Part shown: one piece after another, positions 1 to 48,822 of the stretch
How the letters are laid out: each line of letters opens with the position of its first letter
How positions within the stretch are numbered: position 1 is the first letter of the stretch
NCBI GenBank assembly: GCA_007376805.1
Contig: VMGX01000004.1
Coordinates: 1-48,822 of the forward strand
Length of the DNA: 48,822 nucleotides
Origin: Parcubacteria group bacterium Athens0714_16
GTDB taxonomy: Bacteria; Patescibacteriota; Minisyncoccia; Phycocordibacterales; 21-14-all-36-13
Reading direction: 5' to 3'
Made by a program: the position numbers and the translations under genes
Notes under the pieces: model-generated
Told to the model about the DNA's origin: nothing
Seen by the model: the letters and a program-made list of their open reading frames with translations, nothing else
Database searches by the model: none

Positions 1-99
1 TTCTTTATGTATTACAGGTTCCACAGATTGGTTTGTTTGCCTGCCCCGTAGTGAGCTTTGCTCTGCTACTGGGGGTTTTTTGGGTTTATTTTTCTTCAT
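1..99 (-). CDS. N-terminus of an unknown protein, running off the window
   Basis: An open frame of 33 codons starts at the ATG whose complement is 97-99 and runs off the left edge. AAAGGA sits about 10 nt upstream and supports this start. The peptide begins MKKNKPKKPPVAEQSSLRGR and is Lys/Pro rich. Codons 10-20 come from a palindrome at 44-74, so the residues PVAEQSSLRG look like an in-frame palindromic insertion (see findings). The gene follows the Tat genes on the same strand with 60 nt of spacing. Product unknown; too little is visible to assign a family. Confidence 0.55.
   Translation of the reverse strand, partial: MKKNKPKKPPVAEQSSLRGRQTNQSVEPVIHKE
44..74. repeat. Palindromic element, family C (CCCCGTAGTGAGC arms), in frame in the CDS at the left edge
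   Basis: Interrupted palindrome: CCCCGTAG-T-GAGC, loop TTT, GCTC-T-GCTAC-TGGGG. A close copy in reverse complement lies at 44880-44910 outside any gene. Here it is read in frame as PVAEQSSLRG. Confidence 0.65.
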
Positions 100-125
100 T
101 TTTTAAGTCCTTTAATTTAAAATAT

Positions 126-160
126 TATGGATTAAAAACCTCCCCCGGAGGTTTTTAATT
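126..160. terminator. Hairpin between the twin-arginine protein and the next CDS
   Basis: Near-perfect hairpin, stem TTAAAAACCTCC / GGAGGTTTTTAA, just after the twin-arginine protein stop. A sister hairpin with the same 5' flank (ATTATGGATT) lies at 48183-48222. It may be a terminator or a small repeat. Confidence 0.5.
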
Positions 161-435
161 TATTTTACTTTATCAATAATAAATATTTCTTCTCCACTTT
201 TTTTATCAGAAATAATTATTTCCTTTTTATTTTCTTTAATATTGAAATCTTTCAGATCTTGCCCTATATCCATCCCAGGTTCGGGGGAAAACAAATCCAA
301 AACCCAAGGACTTAAAAGTTTTCCAACTAAAAGTGTTCCGCCACCAATTAACAAAATTTTAATAAAATTTCTTCTATTTTTGTCTGTTATTTCTATTGTT
401 TTAGATGTCTTGGGGATTTCTTTTTTCATACACAA
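160..435 (-). CDS. Small twin-arginine signal protein, probable Tat substrate
   Basis: The 91-residue protein has a polar N-terminus, then N-R-R-N-F-I-K at about residues 20-27, which matches the Tat consensus RRxFxK. A hydrophobic stretch follows (ILLIGGGTLLVGKLLSPWVL). The remaining ~45 residues are charged, without cysteine or any recognised cofactor motif. It lies 104 nt downstream of tatA and after tatC on the same strand, which supports a Tat client role. Because no signal-peptidase site is evident, it could stay anchored in the membrane by the uncleaved signal. No family is recognised beyond the Tat signal. Confidence 0.75.
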   Translation of the reverse strand: MCMKKEIPKTSKTIEITDKNRRNFIKILLIGGGTLLVGKLLSPWVLDLFSPEPGMDIGQDLKDFNIKENKKEIIISDKKSGEEIFIIDKVK

Positions 436-494
436 TTAATAATTAAACAACATTTCACAATTTTCCGAAAATTTCTATCGGAATATTTTTTATT

Positions 495-537
495 GTTTCT
501 ACGCCCGTGGCGAAACCTAAAAAGTTCTACTACGGGG
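495..537. repeat. CCCCGTAGTAG-type palindromic element after tatA
   Basis: On the minus strand it begins CCCCGTAGTAGAAC immediately after the tatA stop codon. It contains the hairpin GTTTC-GCC-ACG-GGC-GTA-GAAAC. The tip is the same as in the 45155-45284 element and in family C. Confidence 0.4.
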
Positions 538-539
538 TT

Positions 540-725
540 TTATTTTTTGTTTATACTCTTTTTTGCCTCTTCTATTTCTTTTTCTATTTCCATTTTCCCT
601 TTCTTGAATTCGCCACTAAATCTTCCTAATCCTTTTGCAAATTCATTCAATTTCTTGCTACCAAAAAAGAGCACTACTATAGCAACTAAAATAATTGCTG
701 CTTCTGGGAGTCCAAGTCCAAACAT
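540..725 (-). CDS. tatA: Sec-independent protein translocase TatA/E
   Basis: A 61-residue protein with the TatA layout: short N-terminus FGLGLPEAAIILVAI, one transmembrane helix ending in VVLFFGSKKL, then the amphipathic helix NEFAKGLGRFSGEFKK and a charged tail. The F-G-x-x-E/Q-x-x-hinge-FG pattern is conserved. TatA oligomers form the pore recruited by TatC once an RR-signal substrate is bound. It sits 200 nt after tatC. No tatB is seen, so this is a minimal TatAC system. The tail is short compared with the usual 70-90 residues. Confidence 0.92.
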   Translation of the reverse strand: MFGLGLPEAAIILVAIVVLFFGSKKLNEFAKGLGRFSGEFKKGKMEIEKEIEEAKKSINKK

Positions 726-779
726 ATGATTTGTTATTCTTTAGCAAAATTTTAAAAAATTTTACTACTGAATTTTGTT

Positions 780-926
780 ATTTTTGATTAATTCGACCAA
801 TTTATTATAATTTTCAATTTTTAATTTTACAATTTTCAATGAATTTTCAATGTTTTTAATTTTCATTGTAAATTGATAATTGTGTCTTGATTATAAAATT
901 GCAAATTGTTAAATTGAAAATTTATT
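780..926. repeat. AT-rich imperfect inverted-repeat tract between tatC and tatA
   Basis: Low-complexity repeats of the words TTTTCAATTTTTAATTTT and ATTGTAAATTG and their complements form a loose long hairpin. Similar tracts occur before ftsE, before recA and upstream of the S-layer gene. No coding potential is seen. Confidence 0.4.
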
Positions 927-1661
927 TTATTTTCTACTCACCATCATTCCAATACCATATAGCCCGATCATTGGAATAGTCAATATTGTCATAGTAATTC
1001 CCGTTCCGTCAGGAGTAATTATAGCAGAGAAAATAATGAAACCCAAAAATGCGTATCTCCAATTATTTTTCCAGAAATCAAAATTAATTAAGCCAATCCA
1101 ACTTAAAATTCCCATAAAAATTGGTAGCAAAAACATCACCCCCACTGCCAAAATTAAACCTAAAACAGAATAAACAAACTCCTCCACGGCAAAAAAAGGG
1201 ACGGCAGACATCGCTGTGGTAAAAGAATAAAGGATTTTAAAAGTTGGTGGAATTATAAGAAAATATGAAAAAATACAACCTAAAATAAACAGAAGCGCGG
1301 AAGGAATTACAAATTTTAATAAAGTGTTTTTTTCATTTTTATGAAGTGCTGGAGAAAGATATTTTATTATTCCGTATATAATAAACGGCGAAACAACTAT
1401 AAGTGCCAAAACAATAGAAATAATCATCTGAGATAAAAATGCACTCATCGGATTCGTCACAACGAGTTGAACGCCTTGAGGCAAAAGATCTTTTTTAACT
1501 ATATCAAAAAATAAAAGTGAAATTGGTTTACCAAACGGAACAAGAAAAAACAAAAAAGAAAAACCGACCAGAACATAAATCCAGTTCAAAATACTTTTTA
1601 TAAATTTTTTTAATTCTTGAAGAAAATACATAGTTTTGTTTACATTGAAGTCTGACTTCAA
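927..1661 (-). CDS. tatC: Twin-arginine translocase subunit TatC
   Basis: A 244-residue polytopic membrane protein with six hydrophobic segments. Conserved TatC landmarks are visible: TNPMSAF in the first periplasmic loop region, SPFIIYGIIKYLSPALHKNEK after TM2, and NWRYAFLGFIIFSAIITPDG leading into TM5-6. TatC binds the RR signal peptide and recruits TatA. The usual Glu of the FxxPGL(x)xE(R/K) loop is replaced by a Lys-Asn-Glu-Lys arrangement, so the fit is diverged. The start codon lies 3 nt after the stop of the upstream exported-protein gene, so the two are probably translated from one mRNA. Confidence 0.93.
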   Translation of the reverse strand: MKSDFNVNKTMYFLQELKKFIKSILNWIYVLVGFSFLFFLVPFGKPISLLFFDIVKKDLLPQGVQLVVTNPMSAFLSQMIISIVLALIVVSPFIIYGIIKYLSPALHKNEKNTLLKFVIPSALLFILGCIFSYFLIIPPTFKILYSFTTAMSAVPFFAVEEFVYSVLGLILAVGVMFLLPIFMGILSWIGLINFDFWKNNWRYAFLGFIIFSAIITPDGTGITMTILTIPMIGLYGIGMMVSRK

Positions 1662-1664
1662 TTT

Positions 1665-2469
1665 TTATTGTACTGGCGTAGTTGATGCTAACTCGGTCGC
1701 CGGCGTCGATGTAGAAACTGGTGTTGGTACTGGTGCAATCGAATCAACCACCATTACTTTTCGTGTTGTTGTCGCATAATTTAATGCAGAGTCATGAGCT
1801 GACCAAACAACGTCAGGTATTATTCCTGGTGTCACATTATCTGTGGCCGTTGCTCCTGGGTCTATATATGATGTTCCTTTTATAATTTCTGCAGGGTTGT
1901 TCCCAGCCAATGTAATTACAGGTGCTTCAGTATCTGTCGTTGTTGAAGAAATAACAGACGCTGACTGCGATGATACTTCGCCACACTTTCCTTTTTCTTT
2001 TACCCATTCACCATTTTCAATCCAAGTACAATATGCTTCGCCAGTTACCTTATCAATCATTTCCAATTGACCAATCTGAGCTGTTTTTGTGATTATTTTA
2101 TCCGCTATCAACTGTTTCACTTCCAAAATAGCATTGACAATTAGTTTTGGTAAACCAGTTACAGTATCAAGAATAATGCTTGATATCCTTTCAAACTGTG
2201 TTAAGAAATTCTCAGCCACTCCAATTATCTGTGTAATGACCGTGTCGTCCGCTGGAACACTAACAATAGGATCTGTTACAAGAGGTTCACTTGTAGGAGT
2301 AGTGACAGGAACAAGAGCTGGTTCTGTAGCTGAAATAATTTCTGAAGTGGGAACACTTTCTACTATTGGAGATGAAGACGGCACAGTAACAAATACTTCT
2401 TCGGAAATAATACCTTGTGTTTCAAAAGAAATTAATTCAGGAGAAACGAGTGTGTCCGTGGTATTGAAA
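1665..2469 (-). pseudogene. 3' part of a frameshifted exported protein (Pro/Thr linker plus DUF5011-like Ig domain)
   Basis: In the -1-shifted frame this region continues the protein from 3180-2470: after the shift the reading is NFNTTDTLVSPELIS and so on, with no stop. The segment has a Pro/Thr/Ser linker, a coiled stretch, and a two-cysteine module (YCTWIENGEWVKEKGKC) resembling CLEVQDVNNGTVSVKPGKC in the giant neighbour. It then has an Ig-like DUF5011 domain (TEAPVITLAGNNPAEIIKG) and a Thr/Pro tail. An internal GTG at 2384 could give a 239-residue product, but that would lack a signal peptide. The gap to tatC is 3 nt. Confidence 0.7.
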
Positions 2470-3180
2470 TTAAAATGTTGCTCGGAAAAACTTAGCGTCT
2501 TTCAAAGCCCACGCATCATAATTATTCAAACCATTTTTCAAAGGAATACTCAAAGAACTTTTCACGGTAGCAAAATTATCATCTGAAGATTCTATTATTG
2601 CTGTCATACTCGTCCCAGCTGGAATTTTTGTTTCTACAGTAAACTTTTGGAAGTTTTCTGGGAATTCAAATTCGTTTACAACTGACATGAAACTTCCGTC
2701 AGAATAAAGTACCCCAGCTGATTTTTCATCAAGAATAACTGTGTCTGTCGGCGAAAGAAAAGTTCTGAAAAAAGTTCCTAAAAGAAATTCATCTCTTGTA
2801 GACTGTCCCCATATTGGGTCAACACTGGCCGTTGTGCCTTGATCAAAAGTTATCCATCCAAGTTCATTTCCCCAAACTCTCCCACTTAAACCATTTAAGG
2901 TGTCTATTGTGAGAGGTAAATTTTCTGATATTTCAAAATTAATAATTCCGGGGTTAGAACAAGTTATATCTTTACAAACTTTTGCTTTATTATTTCCTCC
3001 AACAATTGCGTTAGGAGTTTCTGATTTATCAACATATCCAATCATTGCATCTCCTGAGAAGTCAAAAATATCAGTAGGTATTTCAATTTCAGCAAAACTA
3101 TTATGTATTGCTAATGTAAAAAATGTATTTAAAACAAAAACAATAATGATTATTTTTTGAATATATATATTATTTTTCAT
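2470..3180 (-). pseudogene. 5' part of a frameshifted exported protein
   Basis: Begins with a clear signal peptide (residues 1-30, Lys-rich start, hydrophobic core, ending NSFA). It continues with a beta-rich extracellular region including RVWGNELGWITFD, a segment common in exported proteins of this group. The frame ends at TAA in the context ACATTTTAATTTC. Removing one T from the T4 run restores a frame running through to 1665, giving a protein of about 505 residues. I read this as one gene broken by a single-base insertion, real or a sequencing/assembly error. Exact function unknown; a surface adhesin or structural protein is likely. Confidence 0.7.
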
Positions 3181-3186
3181 TTTTAA

Positions 3187-6100
3187 TTATTGTATTAGTA
3201 ATGTCTCAGGAGGAGTTTCAGGAGGAACCTCAATAGGGGTTTCAGGAGTAGGGGCCGTTGTTTCTACATTTACTATTCTTGTTGTACTTACAGTATTACC
3301 AGCTGTATCTGTAGCAGTATATGTAATAGTATAAGATCCTGCAGTATTTGTATCAACTGTTCCACTAATAATTAGGGCAATATCTGTATCTACATCATCT
3401 GTTACTATTGCCCCCTCTTCATTATATATATCTCCGACAATTAAAACAACAGGACTTGTTCCATTTAAAGTAATTACAGGTGGAGTTATATCAGTATTTT
3501 CAGATGGTGTATCTGACGCAGGAGGAGTTATATCTCCACCACTTGAAGTATCAGGAGTTGGAGCTTCTACTTGTTGGTCACATTTTCCAGGTTTTACACT
3601 CACTGTACCATTGTTTACATCTTGTACTTCTAGACATCCTGCTTGTCCATTTTTATCATATACAGTTACTCCAGTTGGTTTAGTTGGACTACCTATTTCT
3701 AATGTATCTACAACTAGAGCTTTCATATATGCAATTCCGTTTTCTACTTTAGTTATTATTTCGTTGAAAAATAGGCTTATTTTCGCTAAAATTTCGGAGG
3801 GCAAGCTGAAATAACCTCCCAGTGTGCTTGTAGAAGTTTCTTCTACTGATCCTATAGACCAATGGGGATTAACAAAAACCATTATCTTTCCGATTTCATC
3901 TGGGGAAGAGGAGGAATAAGATTCCAAAGCTTTACCTATGGTCATACCTGGTTTTGTTGATTTCATTGCTACTCCTGGGATATCAGAAGAGGTTAGATAA
4001 TCTCCAGCTAAAATTTCACCATTTTTAGTTGATACTTTTATTGGTACTCTTCCGATTAGAGCGATTGGTCTCAGATTTTCTTTTCCTTTTTCTCCTAAGA
4101 TCATAGCTGGTTCAGTGGATATTGTTCCCATTATTTTAGAATCATAAGGTTTTGATGTTTTTTCAACTACATATTTTCCAATAAGAGGATTTTGATCTTC
4201 TTTAATTTTTACCAAGTCTCCAGATTCAATGGATAAATCTTCAACTGTATAATTTTCTGCAATGTCTGCTCTACTTAGGCCTGTAGCTTTGTAATAAAAA
4301 TAATCAATATCAAAAGAATAGTCTGTTCCAGATGTTGTAACAATTTGGACTCTTGGTGATAAATTTCCAGATGGTAGATTTGTTGTATGGGTAGCTTTTA
4401 ACACATTATCAATATAAAATGCTATTGAAGTATAGTTTGAATTAATTACAATTTTAAATTGTTTAAATGATGATGCTTGTGCTACCCCCGTATCTGTTGC
4501 AGTTTCTATTGCTCCACTTCTCGTGATTGCATACCAATTACCACTTCCTGAAGATCTAAAATATGCTCCATTATTAACATCACCTATTAATGCAATATTA
4601 TCAGCTGTTCCTATTTGCATATTGCTTGAAGAATTAGCATCTACTTGTTTTATAGAAAATATTATAGTTAGATTTCCAAACGAACTAGGGAAAATTGGTT
4701 GGTTAGCAGGGTCCACTAGGTATAAAGTACTTCCATTGTTTGTAGTAGTTCCACTTTTCCCTTTGACTAGCCCAACTCTTCCACTTTCTGCGCTGGTATA
4801 TGTTATTGTTCCACTTCCTCCTGTTGTCCATTTCCATCCATATTGGCTGATAGTTCCACTTGATGTATTGCCTCCTATGAAATCATCCATTAACTCTGAT
4901 GTAGTTGTCGGGTCAATTCCACCTGTGGATGCAGTAATTTGTGTTGTTCCATCTGGGAATTTAAAACCACCGGTAGTTGATTCTATTACTCCGGCGACAC
5001 TTAATTTTTCTCCCGGCGCCGTCGTTCCGATGCCGACGTTGCCGTCATTATTAAAATTGACTTTCTGTAAAGCACTCGTACCAAAACCAAATGTAAACCC
5101 AATTCCATCACCTCCTGTGAAACTTATCCCTGCACCCCCATTTGTATTTAATTTAAATTGACTGCCTCCAAATTGTAAATTAGCAGTATCACCGCCATTC
5201 CCTCCTCCTATATAGAGACCGCCGAGATCGTTCTGTCTGTAACCTATGCTGGCTTTTTGTGTGCCAGCGGCATTATAAAGCGTTATTGCATTCATCAGTC
5301 CATTTGCGTCTTGGTCTCCTGGAGAAATAAATTTTGCCGTTCCAATAGCCGCCGTCTGCCCCGAGCTCAAAATCGGAACATGCAAAACTGATGTCGGCCC
5401 CGTCGTCCCGATGCCGACGTTGCCGTTATTTAAAATTGACATTACTGTTGTACTTGCAGAGTTCGTAAAGTTTGCCATTTCAGTTGCTCCCGTTCCGCTT
5501 CCCCATACACTCAACTTCGCGTAAGGCGAAGTTGTTCCGATGCCGACGTTGCCGTTTGTCTTAACATATAAACTATTTGCAGTAGCTCCACCTTCAATTG
5601 TTAAAGCATTATTTGTTCCTGCTTGTAATCCTCCTGCAAATGTAGAAGTTGCTGTTGTGCTTGTTGCATTAAAATATTCAGCTACAACTGGACCAACAAC
5701 CGAAAGTTTTGCGTATGGACTCGTCGTCCCGATGCCGAAGTTTCCACTTCCATTGAAATATCCATTGGTTGCCGTTATTTTTCCGATAACACTGTTGGCG
5801 ATTCTGAAGTCGATATTGGCCGGAGCGTTGATAATTGTTTGAGAAGTACCATCGGTTGATAATGCATAATTTGAAGCTGACATTGTAACATTTGCATTAG
5901 CTAAAGCAGGAGAGTTAGCTCCTAAAGTTCCAAATTGAAATGCTTGACTTAAAGTACTATTACCAATAATAGTTGTACCACTTACATGAAGTAAAGCTGT
6001 TGGTGTTGCCGTCCCAATTCCAACATTATTTGTGGAGTAATCATAAACCAATCCGCTTGTCTCAATTGCAAGACCGCCAGCAAATGTTGATGTCGCTGTT

Positions 6101-7710
6101 GTTGATGTCGCAGTTAAAAATGGAGCTTCCAAAAAATTCATTATCGCCAAGCCAAAGGTGTTTAGACCACCTGCAAATGTTGACGTCGCAGAATTGGAAG
6201 TGGCAACCAGTGTGGTACCAGTGATTGTTGATGTTGAATTTATTGCGCCACCAAAAAATCCTGTTCCTGAAACATAACTATCTCCGTTCACACTGAAAGT
6301 GGCATTTGGAGAAGTTGAGGCAATGCCAATTCTATTATTCAAAGAATCAATAAATAATGTGCCCGTATCAAAATTAACATCACCAGCAATTGTTGATGTT
6401 GCTATCCCGCCAGATACGGTCAATTGTCCGCCAATTGTTGCGTTCCCCGTAAGTGTAAGAGTAGAAGCGCTTATTGTAGTTCCTGAAAATGAAGAATTTG
6501 ATATTACTGAATCTTTTAGAGTCCCACCAACTATTGTCGGAGTTGTTATCTCTACATTTCTTAATTTATCTATTCTGTTCGTTTGAGACACAACATCATA
6601 AACGGTCTGAACGCTGTTTGGTGTCCCCGATGATACATTGTAGATTTTCGAACTTAACTTATTATCCAATTGCTGTATTCTCGCTTCCAGCTCTTCTTTT
6701 GAAACCCCAATGACCGATGTTCTTTCTAGAACTCTTTCTACTATTTTTGTTGGTCCTTCAATTACAATTGTTTTTGTTGGTTGTTGAATTTGAACTATTG
6801 TCGGAGATGGCGTTGGATTTTGTGATTTTCCTGTTTGTATTGGTAAATTGGTTTCAACATTTTTTACAAGCTGAGTTGTTTCTGTTGTTTTAGTTTTTGT
6901 GAATAAAGAATTTATTGATAGATAAATTCCTTTCGCAATATTTTTTAGAGAAAATTGTGTACTCTTAACATCCGTAGATAAAATTGTGCTGGCAGTATTT
7001 ATTGCAATTCTCCTTGTTTCATTTTTTAATAAATCTTTTGTATAACCAACTGAATCTGTTACTAAAATAATTACTCCGTCTTTATTTATTTTTTGTGCAA
7101 TTTCTTTTCCTATCTCCAAAGTATTACCGGCGACAGTTTTTATTTTATTCCATCCAGCAATTGCATATTGAGTTTTTAAAAAAGTATATGGACCGAACAC
7201 AACAACTATCGCAAGACATGCAGAAATAATTTTTTTGAAAAAAGTATCGCTTACAAAATTTTCTTGAGACAAAAATGGAGACCTAGTAAGTGGTCCGTTA
7301 TTTTTTGAAATTTCTGTAAAAAAATTTTTCTTCTTTAATTCTGGGAAAAGTGGAGATTCGTCCGTCGAGTAATTTATTTTATTTTCATTATTTATATTTT
7401 CGTGAGCATACTCTGATTTCGAGATTTTGCTTGCCCCGTGAAATCCGAAGAATATTTCACTGGGGTGATTTTGGGATTTAATTGTTTCTGCATTTCCATT
7501 TCCATTTTTATGTAATAATTTGTTATTTTTTACAATTTCTATATATTTCAACAATTCTTCCTCGTCAACAAATTTTGTTTTTCCTATAATTGTTGATTTT
7601 ACAAAACCACCACGAGAAAGTTGCCCAATATAGTCACTGGTATAACCAGAAAGTTCTGATGCCCTCTTCGTTGAAATATATTTTTTCCCTTCTATATTAA
7701 GGTCTTTCAT
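3187..7710 (-). CDS. Giant membrane-anchored fibre-like surface protein with N-terminal HTH domain
   Basis: A 1507-residue protein. Residues ~8-58 (KYISTKRASELSGYTSDYIG... to EEELLKYIE) look like an excisionase/MerR-like winged helix. A single hydrophobic helix lies near 161-183 (SACLAIVVVFGPYTFLKTQ). A coiled coil comes around 330-360, followed by long beta-repeats with TATSTFAGGL and NVGIGTTSPYAKLSV units like phage tail fibres. Near 880-1080 is a lectin-like jelly-roll segment. Next is a domain beginning SRADIAENYTVEDLSIESGD that ends GKIMVFVNPHW, as found in fibre chaperone regions. The C-terminus has a two-cysteine module, a DUF5011-like Ig domain (PPVITLNGTSPVVLIVGD) and a Pro tail. It lies 6 nt upstream of the frameshifted exported gene. 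The topology implies a cytoplasmic HTH and an extracellular fibre. Ligand unknown. Confidence 0.8.
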   Translation of the reverse strand: MKDLNIEGKKYISTKRASELSGYTSDYIGQLSRGGFVKSTIIGKTKFVDEEELLKYIEIVKNNKLLHKNGNGNAETIKSQNHPSEIFFGFHGASKISKSEYAHENINNENKINYSTDESPLFPELKKKNFFTEISKNNGPLTRSPFLSQENFVSDTFFKKIISACLAIVVVFGPYTFLKTQYAIAGWNKIKTVAGNTLEIGKEIAQKINKDGVIILVTDSVGYTKDLLKNETRRIAINTASTILSTDVKSTQFSLKNIAKGIYLSINSLFTKTKTTETTQLVKNVETNLPIQTGKSQNPTPSPTIVQIQQPTKTIVIEGPTKIVERVLERTSVIGVSKEELEARIQQLDNKLSSKIYNVSSGTPNSVQTVYDVVSQTNRIDKLRNVEITTPTIVGGTLKDSVISNSSFSGTTISASTLTLTGNATIGGQLTVSGGIATSTIAGDVNFDTGTLFIDSLNNRIGIASTSPNATFSVNGDSYVSGTGFFGGAINSTSTITGTTLVATSNSATSTFAGGLNTFGLAIMNFLEAPFLTATSTTATSTFAGGLAIETSGLVYDYSTNNVGIGTATPTALLHVSGTTIIGNSTLSQAFQFGTLGANSPALANANVTMSASNYALSTDGTSQTIINAPANIDFRIANSVIGKITATNGYFNGSGNFGIGTTSPYAKLSVVGPVVAEYFNATSTTATSTFAGGLQAGTNNALTIEGGATANSLYVKTNGNVGIGTTSPYAKLSVWGSGTGATEMANFTNSASTTVMSILNNGNVGIGTTGPTSVLHVPILSSGQTAAIGTAKFISPGDQDANGLMNAITLYNAAGTQKASIGYRQNDLGGLYIGGGNGGDTANLQFGGSQFKLNTNGGAGISFTGGDGIGFTFGFGTSALQKVNFNNDGNVGIGTTAPGEKLSVAGVIESTTGGFKFPDGTTQITASTGGIDPTTTSELMDDFIGGNTSSGTISQYGWKWTTGGSGTITYTSAESGRVGLVKGKSGTTTNNGSTLYLVDPANQPIFPSSFGNLTIIFSIKQVDANSSSNMQIGTADNIALIGDVNNGAYFRSSGSGNWYAITRSGAIETATDTGVAQASSFKQFKIVINSNYTSIAFYIDNVLKATHTTNLPSGNLSPRVQIVTTSGTDYSFDIDYFYYKATGLSRADIAENYTVEDLSIESGDLVKIKEDQNPLIGKYVVEKTSKPYDSKIMGTISTEPAMILGEKGKENLRPIALIGRVPIKVSTKNGEILAGDYLTSSDIPGVAMKSTKPGMTIGKALESYSSSSPDEIGKIMVFVNPHWSIGSVEETSTSTLGGYFSLPSEILAKISLFFNEIITKVENGIAYMKALVVDTLEIGSPTKPTGVTVYDKNGQAGCLEVQDVNNGTVSVKPGKCDQQVEAPTPDTSSGGDITPPASDTPSENTDITPPVITLNGTSPVVLIVGDIYNEEGAIVTDDVDTDIALIISGTVDTNTAGSYTITYTATDTAGNTVSTTRIVNVETTAPTPETPIEVPPETPPETLLIQ
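5020..5745 (-). repeat. Repeated GC-rich words inside the fibre gene
   Basis: Four near-identical copies of the 19-mer CCGATGCCGACGTTGCCGT (plus strand), near 5029, 5406, 5537 and (diverged) 5729, encode the GNVGIGTT turn of the fibre repeats. They are more GC-rich than the surrounding gene and could support recombination that changes repeat number. Confidence 0.6.
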
Positions 7711-8431
7711 TGATCTTTTTTCTTGCTATTAATTTTACCCGATTTTTCGAATTTTAGCCCGAAAACTGTGGATATCTCGCCTGAGCGAGAGTCATTTTTT
7801 TAACTTAAAAATATACACATCTCGTCATCAATGAATTTACCCGTCTTTTAGAAAAAATCATTTCTTTTTTGTTGCTTATTCTTTATATAATTTTCATAAA
7901 AAACAAAAGAGGTTATCTATTAACCAAATTGAGGCCATTTAAATTTTTTGTTTGGCTTATCGCCCATAAAACATCCAAAAATACACAAAAACAACCAGAC
8001 AGATGCGCCCCACAAAAAACATACCGGCCTCTCCCCCCAAAAGAAAAAATTTTATACAGGTGCCTAATTTACTTGCTTCTATGACGAGATTACCTTTCTA
8101 AAGACGTTTTTGGATTTCAAAAGGCAAACAAAATATTAAAACCTTCTATTTTAAGGGCCTAATCTTTAAATTAAATTTTGATAATCACTATTTATATAAA
8201 AAAATAAACAAAAAATAAAAAAATCATCCACAACAACATTTTTACATCCCCCGGCAAAACAAAGATTCCGTAATTAAGATAAAAAAGAAGCAATTCTCTG
8301 TGAAACGTGCAAAGCAAAAATACATGGCGAGATTAGAAAAAAACATTCCAAAATATAGACACAATGCAATCTCGTCATGTTTAAAAAAGGACGTTTCACA
8401 GAGTAGTTTGATAAAAAACCCATAAAACAAA
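7711..8431. other. Non-coding region upstream of the fibre gene with nested inverted repeats
   Basis: About 720 nt without a convincing gene. The motif ATCTCGTCAT occurs at 7819-7828 and, inverted, at 8081-8090. It recurs as a pair with arms CATGGCGAGATT (8323-8334) and AATCTCGTCATG (8368-8379). These lie inside a perfect 13-bp inverted repeat, CTCTGTGAAACGT (8296-8308) and ACGTTTCACAGAG (8391-8403). A small hairpin TCTCGC-CTGA-GCGAGA lies near 7775-7790. This may hold the fibre gene promoter and operators, or a structured RNA. Confidence 0.5.
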
Positions 8432-8470
8432 AAACTACCCCAGATTTTCTGTTGGTAGTTTTTTTTATTT
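8432..8470. terminator. Bidirectional terminator after gatB
   Basis: Hairpin AAACTACC / GGTAGTTT with an inner CAGA-TTT-TCTG stem and T-runs on both strands. It lies just beyond the gatB stop. Confidence 0.7.
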
Positions 8471-8484
8471 AAAAAGTTTTTTTA

Positions 8485-9921
8485 TTAACCCAAAATGGAC
8501 GCGAGAATCTCTCTTAGGAGCTCAGGATTTGCGGAACCCTTACTTTTCTTCATTCCCTGCCCAACAAGGTATTGTAGGGCCGATTCTTTGCCCGTTTTAT
8601 ACTCCTCAACAACGCTTGAATTATCTTCTATTATTTGCTCAACAATAGCCCTTAATTCCTCCCTATCACTAACCTGAAGCAAATTATTTTCTTTTGCTAT
8701 TTTTTCAGGACTGCCACCATCGTTGTGCATAATAAATAATATATTTTTTGCTCCTCTTGATGACAACACATTTGTATTAATCATTTTAATAAGTTCTGAT
8801 AAATATTTTGGTTCTATCTTCCCGACAACATCATCACTATTTTTTGCAAAACCAATAATATCGGAGGTTATATAATTTGAAGTTAATTTAATTAAATTTT
8901 TATCGCCACCAAAAAATTTAATTGTCTCTTCAAAAAGATTTCCGAGTTCTTTATTTATTACAAAGATTTCTATATCTTCATTTTTTATTTCACATTCTTT
9001 TTTATATCTTTCTCTTTTGTCGGATGGAAGTTCTGGCATTTCTTTCAAAAGTGATTCTTTGGAAAATTCTTTTATTTCACTTAATTTGAGTTTCGGTAAA
9101 TCCGGTTCTGGAAAATATCTATAGTCGTGAGAAAGTTCTTTTTCTCTTTGAGAAAAAGTAATTTGTTTTTTATCATCCCAACCTCTTGTCTCGTGTTTGA
9201 CACTCTCTCCCCTTCCTAAAACTTCTGTCTGTCTTTTTATTTCAAAATCAATTGCGAGACCAACTGACCTAAACGAGTTTAAATTTTTTACTTCAACTTT
9301 TGTTCCAAGAGTTTTTGAATCACTGACAGAAATATTTGCCTCAACGCGCATCTGTCCTTTTTCCATATCAGCATCACTCACGTTTAAATATTTTAAAATT
9401 AGTTGTAATTCTTTTGCAAACTTTACCGCCGTCTCTCCATCTTCAATCACAGGTTCTGTAACAAGTTCCATCAGCGGAACACCGGCTCTGTTGTAGTCAA
9501 TCAAACTAAAATCTCCTCTATCATGGATAGTTCTTGCGGTGTCTTCTTCCAAGTGTATTCTTGTAACTTTCACACCGACTAATTCACCACCGGAGATTAG
9601 TGGATATTTATACTGACTTATTTGATAACCTTTTGGGATGTCTGGATAAAAATAATTTTTTCGGTCAAATTCTGAAAAATCAGCAATTTCTCCATTTATG
9701 GCTAGACCAACTTTTAGGACACTTTTTACTGCCTCTTTATTTATTACAGGTAAAGTCCCCGGATGTGCCATACAAATAGGACAAATGTTTACATTCGGGC
9801 TTTTTTCTCCTGCCTGCGCAGGCAGGTCTGGATCATTTTTTGAACTACAAAACATCTTTGTTTTGGTCTTCAATTCTGCATGAATTTCAAGTCCTATTGT
9901 TGGTTTGTATTTATTACTCAT
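8485..9921 (-). CDS. gatB: Aspartyl/glutamyl-tRNA(Asn/Gln) amidotransferase subunit B
   Basis: A 478-residue protein of full family length. It starts KPTIGLEIHAELKTKTKMFC and has the conserved NICPICMAHPGTLPVINK zinc/cradle region, the DRKNYFYPDIPKGYQISQY motif, VNLN-type EVKNLNSFRSV, and a C-terminal tail (residues ~400-478) like YqeY. GatB is the kinase/tRNA-binding subunit that phosphorylates Glu or Asp mischarged on tRNA(Gln)/tRNA(Asn) so that ammonia from GatA can amidate it. No gatA or gatC is in the window. An 18-bp palindrome at 9809-9826 inserts DLPAQAGEK between the N-terminal cysteines, where homologues have a short loop. Confidence 0.96.
   Translation of the reverse strand: MSNKYKPTIGLEIHAELKTKTKMFCSSKNDPDLPAQAGEKSPNVNICPICMAHPGTLPVINKEAVKSVLKVGLAINGEIADFSEFDRKNYFYPDIPKGYQISQYKYPLISGGELVGVKVTRIHLEEDTARTIHDRGDFSLIDYNRAGVPLMELVTEPVIEDGETAVKFAKELQLILKYLNVSDADMEKGQMRVEANISVSDSKTLGTKVEVKNLNSFRSVGLAIDFEIKRQTEVLGRGESVKHETRGWDDKKQITFSQREKELSHDYRYFPEPDLPKLKLSEIKEFSKESLLKEMPELPSDKRERYKKECEIKNEDIEIFVINKELGNLFEETIKFFGGDKNLIKLTSNYITSDIIGFAKNSDDVVGKIEPKYLSELIKMINTNVLSSRGAKNILFIMHNDGGSPEKIAKENNLLQVSDREELRAIVEQIIEDNSSVVEEYKTGKESALQYLVGQGMKKSKGSANPELLREILASILG
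9809..9826. repeat. In-frame 18-bp palindrome, AQAG family, in gatB
   Basis: Perfect palindrome CCTGCCTGCGCAGGCAGG, read on the minus strand as L-P-A-Q-A-G. Copies in the same reading frame lie in rmuC (24037-24054) and in the HTH gene (36749-36766). Confidence 0.75.
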
Positions 9922-10087
9922 GAGTAGTTTAATAACAATATTATATACTATTCCACATTATTTATGTATTTAAGTTATCACTTCTGCTCTCCCCCACACA
10001 ATGGACAATACCATTTTTTCTTGTTTCTGGGTATTGTATTCACAAATTTTCATTTTTCAGGTTTTAAACGTCAAAATTAGTTTAAAA

Positions 10088-10369
10088 TTATTCAAATAAG
10101 TCATTGTGATTGCCAATATTAAAAAGAAATAGAATCTTCTTTTCTTTGTCTTTTTTGTATATTAAAAGAAAATCAGTTTTTATATGGCACTCTTTATAAT
10201 CAGATAACTTACCATTCAATTTATGATCTTGAAATTTTTTATCTAACAATTTACCTGCAAGAATCATGTCAACAACTTGCTCTAATTTTTTGATATCATT
10301 TTTCCTGCCAGATTTTAACAACAAATTGTAAGACCTTTTATAATTTTTAGATAAAACTAATAAATACAT
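10088..10369 (-). CDS. YafQ/RelE-family mRNA interferase toxin
   Basis: A 93-residue protein with the YafQ pattern: LSKNYKRSYN at the N-terminus, LEQVVDMILAGKLLDKKFQDHKLNGKLSDYKECHIKTDFLLIYK, and a C-terminal LFLFNIGNHNDLF. In YafQ the C-terminal HxDLF His and the HKL/H(I)xxD histidines/acid form the RNase site; the residues N-H-N-D-L-F keep the His. YafQ cleaves ribosome-bound mRNA. The gene starts 6 nt downstream of a DinJ/RelB-type antitoxin, the normal order. Part of a type II toxin-antitoxin operon. Confidence 0.9.
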   Translation of the reverse strand: MYLLVLSKNYKRSYNLLLKSGRKNDIKKLEQVVDMILAGKLLDKKFQDHKLNGKLSDYKECHIKTDFLLIYKKDKEKKILFLFNIGNHNDLFE

Positions 10370-10375
10370 AAAAAA

Positions 10376-10645
10376 TTACTTTAGTAAATCAGCGTGTGCT
10401 TCTTTTATACTTGTATAACGCTTACCATGTTTAAGTGCATACTTTGTTTCTTTAATTATCTCCATTTCTCTTTTAAGAGTAAAACCATTTTCGGTTCTTG
10501 GTTCAAAAGGTATAGATTCCGTGTTAACAACCTGAGCCAAAAAAAGATTAATACCCGAAGACATGTCCAAACCAAGATTATTGAAAATCTTTTTTGCTTT
10601 ATCTTTTGTTTTTTTATTTGTTCTTATTTGTAGTGTTGTGTTCAT
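10376..10645 (-). CDS. RelB/DinJ-family antitoxin
   Basis: An 89-residue protein. Its N-terminal ribbon-helix-helix region reads TTLQIRTNKKTKDKAKKIFNNLGLDMSSGINLFLAQVV, the DinJ/RelB signature, followed by the IPFEP segment and a C-terminal toxin-binding helix (AHADLL). It would bind DNA as a dimer and wrap and neutralise the YafQ-like toxin encoded 6 nt downstream. A palindrome overlapping a promoter lies upstream at 10691-10716, the likely autoregulatory operator. Confidence 0.92.
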   Translation of the reverse strand: MNTTLQIRTNKKTKDKAKKIFNNLGLDMSSGINLFLAQVVNTESIPFEPRTENGFTLKREMEIIKETKYALKHGKRYTSIKEAHADLLK

Positions 10646-10679
10646 ATTTCGTATGATTAGTCCGTTTTTTAATATGCAG

Positions 10680-10716
10680 AGTTTATCATATTTGTAATGA
10701 CAATGTCAATACAAAT
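10680..10716 (-). promoter_or_regulatory. Promoter and operator palindrome of the toxin-antitoxin operon
   Basis: On the minus strand TTGACA is followed 16 nt later by GATAAA. The -35 region lies inside the palindrome TTTGTATTGACA-T-TGTCATTACAAA (11 of 12 positions pair), which suits RelB-type ribbon-helix-helix autorepression. Inferred from position and symmetry. Confidence 0.55.
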
Positions 10717-10743
10717 TCATTTTTGACTATGTAGCATTATTTA

Positions 10744-10777
10744 CAAAGGCTTCGCCTTTGCAGAGGCGAAGCCTTTG
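10744..10777. repeat. Palindrome downstream of the RAYT gene
   Basis: 34-nt palindrome made of CAAAGGCTTCGCCTTTG followed by its near complement; each arm is itself a small hairpin (AAAGGC-TTC-GCCTTT). It is 32/34 identical to the copy at 11482-11515 on the other side of the transposase gene. A T-run follows, so it may also terminate transcription. Confidence 0.75.
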
Positions 10778-10780
10778 TTT

Positions 10781-11437
10781 TTATTCTTCTTCATATTCCA
10801 TCCAATCTTTAACAAAATTTTCAAAATCTTTTTTCGTTTCAAAATATTCTGGAAAAACTTTTTTATTTAAAATCAATCTCTCTTCCCTATTAACACCAAT
10901 GTAATCCAAATAACTTGAGTACCTATAATTTTTTAAAAATGTTTTAATTCCATTTGTATTGATTATTCTTTTTTCTTTCCACATGGCAGAATCTAATAAT
11001 TTAACAGGGTTAAGATGAATATAAGCAAATAAATATTTTAAATATTCGTCTCTATCAACATGAGAAGCTTTAAAACTACCTTCAAATAATTTTCCCGTTC
11101 TTTTATATTTTATATTAAAATACATAGAATAAGCCGTACATAATTTACCTAAATAAATACTTATGCCTTCTTCTATTTTTTCTTTTATTAATAAATGAAA
11201 ATGATTGTTCATTAAACAATAACAACCAATGTCAACAAGAACATCTTTTTTGTCTATAGCACTTAAAGGAAGTCCTATCGTATCTCTAAAAACTATTGAT
11301 TTTGATGTATTACACAAATAGAGCAATCTCAAAAATCTTTCTCGATCTTTATCGTCAAGAAAAATTTTTCTTTTTTCTGTGCCTCTATTATATAAATGAT
11401 AATATTCGCTTATTGAAAATTCTAAATTTCTGGACAT
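10781..11437 (-). CDS. REP-associated tyrosine transposase (RAYT, Y1/IS200-like HUH)
   Basis: A 218-residue protein. It starts EYYHLYNRGTEKRKIFLDDKDRERFL, has the HUH metal-binding motif in CYCLMNNHFHLLIK, and the RTGKLFEGSFKA segment. The region KYLFAYIHLNPVK carries the probable nucleophilic Tyr. This is the layout of TnpA_REP/RAYT enzymes, which nick and join single-stranded REP hairpins and are usually domesticated single copies, not insertion sequences. Two 34-nt palindromes flank the gene (10744-10777 and 11482-11515) and are the obvious candidate substrates. There is no tnpB partner and no IS ends. It separates secA from the toxin-antitoxin pair. Confidence 0.9.
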   Translation of the reverse strand: MSRNLEFSISEYYHLYNRGTEKRKIFLDDKDRERFLRLLYLCNTSKSIVFRDTIGLPLSAIDKKDVLVDIGCYCLMNNHFHLLIKEKIEEGISIYLGKLCTAYSMYFNIKYKRTGKLFEGSFKASHVDRDEYLKYLFAYIHLNPVKLLDSAMWKEKRIINTNGIKTFLKNYRYSSYLDYIGVNREERLILNKKVFPEYFETKKDFENFVKDWMEYEEE

Positions 11438-11481
11438 GACTTTAATCTTTATATTTATATTAGCACAGAAAATACTCTTTC

Positions 11482-11515
11482 CAAAGGCTTCGCCTTTGGA
11501 AAGGCGAAGCCTTTG
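11482..11515. repeat. Palindrome upstream of the RAYT gene
   Basis: CAAAGGCTTCGCCTTTG then its near complement, 34 nt, differing from the copy at 10744-10777 only at two central positions. It lies between the secA stop and the RAYT start and is followed by T-runs on the plus strand. Confidence 0.75.
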
Positions 11516-11531
11516 TTTTTAACCTTTGTTT

Positions 11532-14027
11532 TTACTTACCGTGACACTTTTTATATTTTTTACCACTTCCACACGGACATGGATCATTTCTTCCTATTTT
11601 TTCTCCGTCAGAACCTTTCACTTTGGCTTCATGAATTGTGGCATCTCCCCGGTTAATATCTCCTATTATCTTTGCACTTTCGTGTACTTCTTTCAATTCT
11701 TTTTCTCTGTCATCTACTTTCATCCCCTGCCCCATATTAGGTATAAGCCGAAATATTTGTTCATTAATACCAAGTTCCATTTGTTTAAACATATTGAGTC
11801 CTTCTTTTTTGTATTCAACAAGCGGGTCTCTTTGACCATATGCTCTCAAATTAACACTTGAACGCATATAATCCATCATCTCCAAATGTTCAACCCAAAA
11901 CAAATCTATTGTTTGCAATATAATCTGTCTTATTGTTTCAAAAAAATTATCTTCTCCTAATTGAGATTTCTTTTCGTCTGTTATTTTTTTAAATTCCACT
12001 ATATCATCAGCCCTTTCTTCTAAAAATTCCATCAGAAAAACATTATCAGAAAATAATATTTTTCTTCTTCTTTCATATATTGTTCTTCGTTGATGATTCA
12101 AAACATCATCAAATTCAAGAACATGTCTTCTTGAATCAAAGTTAAATCCTTCAATTTTTGTTTGAGCTGATTCAAGTGATTTGGTTATCATTTTATTTTC
12201 AATTGGTTGGTCTTCTGGTATACCAAATCTGTTCATCATTTTTTTAATTGAATCAGACGCAAAAACTCTCATTAAATCATCTTCCAGAGAAACAAAAAAT
12301 TGTGTTTCGCCCGGATCTCCCTGTCTTCCAGAACGTCCCCTCAACTGATTATCAATTCTTCTTGCTTCATGTCTTTCCGTCCCTAATACAAAAAGCCCTC
12401 CTAATTTTTTCACTTCATTATATTCTTCTTCTGTTGCAGATTGCCCACCCAATTTTATATCAACCCCTCTACCCGCCATGTTTGTGGCAATTGTAACAAG
12501 TCCTTTTTTTCCTGCTTCGGCTATTATTTCTCCTTCTCTTTCGTGATTTTTTGCATTTAATATATTGTGTTTTACACCTTCTACAGAAAGATACTCTGAA
12601 AGAAGTTCGTTCTTTTCTATTGAGACGGTACCTATCAACACCGGCTGGCCTTTATCATTTAATTCTTTAACTTTTTTTGAAATCGCTTTAAGTTTTCCTT
12701 GTTCTGTTTGGAATATTTGGTCTGTGCGATCTTCTCTTTTTAAATCTCTATTGGTAGGTATAACAATCGTATCCAAACCATAAACTTTTCTAAATTCTTC
12801 TTCGGAAGTAACAGCCGTTCCCGTCATACCGGATAATTTTTTATATAACCTAAAATAATTTTGAAATGTTATCGATGCGAATGTTCTTGATTCTTTTTGA
12901 ACAAAAACTTTTTCTTTCGCCTCTATTGCCTGATGTATGCCTTCTGAATATCTTCTCCCGGGCAAAATCCTTCCTGTAAATGAATCTACAATCAAAATTT
13001 GATCATCGCGAACAACATAATCCTTATCTTTTGAAAAAAGTGCCTTCGCACGAATAGCCGTCTCCAGATGGTGAACATATTTTATCCCCATCTCTGTATA
13101 AATATTTTCAACACCCAAAAGTTTCTCCGCTTTTTCAATCCCAGCATCAGTCAATGTTGTAGCTTTTAATTTTTCATCCACTTCATAATCTTCATCTTTC
13201 TTCATCCTATTGGCAATATCCGCAAATTTTTTATATAAATCTTCTGATTCGATTGTTGTAGCAGAAATGATTAAAGGAGTTCTTGCCTCGTCTATAAGTA
13301 TTGAGTCAACTTCATCTACAATTGCATAATTAAATTCTCTTTGCCTCGTCTCACTTTTTTTATATGCAATGTTATCCCTTAAATAATCAAAACCAAATTC
13401 ATTATTCGTCCCATATGTGATATCCGCTTCATACGCTTCTCTTCTTGTGCATGGTCTTAAAAAATCATGCACAACTTTGAAATAACCAAACTCATCTCGC
13501 TCCCTGTCATCATTTCCTTGTTTTTCAAACTTTGGATCATATAGATACGATGCTTCGCCATTTATAACACCGATAGACAAACCAAGAAAAGAATATATCT
13601 GTCCCATCCAAACGGTATCTCTTCTAGCAAGATAGTCGTTAACCGTTACAACATGAACACCTTTTTCAGTAAGTGCATTTAAATATGTTGGTAGAGTTGC
13701 GGCGAGTGTTTTTCCTTCTCCTGTTTTCATCTCAGCTATGCTACCGCTATGTAAAATAATTCCCCCTATCAGTTGGACATCAAAATGTCTCTGACCAAGA
13801 GTTCTTTTTGTGGCTTCCCTAACAACCGCAAATGCTTCTGGCAAAATATCATCTAAACTTTCTCCTTCTTTTATTCTTTCTTTAAAATATTTAGTTTTTT
13901 CACTTAATTTTTCGTCAGACAAAGAAGACAACTCTTTTTCAAAAGAATTTATATTCTCTACAATAACCTTTGCTTTGTCCAAAGTTTTTGTATTATTGTC
14001 TTTAAATATCTTATTTATAAAGCTCAT
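11532..14027 (-). CDS. secA: Preprotein translocase ATPase SecA
   Basis: An 831-residue protein of typical length. Walker A is MKTGEGKTLAATLP, the DEAD-like motif is VDEVDSILIDEARTPLIIS, and the motor ends with ATNMAGRGVDIKLGG and QLRGRSGRQGDPG. The C-terminal zinc finger is CPCGSGKKYKKCH, which contacts SecB or the ribosome and lipids in known SecAs. SecA drives Sec-dependent export and would serve the many signal-peptide surface proteins in this window. It is followed by the RAYT unit and preceded by the small Lys-rich gene. No SecB is in sight. Confidence 0.97.
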   Translation of the reverse strand: MSFINKIFKDNNTKTLDKAKVIVENINSFEKELSSLSDEKLSEKTKYFKERIKEGESLDDILPEAFAVVREATKRTLGQRHFDVQLIGGIILHSGSIAEMKTGEGKTLAATLPTYLNALTEKGVHVVTVNDYLARRDTVWMGQIYSFLGLSIGVINGEASYLYDPKFEKQGNDDRERDEFGYFKVVHDFLRPCTRREAYEADITYGTNNEFGFDYLRDNIAYKKSETRQREFNYAIVDEVDSILIDEARTPLIISATTIESEDLYKKFADIANRMKKDEDYEVDEKLKATTLTDAGIEKAEKLLGVENIYTEMGIKYVHHLETAIRAKALFSKDKDYVVRDDQILIVDSFTGRILPGRRYSEGIHQAIEAKEKVFVQKESRTFASITFQNYFRLYKKLSGMTGTAVTSEEEFRKVYGLDTIVIPTNRDLKREDRTDQIFQTEQGKLKAISKKVKELNDKGQPVLIGTVSIEKNELLSEYLSVEGVKHNILNAKNHEREGEIIAEAGKKGLVTIATNMAGRGVDIKLGGQSATEEEYNEVKKLGGLFVLGTERHEARRIDNQLRGRSGRQGDPGETQFFVSLEDDLMRVFASDSIKKMMNRFGIPEDQPIENKMITKSLESAQTKIEGFNFDSRRHVLEFDDVLNHQRRTIYERRRKILFSDNVFLMEFLEERADDIVEFKKITDEKKSQLGEDNFFETIRQIILQTIDLFWVEHLEMMDYMRSSVNLRAYGQRDPLVEYKKEGLNMFKQMELGINEQIFRLIPNMGQGMKVDDREKELKEVHESAKIIGDINRGDATIHEAKVKGSDGEKIGRNDPCPCGSGKKYKKCHGK

Positions 14028-14099
14028 TATGATTTATTTTATATAACTGGTAGATTTTAACACAAAAATGACCCTGATGTAATTTTATCAAATAAAAAA

Positions 14100-14133
14100 A
14101 TAACCGCTTAAATCTTTCGATTTTAGCGGTTAT
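14100..14133. terminator. Bidirectional hairpin terminator upstream of secA
   Basis: Stem ATAACCGCT(T)AAATC / GATTTTAGCGGTTAT with loop TTTC, flanked by A and T runs. It would terminate the 36-aa gene on the minus strand. Confidence 0.7.
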
Positions 14134-14147
14134 TTTTTATGCTGATA

Positions 14148-14258
14148 CTATTTTTTTCTTTTCTTTGCTGCCTTCTTTGTTGTCTTTTTCTTTGCTACTT
14201 TTTTTGTAGTCTTCTTTGTTTTCTTTACTGCTTTCTTTACTACTTTTTTCTTTTTCAT
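14148..14258 (-). CDS. Very basic 36-residue Lys-rich protein (histone H1-tail-like)
   Basis: Too short for normal gene finding but distinctive. It starts MKKKKVVKKAVKKTKKTTKK and continues with the same K-K-x-x pattern to a TAG stop. More than half the residues are Lys, with only Ala, Val, Thr and one Arg otherwise. The other two frames of this stretch have no such regular pattern plus start codon. Such AKK/TKK repeats resemble the C-terminal tails of histone H1-like and AlgP-like proteins, which bind DNA or RNA non-specifically. A bidirectional terminator follows it directly. No strong ribosome-binding site is visible. Confidence 0.6.
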   Translation of the reverse strand: MKKKKVVKKAVKKTKKTTKKVAKKKTTKKAAKKRKK

Positions 14259-14480
14259 TTTTATTTTTATTACTTTAACTTAATGTTAAAGCATTTTAGT
14301 TGAAGATGTCCGACCTTATTTTTTACAATTAAAAATATTTCGTATAAATTAACAACATCACAACTTTAATATGATTTAATTATCATACATCTGAAAATAA
14401 AAACAAGAATTTTTTTAAAATTTTGTGGATAACTTTTAAAAAATTAAGAAATATTTTTTAAAAAACATACCAACCCAAAA

Positions 14481-14522
14481 AAAATAAAATCACCACAACA
14501 GTTGTTGTGGTGATTTTATTTT
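14481..14522. terminator. Strong bidirectional terminator after pyrG
   Basis: 19-bp perfect stem AAAATAAAATCACCACAAC with loop AGTT. The palindrome gives T-rich tails on both strands. Confidence 0.75.
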
Positions 14523-14541
14523 ATGTTTTCCGTTCAATTAA

Positions 14542-14595
14542 GGTCGGCGGGTGCGAGCTCCATGTTAAAGTTCTATGTGAGTGCAGCCGCCGACC
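14542..14595. repeat. GC-rich inverted repeat downstream of pyrG
   Basis: GGTCGGCGG (14542-14550) pairs with CCGCCGACC (14587-14595). The inside can also pair (TGC..., CAT/ATG). It is far richer in GC than its surroundings. It may be another palindromic element or a small structured RNA. Confidence 0.5.
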
Positions 14596-14661
14596 GTAGT
14601 TAAAAATAAAACATTTTTACACTATTAATTATATTGTTATGCTTACAAATTGCAACAGAAA

Positions 14662-16308
14662 TCATTTTTTACCACCGCAGGCCTTTATAAACTCAGTAAA
14701 CAAAGGGTGCGGTGAAAGTGGTTGAGCTTTAAATTCTGGATGAAATTGTGTGCCTAGGAAAAAAGGATGTTTCTTTTGCGAAAGTTCCATTATTTCCATT
14801 AATTCATCGTCTGGTGATTTCCCAGAAAATATTATTCCCCCTTCTTCTAATTTTTGAATATATTCAGGGTTAACTTCATAACGATGTCGATGTCTCTCAT
14901 TTATTTCAGCAACACCATACGCTTTTCTTGCGATCGTCCCATCTTTTAAAACGGCTGGATATGAACCCAATCGCATGGTTCCGCCATAATCATTTTTTTC
15001 AAGTTTCTTTTTTTGTTCAGGCATTATATCAATAATTGGATTTGTAGTATCAGAATTAATTTCAACCGTATGTGCATCTTTCATCCCTAAAACATTTCGT
15101 GCATATTCAATGGTAGCAAGTTGCATACCATAGCATAGACCAAGAAACGGAATTTTATTTTCACGAACATATTTTATTATATTTATTTTCCCTTCAACCC
15201 CCGTCTCACCAAATCCCCCTGGAACTATTACTCCATCGAACTGTTTTAAAGAATCTATTTTTTTTGTTGTCCTATCAAAATCTTTTGAATTAAGCCATGT
15301 AAGATTTGGTTTGAAACCCAAAACATAGGAAGAAAATTTTATTGCTTCAATAACAGAAATGTAAGAATCTGAAAGAACAAAACTACCGGTATCAAAATAT
15401 TTACCCGCTATTGCAATATTGAGCGTCTTCTTTGTATTTTTACTTTTAAATACGAAATCTTTCCATTCCGTTAAATCAATTTTATTTTTGGGTTTTAAAC
15501 CAAGTGATTTTAATAACTTGTTCCCCAATCTATCCATCTCAAAATTAACCGGCACATCATATATACTTTCTATGTCTGGCGCAGAAATTATATTTTTTTC
15601 TGGAACATTACAAGATATCGCTAGTTTTTCTTTTCTTTTTTCATCAAGTTTTATACTACTTCTCGCAATTATAAAATCCGCCTGAACTCCATAGGAATTC
15701 AATGTGCCAGACGCCATTCTTGTTGGTCTTGTTTTCATTTCACCTATCTTTGCTGGTATTGGTAAATAACTAACCAAAACAAACAAAACATTTCTTGGAT
15801 TTTTTAATTTTAATGTTCTACCAGCTTCTATAAACATTATGTTTTGATAGTCCCCTATAGTCCCACCAACTTCAATTATAGATATGTCTGAACGATTTTC
15901 TTGTTCTGAAAGTTTTATTCTTCTTACTATTTCATTAACTATATCTGGCACTGCTTCTACACATTTTCCTTTGTATCCCAAATTTCTTTCCTTTTCTATT
16001 ACATGTTTATAAATCATTCCACTGGTAATATAATCATCATCTGTAGATGTTATTCCAGTAAATCTTTCGTAGTTGCCAATGTCTTGATCCGATTCAAGCC
16101 CTGAATCCAAAACAAAAACTTCACCGTGTTCTGTAGGATTCATGGTGCCAGCATCAACATTTAAATAGGGGTCAATTTTTATTAGATTGACTCTAAAACC
16201 ACTTGCCTGAAGAATTTTCCCGATTGAAGAGGTCGCTATACCTTTGCCTATACCAGACATTACACCACCTAAAACAAAGATATACTTGTGGTTATTTTTT
16301 TTTGCCAT
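14662..16308 (-). CDS. pyrG: CTP synthase
   Basis: A 548-residue protein, full family length. The synthetase domain opens with KYIFVLGGVMSGIGKGIATSS (P-loop), then KIDPYLNVDAGTMNPTEHGEVFVLDSG. The glutaminase domain has the oxyanion GGFGETGVEGK region, the nucleophile in FLGLCYGMQLA, and the catalytic His-Glu in GTQFHPEF. It makes CTP from UTP, ATP and glutamine. The start codon is 6 nt after the ftsX stop, so pyrG is probably co-transcribed with ftsEX. Confidence 0.98.
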   Translation of the reverse strand: MAKKNNHKYIFVLGGVMSGIGKGIATSSIGKILQASGFRVNLIKIDPYLNVDAGTMNPTEHGEVFVLDSGLESDQDIGNYERFTGITSTDDDYITSGMIYKHVIEKERNLGYKGKCVEAVPDIVNEIVRRIKLSEQENRSDISIIEVGGTIGDYQNIMFIEAGRTLKLKNPRNVLFVLVSYLPIPAKIGEMKTRPTRMASGTLNSYGVQADFIIARSSIKLDEKRKEKLAISCNVPEKNIISAPDIESIYDVPVNFEMDRLGNKLLKSLGLKPKNKIDLTEWKDFVFKSKNTKKTLNIAIAGKYFDTGSFVLSDSYISVIEAIKFSSYVLGFKPNLTWLNSKDFDRTTKKIDSLKQFDGVIVPGGFGETGVEGKINIIKYVRENKIPFLGLCYGMQLATIEYARNVLGMKDAHTVEINSDTTNPIIDIMPEQKKKLEKNDYGGTMRLGSYPAVLKDGTIARKAYGVAEINERHRHRYEVNPEYIQKLEEGGIIFSGKSPDDELMEIMELSQKKHPFFLGTQFHPEFKAQPLSPHPLFTEFIKACGGKK

Positions 16309-16314
16309 CTTTTG

Positions 16315-17235
16315 TTAAATTTTTAGATATTTTTTTACGGCGAGATAACTTGATACTCCGCCCAGAAATACACCAGACAAAACAAGAACAACAAAAATCT
16401 GAGCGAAATTATTTACATAATAATTAAATACATTAGCCCCACCAAAAAAGTTTTCTGTAAGTGGTGCCATCCATATTGTAACGGGATAAAACAACACCAG
16501 AGCAATCAGGGCAGACGACACGCCATACATTATGCCTTCTATGACAAATGGTCCTCTCACATAGAAATTACCAGCTCCCACGAGTTTCATAACGGAGATT
16601 TCTTCCCTTGATGTGTAAATAGCAAGACGAATTGTATTAAAAATAATTAATATTGAAATAATCATAAACACAACAATTACTCCAAAACTTAATTTGTCCA
16701 CGGATGAAATAACACTCGAAAGTTTATCTATTGCAACTTTGTTTTGAAAAAAGTTTACTTTATCAACGATTGGGGTTCCGCCAGATGCCTGATAATTTTC
16801 AAGGAATGTAGCAATGCTTTCATATTGTGAAGTTTCTTTTGCTCTAATATTAAAATGAGCGCCGAGAGGATTATCATCTAATTCCTGAAGAGCCTGTAAA
16901 ATAAGTTGGTCGTTTTCGTGTCTGGTTTTGAATTCTTCTATGGACTGCTCCCTGGAAACATATTCAACAGAACTTATTTCCGGTAATTGTTCTAGAGAAG
17001 ATTTTAATGAAATTATATCTTCTTCTGGTGCAGTTGTTACAAAATAAACATTTATATCAACTTTATTTTTTATTTGACCAAGCGAAGAATCAAGAATCGC
17101 TCCAACAAAAATCAAAGAGCCAATTACAAAAAGTGTTACTGTCATAACCAAAATCGAGGCAAGAGTAACAAACCCATTTCTCCAGAAATTTATAAAACCA
17201 TACTTAACTATTCTTTTTGTGTTCATCCAAAACAT
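16315..17235 (-). CDS. ftsX: Cell division protein FtsX
   Basis: A 306-residue protein with an N-terminal cytoplasmic segment (KRIVKYGFINFWRNGFVTLASI), TM1, and a large extracytoplasmic domain of about 140 residues. Three C-terminal helices follow with the FtsX/MacB-type segment RLAIYTSREEISVMKLVGAGNFYVRGPFVIEG. FtsX with FtsE transmits divisome signals to peptidoglycan hydrolases across the membrane. An alternative ATG three codons in (MNTKRIV) is equally plausible. It follows ftsE with a 136-nt AT-rich spacer and precedes pyrG by 6 nt. Confidence 0.95.
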   Translation of the reverse strand: MFWMNTKRIVKYGFINFWRNGFVTLASILVMTVTLFVIGSLIFVGAILDSSLGQIKNKVDINVYFVTTAPEEDIISLKSSLEQLPEISSVEYVSREQSIEEFKTRHENDQLILQALQELDDNPLGAHFNIRAKETSQYESIATFLENYQASGGTPIVDKVNFFQNKVAIDKLSSVISSVDKLSFGVIVVFMIISILIIFNTIRLAIYTSREEISVMKLVGAGNFYVRGPFVIEGIMYGVSSALIALVLFYPVTIWMAPLTENFFGGANVFNYYVNNFAQIFVVLVLSGVFLGGVSSYLAVKKYLKI

Positions 17236-17243
17236 ATAATTAA

Positions 17244-17367
17244 CTTAAATCTCAAAACTAAAATCTCAAATCTACAACTAAAAACTTAAAACTTAAAACT
17301 TTTTAAAAATATTAACTCAAATTTATTAGGTGGTTTTGCGTTTTGCATTTTGCGTTTTGAATTTCGA
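17244..17367. repeat. A-rich/T-rich imperfect inverted repeat between ftsE and ftsX
   Basis: A-rich words (AAATCTCAAA, ACTTAAAACTTAAAAC) on the left face T-rich words (GCGTTTTGCATTTTGCGTTT) on the right. It belongs to the same kind of low-complexity hairpin tract as 40243-40390. Confidence 0.4.
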
Positions 17368-17371
17368 GTTT

Positions 17372-18082
17372 TTATATAACATATTTCCCGTTTTCGTTGT
17401 CTCTTATTATTTTACCATTTTCCATAGTAATAACTCTATTATTTAGTGAATCTATAACGCCTTTATTGTGTGTAGTCAATATAACCGTAGTGCCTATATC
17501 ATTTATTTTCTTTAAAATCTGGGCTATTTCGTATGTGTTTATTGGATCAAGGTTCCCTGTTGGTTCATCAGCTATCAAAACTTCCGGCTGGTTAACAATC
17601 GCACGAGCAATCGCCAATCTTTGTTTTTCTCCACCAGAAAGTTCGCTTGGGAAATTCCATATTTTATTTCCTAAATCAACCAAATCAAGAACATGTGGAA
17701 CATCCAATTCTATTTCTCTATCGTCTCTACCACATGCTTCCATCGCAAAAGCAACATTTTCATATGCTGTTTTTCCTGGTATCAAACGAAAGTCCTGAAA
17801 AACTGTTCCTATTTTTCTTCTAAACTGTGTTATATCTTTTCTGTTTAAAGAATGCACATCGGTCGTATCAAAATATACTTTTCCATCTGTTGGTTTTTCT
17901 TCTGCAAGAAGCATTTTTAATAATGTTGTTTTCCCCGCTCCAGAATGACCAACGATTGAAACAAATTCATTCTTTCCTATACTCAAGGTTACACCATCAA
18001 GAGCCATGGCATTTTCTGAATACATTTTTTTAACATTATCAAAATGTATTATATTTTTATCGTTTTTTAGATTTTCTTTCAT
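17372..18082 (-). CDS. ftsE: Cell division ATP-binding protein FtsE
   Basis: A 236-residue ABC ATPase. Walker A is GHSGAGKTTLLKML, the signature is LSGGEKQRLAIARAI, Walker B is VLIADEPTGNLD, and the H-loop is TTHNKG. FtsE partners FtsX, encoded next. The start is odd. The ATG lies directly at the end of a ~120-bp inverted-repeat element (18081-18201), so the ribosome-binding region is supplied by the element, which shows only AACGGG before ATG. The insertion must either be recent or provide a tolerated leader. Confidence 0.96.
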   Translation of the reverse strand: MKENLKNDKNIIHFDNVKKMYSENAMALDGVTLSIGKNEFVSIVGHSGAGKTTLLKMLLAEEKPTDGKVYFDTTDVHSLNRKDITQFRRKIGTVFQDFRLIPGKTAYENVAFAMEACGRDDREIELDVPHVLDLVDLGNKIWNFPSELSGGEKQRLAIARAIVNQPEVLIADEPTGNLDPINTYEIAQILKKINDIGTTVILTTHNKGVIDSLNNRVITMENGKIIRDNENGKYVI

Positions 18083-18201
18083 CCCGTTAGAGACAGGCCG
18101 CGATCAAATCGCAGTCCATGTTTTTATTTTTTTTGTAATATTACGACTATAATTCATATTATTCTTTTTTAAAGCCCCGTGACCGCGGTCTCTAACGGGA
18201 T
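18081..18201. repeat. 121-bp inverted-repeat element, family B, ending at the ftsE start codon
   Basis: Perfect 13-bp terminal inverted repeats ATCCCGTTAGAGA (18081-18093) and TCTCTAACGGGAT (18189-18201). On the minus strand the left end continues CCGCGGTCACGG and the right end is preceded by TGATCGCGGCCTG. The element at 28702-28825 has matching ends, while the middles differ. Family B is thus a pair of about 120-bp, MITE-like sequences. Confidence 0.7.
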
Positions 18202-18205
18202 TCAT
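18104..18205 (-). CDS. Possible 33-residue ORF within the family B element
   Basis: Starts ATGAATCCCGTTAGAG 11 nt after the prfB stop and reads MNPVRDRGHGALKKNNMNYS, ending at TGA. The family B copy near 28.8 kb gives the related reading PVRSRGHGLK, but without a start codon. The similarity may reflect only the shared palindrome. Translation is doubtful. Confidence 0.2.
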   Translation of the reverse strand: MNPVRDRGHGALKKNNMNYSRNITKKIKTWTAI

Positions 18206-18216
18206 CAAATTTTTTA

Positions 18217-19152
18217 CTAGGACAGATTTTTTTCTGCTTCTATAAACTCTTTTAAGTCACCGTTTAAAACTTTATCAACATCTCTTATCTCAACGTTGGT
18301 TCTGTGGTCTTTTACCATTTTGTACGGGTGTAACACATATGACCTGATTTGGCTTCCCCATTCATTTTCAGTCGTTTTACTTACAGAAAGTCCTTGTTCT
18401 TTTTTCTTTCTTTCTTCTTCCTGTAAATGATACAATTTTCCACCCAAAATTTCCAGTGCTTTTTGTTTGTTTTGTTCTTGTGATCTTTCTGAGTCAACAT
18501 GAACAGATAATTTTGTTGGAATATGCACTATACGAACAGCTGTTTCTCGTTTGTTTACATTTTGCCCACCAGGGCCACTCGATTTTGTAAAATCAATACT
18601 CAGCTCATCCTCGTTTATGTCAACATCAGAAATCTTTGGGATTTTGGGGACCACTTCAACCATTGAAAAAGATGTTTGCCTTTTTCCGTTTGCATTGAAT
18701 GGAGAAATACGAACAAGGCGGTGAACTCCCGATTCATTTTTTAATGTTCCATAAGAATTTTTCCCATTTATCTCAATCGTTATATTTCTGAAACCGCCGT
18801 GGTCATTTTCATTTGCATTAATAATACGATAATTCCAGCCACTATTTTCTATAAATTTTGTATACATAGCAAAAAGCATCTTTGAAAAATCTTCAGAATC
18901 GTCGCCCCCGGCACCAGAAAAAATTGTTAACACTGAATCTCCTTTATCATATTTTCCAACCCCTTCTTTTTGTTCTTTCAATTCTCCTAATCTTTTTATT
19001 TTGTCCTGTGCTTTTTGTTTGTCATTCCAAAAATCCGACTGAGACATTTCTGTTTCAATTTTTTTTATTTCTTCGTTCACCCTGTTAAATTGCTCCGCAC
19101 CAGTTTCACTGGATTTAACAGGGTAAAGTTTGTTTTTTTCTTGTTCCGTCAT
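18217..19152 (-). CDS. prfB: Peptide chain release factor 2, short domain 1
   Basis: A 311-residue protein. GGQ is present in SSGPGGQNVNKRETAVR, and the stop-codon-reading motif is SPF (RLVRISPFNANGKRQTSF), which marks RF2 (UAA/UGA). Usual RF2s are about 365 residues. Here domain 1 is shorter, because QKAQDKIKRLGELKEQK runs almost directly into the FSGAGGDDSEDFSKML start of domain 2 and about 45 residues of helical hairpin are missing. The usual programmed +1 frameshift site is absent; the gene opens with a plain ATG. Codons 10-25 (PVKSSETGAEQFNRV) come from a palindromic insert at 19079-19124. The gene follows the RBBP9-like gene by 37 nt. Confidence 0.93.
   Translation of the reverse strand: MTEQEKNKLYPVKSSETGAEQFNRVNEEIKKIETEMSQSDFWNDKQKAQDKIKRLGELKEQKEGVGKYDKGDSVLTIFSGAGGDDSEDFSKMLFAMYTKFIENSGWNYRIINANENDHGGFRNITIEINGKNSYGTLKNESGVHRLVRISPFNANGKRQTSFSMVEVVPKIPKISDVDINEDELSIDFTKSSGPGGQNVNKRETAVRIVHIPTKLSVHVDSERSQEQNKQKALEILGGKLYHLQEEERKKKEQGLSVSKTTENEWGSQIRSYVLHPYKMVKDHRTNVEIRDVDKVLNGDLKEFIEAEKNLS
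19079..19124. repeat. In-frame palindromic element, family A, in prfB
   Basis: Perfect 12-bp arms ACCCTGTTAAAT and ATTTAACAGGGT, with an inner hairpin CCAGT-TTC-ACTGG. It is read in frame on the minus strand as PVKSSETGAEQFNRV. Matching elements lie in the helicase (42368-42424) and TPR (29537-29610) genes. Confidence 0.85.
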
Positions 19153-19164
19153 TGTTTTTTATTT

Positions 19165-19187
19165 ACTTGGACACCGAGTGTCCAAGT
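19165..19187. repeat. Small palindrome before prfB
   Basis: 10-bp stem ACTTGGACAC / GTGTCCAAGT around CGA, between the hydrolase stop and the prfB start. GTCCAAGTGGAC near 47335 is a partial relative. It could be a weak terminator or another palindromic insert. Confidence 0.4.
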
Positions 19188-19189
19188 GA

Positions 19190-19768
19190 CTATTTCATTT
19201 CTAAAACAGAACTTAGGGCTGAATCTAATTTATCTACATTATCAGCTGGTGAAAAATGTCCCATGCTATGTTCAACAATTATTTTCGCATTTAGTTCTTT
19301 TTCAAACAAATCTTTTTGAGAAAGTGGAACAAAATAATCATCATCAGAAAAAATTGCAGTTATGTTTTTTGTTTTGGATTTTATTTTTTTAAAATCAATT
19401 GGTGTTTCCATCCACGGTCTCGCAATTTCAATAACTTCTTCTCCTTCCTCTTTAATTGTTTCTTCGTCCAATTCCATCCATGGTGCAATAAGAAGTATGC
19501 CTAAAATTTTTATTTTTTCTGGTGCCTGTTCCAAATATCTTAATACGCCCTGACATCCAACGCTATGGCCAACAAAAATATTATCCTCGTCTGTAGTTAC
19601 AACTTCGTTCATTTTTTTTATCCATGCTTTTATTTCAGGTTCCCCCGGATTTGGCATTTCTGGGGCAACAACATTATAGTTTTTGCTTTCTAATTCTTTT
19701 TTTAACCAACTTAACATTGGCTCGTTGGGACTTCCATCCCATCCGTGAATTATATATATATTTCTCAT
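19190..19768 (-). CDS. RBBP9/YdeN-type alpha/beta hydrolase
   Basis: A 192-residue protein. It starts NIYIIHGWDGSPNEPMLSWL, the nucleophile elbow is VGHSVGCQG (Ser), the acid is in IFSDDDYFVP, and the His is in SMGHFSPAD. This layout is typical of the RBBP9 serine hydrolase family, whose bacterial substrates are mostly unknown. It heads the minus-strand run hydrolase-prfB-ftsE-ftsX-pyrG, but nothing here ties it functionally to them. Confidence 0.85.
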   Translation of the reverse strand: MRNIYIIHGWDGSPNEPMLSWLKKELESKNYNVVAPEMPNPGEPEIKAWIKKMNEVVTTDEDNIFVGHSVGCQGVLRYLEQAPEKIKILGILLIAPWMELDEETIKEEGEEVIEIARPWMETPIDFKKIKSKTKNITAIFSDDDYFVPLSQKDLFEKELNAKIIVEHSMGHFSPADNVDKLDSALSSVLEMK

Positions 19769-19815
19769 ATTTTTTGTTTTTATTTTTTAATGATTATATG
19801 TTTTTATAATCTTTG

Positions 19816-19886
19816 AGCCGAAGGCGAGAATCGAACTCGCGTTCCTACTTTACGAAAGTAGTGTTCTACCACTGAACTATTTCGGC
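19816..19886 (-). tRNA. tRNA-Thr (CGT)
   Basis: 71-nt cloverleaf: acceptor GCCGAAA with a mismatch at 7/66, D-loop AGTGGTA, anticodon loop TTCGTAA (anticodon CGT), T-loop TTCGATT, discriminator T. CCA is not encoded. It lies 3 nt from tRNA-Thr(GGT). Confidence 0.93.
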
Positions 19887-19889
19887 TGG

Positions 19890-19961
19890 AGCCGTTGGTG
19901 GGAATCGGACCCACGCTCTCTGTCTTACCAAGACAGTGCTTTACCACTAAGCTACAACGGC
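19890..19961 (-). tRNA. tRNA-Thr (GGT)
   Basis: Acceptor GCCGTTG, D-loop AGTGGTA, anticodon loop TTGGTAA (anticodon GGT), discriminator T, no encoded CCA. The T-loop is TCCGATT, so position 55 is C where a T is nearly universal. Confidence 0.93.
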
Positions 19962-20054
19962 TTATTTTAGACAAATAATATCATATTTTAAAGATTTTTT
20001 TGAGAGTCCCAAAATACAAAAACCATTAGCAAAAGCTAACGGTTTTTGATTATG

Positions 20055-20129
20055 CGCAGTCGACCGGATTTGAACCGGCGGTCTTCTCCGTGACAGGGAG
20101 ACGTGTTAACCAGGCTACACCACGACTGC
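20055..20129 (-). tRNA. tRNA-Asp (GTC)
   Basis: Acceptor GCAGTCG, D-loop AGCCTGGTTA, anticodon loop CTGTCAC (anticodon GTC), T-loop TTCAAAT, discriminator G, no encoded CCA. Its 5' 15 nt are shared with the end of the upstream endonuclease gene. Confidence 0.95.
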
Positions 20130-20795
20130 ATTTTTAATTTTTAAATATTTTTCAAAAACTTTCTTTTTTCTATTTAAAAATAAATCACTTTTTAGATTAT
20201 CATAAATTAGTTTATATAACAACGTTGAACTTTTGACACTATATTTTAATACATATGCATTTTTCTTTGTCTTATATAAGGACCCCTCTCCAAAATTAAT
20301 ACCAGATAATTTATTTCTTAAATCTATTAAAAAACCTTTGGAGCAGGATGTAAAAGCACTGTGTATAACAAATGTCTTCGTTTTTCTGTATTTATTAACA
20401 AAACCAACCCAGACATTACCGTCTCCATCAAAATAACCCCTTATAAAATCTCCTAAATATTTATTGGGGATATCTGGTAATCTCATTGTTTTTGTTTTTA
20501 ATTCTTCCACTCCGAGTTTTCTTAAATCTTCACACACTTCCTTGCTTCCTATTTGAAGTCGAAATATTGGTCTTTCCGTAGGTTTTCTAATTCTTTTAGA
20601 AATTTTATGTTCCGAGTTAATAATTTTTTTAATTTTTTCAAGAATATTTTTATCTGTAATTTGGATTGCAAAATATTCCGAACCTCGTGAATTAACTGAC
20701 ATATAACCATCTGCCATAAAAAAACCAAGAACGTAGGCCATTTCTGGTGTCCATTTTTTGAAAAAATCTTTATTAAATTTTTTATATATTGGCAT
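20115..20795 (-). CDS. LAGLIDADG homing endonuclease overlapping tRNA-Asp
   Basis: A 226-residue protein with two LAGLIDADG helices: AYVLGFFMADGYM at residues ~20-32 and FIRGYFDGDGNV at ~113-124. The acidic residues at the ends of both helices are kept, so the active site looks intact. The last residues, AVVV and the stop TAG, are encoded by the first bases of tRNA-Asp. The gene is free-standing, neither inside an intron nor inside an intein. It is a candidate homing enzyme for a tRNA locus, possibly including the intron-bearing initiator tRNA about 400 bp away. Confidence 0.88.
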   Translation of the reverse strand: MPIYKKFNKDFFKKWTPEMAYVLGFFMADGYMSVNSRGSEYFAIQITDKNILEKIKKIINSEHKISKRIRKPTERPIFRLQIGSKEVCEDLRKLGVEELKTKTMRLPDIPNKYLGDFIRGYFDGDGNVWVGFVNKYRKTKTFVIHSAFTSCSKGFLIDLRNKLSGINFGEGSLYKTKKNAYVLKYSVKSSTLLYKLIYDNLKSDLFLNRKKKVFEKYLKIKNAVVV

Positions 20796-21073
20796 ATTTT
20801 AAATAATACAAACAAATACTAATTTATCCTGAATTTATAATAAATTGCACGATATTGAATTCGCGCCATATCAAAATCACAAACAAAATCAAAATTTATT
20901 TATGATATAATAATACCACGTGACAGGACATTACACTAACCACTATTTATAAATAAATAAAAAATGTCATTTGAGCATTTTTTATACCCTTTTAACCTTT
21001 TAGATCCGTAACATTTTCTATCCAAAAAATAATTGAATTTTTAAGTAAAATGTAATATCCTTTTACATGTTAT

Positions 21074-21148
21074 GTCGGAGTAGCTCAGATGGTTAGAGCG
21101 CAGCACTCATAACGCTGAGGTTCGTGGGTTCGACTCCCACCTCCGACA
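21074..21148 (+). tRNA. tRNA with CAT anticodon, probably elongator Met
   Basis: Acceptor GTCGGAG, D-loop AGATGGTTA, anticodon loop CTCATAA (CAT), T-loop TTCGACT, discriminator A, no encoded CCA. The anticodon stem has an A-C mismatch at its loop end. A full 1-72 pair (G-C) excludes the initiator. tRNA-Ile(CAT) cannot be ruled out from sequence alone. Confidence 0.88.
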
Positions 21149-21204
21149 CATAAAACAATCAGGTTGATAAATATTCCCTTTTATCATATAATAAACGGGT
21201 ATAT

Positions 21205-21497
21205 CGCGGGGTAGAGAAGTAGTATCTCACAAGGCTCGTTAGGGCTCATATAGTAGTAATACGATATGGAAAATCTGCCAAACTCGAGGAAACCTTTAAA
21301 ATGGCAATCTCGAGCCAAGCTTGTTTATAGTTTAAAATAGTAAATTTTAAGCATAACAAGAAGGTGTAGAGACTAGACGGTAGACACCCACAAAATGGGT
21401 GAAGGAATAGTCCAGACCACAAAATCTTAGTTGATGCGATGAAAATCGTAGTGGTAAGCATAACCTTGGGACATCGGTGCAATTCCGATCCCCGCAA
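21205..21497 (+). tRNA. Initiator tRNA-fMet (CAT) interrupted by a group I intron
   Basis: Exon 1 is 21205-21236 and exon 2 is 21459-21497. Joined, they give acceptor CGCGGGG/CCCCGCA with the C1-A72 mismatch that defines bacterial initiators, D-stem GAGA/TCTC, anticodon stem CAAGG/CCTTG, loop CTCATAA and discriminator A. CCA is not encoded. The D-loop AGTAGTA and T-loop TGCAATT show A18 and G55 in place of the near-universal G18 and U55. The anticodon stem has A-U at 29-41, so only two of the three usual initiator G-C pairs are present. Confidence 0.9.
21237..21458 (+). other. Group I intron (IC3-like), ORF-less, in tRNA-fMet
   Basis: A 222-nt intron between U33 and C34, directly before the anticodon. 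The upstream exon ends in U and the intron ends in G, as in all group I introns. The core resembles the cyanobacterial tRNA-Leu intron. P4/P5 has CTCGAGGAAACC... and AATCTCGAGCCAAGC; P7 has AGAGACTAGACGG and the returning AATAGTCC. P1 can form between exon GGCT and intron GGCT (21243-21246) using two G-U pairs. No endonuclease ORF is inside. Confidence 0.9.
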
Positions 21498-21502
21498 CAA
21501 TC

Positions 21503-21538
21503 AAACAAAATACCAGCCTTTCGGCTGGTATTTTGTTT
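21503..21538 (+). terminator. Terminator after tRNA-fMet
   Basis: 16-bp stem AAACAAAATACCAGCC with a TTT loop and a T-rich 3' arm. Confidence 0.8.
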
Positions 21539-21540
21539 AG

Positions 21541-21717
21541 ATTTTGCGAGTGAAAACGAGCAAACTGCTTTGCTCGTGTTCGGAATTGCAAGTCGGAGTT
21601 ATGTTTTTGCGAATCAAAAACAAACGAGACGGGGTCGCAAACACTTTGTATTTTAGAAATTTTATATTTCTAAAATACTTAGTGATTTGTGACCAACGAA
21701 GATCCCCGCAACAAGTT
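21541..21717. other. Structured non-coding stretch with a copy of the tRNA-fMet 3' end
   Basis: Contains hairpin CGAGCAAA-CTGC-TTTGCTCG. A long hairpin follows, with stems GGTCGCAAA/TTTGTGACC and GTATTTTAGAAA/TTTCTAAAATAC (21636-21693 region). The 14-mer GATCCCCGCAACAA at 21701-21714 exactly repeats the tRNA-fMet 3' end at 21487-21500. No tRNA or tmRNA cloverleaf could be folded by eye. Confidence 0.45.
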
Positions 21718-21795
21718 TAAAAGCTCTTACTTTAAAATCTCCAAATGAGATTTTAAGGAGTCGTGCCTGCATTAATCCTTTTTTGAGCTTTTAAA
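21718..21795. repeat. Hairpin family F copy, nested
   Basis: Outer arms TTTAAAAGCTC and GAGCTTTTAAA enclose hairpin TTTAAAATCTC-CAAAT-GAGATTTTAA and the family tail GGAGTCGTGCC...TTAATCC. Confidence 0.55.
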
Positions 21796-21823
21796 GAGTA
21801 GTGCTAGTTTTTTATCTATATTC

Positions 21824-21861
21824 AAGAAAAAACACTGGCTTTTCAGCTAGTGTTTTTTCTT
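21824..21861. terminator. Hairpin terminator-like palindrome
   Basis: AAGAAAAAACACTGGC faces GCTAGTGTTTTTTCTT, giving T-runs on both strands. Confidence 0.6.
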
Positions 21862-21874
21862 GTATTTTCAATAA

Positions 21875-22012
21875 AATAACCACCCATAAAATAAGAGTGG
21901 TTATAAAGTTTTCTAGGTCTCCGTATGATCGCGTCTACTGGCACGAAGTTAGACGCCTAAAATATCTATCTAAAGTAGATATGCAGTTTACAATCTGCAA
22001 GATTAATCAAAG
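21875..22012. ncRNA. Candidate structured RNA, unidentified
   Basis: Four successive small hairpins in 140 nt: TAACCAC/GTGGTTA, GCGTCTA/TAGACGC, ATATCTA/TAGATAT and GCAG/CTGC. No family recognised and strand undetermined. It could equally be a cluster of palindromic repeats. Confidence 0.3.
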
Positions 22013-22184
22013 ATAAAAAAAAGTACTGGAATAATTGATTGCCCGATAACATTCTTCCTGCTTGAAAACTCTGTTTAGAATAATACTAAAAATAAGCAAA
22101 AAATCAAATAAAAAAATATCCACTCAATTCAATACAACCATTCAATTGAATTAGAGAATGAATTTTATATTTAACTATTTTTAA

Positions 22185-22979
22185 TCAAATCAAAAACTTA
22201 TCAATCAATTTATCATGCAATAGTCCATTACTTATGATGACACCATTTCTTCTAACAGTATCGGATTGGTTATACAAACGCTGTTTCCCAAAAAGATCCG
22301 AAATATTTCCACCCGCTTCTTTTACTATAACCTCAGAAGCACAAGTGTCCCATTCTGACATTCTGGATCCAAAATAAAAATATGCATCAAACTTACCTTC
22401 GGCGATTAAACACGCTTTTAGTGCAACACTGCCAACTCTTGTTTTAGATTTTGGGTTTATTTGTTCTATAACTTTTTCAAATTCATCATTAAAATGACTT
22501 GAGACAATTTTCGATTCTGTAAATATATTTACATTTGAGACAGAGAGTCTTATTGGCTCATTATTATATTTCTGTAAATACGCTCCATTCCCAGTTTCTG
22601 CAAAATAAAGTTCTTTTGTTGTGGGTCTATATACCGCACCTAGAAATGGAGTTTGTTTCCTAGATAATCCTATTACAACAGTAAATTCTCCGGAACCAGA
22701 AATAAAATCTTTTGTTCCATCAAGAGGATCAACTATCCATACAAATTCCGATTGTAATCTATTTTTATCATTAACTGTTTCTTCTGAAAGAATCGGATAA
22801 TCAAAATTTTTTCTCAATTCTTCACAAATAAACTTTTCTGATGAAAAATCGGCTTCTGTAACTGGTGTTTTATTATCTTTTTCAAATACAGGATAATCTT
22901 TCTTGTAGTATTCTAAAAGAATATCTCCCGCCTTTTTTATTATATCAATAACTATTTGTAATTCTTTACTAATTTCCAT
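22185..22979 (-). CDS. Inositol monophosphatase-family phosphatase, CysQ-like
   Basis: A 264-residue protein. The metal site motif WIVDPLDGTKDFISG (D-P-x-D-G-T) and the second motif SEWDTCASEVIVKEAGG are intact, and the upstream SEET acid is present (ILSEETVND). The closest fit is 3'(2'),5'-bisphosphate nucleotidase CysQ, which removes pAp made by sulfate or CoA metabolism. No sulfate assimilation genes are visible here, so pAp recycling from holo-ACP-type reactions or RNA salvage is more plausible. Inositol-phosphate activity cannot be excluded. Confidence 0.88.
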   Translation of the reverse strand: MEISKELQIVIDIIKKAGDILLEYYKKDYPVFEKDNKTPVTEADFSSEKFICEELRKNFDYPILSEETVNDKNRLQSEFVWIVDPLDGTKDFISGSGEFTVVIGLSRKQTPFLGAVYRPTTKELYFAETGNGAYLQKYNNEPIRLSVSNVNIFTESKIVSSHFNDEFEKVIEQINPKSKTRVGSVALKACLIAEGKFDAYFYFGSRMSEWDTCASEVIVKEAGGNISDLFGKQRLYNQSDTVRRNGVIISNGLLHDKLIDKFLI

Positions 22980-23045
22980 TTAAATAATTTTTATTTGTTT
23001 TTTAATTTTGTTTTCTTGCTTTTCTGTTTTCTTGATTTTTTGGAA

Positions 23046-24140
23046 TCAATCTTCTTCCCTCTCTGGTTTATCAATTGCAAGTTGTTCTATTCCTGTTTCC
23101 TTTCCTGTAATTTTCAAAACATCTTTATCAATTTTTTTAAATTCTTTTCTTGATGCATTAAAATGATTTACAGTTGTGGCGAGCGAAGAACCCAGTTTTG
23201 TGTGATATTCATCGTATGCTTTTATATGTCTCTGTAATTCTCCAACATTTTTTATTACACCCTTAACAGATTCTTCTATCTTAAATGCCTTAAAGCCCTC
23301 CAAAATTGTGCCTAAATATGCGACAAATGTTGTTGGCGACACTATAATCACCTTTTTATCTTTATAGGCATAATCTATCAAACTTCTAGTGTTTACTTTT
23401 ATTGCGCCGACTTCATTCACAAGTAAATCATAATAAATCCCCTCGGCTGGTATAAACATCATTGCAAAAGATAATGTCCCTTGGTCAGGTTTTATATATT
23501 TAGCCGTTTCATCAATTCTTTTTTTCAAATCATTTTTAAAATCTTTTTCCAATTCTATTTTTCTGCTTGGATCTTTTTCATTAACAATTCTGTTGTAATT
23601 ATCTAGAGAGAATTTTGCATCTATGGGAATAATCCCATCTTTTGTTTTTATAATTGCGTCAACAACGTCTCCATCAGCAAATTTATATTGAAATTCATAA
23701 ACCTTTGGTGGAAGAATATTACTTAAAATTAATTCCAAACCTGCTTCACCTAAATTCCCACGATGTTTTTGATTTGTCAAAACTTTTTCAAGATTTTGAA
23801 GTTGTTCAGTCATACTAAAAACTTGTTTGTTAGTTTCTTTTATTTCCGTCATCTCTTTATTCAAAGTAAGAAGTCGTCCTGTGATGTTTTCAACCAATTT
23901 TCTAGATTCACCAAATTGAGTTCTTACAGATTCGTCCATTGATTTAGATGTTTCCCCCATTTTTTTATCAATAGTATTAATCAAATTGTTTAGTTGATTT
24001 TGTAAAAACACCAAGCCTTGATTTTCAGTTTCTTTACCTGCCTGTGTAGACAAGCTACTCTTCCCTTTCAAAATAAACCAAATGAGCCCTCCGTTAAGAA
24101 GTAATAGTAGAATTAAAATTATCCAAATAAAAGTTTCCAT
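23046..24140 (-). CDS. rmuC: DNA recombination protein RmuC family
   Basis: A 364-residue protein. Residues 3-25 form a transmembrane helix, and ~35-125 are coiled coil (SSKSMDESVRTQFGESRKLVENITGRLLTL). The RmuC nuclease-like core follows: RGNLGEAGLELILSNILPPKVYEFQYKFADGDVVDAIIKTKDGIIPIDAKFSLDNY, with the conserved D-AK pattern, and FMFIPAEGIYYDLL. RmuC limits recombination between inverted repeats in E. coli, relevant in a genome this rich in palindromes. An 18-bp palindrome (24037-24054) adds LSTQAG just after the membrane helix. The gene starts 3 nt after the ATPase stop. Confidence 0.93.
   Translation of the reverse strand: METFIWIILILLLLLNGGLIWFILKGKSSLSTQAGKETENQGLVFLQNQLNNLINTIDKKMGETSKSMDESVRTQFGESRKLVENITGRLLTLNKEMTEIKETNKQVFSMTEQLQNLEKVLTNQKHRGNLGEAGLELILSNILPPKVYEFQYKFADGDVVDAIIKTKDGIIPIDAKFSLDNYNRIVNEKDPSRKIELEKDFKNDLKKRIDETAKYIKPDQGTLSFAMMFIPAEGIYYDLLVNEVGAIKVNTRSLIDYAYKDKKVIIVSPTTFVAYLGTILEGFKAFKIEESVKGVIKNVGELQRHIKAYDEYHTKLGSSLATTVNHFNASRKEFKKIDKDVLKITGKETGIEQLAIDKPEREED
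24037..24054. repeat. In-frame 18-bp palindrome, AQAG family, in rmuC
   Basis: Reads CCTGCCTGTGTAGACAAG on the plus strand, translated on the minus strand as L-S-T-Q-A-G. It is a diverged copy of the gatB palindrome in the same frame. Confidence 0.65.
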
Positions 24141-24143
24141 TTG

Positions 24144-26903
24144 TTATATGGTAGCACGAATTTTAATTTTGTAATTTTTCCTCCAAAAAATGAAGTATTT
24201 GACTATCTCTATGGTAAACAAATTAAACAAGGCAACAAACAATATAATCCACAAATCAAAACTATTCAAAACCGCCAATTGAAGTAAATTTCTCAATGGC
24301 TCAAATTTCAATGCCCCAAATAATGCTATCACACTTAAAATCAATGCCCCGTTTAAAAACTTATTTGAAAATATATTTATTTTCCACAGAGGTTTTTTCA
24401 GATTTTTTATTGAGAAGGAGAAAAGTATTGAATCAAGAGAAAGAGTTAAAAACATAATGGTTCTTAGCTCTTCATTTGAAACATCAAAATATCTTAAAAT
24501 CATAAATAACACGAGTGTGAAGAGAGCCGTTATAATACCGGTCATCAAAATCATCTTTTTAATCTCCCTGCTCATTAAATTTTTAGATATATTAAGATTT
24601 GGATTTCTTTTCATTATATCTTTTTCTGCGGGCTCAAAAGCAAAAGAAAAATTAAGAAATCCGTGTCCTATTATGTTAATCCACAAAATTTGCGCAGGCA
24701 ATATTGGTAATGGCGCCCCAAGTATTAATGCTCCCCCAATAAGAAACACCTCACTAAAACTTGCGGAGGTAAGATGTAAAATTATTTTTTTCAAATTATC
24801 CATAATTCTTCTTCCTTCTTCAATCGCCCTAACTATTACTGAAAAACTATCATTCAACAAAATCAAATCCGACGCCTCTTTTGCGACTTCCGTTCCAGAA
24901 CCAATGGCTATGCCTATGTCTGCATTTTGTAATGCGGGAGCGTCATTTATACCATCACCAGTCATAGCAATAATCTCACCGCTGGCACGCAAAACTTTTG
25001 CTATTCTCAATTTCTCTGATGGTAAAATTCTTGCAAAAATATTATTTTCTTTTAAAACATTCAATAATTCTTGGTCATTATATTTTTCTATTTCACTACC
25101 CAGTATAGCCGTTTCTTTTTTTGTAATTGCTATACCAGAATCTCTGGCAATTTTTAAAGCTGTCTCTGGACTATCCCCGGTCAACATAATTACTCTTGCC
25201 CCTGCGTTTTGAGCTTCTCTTATAGAACTTCTAGCATCAGTTCTAATAGGATCACTAAAACCTATGAGACCAACAAAAACAATATCGTTCAATTCTTTTC
25301 TATCAACTAAATTTTTGTTACGCAAAATCGTTTTTGAATTTGTGTCTTTATACGCAATAGCAATAAACCGCATCCCATCTGCACTCATTTTTTCTTGTTT
25401 GTCTAAAAAGATATTTTTTATTTCGTCAGTAAATATTTCATTTTTATCTTTTCTATATACCAAAGATGATTGCTTCAAAATTTCTCCCGTGGAACCACTG
25501 AAATACATTCTATTCTGTGGTGTCTCCAAACATTCATTTAAAGAAACCGCAAAACCATTTTCCGAATCGAAAGCAAAAAAATCTATTCTTTTACATTTTT
25601 CTTCCATTTCAAATTGGCTTATTCCCTCTTCCAGCCCTTCCATAACAATTGCCTTTTCAATGGGTTTGCCATGAATAATAATTTCACCTCCTTCTTTTTC
25701 ACTTTCTTCTGTAAATGCGTCGGAAGAAATAACGGCCATTTCTAAAAGTTTTCTTTGAGAAAATTTTATTGATTCTTTATCTATTTTATTTTCTATAAAA
25801 TCAATTGTAAAAAAATCCGTTGCTTTCATTTTTGCCTGAGTCAAAGTACCGGTTTTGTCTGTAAGTATTATTGTTGTGCTACCTAAAATTTCAGCGGTAA
25901 GTATATTTTTAACAAGTCCTCCTGTTTTTAAAATTTTCTCCATACCAACAGCCAAAACAACCGTGAGCGCCGCGGGCAATCCTTCTGGAACAATACTCAC
26001 CGCAACAGCAATTGATATCAACAACATTTCAATCAAAGATTCACCTCTTATTATTCCTAAAACAAAAATTATCAGAACAGAAACAATTGCCATAAACGAA
26101 AGAAAAATCGCAAGTTTTTTTATATTTTTTTGTATTGGTGTTTTTATTTCTGGTCCTTCTGATAGAGATTTTGAAATATGCCCAAGCTGTGTTCCATCAC
26201 CAATTTCCACAACCACACCAATCCCCTGACCAGAAGAAATAAGTGTCCCCATCCATGCCATATTACTTTGTTCAGTTATTGGCAAATCATCCTGAATTAA
26301 ATTTGTGTTCTTTTTTACACTTAACCACTCACCAGTAAAAACAGATTCATTTATTTGTAAATCGCTACTCTCTAATATTCTTATGTCCGCCGGCACATTC
26401 GTTCCGGATTCAAGCACAACAATATCCCCGAGAGCGACCTCTTCAGATTTAACAACCGTTCTTTTTCCATCACGAATAACTGTTGCGTATTTCTGTTGTA
26501 AATTATTAAGTTTTTCAAACGCCCGACTCGCCCTGTCTTCTTGAAATGTTCCTATGAGCACATTCATCAGCAATGCCAAAAAAATTACAGTTGAATTAAG
26601 AATCTCCTGTAAAAATATTGTTGCTATACCGGCCAGTAAAAGAATTAAAACTAGTGGATTTTTAAATTGTTTAAAAAATTTACCAAGAAGGCCGTAATCA
26701 TTTTTCTTGGTTATTATATTTCTTCCATATCTCTTTTGTACGTCCTCAACACGTCCCAATGATAATCCTGTGGAGAAGTTAGTATTAAGACGCGCCTCAA
26801 GCTGTTTTGGCTCAATTTGAGACCATTTTATGGTATGGTTTGTGATTTTAATCTTGCCCGCCTCTTGTTCGGGGGGGATTTTTTGTTCTTCTTTTTCTAG
26901 CAT
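24144..26903 (-). CDS. P-type cation ATPase, P2 (Ca2+-type)
   Basis: A 919-residue protein with an N-terminal cation ATPase domain, the A-domain TGEWLSVKK motif, and TM4 IAVAVSIVPEGLPAALTVVLAVG (P-E-G-L-P is typical of P2-type Ca2+ or Na+/K+ pumps). The phosphorylation site is DKTGTLT near residue 348, followed by MLTGDSPETAL and AMTGDGINDAPALQNADIGIA. About ten membrane helices in all. A Ca2+ exporter is most likely, though Na+/H+ transport is possible. The neighbour rmuC follows by 3 nt. Confidence 0.93.
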   Translation of the reverse strand: MLEKEEQKIPPEQEAGKIKITNHTIKWSQIEPKQLEARLNTNFSTGLSLGRVEDVQKRYGRNIITKKNDYGLLGKFFKQFKNPLVLILLLAGIATIFLQEILNSTVIFLALLMNVLIGTFQEDRASRAFEKLNNLQQKYATVIRDGKRTVVKSEEVALGDIVVLESGTNVPADIRILESSDLQINESVFTGEWLSVKKNTNLIQDDLPITEQSNMAWMGTLISSGQGIGVVVEIGDGTQLGHISKSLSEGPEIKTPIQKNIKKLAIFLSFMAIVSVLIIFVLGIIRGESLIEMLLISIAVAVSIVPEGLPAALTVVLAVGMEKILKTGGLVKNILTAEILGSTTIILTDKTGTLTQAKMKATDFFTIDFIENKIDKESIKFSQRKLLEMAVISSDAFTEESEKEGGEIIIHGKPIEKAIVMEGLEEGISQFEMEEKCKRIDFFAFDSENGFAVSLNECLETPQNRMYFSGSTGEILKQSSLVYRKDKNEIFTDEIKNIFLDKQEKMSADGMRFIAIAYKDTNSKTILRNKNLVDRKELNDIVFVGLIGFSDPIRTDARSSIREAQNAGARVIMLTGDSPETALKIARDSGIAITKKETAILGSEIEKYNDQELLNVLKENNIFARILPSEKLRIAKVLRASGEIIAMTGDGINDAPALQNADIGIAIGSGTEVAKEASDLILLNDSFSVIVRAIEEGRRIMDNLKKIILHLTSASFSEVFLIGGALILGAPLPILPAQILWINIIGHGFLNFSFAFEPAEKDIMKRNPNLNISKNLMSREIKKMILMTGIITALFTLVLFMILRYFDVSNEELRTIMFLTLSLDSILFSFSIKNLKKPLWKINIFSNKFLNGALILSVIALFGALKFEPLRNLLQLAVLNSFDLWIILFVALFNLFTIEIVKYFIFWRKNYKIKIRATI

Positions 26904-27043
26904 TGTTTATTTAATCTATTGTATTTTAACCCTTTAATTATAACAGGTTTTTAGCATCGCTTGAAAGCGTGTTTTTGTGTGATAATATGTTTGTTGAGTT
27001 AAATTTAATACGTTCCGCTACAACGGAATAAATAAAAAAATAT

Positions 27044-27496
27044 ATGTTACATAATCAAATTAGAGAAGAAATAAAAACGGCTATGAAAGCAAGAGAGGAA
27101 TTGCGTTTGTCCGTGCTACGCGGAATGCTTGCCTCATTTACAAATGAGTTGGTAGCAACCAAAAGAAAACCTGATATGATTTTGCCCGACGAAGATGCAA
27201 TAACCGTTGTTAAACGACTTGTAAAACAAAGAAAAGATTCTATCGAACAATTCCGTGCTGGCAAGAGAGAAGATTTGGCATCAAAAGAAGAAGCTGAATT
27301 AAAAATTTTGGAAAAATATTTACCTCAGATGATGTCTAAAGAAGAAATAGAAAAGGTTGTTTTAGCGAAAAAGAATGAATTTGGTATCGCAGACAAATCA
27401 AAAATGGGAATTTTAATTGGCGCTGTTATGAAAGATTTAAAAGGAAAAGCTGACGGGAGTGATGTAAAAGAAGTTGTAGAAAATATTTTTGTTTAA
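27044..27496 (+). CDS. yqeY: YqeY/GatB-tail domain protein
   Basis: A 150-residue protein: LHNQIREEIKTAMKAREELRLSVLRGMLASFTNELVATKR, then KRLVKQRKDSIEQFRAGKREDLASKEEAELKILEKYLPQMMSKEEI, both conserved in YqeY. The family equals the C-terminal domain of GatB and is thought to bind tRNA, but its role is unsettled. It stands alone on the plus strand. The small hairpin TTCCG-CTACAA-CGGAA lies about 20 nt upstream. Confidence 0.92.
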   Translation: MLHNQIREEIKTAMKAREELRLSVLRGMLASFTNELVATKRKPDMILPDEDAITVVKRLVKQRKDSIEQFRAGKREDLASKEEAELKILEKYLPQMMSKEEIEKVVLAKKNEFGIADKSKMGILIGAVMKDLKGKADGSDVKEVVENIFV

Positions 27497-27508
27497 ATTA
27501 AAAAGCTC

Positions 27509-27560
27509 TTACTTAAAAATCTCTCCCAGAGATTTTTAAGTAAAGTGTTGGGGTTTATTC
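27509..27560. repeat. Hairpin family F copy after yqeY
   Basis: Perfect 16-bp stem TTACTTAAAAATCTCT around CCC, followed by the family tail AAGTGTTGGGGTTTATTC. It may double as the yqeY terminator. Confidence 0.55.
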
Positions 27561-27599
27561 AAATTTCGATGTTTTTAATCCATAATTTTTTTATTTTTA

Positions 27600-27738
27600 C
27601 TTTTTACAGTTAACTGTAATTTTTCGTTTTGGCTTTTTGTTTTTTTACTTTTTACAGTTAACTGTAATTCTTAATACTCGATTTTTGCTTTCTCGATTTT
27701 GATTTTTATTTTTAATTTTTACAGTTAACTGTAAAAAT
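27600..27738. repeat. Three copies of a TTACAGTTAACTGTAA palindrome
   Basis: ACAGTTAACTGT occurs at 27606-27617, 27654-27665 and 27721-27732, each preceded by TTTTT, in a spacer between two convergent genes. No other copy was noticed in the window. Confidence 0.7.
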
Positions 27739-27755
27739 TTCTGAGTAAATAAAAG

Positions 27756-27784
27756 AACCGCTGAGTTGTTTAAACTCAGCGGTT
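27756..27784. terminator. Terminator between convergent genes
   Basis: Stem AACCGCTGAGTT / AACTCAGCGGTT with flanking A and T runs. Confidence 0.75.
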
Positions 27785-27789
27785 TTGAA

Positions 27790-28245
27790 TCATTTCGATT
27801 CGGGTGAAAAGTAGTCTTTAAAACTATCTTTCGTAGCAAAACCATAAGATTTAATAATCTTATGAAGCTTCCAAAATATTTTTTTTGTTCTTACAATTGC
27901 CCGACAAATATTTTGATATCTCTCCTTATTTTTTTTGCACTCTTCGTGTTCAAAAATAGCATTATCAAATGCATTTTTTTCGTTTGACATAAGAAAAGAT
28001 TCTTCTTGATCAATGGCTTTCTGAATATCCCTAGCGAGAACAATCATAACACTGTCTACCCTTGTCTGCATAAAAGAAATCATTTTTTTGTCTTTTCTTT
28101 TGGGCGGTTCAACACCAATGAAAGATTTAAAATATTTTCTTTCTCGTGTCTTCACTATTACAGAAAATAGAAAGAGACCAAACCCAAACAAACAAACAAC
28201 ACCCAAAACAAGCAACACGAACCAACCTTCTTCTAACGGATACAT
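27790..28245 (-). CDS. Membrane-anchored protein of unknown function
   Basis: The start chosen is the ATG at 28243-28245 because AAAAAGGAG lies 6-7 nt upstream; an upstream ATG would add 18 residues. The 151-residue protein opens MYPLEEGWFVLLVLGVVC, with one membrane helix at ~8-31. A basic cytoplasmic region follows (RERKYFKSFIGVEPPKRKDKK), then a mainly helical, charged C-terminus with one cysteine pair. No family recognised. It stands alone, facing yqeY. Confidence 0.75.
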   Translation of the reverse strand: MYPLEEGWFVLLVLGVVCLFGFGLFLFSVIVKTRERKYFKSFIGVEPPKRKDKKMISFMQTRVDSVMIVLARDIQKAIDQEESFLMSNEKNAFDNAIFEHEECKKNKERYQNICRAIVRTKKIFWKLHKIIKSYGFATKDSFKDYFSPESK

Positions 28246-28390
28246 AAATAACTCCTTTTTTGTGGGCTTTTCTTTTGCCCTTTTTAGATTTGATAACATC
28301 TGGTTTTCTTTGCCAGAATTATCTTTATTTCAATGAGCTTCTTTACTCACTGTCTGTATATATGATAGCATAATCTATATTTTTTGTCAA

Positions 28391-28508
28391 CCCCGTTAGA
28401 TAAAAAATATTTTGGATTCAAATGCTCGAAATAGGATTAAATCTGGAACACCTCTTTAAAATCTCATTTAGAGATTTTAAAGTTAGAGCATTTGAATTTC
28501 CAACGGGG
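28391..28508. repeat. CCCCGTT-bounded inverted-repeat element with a family F core
   Basis: Outer CCCCGTT (28391-28397) and AACGGGG (28502-28508), inner arms GGATTCAAATGCTC and GAGCATTTGAATTTCC. The core hairpin is CTTTAAAATCTC-ATTTA-GAGATTTTAAAG, and minus-strand reading gives the family F tail GAGGTGTTCCAGATTTAATCC. It looks like one element nested in another. Confidence 0.6.
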
Positions 28509-28527
28509 CATGGCCTAATATATAGCC

Positions 28528-28574
28528 AAAACAATCTATTCTCTTATTCGTGCGAATAAGAGAATAGATTGTTT
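28528..28574. terminator. Very long perfect hairpin
   Basis: 22-bp stem AAACAATCTATTCTCTTATTCG around TG, then a T-run. Bidirectional terminator, for the small ORF or TPR gene on the minus strand. Confidence 0.75.
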
Positions 28575-28595
28575 TTCTTTAAATTATATTTCAAA

Positions 28596-28703
28596 CTATT
28601 TTTTTAGATAGTTTGCTAAAAGTATGAGAATAAAGCTAAAAACTATTACTCCTATAAATCCGAACAAAAATTTGAAAAATGTTTTATTAAATAAGTTTTT
28701 CAC
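28596..28703 (-). CDS. Possible 35-residue membrane peptide
   Basis: GTG start at the very end of a family B element (AACGG-GGTG). It reads MKNLFNKTFFKFLFGFIGVI and continues hydrophobic to a LANYLKK end: one membrane helix with basic ends. There is no independent ribosome-binding site, and it may be the remnant of a longer gene cut by the element. Confidence 0.35.
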   Translation of the reverse strand: MKNLFNKTFFKFLFGFIGVIVFSFILILLANYLKK

Positions 28704-28825
28704 CCCGTTAGAAGCAGGTCGCGGTCAACCGCCCTCTGCTTAATTAAACTTGTAATTTGAAATGTTATTCTTCTTGTTCTTTTTGAAACCCGTTTTTAAA
28801 CCGTGACCGCGGCTTCTAACGGGGC
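28702..28825. repeat. ~124-bp inverted-repeat element, family B
   Basis: Arms CCCCGTTAGAAGC (28703-28715) and GCTTCTAACGGGG (28812-28824). The ends extend as CAGGTCGCGGTCAA and CCGTGACCGCGG, matching the element at 18081-18201, while the centre differs. Confidence 0.7.
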
Positions 28826-28833
28826 AGGTTTTT

Positions 28834-29649
28834 CTATTTCTGTTTAAATTCAGTCAAAACCAATTTTAAATCTGGGTTATTGGGATTATTTTTTATCCCC
28901 TCTTCAAGAATAGAAATGGCTTTATTTTTATCATTTAAAATCTCTGTGTAAAAATTAGCTGTAGAAATATATGAGTATGTATGTGTTGGTTCTACTTCAA
29001 TCGCTTTCAAAAAATTAGTTTCAGCTTTTTTTGAATCTTTTAAATAATAACCAAACAAATTACCTAAATTTAAAAATGAAAGCGAAAATCTCGGTCTTAG
29101 AATACTTGCATATTCCCATGCTAATTTTGCTCCTTCATAATCCCCCGCTGTTTTTCTATATGAACCCAGCCCTATCCAAGAATCAAAATTGCCACTGTTT
29201 ATTTTAAGTTCATTTGATAAAAAAGTTATGTTCTTTTTTACATCTTCCATAGCTCCACTAGGAATTTTTCTGTTTAAATCTGGAACTGGAGTATTTTTAA
29301 TTAATTCTTTATCTGCACCAACATATTCATAGGACTTTCCTTCTTCTAAATTTACTTCCCCTATTTTTTTATCTGTCGCATTATTTTCTGAAGTTGTCGT
29401 TGCTTGGCTATTGTCTAAAATATTTTTTGAAGAATCATCAATAACGGGGATATTTGTTTTATAAAAACTCATATATAAATAATAACCCACAATTAAAACT
29501 ACTGAAACTAATAGGAAAATATATATTGGCTTTTTTACCCCGTTAAATAAATTTGTCTCCGACAAATTTCCAACTTCGCCCGTACGGGTGAGACTGGATT
29601 TAACTGGGGTTACTTCTTCGGGTTGATTTTGTAAATTTTCTTGTTCCAT
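28834..29649 (-). CDS. Membrane-anchored TPR-repeat protein
   Basis: A 271-residue protein. Its cytoplasmic N-tail (~45 residues) carries a palindromic insert (PVKSSLTRTGEVGNLSETNL). A membrane helix follows at ~47-67 (IYIFLLVSVVLIVGYYLYM), then a low-complexity linker. At least three tetratricopeptide-like repeats come in the C-terminal half (SWIGLGSYRKTAGDYEGAKLAWEYA, FLNLGNLFGYYLKDSKKAETNFLKA, YISTANFYTEILNDKNKAISILEEG). TPRs mediate protein contacts outside the membrane, partner unknown. Confidence 0.82.
   Translation of the reverse strand: MEQENLQNQPEEVTPVKSSLTRTGEVGNLSETNLFNGVKKPIYIFLLVSVVLIVGYYLYMSFYKTNIPVIDDSSKNILDNSQATTTSENNATDKKIGEVNLEEGKSYEYVGADKELIKNTPVPDLNRKIPSGAMEDVKKNITFLSNELKINSGNFDSWIGLGSYRKTAGDYEGAKLAWEYASILRPRFSLSFLNLGNLFGYYLKDSKKAETNFLKAIEVEPTHTYSYISTANFYTEILNDKNKAISILEEGIKNNPNNPDLKLVLTEFKQK
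29537..29610. repeat. In-frame palindromic element, family A, in the TPR gene
   Basis: Arms ACCCCGTTAAAT and ATTTAACTGGGGT (one extra T). Inner hairpins are AAATTTGTC-TCC-GACAAATTT and TCGCCCG-TA-CGGGTGA. It is read as PVKSSLTRTG...LFNGV. Confidence 0.8.
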
Positions 29650-29728
29650 AGTTGTTTCGTAAAATAATTATCTTTTATATTATTAATATAACATTTAGAA
29701 TTTGTTACGGCAATTTTATAAAATACAC

Positions 29729-29760
29729 AAAAATACTCCGGCCATGGCTGGAGTATTTTT
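29729..29760. terminator. Terminator after the PG-binding surface protein
   Basis: Perfect stem AAAAATACTCCGGCCA with T-runs on both sides. Confidence 0.75.
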
Positions 29761-29783
29761 CACATTTAATTTTCCTTTTAAAA

Positions 29784-30737
29784 TTATTGTGTTTGTTTTG
29801 CTTTTAATTCAGCTAACATTGTTTGAAGTTGTGTCTGCAACGCTTGTAATTGTGCTTGTAAACCAGCTTCTGTTGAAGAAGTACCTGTTGTCGCAGGTGT
29901 CGTTGATGATGAAGTGCCTCCCATCAATGCGTTCAACTTAGCTCTAGTTTTAGGACCAAGAGCACCATATCCTGTCGTTGTTGGAGTACCACTTGAAACA
30001 ATTCCGTACTTCTTTTGGAATTTCTGAATTGCCTTAACCGTTAGTGAACCAAAATAATTTGTTTCACTCCCGGGTGCACCAGCACCACTTGAAGCTATTT
30101 TTGTATCTGGATCAGAATTCAAAAATTGTTGCAGAGTTTTAACTTGCGAACTTGAAGCACCAACTTTTATTGCACTCGTTAACACGACCCCACCCCCAGA
30201 AATTGTTCCTGTTGTTGTTCCACTAGTTGTTGTCGTTGGTGTGGTAGTTGTTGTAGTAGTTGTTGTAGGTTTAGGTGTTGTTGTTACAACTTGGGGAGCG
30301 TATGAACCCCCGCCTCCACCACCTCCACCTGACGAACCACCACTGCCACCGCTACCGCCACCGCTACATGTCCCAGTGGTTGGAACAGTAACTACGGTTG
30401 TTGCTGTGACACCTCCCGTAGGATTTTCTATTTTATAAACACTATCAGAAGTTCCACATCCCATAGAAAGTAACCTTATTGAACCAACTTGTGTTGCTGT
30501 GATAATTCTTCTGTTTGAAGATGTGACCTGTATTGATTGACCTTCACTCAATGTCAAATTGAATGTAGAATCTCCATTTATTACTATCGTGTCTATTGTT
30601 GCATTTCCTCCACTCACAGTAACATTTTCTGAACCAACCGTAAGAATTACATCCGTGTTTAAGATTGCACTATCCGCTGCAAAAACAAATACCGGAAGAA
30701 ATAGCAGAAGTGAAAATGTGATTAAATATTTTTTCAT
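29784..30737 (-). CDS. Exported protein with peptidoglycan-binding domain
   Basis: The start is placed at MKKYLITFSLLLFLPVFVFA, a textbook signal peptide; the upstream in-frame ATG would add 21 residues before it. The mature part has a beta-rich domain, a Gly/Ser linker and a long Thr/Pro linker. Then comes a PG_binding_1-like domain (IKVGASSSQVKTLQQFLNSD..., KAIQKFQKKYGI, LGPKTRAKLNAL), and a C-terminal Gln/Leu coiled coil. It would bind cell-wall peptidoglycan noncovalently. It is the third exported gene in a row on this strand. Confidence 0.85.
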   Translation of the reverse strand: MKKYLITFSLLLFLPVFVFAADSAILNTDVILTVGSENVTVSGGNATIDTIVINGDSTFNLTLSEGQSIQVTSSNRRIITATQVGSIRLLSMGCGTSDSVYKIENPTGGVTATTVVTVPTTGTCSGGGSGGSGGSSGGGGGGGGSYAPQVVTTTPKPTTTTTTTTTPTTTTSGTTTGTISGGGVVLTSAIKVGASSSQVKTLQQFLNSDPDTKIASSGAGAPGSETNYFGSLTVKAIQKFQKKYGIVSSGTPTTTGYGALGPKTRAKLNALMGGTSSSTTPATTGTSSTEAGLQAQLQALQTQLQTMLAELKAKQTQ

Positions 30738-30769
30738 AATTTTGTCTAAATTAACCTGATAAAGTAGTT

Positions 30770-30814
30770 CCATCATTTTTTCGACCCCAATCTTAAACAA
30801 GGAAAAAATGATGG
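30770..30814. terminator. Hairpin between two exported genes
   Basis: CCATCATTTTT pairs with AAAAATGATGG across a 23-nt loop, just after the stop of the 31.8 kb gene. Confidence 0.55.
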
Positions 30815-30825
30815 GTTAATTTAGA

Positions 30826-31839
30826 TTAATCAGCCCTGTAAGTCGTACAAAATGCAGTTGCGGTTGTTGTAATCAAACAATCAATTGCATCCCCCGTATC
30901 TTCAGCCGTAGCTGGGAAGGTTGTGGCAGTAGTTGACGCTGTCGCTTGTATTACTGTCATGCCAGCTCCTGATGTAACTGTTAGAGCCTGTGTTGCATGG
31001 CCTGTTGTTACAGAAAACAATAAATGTCGTCCAACATCAACTTGATCCATTGCAGGAATATCTATATCAACAGCGTTTGCTGTTGTAACAACTCCCCAAT
31101 AGCTCGCTTGTTGAAGAGTGGCTTTTGTGGGTGTATTACTTACAGATGTAAAAGTTGTACCAGCACCTACTTGGAAGGAAGGTGCATTAACATATCCAGA
31201 TGTCACTGTAATATTTCCTGTGTTTGTAAGATTGGCTGTACCAAAAGCAATCGTACCGTCAGTTGCATTCGTAATCGTTTCTCCATTCAAAAGTGTGAGT
31301 GTGGTTGTTGTTGCGCCACCAAGAAATGTTCCTAAACCTGTAAAAGTAGATGCACCTGTTACAGCAAGTGTACTGCTAAGTGTGGTTGCCCCAGAAACTG
31401 TGAGCGCGCCTGTCAGAACAATAGTTCCGTCAGTTGCATTTGTAATTGTTTCTCCATTCAAAAGTGTAAGAGAGGTTGTTGAAGCAATACCACCTAATTG
31501 AATAACTCCATCAGTTGCATTACTGATAATTTCTCCATTCAGAAGAGTGAGCGTAGTAGTTGTAGCGCCACCGAGGAATGTTCCTAAACCTGTAAAAGTA
31601 GATGCACCTGTTACAGCGAGTGTGCTACTAAGTGTAGTTGCACCCGTAACACCTAAGGTGCTACTAAGTGTTGCAGCGCCTGTTAATGTACTCGCGCCTG
31701 TAACATTAAGAGTTCCGCCCGTTGTTATGTTTGTACTAATTGTTGTTGCGGCGTTAACGCTCACAAAAACAAAAAAGAAAGATAAAACTACTGACAAAAC
31801 TATTGACAGTGTTTTATCTTTTTTGAAAATATTTTTCAT
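30826..31839 (-). CDS. Exported Thr/Ser-rich repeat protein
   Basis: A 337-residue protein with an N-terminal signal (residues 1-31, LSIVLSVVLSFFFVFVSVNA). It then has regular 8-12 residue repeats of the type TGASTLTGAATLSSTL and TLTLLNGETITNATDGTI. About 100 residues of unique C-terminal domain with two cysteines follow (DCLITTTATAFC). The repeats suggest a beta-solenoid or fibre. At DNA level a block of about 140 bp is duplicated (31246-31386 and 31497-31640). Surface structural role inferred. Confidence 0.75.
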   Translation of the reverse strand: MKNIFKKDKTLSIVLSVVLSFFFVFVSVNAATTISTNITTGGTLNVTGASTLTGAATLSSTLGVTGATTLSSTLAVTGASTFTGLGTFLGGATTTTLTLLNGEIISNATDGVIQLGGIASTTSLTLLNGETITNATDGTIVLTGALTVSGATTLSSTLAVTGASTFTGLGTFLGGATTTTLTLLNGETITNATDGTIAFGTANLTNTGNITVTSGYVNAPSFQVGAGTTFTSVSNTPTKATLQQASYWGVVTTANAVDIDIPAMDQVDVGRHLLFSVTTGHATQALTVTSGAGMTVIQATASTTATTFPATAEDTGDAIDCLITTTATAFCTTYRAD

Positions 31840-32002
31840 ATTCTTTAGTCGTTATTATTTTATAAATAACGACAATTAAAATTAATAATTTTTTAATAAA
31901 AATTCATAACTAAAATATCCGAGCAAGCGACTCGAAATTATATAATTATTAACTTTAATTATAGCTCTTATAAAAATAAAACAGAAAGAGGGTGTGGATA
32001 AC

Positions 32003-32041
32003 CCAGCACTTATTTTTTGTATTACAAAAAATAAGTGCTGG
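32003..32041. terminator. First terminator after the S-layer gene
   Basis: 17-bp stem CCAGCACTTATTTTTTG / CAAAAAATAAGTGCTGG. Confidence 0.7.
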
Positions 32042-32050
32042 ATAAACAAA

Positions 32051-32079
32051 CCCCGCCCTTTCTTTCGAAAGGGCGGGGG
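32051..32079. terminator. Second terminator after the S-layer gene
   Basis: GC-rich stem CCCCGCCCTTTC / GAAAGGGCGGGG. Paired terminators suit a very highly expressed gene. Confidence 0.7.
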
Positions 32080-32133
32080 TGACTAGTATTCGTTTGGTTA
32101 AACGAAATGACCTTACTAGATTTTTAAATTCTA

Positions 32134-35100
32134 TTAGTTTGATCTTGTGAATACTTGAACTGGGAAGTTGCTTCCTACTGATGGGAAACCTGGCAAACCA
32201 TATCCGTTTGTCCAGTCAAGTTTTAATTCATCAGCAGCTGTTGCTGTAACCGTAGTTGTTGATGAAGGTGACCAAATTATGTTGTTTGTCGTTGAAGCTG
32301 TTGAAACGTTAATCTTCTGTGCCGCAGTACTGTATTCACCCATCAATAATGCTATTGAAGGATATGCAGTATCTGCAAGAAGAGCTAAGTTTAATGTTTC
32401 AGATACGCTAGCCGTATCTACTGCTGTGTCTGCTTTCAAAATATATGTTTTTGAACTACCAGCTGAAACTAACTTAGCTGATGAAGTTGCGTCAAATACT
32501 ATTTCAACTGCATCAAGTGTAGCACCCGCTGTCTCAACATCCACAGCATTTACAGCTGTTGCGTTTACTGCTACTCCATCACCATAAAGTGTGAAGCCAG
32601 TAACTGCACCTCCAGTTGTAGCAACCGAGAATGAGAACTTCTTGAATGCTATATCTCTAGGTCCTGGGTTTGTTACCGTAAACTTGTAGAGATCTGCACC
32701 CGCTGCAAGAGCACCACCACTACTATTCACAACTATTGAAGGAACGCTACTAAATACTCTTACACCATTTGTTGTTACATCTGATGTTGTTCCACTTGAA
32801 ATTGTAGCTCCTGAAGCAACTCCTGTTGCATAGTTACCATTTAGGCCAACATTGTCGCCATCATATGTAACTCCTAAGAATGCTCCATAACCACCACTTC
32901 CTGCTGTGCTTGTTGTGTTTGTGTTTGCATCATGTGTAATCAAGCTTCCTTTTACAACAATTACTCCAACTTCACCTTTTTTAATTGTGACTGTTGATGT
33001 CAATGTTGATGTAGCGTTGTCAGCGTTTGCTAGACCAAATTGTGCTATACCAACTTGAGTACTTCCATTCCACAATGTTACTTGTTGACCTACTAGGTCT
33101 GAAGGTGAGTTTGATGCTGTATTACCCAACTGCAATGCGATTTGTCTTAGGGTAATGTCTTCTGTCAAGCCAGCTGTAAATCTGAAAGCTGCTAGAGGAA
33201 CATCTGTTGTTCCTGCTTGAACTGCTTTGTAATTGTAAGCGCTTGAGGAATCTGCAACAACTGTGTATGAACCACTTGTTGCTGCTGCCATTGCAATACC
33301 TGTTTGATTTGCGGTCATTGTTTCTGCAATTGTCTGACCACTTGTCAAACCTGTTGCTCCTGTGTAGGTTGCACTATTATCTGTTAAACCCCAAGTATAA
33401 TTGCCTGAAGCTGCTGTTGAAACATTACATCTCAATGAAAGTGTCTTTGAAGTTCCTTTAGAAATTACAAGACCTGTTCCATCAAATGTGAATGTTTGAT
33501 CATCTATTGCTGTAGGATTCTTTGCATTTGAACCTGTTGTCAATGATTTTGCTGTTGATGAAATTCCATCATATAACTGACAATTTGTTAAATGTGTAGC
33601 TCCTCCACCAGTAGCAATAAAATCAGTAATGAATGAAGTCATTCTTATATCTTCACCCGATTGTGAACCATCAAGAATATATCTTGCGAATTCAAAGCCC
33701 TGTTGACCAGCAATTACGCTTTGTGCAACAGGTTGAGTTGCCTGACTTATTGCTAATGCTCCTGCCTTAACAGTCATTGTTAATGATGTTACTGCTGATG
33801 TTGGAGCTGGTGTTATTGAATTTCCTGTTACTTGACCTGTTACAGTTGTCCAATTGCTTGAAGGTGTTGTAGAAGCAGCAACTGTGTCGTTGCTTATGAA
33901 ATCCGTCCCTAACTTACCTTTCAAAACAATCTTTGTTATTCCGACTGGGAATGTAACTGTATCAGTAAATGTAAATGTTCCTGATGGGTCTAGAACATCA
34001 ACCCCGTCAACTGGACCTGCTATAACAGCTCCACTTGCGTTAACCAATGAAACATTTGTTATATCTACAACCTCATTTCCTGTTGCCATTACATTAAATA
34101 CCATTGATGCAACTGAGATTGGTTCACCTTTTACATCTACGATGAAACCACCAAGTGGCTGATTAGCTAAGTTCACAGCAATATTTTGTGCTGCAACTGT
34201 AGTATCTGAACTTACAGTTATTGAACCTGCTGATACAGTAACCTGTGCGGCATCATACCAAGGGTCTTCTACAGAAGAGAATGCTGCTGTGTCATCTGTT
34301 GGGTCTGAAGCTCCTGTTTGTGGAGGAATAATTCCATATCCATACAATTGACCTGAAACACCAATGTCTGTTCTTTTTGCAATATCAAAGTCGATTGTTC
34401 TTCCTGAACCACCGTTGACATCACCTTTTATAGAGATCTCTTTTGAGAATCCTTTATCCATTTCAATTCCTGAACCAAATGTTGAAGTGTAGTATTTACC
34501 ATCTGAACTTACTACTACATCGTATGCTGTTCCATCAACATATGTTTTTAGATTTGCAAGGTCATCTTTTGAAGCTGACCCTGTTTGATTCCATCTTATT
34601 GAATTCAACATTACTTTTTCTGCTGAACCTGCTGTAACTCTAACAGCTGAGAATGTATAACCAGTTGTGCCAACTTCTTTTGTTTGGCTTGCTCCTGGAT
34701 CAACACTTCCTCTTTGTAATGTTACTGAACCGATTGCCAATGTTGCGTTAACTGTGTGCATTGCTCCTGTTAAAGGAAGCGCACCATTAACTGTTGCTGA
34801 TGTATTTACTGCAACAACATTCAATCCAACAACTTCACCTGCTCTTGCATCATTGTTTGATGCCATATTGCCGGCGATTGTCATTGTTCTTGTCTGTCCT
34901 GCCTTAACTACAAAGCCCTCTGACAATGTTGTCTGATGGTTTGAATTTAATGTTTTGGCTATACCAACTTGTGTACCATTTTCATCAAGTAAAACTACTC
35001 CTGAAAGTGATGCATCTGCTGAAAGACCAACTCTTTCAACTACGATACCTGAAACTGTTACATCACCGTCTGCACTAGCTGTGAAGTTTACCTTTGTGTA

Positions 35101-35673
35101 AGGCAATCTTGCTGCGCTTTCTGGTGCAAGAGATGCTGCTGGTTGTGTTGGGCTTGATACTGTCAAACCTGTTCCAACTGCAACTGGTGTTGTCGTTGTT
35201 GTAGTAGTAGTTGTAGTAGTTGTTGTTGTTCCAGCTACTGAGTTGTATTTAGCAACTGATATTTTACCAAAATATCCTGCTGCTGGTGTTACTCCGTTTG
35301 CCTTTTGCCATGCTGAAACTGCTGTCTTTGTTATTGAACCAAAGTATCCTTTAGCTCCCGTGTAAGTGAAATGTCCTGCTGCTTGCAAGTATGTCTGTAA
35401 GCAAGTTACATCATCACCTTTAGAACCTATTGTAAGATCCTTTGCGAATGTACACTTTCCAGCTGTTGCTGGTGTGCCCGAAGTTGAGTTCAACTGTGTT
35501 TGTAGAGCTGTAATTTGTGAAAGCAAACTTTGGATTTGTGCATTTAGTTCTTCAACTGTTTGCGCATGTGCTGGTGTTGCTACTACAACCATCCCTAACA
35601 TGAACAATCCTGTTGCTAAACCAACTACACCCATAGTTGCTTTTGCTAAACTAGAATTTTTGAATTTACTCAT
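32134..35673 (-). CDS. Probable S-layer protein with peptidoglycan-binding domain
   Basis: A 1179-residue protein. A signal peptide occupies residues 1-38 (VVGLATGLFMLGMVVVATPAHA) and a short coiled coil 39-62 (LNAQIQSLLSQITALQTQL). A PG_binding_1-like domain spans ~73-148 (IGSKGDDVTCLQTYLQAAGHF, KTAVSAWQKANGV). A poly-Thr linker follows, then ~1000 residues of beta-rich, Thr/Ser/Ala/Val-rich repeats with few cysteines. This fits S-layer-like surface proteins of Parcubacteria, anchored through the wall-binding domain. Strong terminators and a long leader with its own promoter support high expression. Confidence 0.8.
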   Translation of the reverse strand: MSKFKNSSLAKATMGVVGLATGLFMLGMVVVATPAHAQTVEELNAQIQSLLSQITALQTQLNSTSGTPATAGKCTFAKDLTIGSKGDDVTCLQTYLQAAGHFTYTGAKGYFGSITKTAVSAWQKANGVTPAAGYFGKISVAKYNSVAGTTTTTTTTTTTTTTPVAVGTGLTVSSPTQPAASLAPESAARLPYTKVNFTASADGDVTVSGIVVERVGLSADASLSGVVLLDENGTQVGIAKTLNSNHQTTLSEGFVVKAGQTRTMTIAGNMASNNDARAGEVVGLNVVAVNTSATVNGALPLTGAMHTVNATLAIGSVTLQRGSVDPGASQTKEVGTTGYTFSAVRVTAGSAEKVMLNSIRWNQTGSASKDDLANLKTYVDGTAYDVVVSSDGKYYTSTFGSGIEMDKGFSKEISIKGDVNGGSGRTIDFDIAKRTDIGVSGQLYGYGIIPPQTGASDPTDDTAAFSSVEDPWYDAAQVTVSAGSITVSSDTTVAAQNIAVNLANQPLGGFIVDVKGEPISVASMVFNVMATGNEVVDITNVSLVNASGAVIAGPVDGVDVLDPSGTFTFTDTVTFPVGITKIVLKGKLGTDFISNDTVAASTTPSSNWTTVTGQVTGNSITPAPTSAVTSLTMTVKAGALAISQATQPVAQSVIAGQQGFEFARYILDGSQSGEDIRMTSFITDFIATGGGATHLTNCQLYDGISSTAKSLTTGSNAKNPTAIDDQTFTFDGTGLVISKGTSKTLSLRCNVSTAASGNYTWGLTDNSATYTGATGLTSGQTIAETMTANQTGIAMAAATSGSYTVVADSSSAYNYKAVQAGTTDVPLAAFRFTAGLTEDITLRQIALQLGNTASNSPSDLVGQQVTLWNGSTQVGIAQFGLANADNATSTLTSTVTIKKGEVGVIVVKGSLITHDANTNTTSTAGSGGYGAFLGVTYDGDNVGLNGNYATGVASGATISSGTTSDVTTNGVRVFSSVPSIVVNSSGGALAAGADLYKFTVTNPGPRDIAFKKFSFSVATTGGAVTGFTLYGDGVAVNATAVNAVDVETAGATLDAVEIVFDATSSAKLVSAGSSKTYILKADTAVDTASVSETLNLALLADTAYPSIALLMGEYSTAAQKINVSTASTTNNIIWSPSSTTTVTATAADELKLDWTNGYGLPGFPSVGSNFPVQVFTRSN

Positions 35674-36187
35674 AATAAAATAAAATGCGTAACAATTTTT
35701 GTGAATAACATAAAAATTGTTAACACAAGTAAATTGTTTTCGACTTATAAACTAATAATTACTAATAATTTTTTTACTGATTATTTCAACAAAAGTTTTT
35801 TAAAAAACAAAAGTTGAAATAATCTACGACAACTATTTGAAACCCATCGACATGATTTTCAAAACAGTTTCGTTTTTCTTTATAACTAATCGACTAATAA
35901 TAAACAAACAGATCAGTTAAAACTTCTAATACCCACTAAGGTTAAGTGGGCGATTTTTAGTTTTCAAAGGTCTGTCTTGGTCTCATGATTTTCTTTCTTA
36001 TGAGACACATCATGGACTGGAAGATTGTCCTCCAGAGAATCACCAAATTTGAACCATTACGATTTTAAAATTTCTAAACGAGATTTTAAAATAATAGTGT
36101 TAGGTTTGAATCTACAAACCAAAATTAGGTGACTCTCGTAAAAACAATTCACCGTTATTTTTTATATTAATTCATATTGTATCCTTG
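35674..36187 (-). promoter_or_regulatory. Long structured 5' leader of the S-layer gene
   Basis: About 510 nt between the predicted start site and the ATG. Hairpins include AACAATTTTT/AAAAATTGTT (35691-35721), GATTATTTCAAC/GTTGAAATAATC (35779-35824), CCCACT/AGTGGG near 35932, and GAGAATCACC/GGTGACTCTC (36035-36137) enclosing a family F hairpin. Such leaders often stabilise abundant mRNAs. Confidence 0.5.
36060..36115. repeat. Hairpin family F copy in the S-layer leader
   Basis: GATTTTAAAATTTCTAAACG / AGATTTTAAAAT hairpin followed by ATAGTGTTAGGTTTGAATC, matching the tail of the copy at 27509-27560. Confidence 0.5.
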
Positions 36188-36193
36188 AGAAAC

Positions 36194-36222
36194 ATTATAG
36201 TATTTGATGAGATTAACAGCAA
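36194..36222 (-). promoter_or_regulatory. Promoter for the S-layer gene
   Basis: On the minus strand: TTGCTG (36222-36217), a 17-nt spacer, then TATAAT (36199-36194). The consensus -10 and ideal spacing are good. It predicts transcription starting near 36187. Confidence 0.55.
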
Positions 36223-36239
36223 AAATCTTTGTGGATAAC

Positions 36240-36310
36240 TCTTTAAAAAGTTAAAGTGCAAAAATCAAAATGAAAAATGACAATGTAAAATTTAAAAATT
36301 ATTTAATAAT
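36240..36310. repeat. AT-rich repeat upstream of the S-layer promoter
   Basis: GTGCAAAAATCAAAATGAAAAATGACAATG... is nearly the reverse complement of 40340-40385, upstream of recA. Copies of one dispersed low-complexity repeat. Confidence 0.5.
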
Positions 36311-36501
36311 AAATTAAACATTAATTCCATTTAAAATCACCAGTTACAAACATGTTTCAACCCCTCAAAAACACTAATAAAATACCCCTGTATATTCTCA
36401 TTTTTTGCACAAAAAGTCAATAAATTTAAAATCCCGGGAAGGGGTTGTGAATTCGTGATGTTTTTTGTTATAACAAAACATAAAAAACACCAAATATAGC
36501 C

Positions 36502-37311
36502 CTATATTGGGTAATATTTACTCCATCTTCTTGTCCCCTCTCTTTTTATGGCTTTTTCAACAACCATAGAGTTTAATTCTCTCTGAATCGTTTTTTCACT
36601 GCAATCTTTCATTAATTTCATAACATCTTTTATCATTATGAATTTATTACTTTTCATTAAATTTTTTATTAGCGTTCTTCTTTTTTCCTTTGCTTCCTGT
36701 TGTTTCTGTCCAACTCTTCTAGATATCTCCTTATTTTGAGCAATCTTTCCTGCTTGTGCAGACGAGTCTTTTTTAAAGGACACGAGTGATTTGTTGTCCT
36801 TGAGAGAAATTAAACCAACTTGTTTATTCCCTTCTGTGTCAAAACTTTCTAAACGGGCTTTTGGGTTTATAATATTTTGTTCATTTTTATTTTCAAAAAA
36901 TTTATCACCAAAAACGACTTCAGATATGGCAACTTTGTTATTATTAAATTCACTTCCTGCAAGATTCTTTATTTCAGTTTCAAGAATAGAAAAATTCATA
37001 GCAGAAATTAATCTAGTATCTCTGGCAACATTTAAAAGAGATAGAATATTTAACACCGAAGAGTCTAAATTTATAACAAATCTTATATTAGTTGAATCAA
37101 AATTTTGTCTTATATAGTTCACATCGGATAAAAGACAAAGCGACTTCTCTCTGAGTGTCTGTTTGAGGGGGTCATTCATGGGAAACAAGTTAGTGACTAA
37201 ATAAATAGCAGTAACAATCTTTTCCGCCTTTTTTAATATGAAGGTTAAATAGTCCGTTTGTTCAAAGACATTAATGTTTTCAATGTCTTTTATATCTTTG
37301 TCCTTTTCCAT
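36502..37311 (-). CDS. Protein with C-terminal winged-helix domain, putative regulator
   Basis: A 269-residue protein. Residues ~1-130 are helical and resemble no family I know (TDYLTFILKKAEKIVTAIYLVTNLFPMNDPLKQTLREK). The middle is a charged linker carrying an in-frame palindromic insert (DSSAQAGK). The C-terminus has a DeoR/winged-helix-like region, LIKNLMKSNKFIMIKDVMKLMKDCSEKTIQRELNSMVVEKAIKREGTRRWSKYYPI: recognition helix EKTIQREL, then a wing. A DNA-binding role is inferred. Its promoter is bracketed by GTCCTTTA/TAAAGGAC, suggesting autoregulation. It lies upstream of and on the same strand as the S-layer gene, though separated by a promoter. Confidence 0.7.
   Translation of the reverse strand: MEKDKDIKDIENINVFEQTDYLTFILKKAEKIVTAIYLVTNLFPMNDPLKQTLREKSLCLLSDVNYIRQNFDSTNIRFVINLDSSVLNILSLLNVARDTRLISAMNFSILETEIKNLAGSEFNNNKVAISEVVFGDKFFENKNEQNIINPKARLESFDTEGNKQVGLISLKDNKSLVSFKKDSSAQAGKIAQNKEISRRVGQKQQEAKEKRRTLIKNLMKSNKFIMIKDVMKLMKDCSEKTIQRELNSMVVEKAIKREGTRRWSKYYPI
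36749..36766. repeat. In-frame 18-bp palindrome, AQAG family, in the HTH gene
   Basis: CCTGCTTGTGCAGACGAG on the plus strand, read on the minus strand as S-S-A-Q-A-G. Same frame as the gatB and rmuC copies. Confidence 0.65.
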
Positions 37312-37333
37312 TTTTTTGTCTTTTAAGATTTAT

Positions 37334-37373
37334 GTCCTTTATTATATATCGGACATTTATATTTGTAAAGGAC
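37334..37373 (-). promoter_or_regulatory. Promoter of the HTH gene inside an inverted repeat
   Basis: On the minus strand TTTACA (37369-37364), exactly 17 nt, then TATAAT (37346-37341). The whole is bracketed by GTCCTTTA and TAAAGGAC. Another GTCC half-site lies near 37299. A good candidate operator. Confidence 0.65.
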
Positions 37374-37546
37374 TTAAAAAGTTAAAAGTGCAAATCTCAA
37401 TTCATTGGTTATCCACACATCACCAAATAGAAATATTAAAATCTAAAAAATACTCCGCGCGTCTTTGTAAGTTTTTTATTCCATTTTTCATTATTAAACA
37501 GAGTTTTCTTGTGTTAAAATATTGATATAAAAAAGTTTTCCACACT

Positions 37547-39802
37547 ATGACAAAAATTACAGCGAGAAAAAAAAATATTAAAAAACAAGAAAAACAGCCT
37601 AGTAAATTAAACATCTTTAAACACGTTGAAAAAGAAACCGCAAACACAGTTTGGGCAATATTATTTTTTGTTTTAGGAATAATATTTGTTTTATCTTCGT
37701 TTGACGCCGCGGGGACTGTTGGAAAATATATCTATAAATTTTTTAATTATTTATTTGGAATAGGTTATATACTTGTTCCTTCTGTTTTGTTTGTTCTTGG
37801 AATTTCTTTTATAAAACCAATTAGACCTGAATTAAAAATTTTAAAAATAGTGAGTGCCGGTGTTTTGTTTTTATCTTCTCTCGGGCTTGCTGATTTATTA
37901 TCAAAACAAAAAGGCGGAATCGTGGGCAATTTAATTTCAATGCCTCTGTTAAAATTTTTCGACTTATACGCAAGCATAATCCTTTTGATTGCGTTTTTCA
38001 TAATATCTCTGATATTTATATTTGAAACCAAAATAACTCTGGATACAATTTTGTTCTGGAGAAGATGGAGAAAAGACGATGTTAATATAGAAGAATACGA
38101 AGACATGGAAGCCGAAGAAATTCCAGAAGAAATACTAGAAGAAGAACCAACGGAAAATAAATTTAAATTAGGAGGTCTTCTCGGAAAAAAGAACGTAAAA
38201 AATAATGAGGAAGAAGAAGAAATACAATTATCTCCGAGCATGGCTTCATACAAAGAATACGTACCTCCCCCTCTTTCGTTATTACAAAGAGATAGAGGAA
38301 AGCCAGATGTTGGAGATATAAAAGCAAACTCAAATATAATAAAAAGAACTCTTCAAAATTTTGGAATAAATGTAGAAATGGATGAAATTTCTATAGGACC
38401 TACAGTAACAAGATATTCTTTAAAACCAGCCGAAGGAGTTCGTCTATCAAAAATACTTGGACTACAAAATAATCTTGAATTAGCACTTGCCGCTCATCCC
38501 GTAAGAATTGAAGCACCGATACCAGGAAAATCTCTTGTGGGGATTGAAGTACCAAACACAGCAAAAACAACTGTTGGACTTGGAGGTCTTCTCTCCTCTC
38601 CAGAATATAAGCAGGCACAAAAACCTCTCACAATATCTCTTGGAAAAGGAATATCTGGTGATTCACATTTTGGTGATTTATCAAAAATGCCACACCTCCT
38701 AATTGCAGGAGCAACTGGTTCTGGAAAATCTGTTTCCATACACACAATAATAAATTCATTAATTTTCAGAAATTCTCCTGAAAATGTTAAATTCATAATG
38801 ATTGATCCCAAGAGAGTTGAGCTGACACTTTATAATGGAATTCCACACCTTCTTACTCCGGTTATCACGAGTTCAAAAAAAGCTATTTTGGCACTTAAGT
38901 GGGCTGGAAAAGAAATGGAAAAAAGATACGACATTCTAGAAAAAAATGCAGTAAGAGATATCCAGTCATATCATAAAAATATATTTGCCCCAGCTGTTGA
39001 AAAAATAATGGACAGGAACGACAAAAACGCAAACCAAGATGTAGAAGCAATGGAAAAAATGCCTTTCATAATAATAGTGGTAGACGAGTTGGCAGACCTA
39101 ATGCAAATGTATCCACGAGAGCTCGAATCAGCTGTTGTAAGATTAGCACAAATGAGTCGTGCTGTTGGAATACATTTAATACTATCAACACAAAGGCCGT
39201 CTGTTAATGTTATTACTGGGTTAATTAAAGCAAACATCCCCGCAAGAATTGCACTTCAGGTGGCTTCACAAATTGATTCAAGAACAATACTCGATGGAGC
39301 TGGGGCAGAAAAACTTTTGGGTTCGGGAGACATGCTTTATCTTTCCGGTGAGATGTCAAAACCTATTAGATTACAATCGCCTTATATATCAGAAAAAGAA
39401 GTTAAGTCCGTTGTAAAATATTTAGTAAGAGAATACGGTGACGAAGTCCCCGATGAAGTTGATATTTCTTCCACCGAACAAAGCAATGCTCTATTTTCAA
39501 CGAGTTTGGATTTTGAAGAAGAATCACTTGATAACGATGATGATTTATATGAGGATGCAAAAAATACTGTCGTTAGGGCCGGGAAAGCATCTACTTCTTA
39601 TTTACAAAGAAAATTACGAGTTGGTTATTCAAGAGCCGCGCGACTTATGGATATTCTTGAGGAAAGAGGTGTTATCGGCCCCGCCAGCGGTTCAAAACCA
39701 AGAGATGTGCTAGTAAAATCTGACACTGGTGGTTTTGGTGAAGTTGATGTGGAAGAAGACACAGAAGTTGATTTTGGTGGTCCAGATGAAAATAGAAATT
39801 AA
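37547..39802 (+). CDS. ftsK: DNA translocase FtsK/SpoIIIE
   Basis: A 751-residue protein. The N-terminus has four membrane helices within ~33-160, then an acidic linker (EEYEDMEAEEIPEEILEEE). The motor has alpha and beta domains: Walker A is AGATGSGKSVSIHTI near residue 386, Walker B is FIIIVVDELADLMQM, and LSTQRPSVNVITGLIKANIPARIA is conserved. The C-terminal gamma winged helix (STSYLQRKLRVGYSRAARLMDILEERGVIG) would read orienting sequences. It pumps chromosomes through the closing septum. A promoter-proximal TTGATATAAAA lies close to the ATG. Confidence 0.97.
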   Translation: MTKITARKKNIKKQEKQPSKLNIFKHVEKETANTVWAILFFVLGIIFVLSSFDAAGTVGKYIYKFFNYLFGIGYILVPSVLFVLGISFIKPIRPELKILKIVSAGVLFLSSLGLADLLSKQKGGIVGNLISMPLLKFFDLYASIILLIAFFIISLIFIFETKITLDTILFWRRWRKDDVNIEEYEDMEAEEIPEEILEEEPTENKFKLGGLLGKKNVKNNEEEEEIQLSPSMASYKEYVPPPLSLLQRDRGKPDVGDIKANSNIIKRTLQNFGINVEMDEISIGPTVTRYSLKPAEGVRLSKILGLQNNLELALAAHPVRIEAPIPGKSLVGIEVPNTAKTTVGLGGLLSSPEYKQAQKPLTISLGKGISGDSHFGDLSKMPHLLIAGATGSGKSVSIHTIINSLIFRNSPENVKFIMIDPKRVELTLYNGIPHLLTPVITSSKKAILALKWAGKEMEKRYDILEKNAVRDIQSYHKNIFAPAVEKIMDRNDKNANQDVEAMEKMPFIIIVVDELADLMQMYPRELESAVVRLAQMSRAVGIHLILSTQRPSVNVITGLIKANIPARIALQVASQIDSRTILDGAGAEKLLGSGDMLYLSGEMSKPIRLQSPYISEKEVKSVVKYLVREYGDEVPDEVDISSTEQSNALFSTSLDFEEESLDNDDDLYEDAKNTVVRAGKASTSYLQRKLRVGYSRAARLMDILEERGVIGPASGSKPRDVLVKSDTGGFGEVDVEEDTEVDFGGPDENRN

Positions 39803-39823
39803 CGCTTCGCTCCATAATCTTTT

Positions 39824-40219
39824 ATGCAAAATAAGCTAAAACGCGCAGGAATGATTTTTGGAATATTTGTTGCTCTTTTTATTATTATATTTGTTTTTTA
39901 CAGATCGATTGATCTTATACGAGGACCCGTGCTTGAATTAAACGAACCTAAAAATGGTTCTGTTTATTTGTCCCCCGTTATAGATGTAAGGGGTGCAGTT
40001 AAAAATGTCACCGATGTAAGTTTGAACGGAAGACAAATTTTAATAAATAAAAATGGATTTTTTAATGAAAAATATATTTTGTCAGAAGGTTTAAATAAAA
40101 TTTCAATCGTAATTAACGACAGATTCGATAGAAAGGTAGAAAATATTTTTGATGTTATCTTTAAACCGCAGATTTACGCAGATGAAAAAAACGCAGATTC
40201 ACCTCGTGACGGAATTTAA
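39824..40219 (+). CDS. Membrane-anchored Ig-like/glucodextranase-B-like domain protein
   Basis: A 131-residue protein with a membrane helix at ~8-26 (AGMIFGIFVALFIIIFVFYRS). An extracytoplasmic beta domain follows (LELNEPKNGSVYLSPVIDVRGAVKNVTDVSLNGRQILINKNGFFNEKYILSEGLNKISIVINDRFDR) with the pattern of bacterial Ig-like glucodextranase B repeats. It begins 21 nt after ftsK, so it is probably co-transcribed. Function unknown; a divisome or envelope link is only suggested by position. Confidence 0.75.
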   Translation: MQNKLKRAGMIFGIFVALFIIIFVFYRSIDLIRGPVLELNEPKNGSVYLSPVIDVRGAVKNVTDVSLNGRQILINKNGFFNEKYILSEGLNKISIVINDRFDRKVENIFDVIFKPQIYADEKNADSPRDGI

Positions 40220-40242
40220 CAAGGTTAACACAAATTTTAAAA

Positions 40243-40390
40243 ATGTTATTATATAATAAGAAAAATAAATGCAAAATTTAAAAATCGAAGTTAAAAATGG
40301 CAGTTAAAAATGTCAAAATAAAATTTAAAACAATTTTAATTTTATAACTTTACATTGTCACTTTTCATTTTGAGATTTGCATTTTAAATT
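40243..40390. repeat. Imperfect A-rich/T-rich inverted repeat before recA
   Basis: A-rich left half (ATGCAAAATTTAAAAATC) and T-rich right half (GAGATTTGCATTTTAAAT) can fold into one long imperfect hairpin. The right half matches, inverted, the repeat at 36240-36310. It leaves little room for a conventional recA promoter. Confidence 0.5.
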
Positions 40391-40397
40391 AATTGTC

Positions 40398-41435
40398 ATG
40401 GCAATAAAAAATAAAAAATCTAACAAAACCGAAGATAAAAAAACAATGAACCAAGCAACGATTGAAGATACTCTGGCACAGATAAAAACAAAATTTGGTG
40501 AAGAATCAATAATGAAATTGGGTGAAAAGCCAAGAGTAAATGTTGAAGCAATACCAACAGGTTCTCTTGGGTTGGATGTTGCGCTTGGTGTTGGTGGGCT
40601 ACCTCGTGGAAGAATTATAGAAATATACGGGCCAGAATCATCTGGAAAAACAACCCTAACATTACACGTTATAGCAGAAGCACAAAAGAAAGGAGGAGTT
40701 TGTGCATTTATAGATGCTGAACATGCGATGGATCCTGAATACAGCAAGAAACTTGGGGTAAAAATAGAAGAACTTTTAATATCACAACCTGACACAGGAG
40801 AGCAGGCACTTGAAATAGTTGAATCGCTCGTTCGCACAGGAAAAATCGATGTTATTGTTATTGACTCCGTTGCCGCACTTACACCCAAAGATGAAATCGA
40901 AGGAGATATGGGAGCACATCATGTTGGTAAACAAGCCCGTTTAATGTCACAGGCGTTGAGAAAACTTACGGCAATCGTAGCAAGAAGTAAAACAATAGTT
41001 ATTTTTATAAATCAAATAAGAATGAAAATTGGTGTCATGTTTGGAAATCCAGAAACAACACCCGGGGGTAACGCTTTGAAATTTTATGCGTCTGTTCGTC
41101 TTGATATAAGAAGAATCGCACAAATCAAAAAAGGTGAAGAAATAATCGGCTCACGCACAAGAGTTAAGGTTGTAAAAAATAAAGTTGCCTCCCCTTTTAA
41201 AAATGCAGAGTTTGATATTATGTATAATGTTGGAATTTCAAAAGAAGGAGAAATTTTAGCTTTTGGTGAAAAATATGGAATTGTCGCAAAATCTGGTTCG
41301 TCATATTCTTATGGTGAAATAAAATTAGGGAGAGGATATGACTCTGCGAAAGATTTTTTGAAAGAAAAAGAAAACAAAAAGATTGCAGAAGAAATTTCAA
41401 AAAAAATTGTTGCTAAAATAAACGAAGAAATTTAG
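40398..41435 (+). CDS. recA: Recombinase RecA
   Basis: 345 residues from the ATG at 40398 ([13 protein letters not shown]); an upstream ATG at 40377 lies inside the AT-rich repeat and is less likely. Walker A is [14 protein letters not shown], Walker B is [14 protein letters not shown], loop L1 is [20 protein letters not shown], and loop L2 is [36 protein letters not shown]. All strand-exchange motifs are intact. The C-terminal acidic tail is short and Lys-rich. Confidence 0.97.
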
Positions 41436-41478
41436 ATTGATTGTTTCATTGCTCCATTGTTTCATTGTTTAAAAAAAT

Positions 41479-41508
41479 AACCGAGCTGTCTGTTAAGACG
41501 GCTCGGTT
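41479..41508. terminator. Terminator after recA
   Basis: Stem AACCGAGC-TGTC-TGTTAA-GACG-GCTCGGTT, bidirectional between recA and the convergent membrane protein. Confidence 0.8.
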
Positions 41509-41513
41509 TTCGT

Positions 41514-41987
41514 TTATCTCGGTGTCCACTGAAATTCAAACACTTCACCATACTGAGGACAAAATTGCCTTCCTTCAAAAATAAAACTGGATTCTGATTC
41601 AGAAAGTTCGGACTCTTCGTCAGTATTAATGCCAACAAACGATGCCGAAACATAACCCTTATATCCTGTACCATAAACGTTTTGGCTAAACGACCAGCTT
41701 GTGAGGGTTCCTATTTCTTCTGGATACTCAACAACAAATTTTGATTCTGAAACTTTTTTGAAAACAAATTGACCATATGAAGTAGAATATTTGTATTCTT
41801 CAAGTTTCGAAACCAGTTCTAACTTCGCTGGAATTAATTTTTCAGGCGGTGTTGTCTGAATGATTTTGGCGGTTAAATTTTTTGGATTATTTGGATTATT
41901 TGACCAATCCGATTCAGCAATAATAAAAAAAAGAACAAGAACACAAATACAGCCCAATACAATTAATAATATAGTTTTCGGTCTCAT
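41514..41987 (-). CDS. Membrane-anchored protein of unknown function
   Basis: A 157-residue protein: residues 6-24 are a membrane helix (ILLIVLGCICVLVLFFII), possibly with a lipobox-like LGC but no clear lipoprotein signature. A ~130-residue extracytoplasmic beta-rich domain with one cysteine follows (FEGRQFCPQYGEVFEFQW). No family recognised. It is a monocistronic gene between terminators. Confidence 0.7.
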   Translation of the reverse strand: MRPKTILLIVLGCICVLVLFFIIAESDWSNNPNNPKNLTAKIIQTTPPEKLIPAKLELVSKLEEYKYSTSYGQFVFKKVSESKFVVEYPEEIGTLTSWSFSQNVYGTGYKGYVSASFVGINTDEESELSESESSFIFEGRQFCPQYGEVFEFQWTPR

Positions 41988-42079
41988 TTAATACCTCACG
42001 ATTGTTAAAAAACAGTTAATTTCTAATATATCTAATACACCTATTATTAAGCCGTGTCAATGTCGCCACAAAAAAATAC

Positions 42080-42109
42080 AGCCGAGATGTTTGTTAAAAC
42101 ATCTCGGCT
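42080..42109. terminator. Terminator after the helicase gene
   Basis: Stem AGCCGAGATGTTT / AAACATCTCGGCT with T-runs. It lies between the helicase and the unknown membrane protein. Confidence 0.7.
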
Positions 42110-42125
42110 TTTAATTAGAAAAAAA

Positions 42126-44117
42126 CTATAATCTGAATATTTTTTGAAGAAAATACCAGACAAATAACAAAAAAGAAAACGTGTTTTTCTTTTTAACATT
42201 TTTAGTGTGTAATGAACAATTTGTTTCGGGGGTAGTTAAAAAGCTTTTTATTTCTTCAACGACAAGTATCTCTGCGATATTTTCTTTTATTTCTTCCTTA
42301 ACAGAAATTACTGGTTTTGATATTTCTTTTTCTTGGAATAAATCTAATGTCCCCGGACATCTTCTCGCCCTGTTAAATAATTTTGCCTTCGGTAAAATTC
42401 CTGTTTCACAGGATTTAACAGGGTAAATTTTTCTCTTCGTTAAAAGTTTTTCATTTGAAACAATTCCATTTTTAAAAATATCTTTGCCCAACAAAAGCTT
42501 CCCGTCTGGAGTAACCGCGCTTTGTGAGATACTTTCTTCACAATTTTCCATTTTTTTGAGAAGATTTTTCATATTCTGTTCTCCACGAAATGTCATCCAG
42601 TAAAGAGCCCTGTCTATGACATGATTCAGAAGAATAAAAATTACATTCCCAGTTTCTATTCTTGCTGTTCTGCCACCTCTTTGAATACGAGAGATGGTGG
42701 TCGTTGGTATTGAATAATTAACAACCGCATCGACTTCTGATACATCAATCCCTTCATCTATAACAGAAGTGGAGATTAAAAACATCAGTTCTTCATTTTT
42801 CAGTTTTTCTATTGTTTCAAATTGTCTTTGAATTTTTTGCCCACCAAAAATTACATCAGAAATTGGAATTTTTTTATTCATTATTTCCTTGATATATTCT
42901 CCGGTAACTTTTTCTCCAATAAAAATTATCGTTTTCATCTTTAAACGGTAAAGATGTCTGGCGTTTTTTATCAAAGCTAAAATTTTTGGGGGTTCATTTT
43001 TGTGTTTTTCCGCTAAAGAAACAATATCTTGAAAAACTTTTGATGCAAGAATTTTTTCGGATGCTTTTGTTTCATCTTTTTTTAATTTTTCAACATAAAC
43101 AAGAAAAGTGACATAACTCTCCATTAGGCAAACCGTATAAGCATGCTTAAGTTTACGATAAACTGCATGCCACATAAGTGCTTTCCATTTTCTTGGTTCA
43201 TAATCTGAGATTATATCAATAGATTTCCCGATTACTTTCAACTCTTTTTCTTTAAGTGTCGTATATTGAAGAGTTTTTTCTAAAACTGATAATGTGCCGT
43301 TCAATAGATATTGTCCTAAATCCTCCCTTCTTCTTTTTAAGAAAATACCATTTTGTTCCAGTCTTTTTTCAACCGCAGAAAAAAGTTTAAAGAAATGTTG
43401 TTCAATAGAAATAAGAATTTCATCCGGCTCCGCAAAAACAACATTCTCTATTTTTTTAGGAGTTGAAACATCAACTCTTATAAAATTAGAGATGTGCGAA
43501 CTTTTTTTAAGTTTGTTGATTTTCTCTTCTGTGTCTCCGGGAGAAGCAGAAAGCCCAATAATTTTTTTATGGTATTGTTCAGCAAGTTCAGCAATTTTTA
43601 CATAATCATAATTACCTTGAGCATGATGAAATTCATCCATTACAATATCATCAAAAAATTCTATATCTGCGATTCCCCTTCTGACATCATTCATAAACAT
43701 TTGGGGTGTTGCAAATATAATTTGCTTTCTTTTATCATACCATTTACGATCTTTTATTTTGACTCCACCAATAAAGATCGCCGTTTGAGTTGAACCATCC
43801 CATTCAACTTTATGAAAAAGTTTTTCATGTTGATATGCCAAACTTCTGCGTGGGACCAAAAAAAGCACGCGATAATTTTTATTTTCAATTTTCCGAACCA
43901 AAATATTAATAAAACTTATCGGGGTTTTCCCGGTACCCGTATCTGCAATGATTCCAACATTTTCAGTTTTTAATACTTCTAAACTTTTTACGGCAGAATC
44001 AATGCGAAAATTTTCAAGCTCTTTCTTTCTATTTCGTTCTTTTGGAGACGAAAGTGAAAGACTAAGCATATCAATTTTTTCTCTCACATTAAGAGAATTA
44101 TTGTCCTTGTTTTCCAT
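42126..44117 (-). CDS. SF2 DNA helicase, Hef/FANCM-like
   Basis: A 663-residue protein. Motif I is IADTGTGKTPISF, Ia is FLVPRRSLAYQ, II is VMDEFHHAQG (DEFH), III is GLSASPGD, V is STSVIDEGIDVSEVDAVVNYS, and VI is RIQRGGRTAR. The helical insertion between the RecA-like domains (residues ~230-370) is typical of the Hef/MPH1/RIG-I group. The long C-terminal tail is not a nuclease I recognise; it ends in a hydrophobic segment (TFSFLLFVWYFLQKIF). A palindromic insert (42368-42424) adds PVKSCETGILPKAKLFNRA in this tail. A fork-remodelling or defence role is inferred only from family. Confidence 0.85.
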   Translation of the reverse strand: MENKDNNSLNVREKIDMLSLSLSSPKERNRKKELENFRIDSAVKSLEVLKTENVGIIADTGTGKTPISFINILVRKIENKNYRVLFLVPRRSLAYQHEKLFHKVEWDGSTQTAIFIGGVKIKDRKWYDKRKQIIFATPQMFMNDVRRGIADIEFFDDIVMDEFHHAQGNYDYVKIAELAEQYHKKIIGLSASPGDTEEKINKLKKSSHISNFIRVDVSTPKKIENVVFAEPDEILISIEQHFFKLFSAVEKRLEQNGIFLKRRREDLGQYLLNGTLSVLEKTLQYTTLKEKELKVIGKSIDIISDYEPRKWKALMWHAVYRKLKHAYTVCLMESYVTFLVYVEKLKKDETKASEKILASKVFQDIVSLAEKHKNEPPKILALIKNARHLYRLKMKTIIFIGEKVTGEYIKEIMNKKIPISDVIFGGQKIQRQFETIEKLKNEELMFLISTSVIDEGIDVSEVDAVVNYSIPTTTISRIQRGGRTARIETGNVIFILLNHVIDRALYWMTFRGEQNMKNLLKKMENCEESISQSAVTPDGKLLLGKDIFKNGIVSNEKLLTKRKIYPVKSCETGILPKAKLFNRARRCPGTLDLFQEKEISKPVISVKEEIKENIAEILVVEEIKSFLTTPETNCSLHTKNVKKKNTFSFLLFVWYFLQKIFRL
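42368..42424. repeat. In-frame palindromic element, family A, in the helicase
   Basis: Perfect 11-bp arms CCCTGTTAAAT and ATTTAACAGGG, enclosing hairpins AATTTTGCC-TTC-GGTAAAATT and CCTGT-TTC-ACAGG. Both inner loops are TTC, as in the prfB copy. Confidence 0.85.
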
Positions 44118-44233
44118 TTTTGTCTCCTATTAAAATGTTAAAGAAATTTCTTATCTATGTTAATTAATACCACCACGAACAACAAAGGTCAATGTTTCAA
44201 AATTCTATCAATTTTGCTAAAATTACCCTCGTT

Positions 44234-44800
44234 ATGTTGGAATATAATGAAATAAAAGAAAGAAAATATATCAATTTTGAAGGAGAGCCGTACGAGGTGC
44301 TTTCTTCTCATGTGTTCAGAAAACAACAAAGAAAACCTGTTAATGCTACAAAACTAAAAAATTTAATAACGGGAAGAGTTGTTGAATATTCTTTTCACCA
44401 ATCAGAAAAAGCCGAAGAAGCTGATTTGAGTACAAAAAAAATAAAATATCTTTATATGAATAAAGGTGAGTATTGGTTTTGTGAAGAAAATGATCCGAGT
44501 CAAAGATTTATTTTATCAAGCAATATGATTGGAGACGGAATCAAATTCGTAAAAGCAAATTCTCTCGTTGATGCTTTAATGTTCAATGATAAAATTATTG
44601 GTCTAAAATTTCCAATAAAAGCTACACTAAAAGTTAAGGAGGCTGCTCCTGCCGTAAGAGGAAACACGGCACAGGGTGCGACAAAATTAATCGTATTAGA
44701 AACTGGGGCAACAATAACAGCACCTTTGTTTGTAAACGAAGGAGATAATATAGAAATAAATACCGAGTCAGGAGATTATGTCAGAAGGGTCGAACTTTAA
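44234..44800 (+). CDS. efp: Elongation factor P
   Basis: 188 residues from the ATG at 44234 (MLEYNEIKERKYINFEGEPYEVL); an ATG 42 nt earlier would add a non-homologous extension. Three beta-barrel domains in the usual EF-P order, ending in GDNIEINTESGDYVRRVEL. EF-P relieves stalling at polyproline, relevant to the Pro-rich surface proteins here. The loop tip that carries the modified Lys or Arg in other bacteria reads RKQQRKPVN, so the standard modified residue position appears to be Gln. The stop codon is embedded in a family F hairpin. Confidence 0.92.
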   Translation: MLEYNEIKERKYINFEGEPYEVLSSHVFRKQQRKPVNATKLKNLITGRVVEYSFHQSEKAEEADLSTKKIKYLYMNKGEYWFCEENDPSQRFILSSNMIGDGIKFVKANSLVDALMFNDKIIGLKFPIKATLKVKEAAPAVRGNTAQGATKLIVLETGATITAPLFVNEGDNIEINTESGDYVRRVEL

Positions 44801-44846
44801 AAGCTCCTTAAGAGCTTTTAAAGAGTCGTGCCAGATTTGTATCCAC
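44796..44846. repeat. Hairpin family F copy, spanning the efp stop codon
   Basis: TTTAAAAGCTC-CTTAA-GAGCTTTTAAA followed by the tail GAGTCGTGCCAGATTTGTATCC. It overlaps the last efp codon and stop, so it probably also ends transcription. Confidence 0.6.
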
Positions 44847-44879
44847 AGTTAAAACGCACTAAATGAGAATTTCAATCCA

Positions 44880-44910
44880 TCCCAGTAGTAGAGCGAAGCT
44901 CACTACGGGA
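44880..44910. repeat. Palindromic element, family C, intergenic
   Basis: CCCAGTAGTAGAGC-GAA-GCTCACTACGGG, essentially the reverse complement of the element at 44-74. Confidence 0.65.
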
Positions 44911-44930
44911 CAGGTAATATTTTTTACTCC

Positions 44931-44956
44931 AAAAAATGCCCATGTGGGCATTTTTT
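44931..44956. terminator. Terminator of the rpsF-ssb-rpsR operon
   Basis: Perfect stem AAAAAATGCCCAT / ATGGGCATTTTTT style palindrome overlapping the rpsR stop. Confidence 0.7.
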
Positions 44957-45155
44957 ATTTCGCAATATAAGGCAATAGTGCCAAAAATCTTGCTCTCTTG
45001 ATTGCGTTAGAAAGTTCTCTTTGATGCTTTGTACAAACTCCCGATTTCTTATGAGAAACTATTCTTGCGTGAGAATCTATGAATTTTTTTAATAATTCAA
45101 TATTTTTGTAATCTATGTGTTTTATATTATTTTTTGAAAAGTAACATTGGTTCAT
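44955..45155 (-). CDS. rpsR: Small ribosomal subunit protein bS18
   Basis: A 66-residue protein: IDYKNIELLKKFIDSHARI, then TKHQRELSNAIKRARFLALLPYI, the bS18 core. The N-terminus is short and keeps one Cys (NQCYF) of the usual CxF..C. S18 pairs with S6 on the platform, and both are encoded in this operon with ssb between them. The ATG follows directly after the palindromic element (45155-45284), with only an AGG just before the start, so translation may depend on coupling or on structure in the element. Confidence 0.92.
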   Translation of the reverse strand: MNQCYFSKNNIKHIDYKNIELLKKFIDSHARIVSHKKSGVCTKHQRELSNAIKRARFLALLPYIAK

Positions 45156-45284
45156 CCTGTAGTGAAAAATGGCATTGCTCTAAAAGAGCACGGCTATTTT
45201 TGTTATTAATGTTGATAAATTTTTTGTTTTTAACATGTTTTGTTTTTTTAGTTTTTTCCCGTGATGCCATTTTCTACTACGGGA
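45155..45284. repeat. 130-bp inverted-repeat element between ssb and rpsR
   Basis: 21-nt arms related by TCCTGTAGTGAAAAATGGCAT and ATGCCATTTTCTACTACGGG (three differences), with an AT-rich centre. The right tip CTACTACGGGA is like those of families B and C. It splits the normally tight ssb-rpsR junction. Confidence 0.6.
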
Positions 45285-45305
45285 TTCATAATTTTTATTT
45301 TAAAG

Positions 45306-45761
45306 TTAGAACGGTATATCATCTGGGTTTATCTCGTCATCTGGGTATTGTATTGTCTCTAATTCTTCCTTAACATTCTCTTGTTTTGCCCCCGTATCAG
45401 GTTTTTGAGCAAAAGTTGAACCTCCGCTTCCCCCTGGTCTTGGACCAAATTGTATTCTATCTGCGACCACTTCGGTTCTGTATTTTTTAGAACCGTCCTG
45501 TGCATCCCAACTTCTCGTTTGCATTCTTCCTTCAACAAGTGCAGAACTTCCTTTTTTTAAAAACCTGGCGACATTTTCTGCCTGCTTACCAAACACAACA
45601 ATATTATGATAATCGGTACTTTCCTGTTGTTTACCATCTTTATCTTTCCAAACTCTATTTGTTGCCAAAGAAAAAGTTGTAACAGATATTCCTGAAGGAA
45701 GGGCCTTCATTTCTGGATCTCTTGTTAAATTCCCTATTACAATTGCTCTGTTGAAATACAT
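45306..45761 (-). CDS. ssb: Single-stranded DNA-binding protein
   Basis: A 151-residue protein. The OB fold starts YFNRAIVIGNLTRDPEMKALPSGISVTTFSLATNRVW and continues with GKQAENVARFLKKGSSALVEGRMQTRSW. A Gly/Pro-rich linker leads to the acidic tip DEINPDDIPF that recruits partner proteins. It sits between rpsF and rpsR, the common arrangement. 36 nt separate it from rpsF. Confidence 0.96.
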   Translation of the reverse strand: MYFNRAIVIGNLTRDPEMKALPSGISVTTFSLATNRVWKDKDGKQQESTDYHNIVVFGKQAENVARFLKKGSSALVEGRMQTRSWDAQDGSKKYRTEVVADRIQFGPRPGGSGGSTFAQKPDTGAKQENVKEELETIQYPDDEINPDDIPF

Positions 45762-45797
45762 ATTTTAAAAAAATATTAATGATTAAAAATTTTTAAA

Positions 45798-46325
45798 TTA
45801 TTCGATAACCAATTCGTCTATTGTTTTATCTAATTCTTCTTTTGAAATTTCAGTTTCCTGTTCTTTTTTTTCTACAACCTTTCTTTTTTCTCTTATTACT
45901 GGCTTTCTAGCAACTGCCAATGTATCGCCCTTAACTGTTTTTATTATTATAAATCTTATAACTTTTTCATTCTTCTTTATTTCTTCGTATATTTTATCTA
46001 CCAAAAGTGGCACTGTCTCAAACTTTACCCAAGAAAAATAAGCCGTATCAAATACTCTTTTCCCTTCATGAGATGCTTTAAAAATTGTATATTCCAATTT
46101 TTTTGTCTTTGGCCATTCTTCAGAAATAAAAGAACCCTTATTGTTTTCAATAACTTTTTTAATTAAAGAAAATTCTTCGTCTAATTTATCTTCGGAAATA
46201 GCTGGGTCTAACAAAAAACCGAGTTCATACACTCTCCCTTCTTTTTCATCAAGATTTTCGTCTTTTTCTTGACTTGTTTCCAATATTTCATCCATCTCTG
46301 TCAGTTTATTTTCGCTTTTTCTCAT
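45798..46325 (-). CDS. rpsF: Small ribosomal subunit protein bS6, extended
   Basis: A 175-residue protein, longer than the usual 95-135. The S6 core is residues ~32-140 (VYELGFLLDPAISEDKLDEEFSLIKKVIENN, KLEYTIFKASHEGKRVFDTAYFSWVKF, IRFIIIKT). An acidic N-terminal extension (~30 residues) and a Lys/Glu C-terminal tail flank it. A second ATG at codon 11 (MDEILETSQ) is a possible start. It leads the rpsF-ssb-rpsR operon. Confidence 0.92.
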   Translation of the reverse strand: MRKSENKLTEMDEILETSQEKDENLDEKEGRVYELGFLLDPAISEDKLDEEFSLIKKVIENNKGSFISEEWPKTKKLEYTIFKASHEGKRVFDTAYFSWVKFETVPLLVDKIYEEIKKNEKVIRFIIIKTVKGDTLAVARKPVIREKRKVVEKKEQETEISKEELDKTIDELVIE

Positions 46326-46339
46326 GGGTTAGAGAATAT

Positions 46340-46466
46340 CACAATTTGTTGCACAGAGCAACAAATAATTTCAAATATCCAATGCCCAATTTCTAATGAA
46401 ATTCCCTCGTCCCAAATCCCAACAATAATCTCCAGCGGTTTCACCGCTGTAAAATTACATTGGAAA
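46340..46466. repeat. Low-complexity palindromic region between tatD and rpsF
   Basis: Includes hairpins ATTTGTTG-CACAG-CAACAAAT and CAGCGGT-TTC-ACCGCTG, flanked by CCAATTTCTAAT / ATTGGAAATTAG words in inverted order. The TTC hairpin loop recalls families A and E. Confidence 0.45.
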
Positions 46467-47261
46467 TTAGAGATTAGTAATTGGTAATTTAAATAGTTTG
46501 ATTGCATTCTTTACCATTTGTTCTTTAACTGTTTCAAGGTCAAGTTCTTTTATTTCTGCAATTCTTTTAACGATTTCCTTTATATAAAACGGTTCGTTTC
46601 TTTTTCCCCTGAATGGTGCCGGGGCAACAAACGGAGAATCGCTGTCTGGCATAATTTTATCAATAGGCACATATTTAACGGCTTCGTCATAATCATTTGT
46701 GAATGTTATTACACCAGAAAATGAAATTGTAAAACCAATTTCAATAAATTTTTTAGCTGTATCTTTTGAGCCAGCAAAGAAATGAATATTCCCACAAACT
46801 TTATCCCCAAATTCTTTTTTATAAGAAATTAGAATATCTAAAATATCATCGTAGGAATCACGAGCATGAATCATTAAGGGTAAATTATTTTTTATCGCAA
46901 ATTGAATTTGTTTTTCAAATAAATCTCTTTGTCTTTTCTTCTCAATTATAGGTTCTCCTTTTGTTCTAAAATAATCTAATCCGCACTCTCCTACACCAAC
47001 AACTCTTTTGTTTTTTACTAATTCCAAATAATCTTCTTCTCTGAAATCTTCCTCACTATCATTTGGGTGCACTCCGATTGTTGCCCAAATATTTTCGTAT
47101 TTGTCTGCAAGTTCAACACATTCACGAGAAGTTTTTAAATCGGCTCCAACACAAATAGTCCCGATTCCTTCGGATTTCATTTTATCAATAACATCTTCCC
47201 TGTCTTTATCAAAATCAGGAAAATTAAGATGAGAATGTATATCTATATAATTAAATTCCAT
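46467..47261 (-). CDS. tatD: TatD-family metal-dependent DNase/hydrolase
   Basis: A 264-residue protein. Metal ligands: N-terminal DIHSHLNFPDFDKDRED, GVGECGLDYF, NLPLMIHARDSYDDIL, GNIHFFAGS, and C-terminal SDSPFVAPAPFRGKRNEP. These are the usual two-metal TIM-barrel ligands. Family members are 3'-5' DNases involved in repair and degradation. Despite the name, it is not part of the Tat pathway, and the tat genes lie 45 kb away. Confidence 0.94.
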   Translation of the reverse strand: MEFNYIDIHSHLNFPDFDKDREDVIDKMKSEGIGTICVGADLKTSRECVELADKYENIWATIGVHPNDSEEDFREEDYLELVKNKRVVGVGECGLDYFRTKGEPIIEKKRQRDLFEKQIQFAIKNNLPLMIHARDSYDDILDILISYKKEFGDKVCGNIHFFAGSKDTAKKFIEIGFTISFSGVITFTNDYDEAVKYVPIDKIMPDSDSPFVAPAPFRGKRNEPFYIKEIVKRIAEIKELDLETVKEQMVKNAIKLFKLPITNL

Positions 47262-47402
47262 AAGCTTTAATTATAAATCATTATTTTGAAACTACTCACT
47301 TGACATATTTTAAAAAAAGAACATTATAAAAAAGTCCAAGTGGACATTTAACTGTTCTTTTAAAAAATCATTGGGCGGATGAAAACGCCAGGAGATGAAA
47401 AA

Positions 47403-48098
47403 ATGATTACAAGAATTATCAAAAATCGTTTTGGGTCTTTCATTTTGGGGGCTGTATTCTTATTTATATTTTTTATTTTACAACCAACAAAAAATGATCG
47501 GCTTCAAATGACAATTGACCCCATTTCTATGAAGAAAGGTCTTTTTCTTTTTTTCTTGGCCTCTCTGTTTTGTTTTTACATTTCTATCTGTTCCTATATT
47601 ATCTTTTATTCATTTAGAAGAAAAATAATAATGACCGTAAAAGAAACGCATCCCAACATTTTGAGTTGTATTTTAAGATTGGTTGGCATGACTTATTGCT
47701 CAGGTCAAGAAATAACAGATGCTCATCTGATATCATTAGAATTTAAAATATCAAATTCCAAAAATGATGTTTTACAAAATCTGGCTCATTTATTTTTAAA
47801 AAATGAAGCGAGAATCTTGGAAAAAAATTATGTAATGCAAGAATACCATCAGGATATGTTAGACGCACTTCTCACGAGAGAACAAAATAAGAAACCTGAG
47901 AAAGTGGTATTCAAAACCGACATGGTTCCTGGAGAAAAAATAGAAGATTCACTCAAAAAAAATGTCGAGGATAAAAAGATTGTTAAGAAATTCAAACAAA
48001 GATGGACAGAAGCGAAAACTCTTGTAAAAATGCTGGGTTTTAATGTTTGGTCTTCACATATTTTATACCTTAAACTTGACCCAAATTCTCTGCTATAA
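47403..48098 (+). CDS. Two-helix membrane protein of unknown function
   Basis: The start is placed at MITRIIKNRF, because CAGGAGATGAAAAA gives AGGAG 8 nt before this ATG; an earlier ATG at 47379 lacks it. 231 residues with membrane helices at ~10-28 (FILGAVFLFIFFIL) and ~47-75 (GLFLFFLASLFCFYISICSYIIFYSF). A soluble helical C-terminal domain of about 150 residues follows, containing QEITDAHLISLEF and LAHLFLKNEARILEKNY. No family recognised. Confidence 0.75.
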   Translation: MITRIIKNRFGSFILGAVFLFIFFILQPTKNDRLQMTIDPISMKKGLFLFFLASLFCFYISICSYIIFYSFRRKIIMTVKETHPNILSCILRLVGMTYCSGQEITDAHLISLEFKISNSKNDVLQNLAHLFLKNEARILEKNYVMQEYHQDMLDALLTREQNKKPEKVVFKTDMVPGEKIEDSLKKNVEDKKIVKKFKQRWTEAKTLVKMLGFNVWSSHILYLKLDPNSLL

Positions 48099-48111
48099 TT
48101 TTTGAAACCTT

Positions 48112-48137
48112 AAAACCCGATGCAAATCGGGTTTTTT
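48112..48137. terminator. Terminator after the two-helix membrane protein
   Basis: Stem AAAACCCGAT-GCAA-ATCGGGTTTT with a T-run. Confidence 0.75.
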
Positions 48138-48182
48138 ATTGTCTAAAAAAAATTATGGATGAAAAAGTTTTCAAAAAAAAGA

Positions 48183-48222
48183 TATTATGGATTTAAAACC
48201 TCTCCCAGAGGTTTTAAATTTG
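48183..48222. terminator. Hairpin after metG
   Basis: TTTAAAACCTCT-CCC-AGAGGTTTTAAA, preceded by ATTATGGA. Near-identical in flank and structure to the hairpin at 126-160. Confidence 0.55.
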
Positions 48223-48232
48223 GATTGCTTTT

Positions 48233-48822
48233 TCATTCCTTTCTTAAAAACAACGGCTCTGGCATTTTTTTGTCTTCAATAATTTTTTGAATCTTTTGTG
48301 CAGTATCTGGCATTACAGGTTCAAGTAATTTAGCAATTTTATACAAATCAAAAATCAGTTCAGTAATAATTTCTTTTGCTTTTTTCTCATCTGTTTTAAT
48401 AAGTTTAAACGGCTGTGTTTCAGTAATTTTTTTATCCATCTCTCCTATTTTTGCCCAAATCAAATCAAGAGCTTTATTAAATTCAAATTTTTCAAAATAA
48501 TTTTTATATTCTTTCAGTTCGGAATCAGAATCCTCTTCCCAAATATTTTTTAATTTTTCAATATCAAAACTTACGTCATAATTAATACACATTTTAACAA
48601 TTCTGCTAACCAAATTCCCCAATCCATTTGCAAGTCCAGCATTATATCCTTCTTTAAATTTTTCTTCAGAAAAATTTGTATCTTCAAAAGGATGAACATG
48701 GCGCATTAAATAATACCTAATGGCATCAGTGCCATATTCTTGAACATAATAAAATGGGTCTGTTATTCTTCCTGTGTTTTCAGCACTTTTGCTTATTTTT
48801 TCTCCTGATTCGGTAAGAATAA
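48233..48822 (-). CDS. metG: Methionyl-tRNA synthetase, C-terminal part, cut by the window edge
   Basis: The frame is open to the right edge (about 196 codons). It enters with LTESGEKISKSAENTGRI, i.e. a KISKS version of the class I KMSKS loop, then DPFYYVQEYGTDAIRYYLMR. The anticodon-binding helical bundle follows (NAGLANGLGNLVSRIVKMC, TETQPFKLIK, LLEPVMPDTAQKIQ). It ends after the bundle with no EMAP/Trbp111 domain, a short type of MetRS. The rest lies beyond the window. Confidence 0.93.
   Translation of the reverse strand, partial: ILTESGEKISKSAENTGRITDPFYYVQEYGTDAIRYYLMRHVHPFEDTNFSEEKFKEGYNAGLANGLGNLVSRIVKMCINYDVSFDIEKLKNIWEEDSDSELKEYKNYFEKFEFNKALDLIWAKIGEMDKKITETQPFKLIKTDEKKAKEIITELIFDLYKIAKLLEPVMPDTAQKIQKIIEDKKMPEPLFLRKE

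Follow-up and report, generated by a model that had tools for sequence, protein, structure and literature searches.

A group I intron interrupts the apparently sole initiator tRNA gene of a Patescibacteria-type bacterium

Introduction

Group I introns of subgroup IC3 reside in the tRNA-Leu(UAA) gene of cyanobacteria and in the tRNA-Ile gene of Azoarcus. A small compact core and GNRA loops L2 and L9 are expected of introns of this type. Bacterial initiator tRNAs are marked by their first pair, C1xA72. The closest described system is the tRNA-fMet gene of Synechocystis sp. PCC 6803 and Gloeobacter, which is split by an intron according to the passage of PMC8450103 that cites Biniszkiewicz 1994. 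The Synechocystis intron carries I-Ssp6803I, a PD-(D/E)XK endonuclease (PMC1995217). Insertions in the 23S rRNA and tRNA genes of CPR bacteria are treated in two reviews (PMC9698310, PMC10221324), whose relevant parts single out neither the initiator tRNA nor a missing backup copy.

The intron described here lies in a stretch of 48,822 nucleotides (the window) from a host assembly (G000) of 632 kb in 19 contigs that is 89% complete. It interrupts the same tRNA as the intron of Synechocystis and Gloeobacter and, with the cyanobacterial site compared via a Gloeobacterales homologue (L047), sits at the same U33/C34 position, as it does in 72 other homologues. It differs from the cyanobacterial case in its Patescibacteria-type host, in its length (222 nt versus 655 nt) and in having no ORF. 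With the rRNA and tRNA group I introns of CPR bacteria it shares the kind of host and the intron class. The tRNA-Leu(UAA) and tRNA-Ile introns of cyanobacteria and Azoarcus, likened by description, have the same small compact core and GNRA loops L2 and L9, but another host tRNA and another site. As split tRNA-fMet genes have already been published, the added value of this analysis lies in showing how many genomes have no intact initiator.

The interrupted gene and its intron

The locus consists of the following features.

21205..21236, + strand: 5' exon, initiator tRNA from C1 to U33 (ARAGORN on joined exons)
21237..21458, + strand: group I intron of 222 nt that ends in G 21458 and has no ORF (RF00028, E=2.9e-14; covariation across 30 homologues)
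21233..21246, + strand: P1, formed by GGCU of the exon (21233-21236) and GGCU of the internal guide (21243-21246), with a U.G wobble at the 5' splice site (alignment, consensus structure)
21371..21412, + strand: P7 strands GACUA 21371-21375 and UAGUC 21408-21412, enclosing P8 and the 3' strand of P3 (sequence, alignment)
21459..21498, + strand: 3' exon, initiator tRNA from C34, no encoded CCA (ARAGORN on joined exons)

ARAGORN called no tRNA in the unspliced stretch. When 21205-21236 and 21459-21498 were joined, it returned a 72-base tRNA-Met(CAU) with a C1xA72 mismatch, which bears out the preliminary description of the interrupted gene as an initiator tRNA. The joined tRNA also has the GAGA/TCTC D-stem of initiators, while its anticodon stem has two G:C pairs beside the loop and not three. 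The splice sites are 21236/21237, after U33, and 21458/21459, where the terminal G is followed by C34. The insertion is thus exactly between U33 and C34, directly 5' of the anticodon as had been proposed, and the proposed terminal G is present.

The assignment of 21237-21458 to group I was confirmed by a covariance model search, in which Rfam RF00028 matched 21227-21433 with 64.7 bits (cut-off 50; E=2.9e-14). The intron folds with -60.6 kcal/mol (z=-4.55 against shuffled sequence). P7, which had been pointed out, is present as two complementary strands. No plausible ORF was found within the 222 nt, the longest stop-free run being approx. 30 codons (plus strand) or approx. 70 codons (minus strand), in agreement with the earlier statement that the intron carries none. 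An ORF of the I-Ssp6803I type is likewise absent from it; such an ORF is a feature of the mobile members among the fMet introns and is not demanded of all members.

The structure was examined in an alignment of 30 split-initiator introns with their exon ends. Of the 62 consensus pairs, 38 show one or more double changes with pairing retained, and these compensatory changes include the exon-exon anticodon stem and the helices P2, P3, P6, P8 and P9. P7 is complementary but invariant across the alignment and therefore gives no covariation test. The U.G pair of P1 at the 5' splice site was present in all 29 members aligned there, and a GNRA loop was found at L2 in 28 of 29 and at L9 in 30 of 30 members. 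Loops of this kind are expected of IC3-type introns and give the proposed IC3 label indirect support only.

Other introns of the host genome

Three group I matches lie in the 23S rRNA gene of the host assembly. A 268-nt group I intron was also observed in tRNA-Asn(GUU) on contig C7 (L002, G000:C7:21801-22058), where it sits inside the anticodon between U35 and U36; an intact tRNA-Asn was not found in the assembly, so that the split gene is the only Asn gene found. A tRNA-Phe on the 7.8 kb contig C4 (L001) contains a group I intron of 233 nt at U33/G34. As the assembly has an intact tRNA-Phe on C19, and as several of its tRNA types recur on C4, the latter may be a binning error, a foreign or a mobile contig. 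A recent copy from another intron of this genome was considered as the origin of the initiator intron and rejected, given that neither the Phe nor the Asn intron appears among its matches and both stand apart on the tree.

Two further observations concern other genes. On the minus strand, 20115-20795 holds a free-standing endonuclease gene that matches Pfam LAGLIDADG_3 (E=2e-11). The 3' end of this LAGLIDADG gene shares 15 bases with the beginning of the tRNA-Asp gene (20054-20129). Behind the 23S gene, a tRNA-like stretch (L005, ~3134-3244; G000:C6:109035-109179) is split by Rfam into two matches and reads as a tRNA-Lys(TTT) with ~28 extra bases in the D-loop.

Distribution and kinship of the U33/C34 introns

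Genome contigs were scanned for a group I P7 motif with G|CATAACC behind it, which yielded at least 117 stretches. Joining the exons by script gave at least 73 split initiators from other genomes and at least 25 split elongator-Met genes. All 73 further split initiators share the U33/C34 cut (among the matches listed); the search pattern demanded the terminal G, whose invariance among homologues is therefore built in. The hosts of the split initiators among these matches are mostly labelled as Patescibacteria (Nomura-, Kaiser-, Taylor-, Zambryskibacteria and others) and Omnitrophota, the latter in large number; the labels also include one Melainabacterium, one cyanobacterium of the Gloeobacterales and some Chloroflexota. 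A Burkholderiales bin (L038) and a Klebsiella bin (L094, split elongator-Met) are likely mislabelled, since their introns group among those of other lineages. The split initiator, known before from cyanobacteria, thus turns out to be common in Patescibacteria-type bacteria.

The best matches of the window intron, among those listed, are other tRNA-fMet introns, and it groups with introns of Patescibacteria. Together with the genome size of 632 kb, this grouping suggests that the host belongs to the Patescibacteria as well. In a tree of 80 introns, most inner branches of which are weak, the fMet label required 3 changes compared with a mean of 17 after shuffling, and none of 500 shuffles was as low. 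This speaks for few transfers between tRNA types.

Long introns of 624-718 nt were present in at least 13 of the split initiators, and at least 10 of these 13 contain an ORF of 109-184 aa that starts with MDTKLK (both among the matches listed). The one ORF that was searched matched PDB 2OST with E=7e-48. By this homology, the long forms would encode the same endonuclease type as the tRNA-fMet intron of Synechocystis, and so the short and long introns at U33/C34 look like one family. The window copy is a short form of that family and, as it is small and has no endonuclease gene, has probably lost the ability to move on its own. Introns of ~600-630 nt were also seen in elongator-Met genes of Moranbacteria, Chloroflexota and Peregrinibacteria (L012, L013, L025, L032, L052, L066, L078, L113); a long ORF was absent from the plus strand of these eight.

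Occurrence of intact initiator genes

The split gene was the only match to an initiator 5'-half pattern in the host assembly, and a pattern of the intact initiator anticodon arm gave chance matches only, at three mismatches. A census of 40 further tRNA genes revealed an Ile(TAT) gene and two more tRNAs with a CAU anticodon, each of which is elongator-like. The earlier view of this gene as the sole initiator candidate therefore holds across the available 89% complete assembly, in which a second, intact copy was sought and not found. Given this completeness and the division into 19 contigs, an intact copy could be missing from the data.

Other genomes were inspected for the same situation. Among the matches listed, 50 named genomes have a split gene, and in 49 of them an intact initiator was absent. 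The single exception is L191, an intact initiator with encoded CCA in the genome of L107; L191 possibly lies on a foreign contig or reflects a binning error. One-mismatch matches to the intact initiator were checked by ARAGORN and only L187 and L191 were initiator tRNAs.

Within the order of the window's host, group I introns occur in 194 of 297 genomes. A split initiator was confirmed by exon joining in 18 genomes, the host's own included; this number is a lower bound as the split-gene pattern was strict. Five pattern-only matches (L161, L166, L169, L177, L180) were dropped as they gave no tRNA on joining, and L167 was excluded from the count with its gene running off the stretch. Only one of the 18 genomes (G096) also has an intact initiator, whereas the intact pattern was matched by 230 of the 279 other genomes, some chance one-mismatch matches included (17 of 18 without intact copy; Fisher p=2e-11, kinship between genomes ignored). 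A further 49 genomes of the order matched neither pattern and may hold variants. With intact initiators missing in 49 of 50 named genomes and in 17 of 18 genomes of the order, a genome with the split gene normally has no other initiator gene.

Palindromes downstream of tRNA genes

As a separate observation, eight of the 40 tRNA genes of the host assembly are followed by an exact copy of their own 3' end of 17-21 nt, 104-169 nt downstream. Several more have shorter copies, and that of the split initiator is 14 nt long (21702-21715). About a quarter of the tRNAs thus have, at a distance of 100-200 nt downstream, an interrupted palindrome that is specific to the tRNA and ends in the copy of its 3' end. 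Most copies are preceded by the reverse complement of the tRNA end, split by one hairpin, and a second hairpin lies in between.

21500-21715; G000 contigs C1, C6, C10, C19 (L205, L209, L210, L212, L215, L219, L222): palindrome sites

A palindrome of 62-70 nt at 21632-21695 (GGGGTCGCAAACAC...GTGATTTGTGAC) has copies at C19:33760 (downstream of tRNA-Glu), C1:30929 (downstream of tRNA-Gln) and C6:111735. Similar tRNA palindromes were noticed in other genomes (L062, L020, L058, L064). A literature search found no counterpart of tRNA-specific 3'-end palindromes, and they may be more novel than the split initiator. Candidate explanations are a folded recombination site, a target duplication of integrase or casposon type, or a tRNA-like RNA.

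Discussion

The locus is best read as a self-splicing group I intron in an apparently sole initiator tRNA gene, present in its small form and kept by the need for splicing; a probability of about 0.94 is given to this reading. In the proposed mechanism, pairing of the 5' exon with the internal guide would form P1 in the folded transcript, with the U.G pair marking the cut. Guanosine would attack after U33 and free the 5' exon, which would then attack after the terminal G, and exon joining would give the mature initiator tRNA. The small intron would persist despite having no endonuclease gene because viability requires its precise splicing. Splicing activity, guanosine chemistry and essentiality are predicted here from sequence.

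The gene might be thought to encode an elongator or Ile2 tRNA, as the CAU anticodon is common to three tRNA types and merely two G:C pairs adjoin the anticodon loop where three are expected of an initiator. However, the first pair and the D-stem are those of an initiator, the assembly offered no second candidate for this function, and the two other CAU genes together with the Ile(TAT) gene can fill the other roles, which makes such an identity extremely improbable. It is slightly less far-fetched, though still very unlikely, that the split gene is a decayed and dispensable copy and that an intact initiator is located in the tenth of the genome absent from the assembly. The completeness of 89% leaves room for it, and two related genomes do hold split and intact forms side by side. 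A dispensable copy is difficult to reconcile with an intron structure that compensatory changes have preserved in diverged hosts. An intact copy is also absent from most of the genomes that have the split gene, including several rated 98-100% complete.

Under the preferred reading of a retained self-splicing intron, a broader proposal can be made, namely, that the only initiator of a whole small-genome branch needs a guanosine-dependent ribozyme step, which would be a control point tying initiation to the GTP pool. This is a speculative and highly improbable extension. For annotation, the blank ARAGORN result on the unspliced stretch means that the initiator gene of such genomes can escape standard tRNA annotation. 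The published cyanobacterial case is extended by a tally of genomes in which an intact copy was not found, and in many Patescibacteria and Omnitrophota a single putative ribozyme would stand between the genome and all translation initiation.
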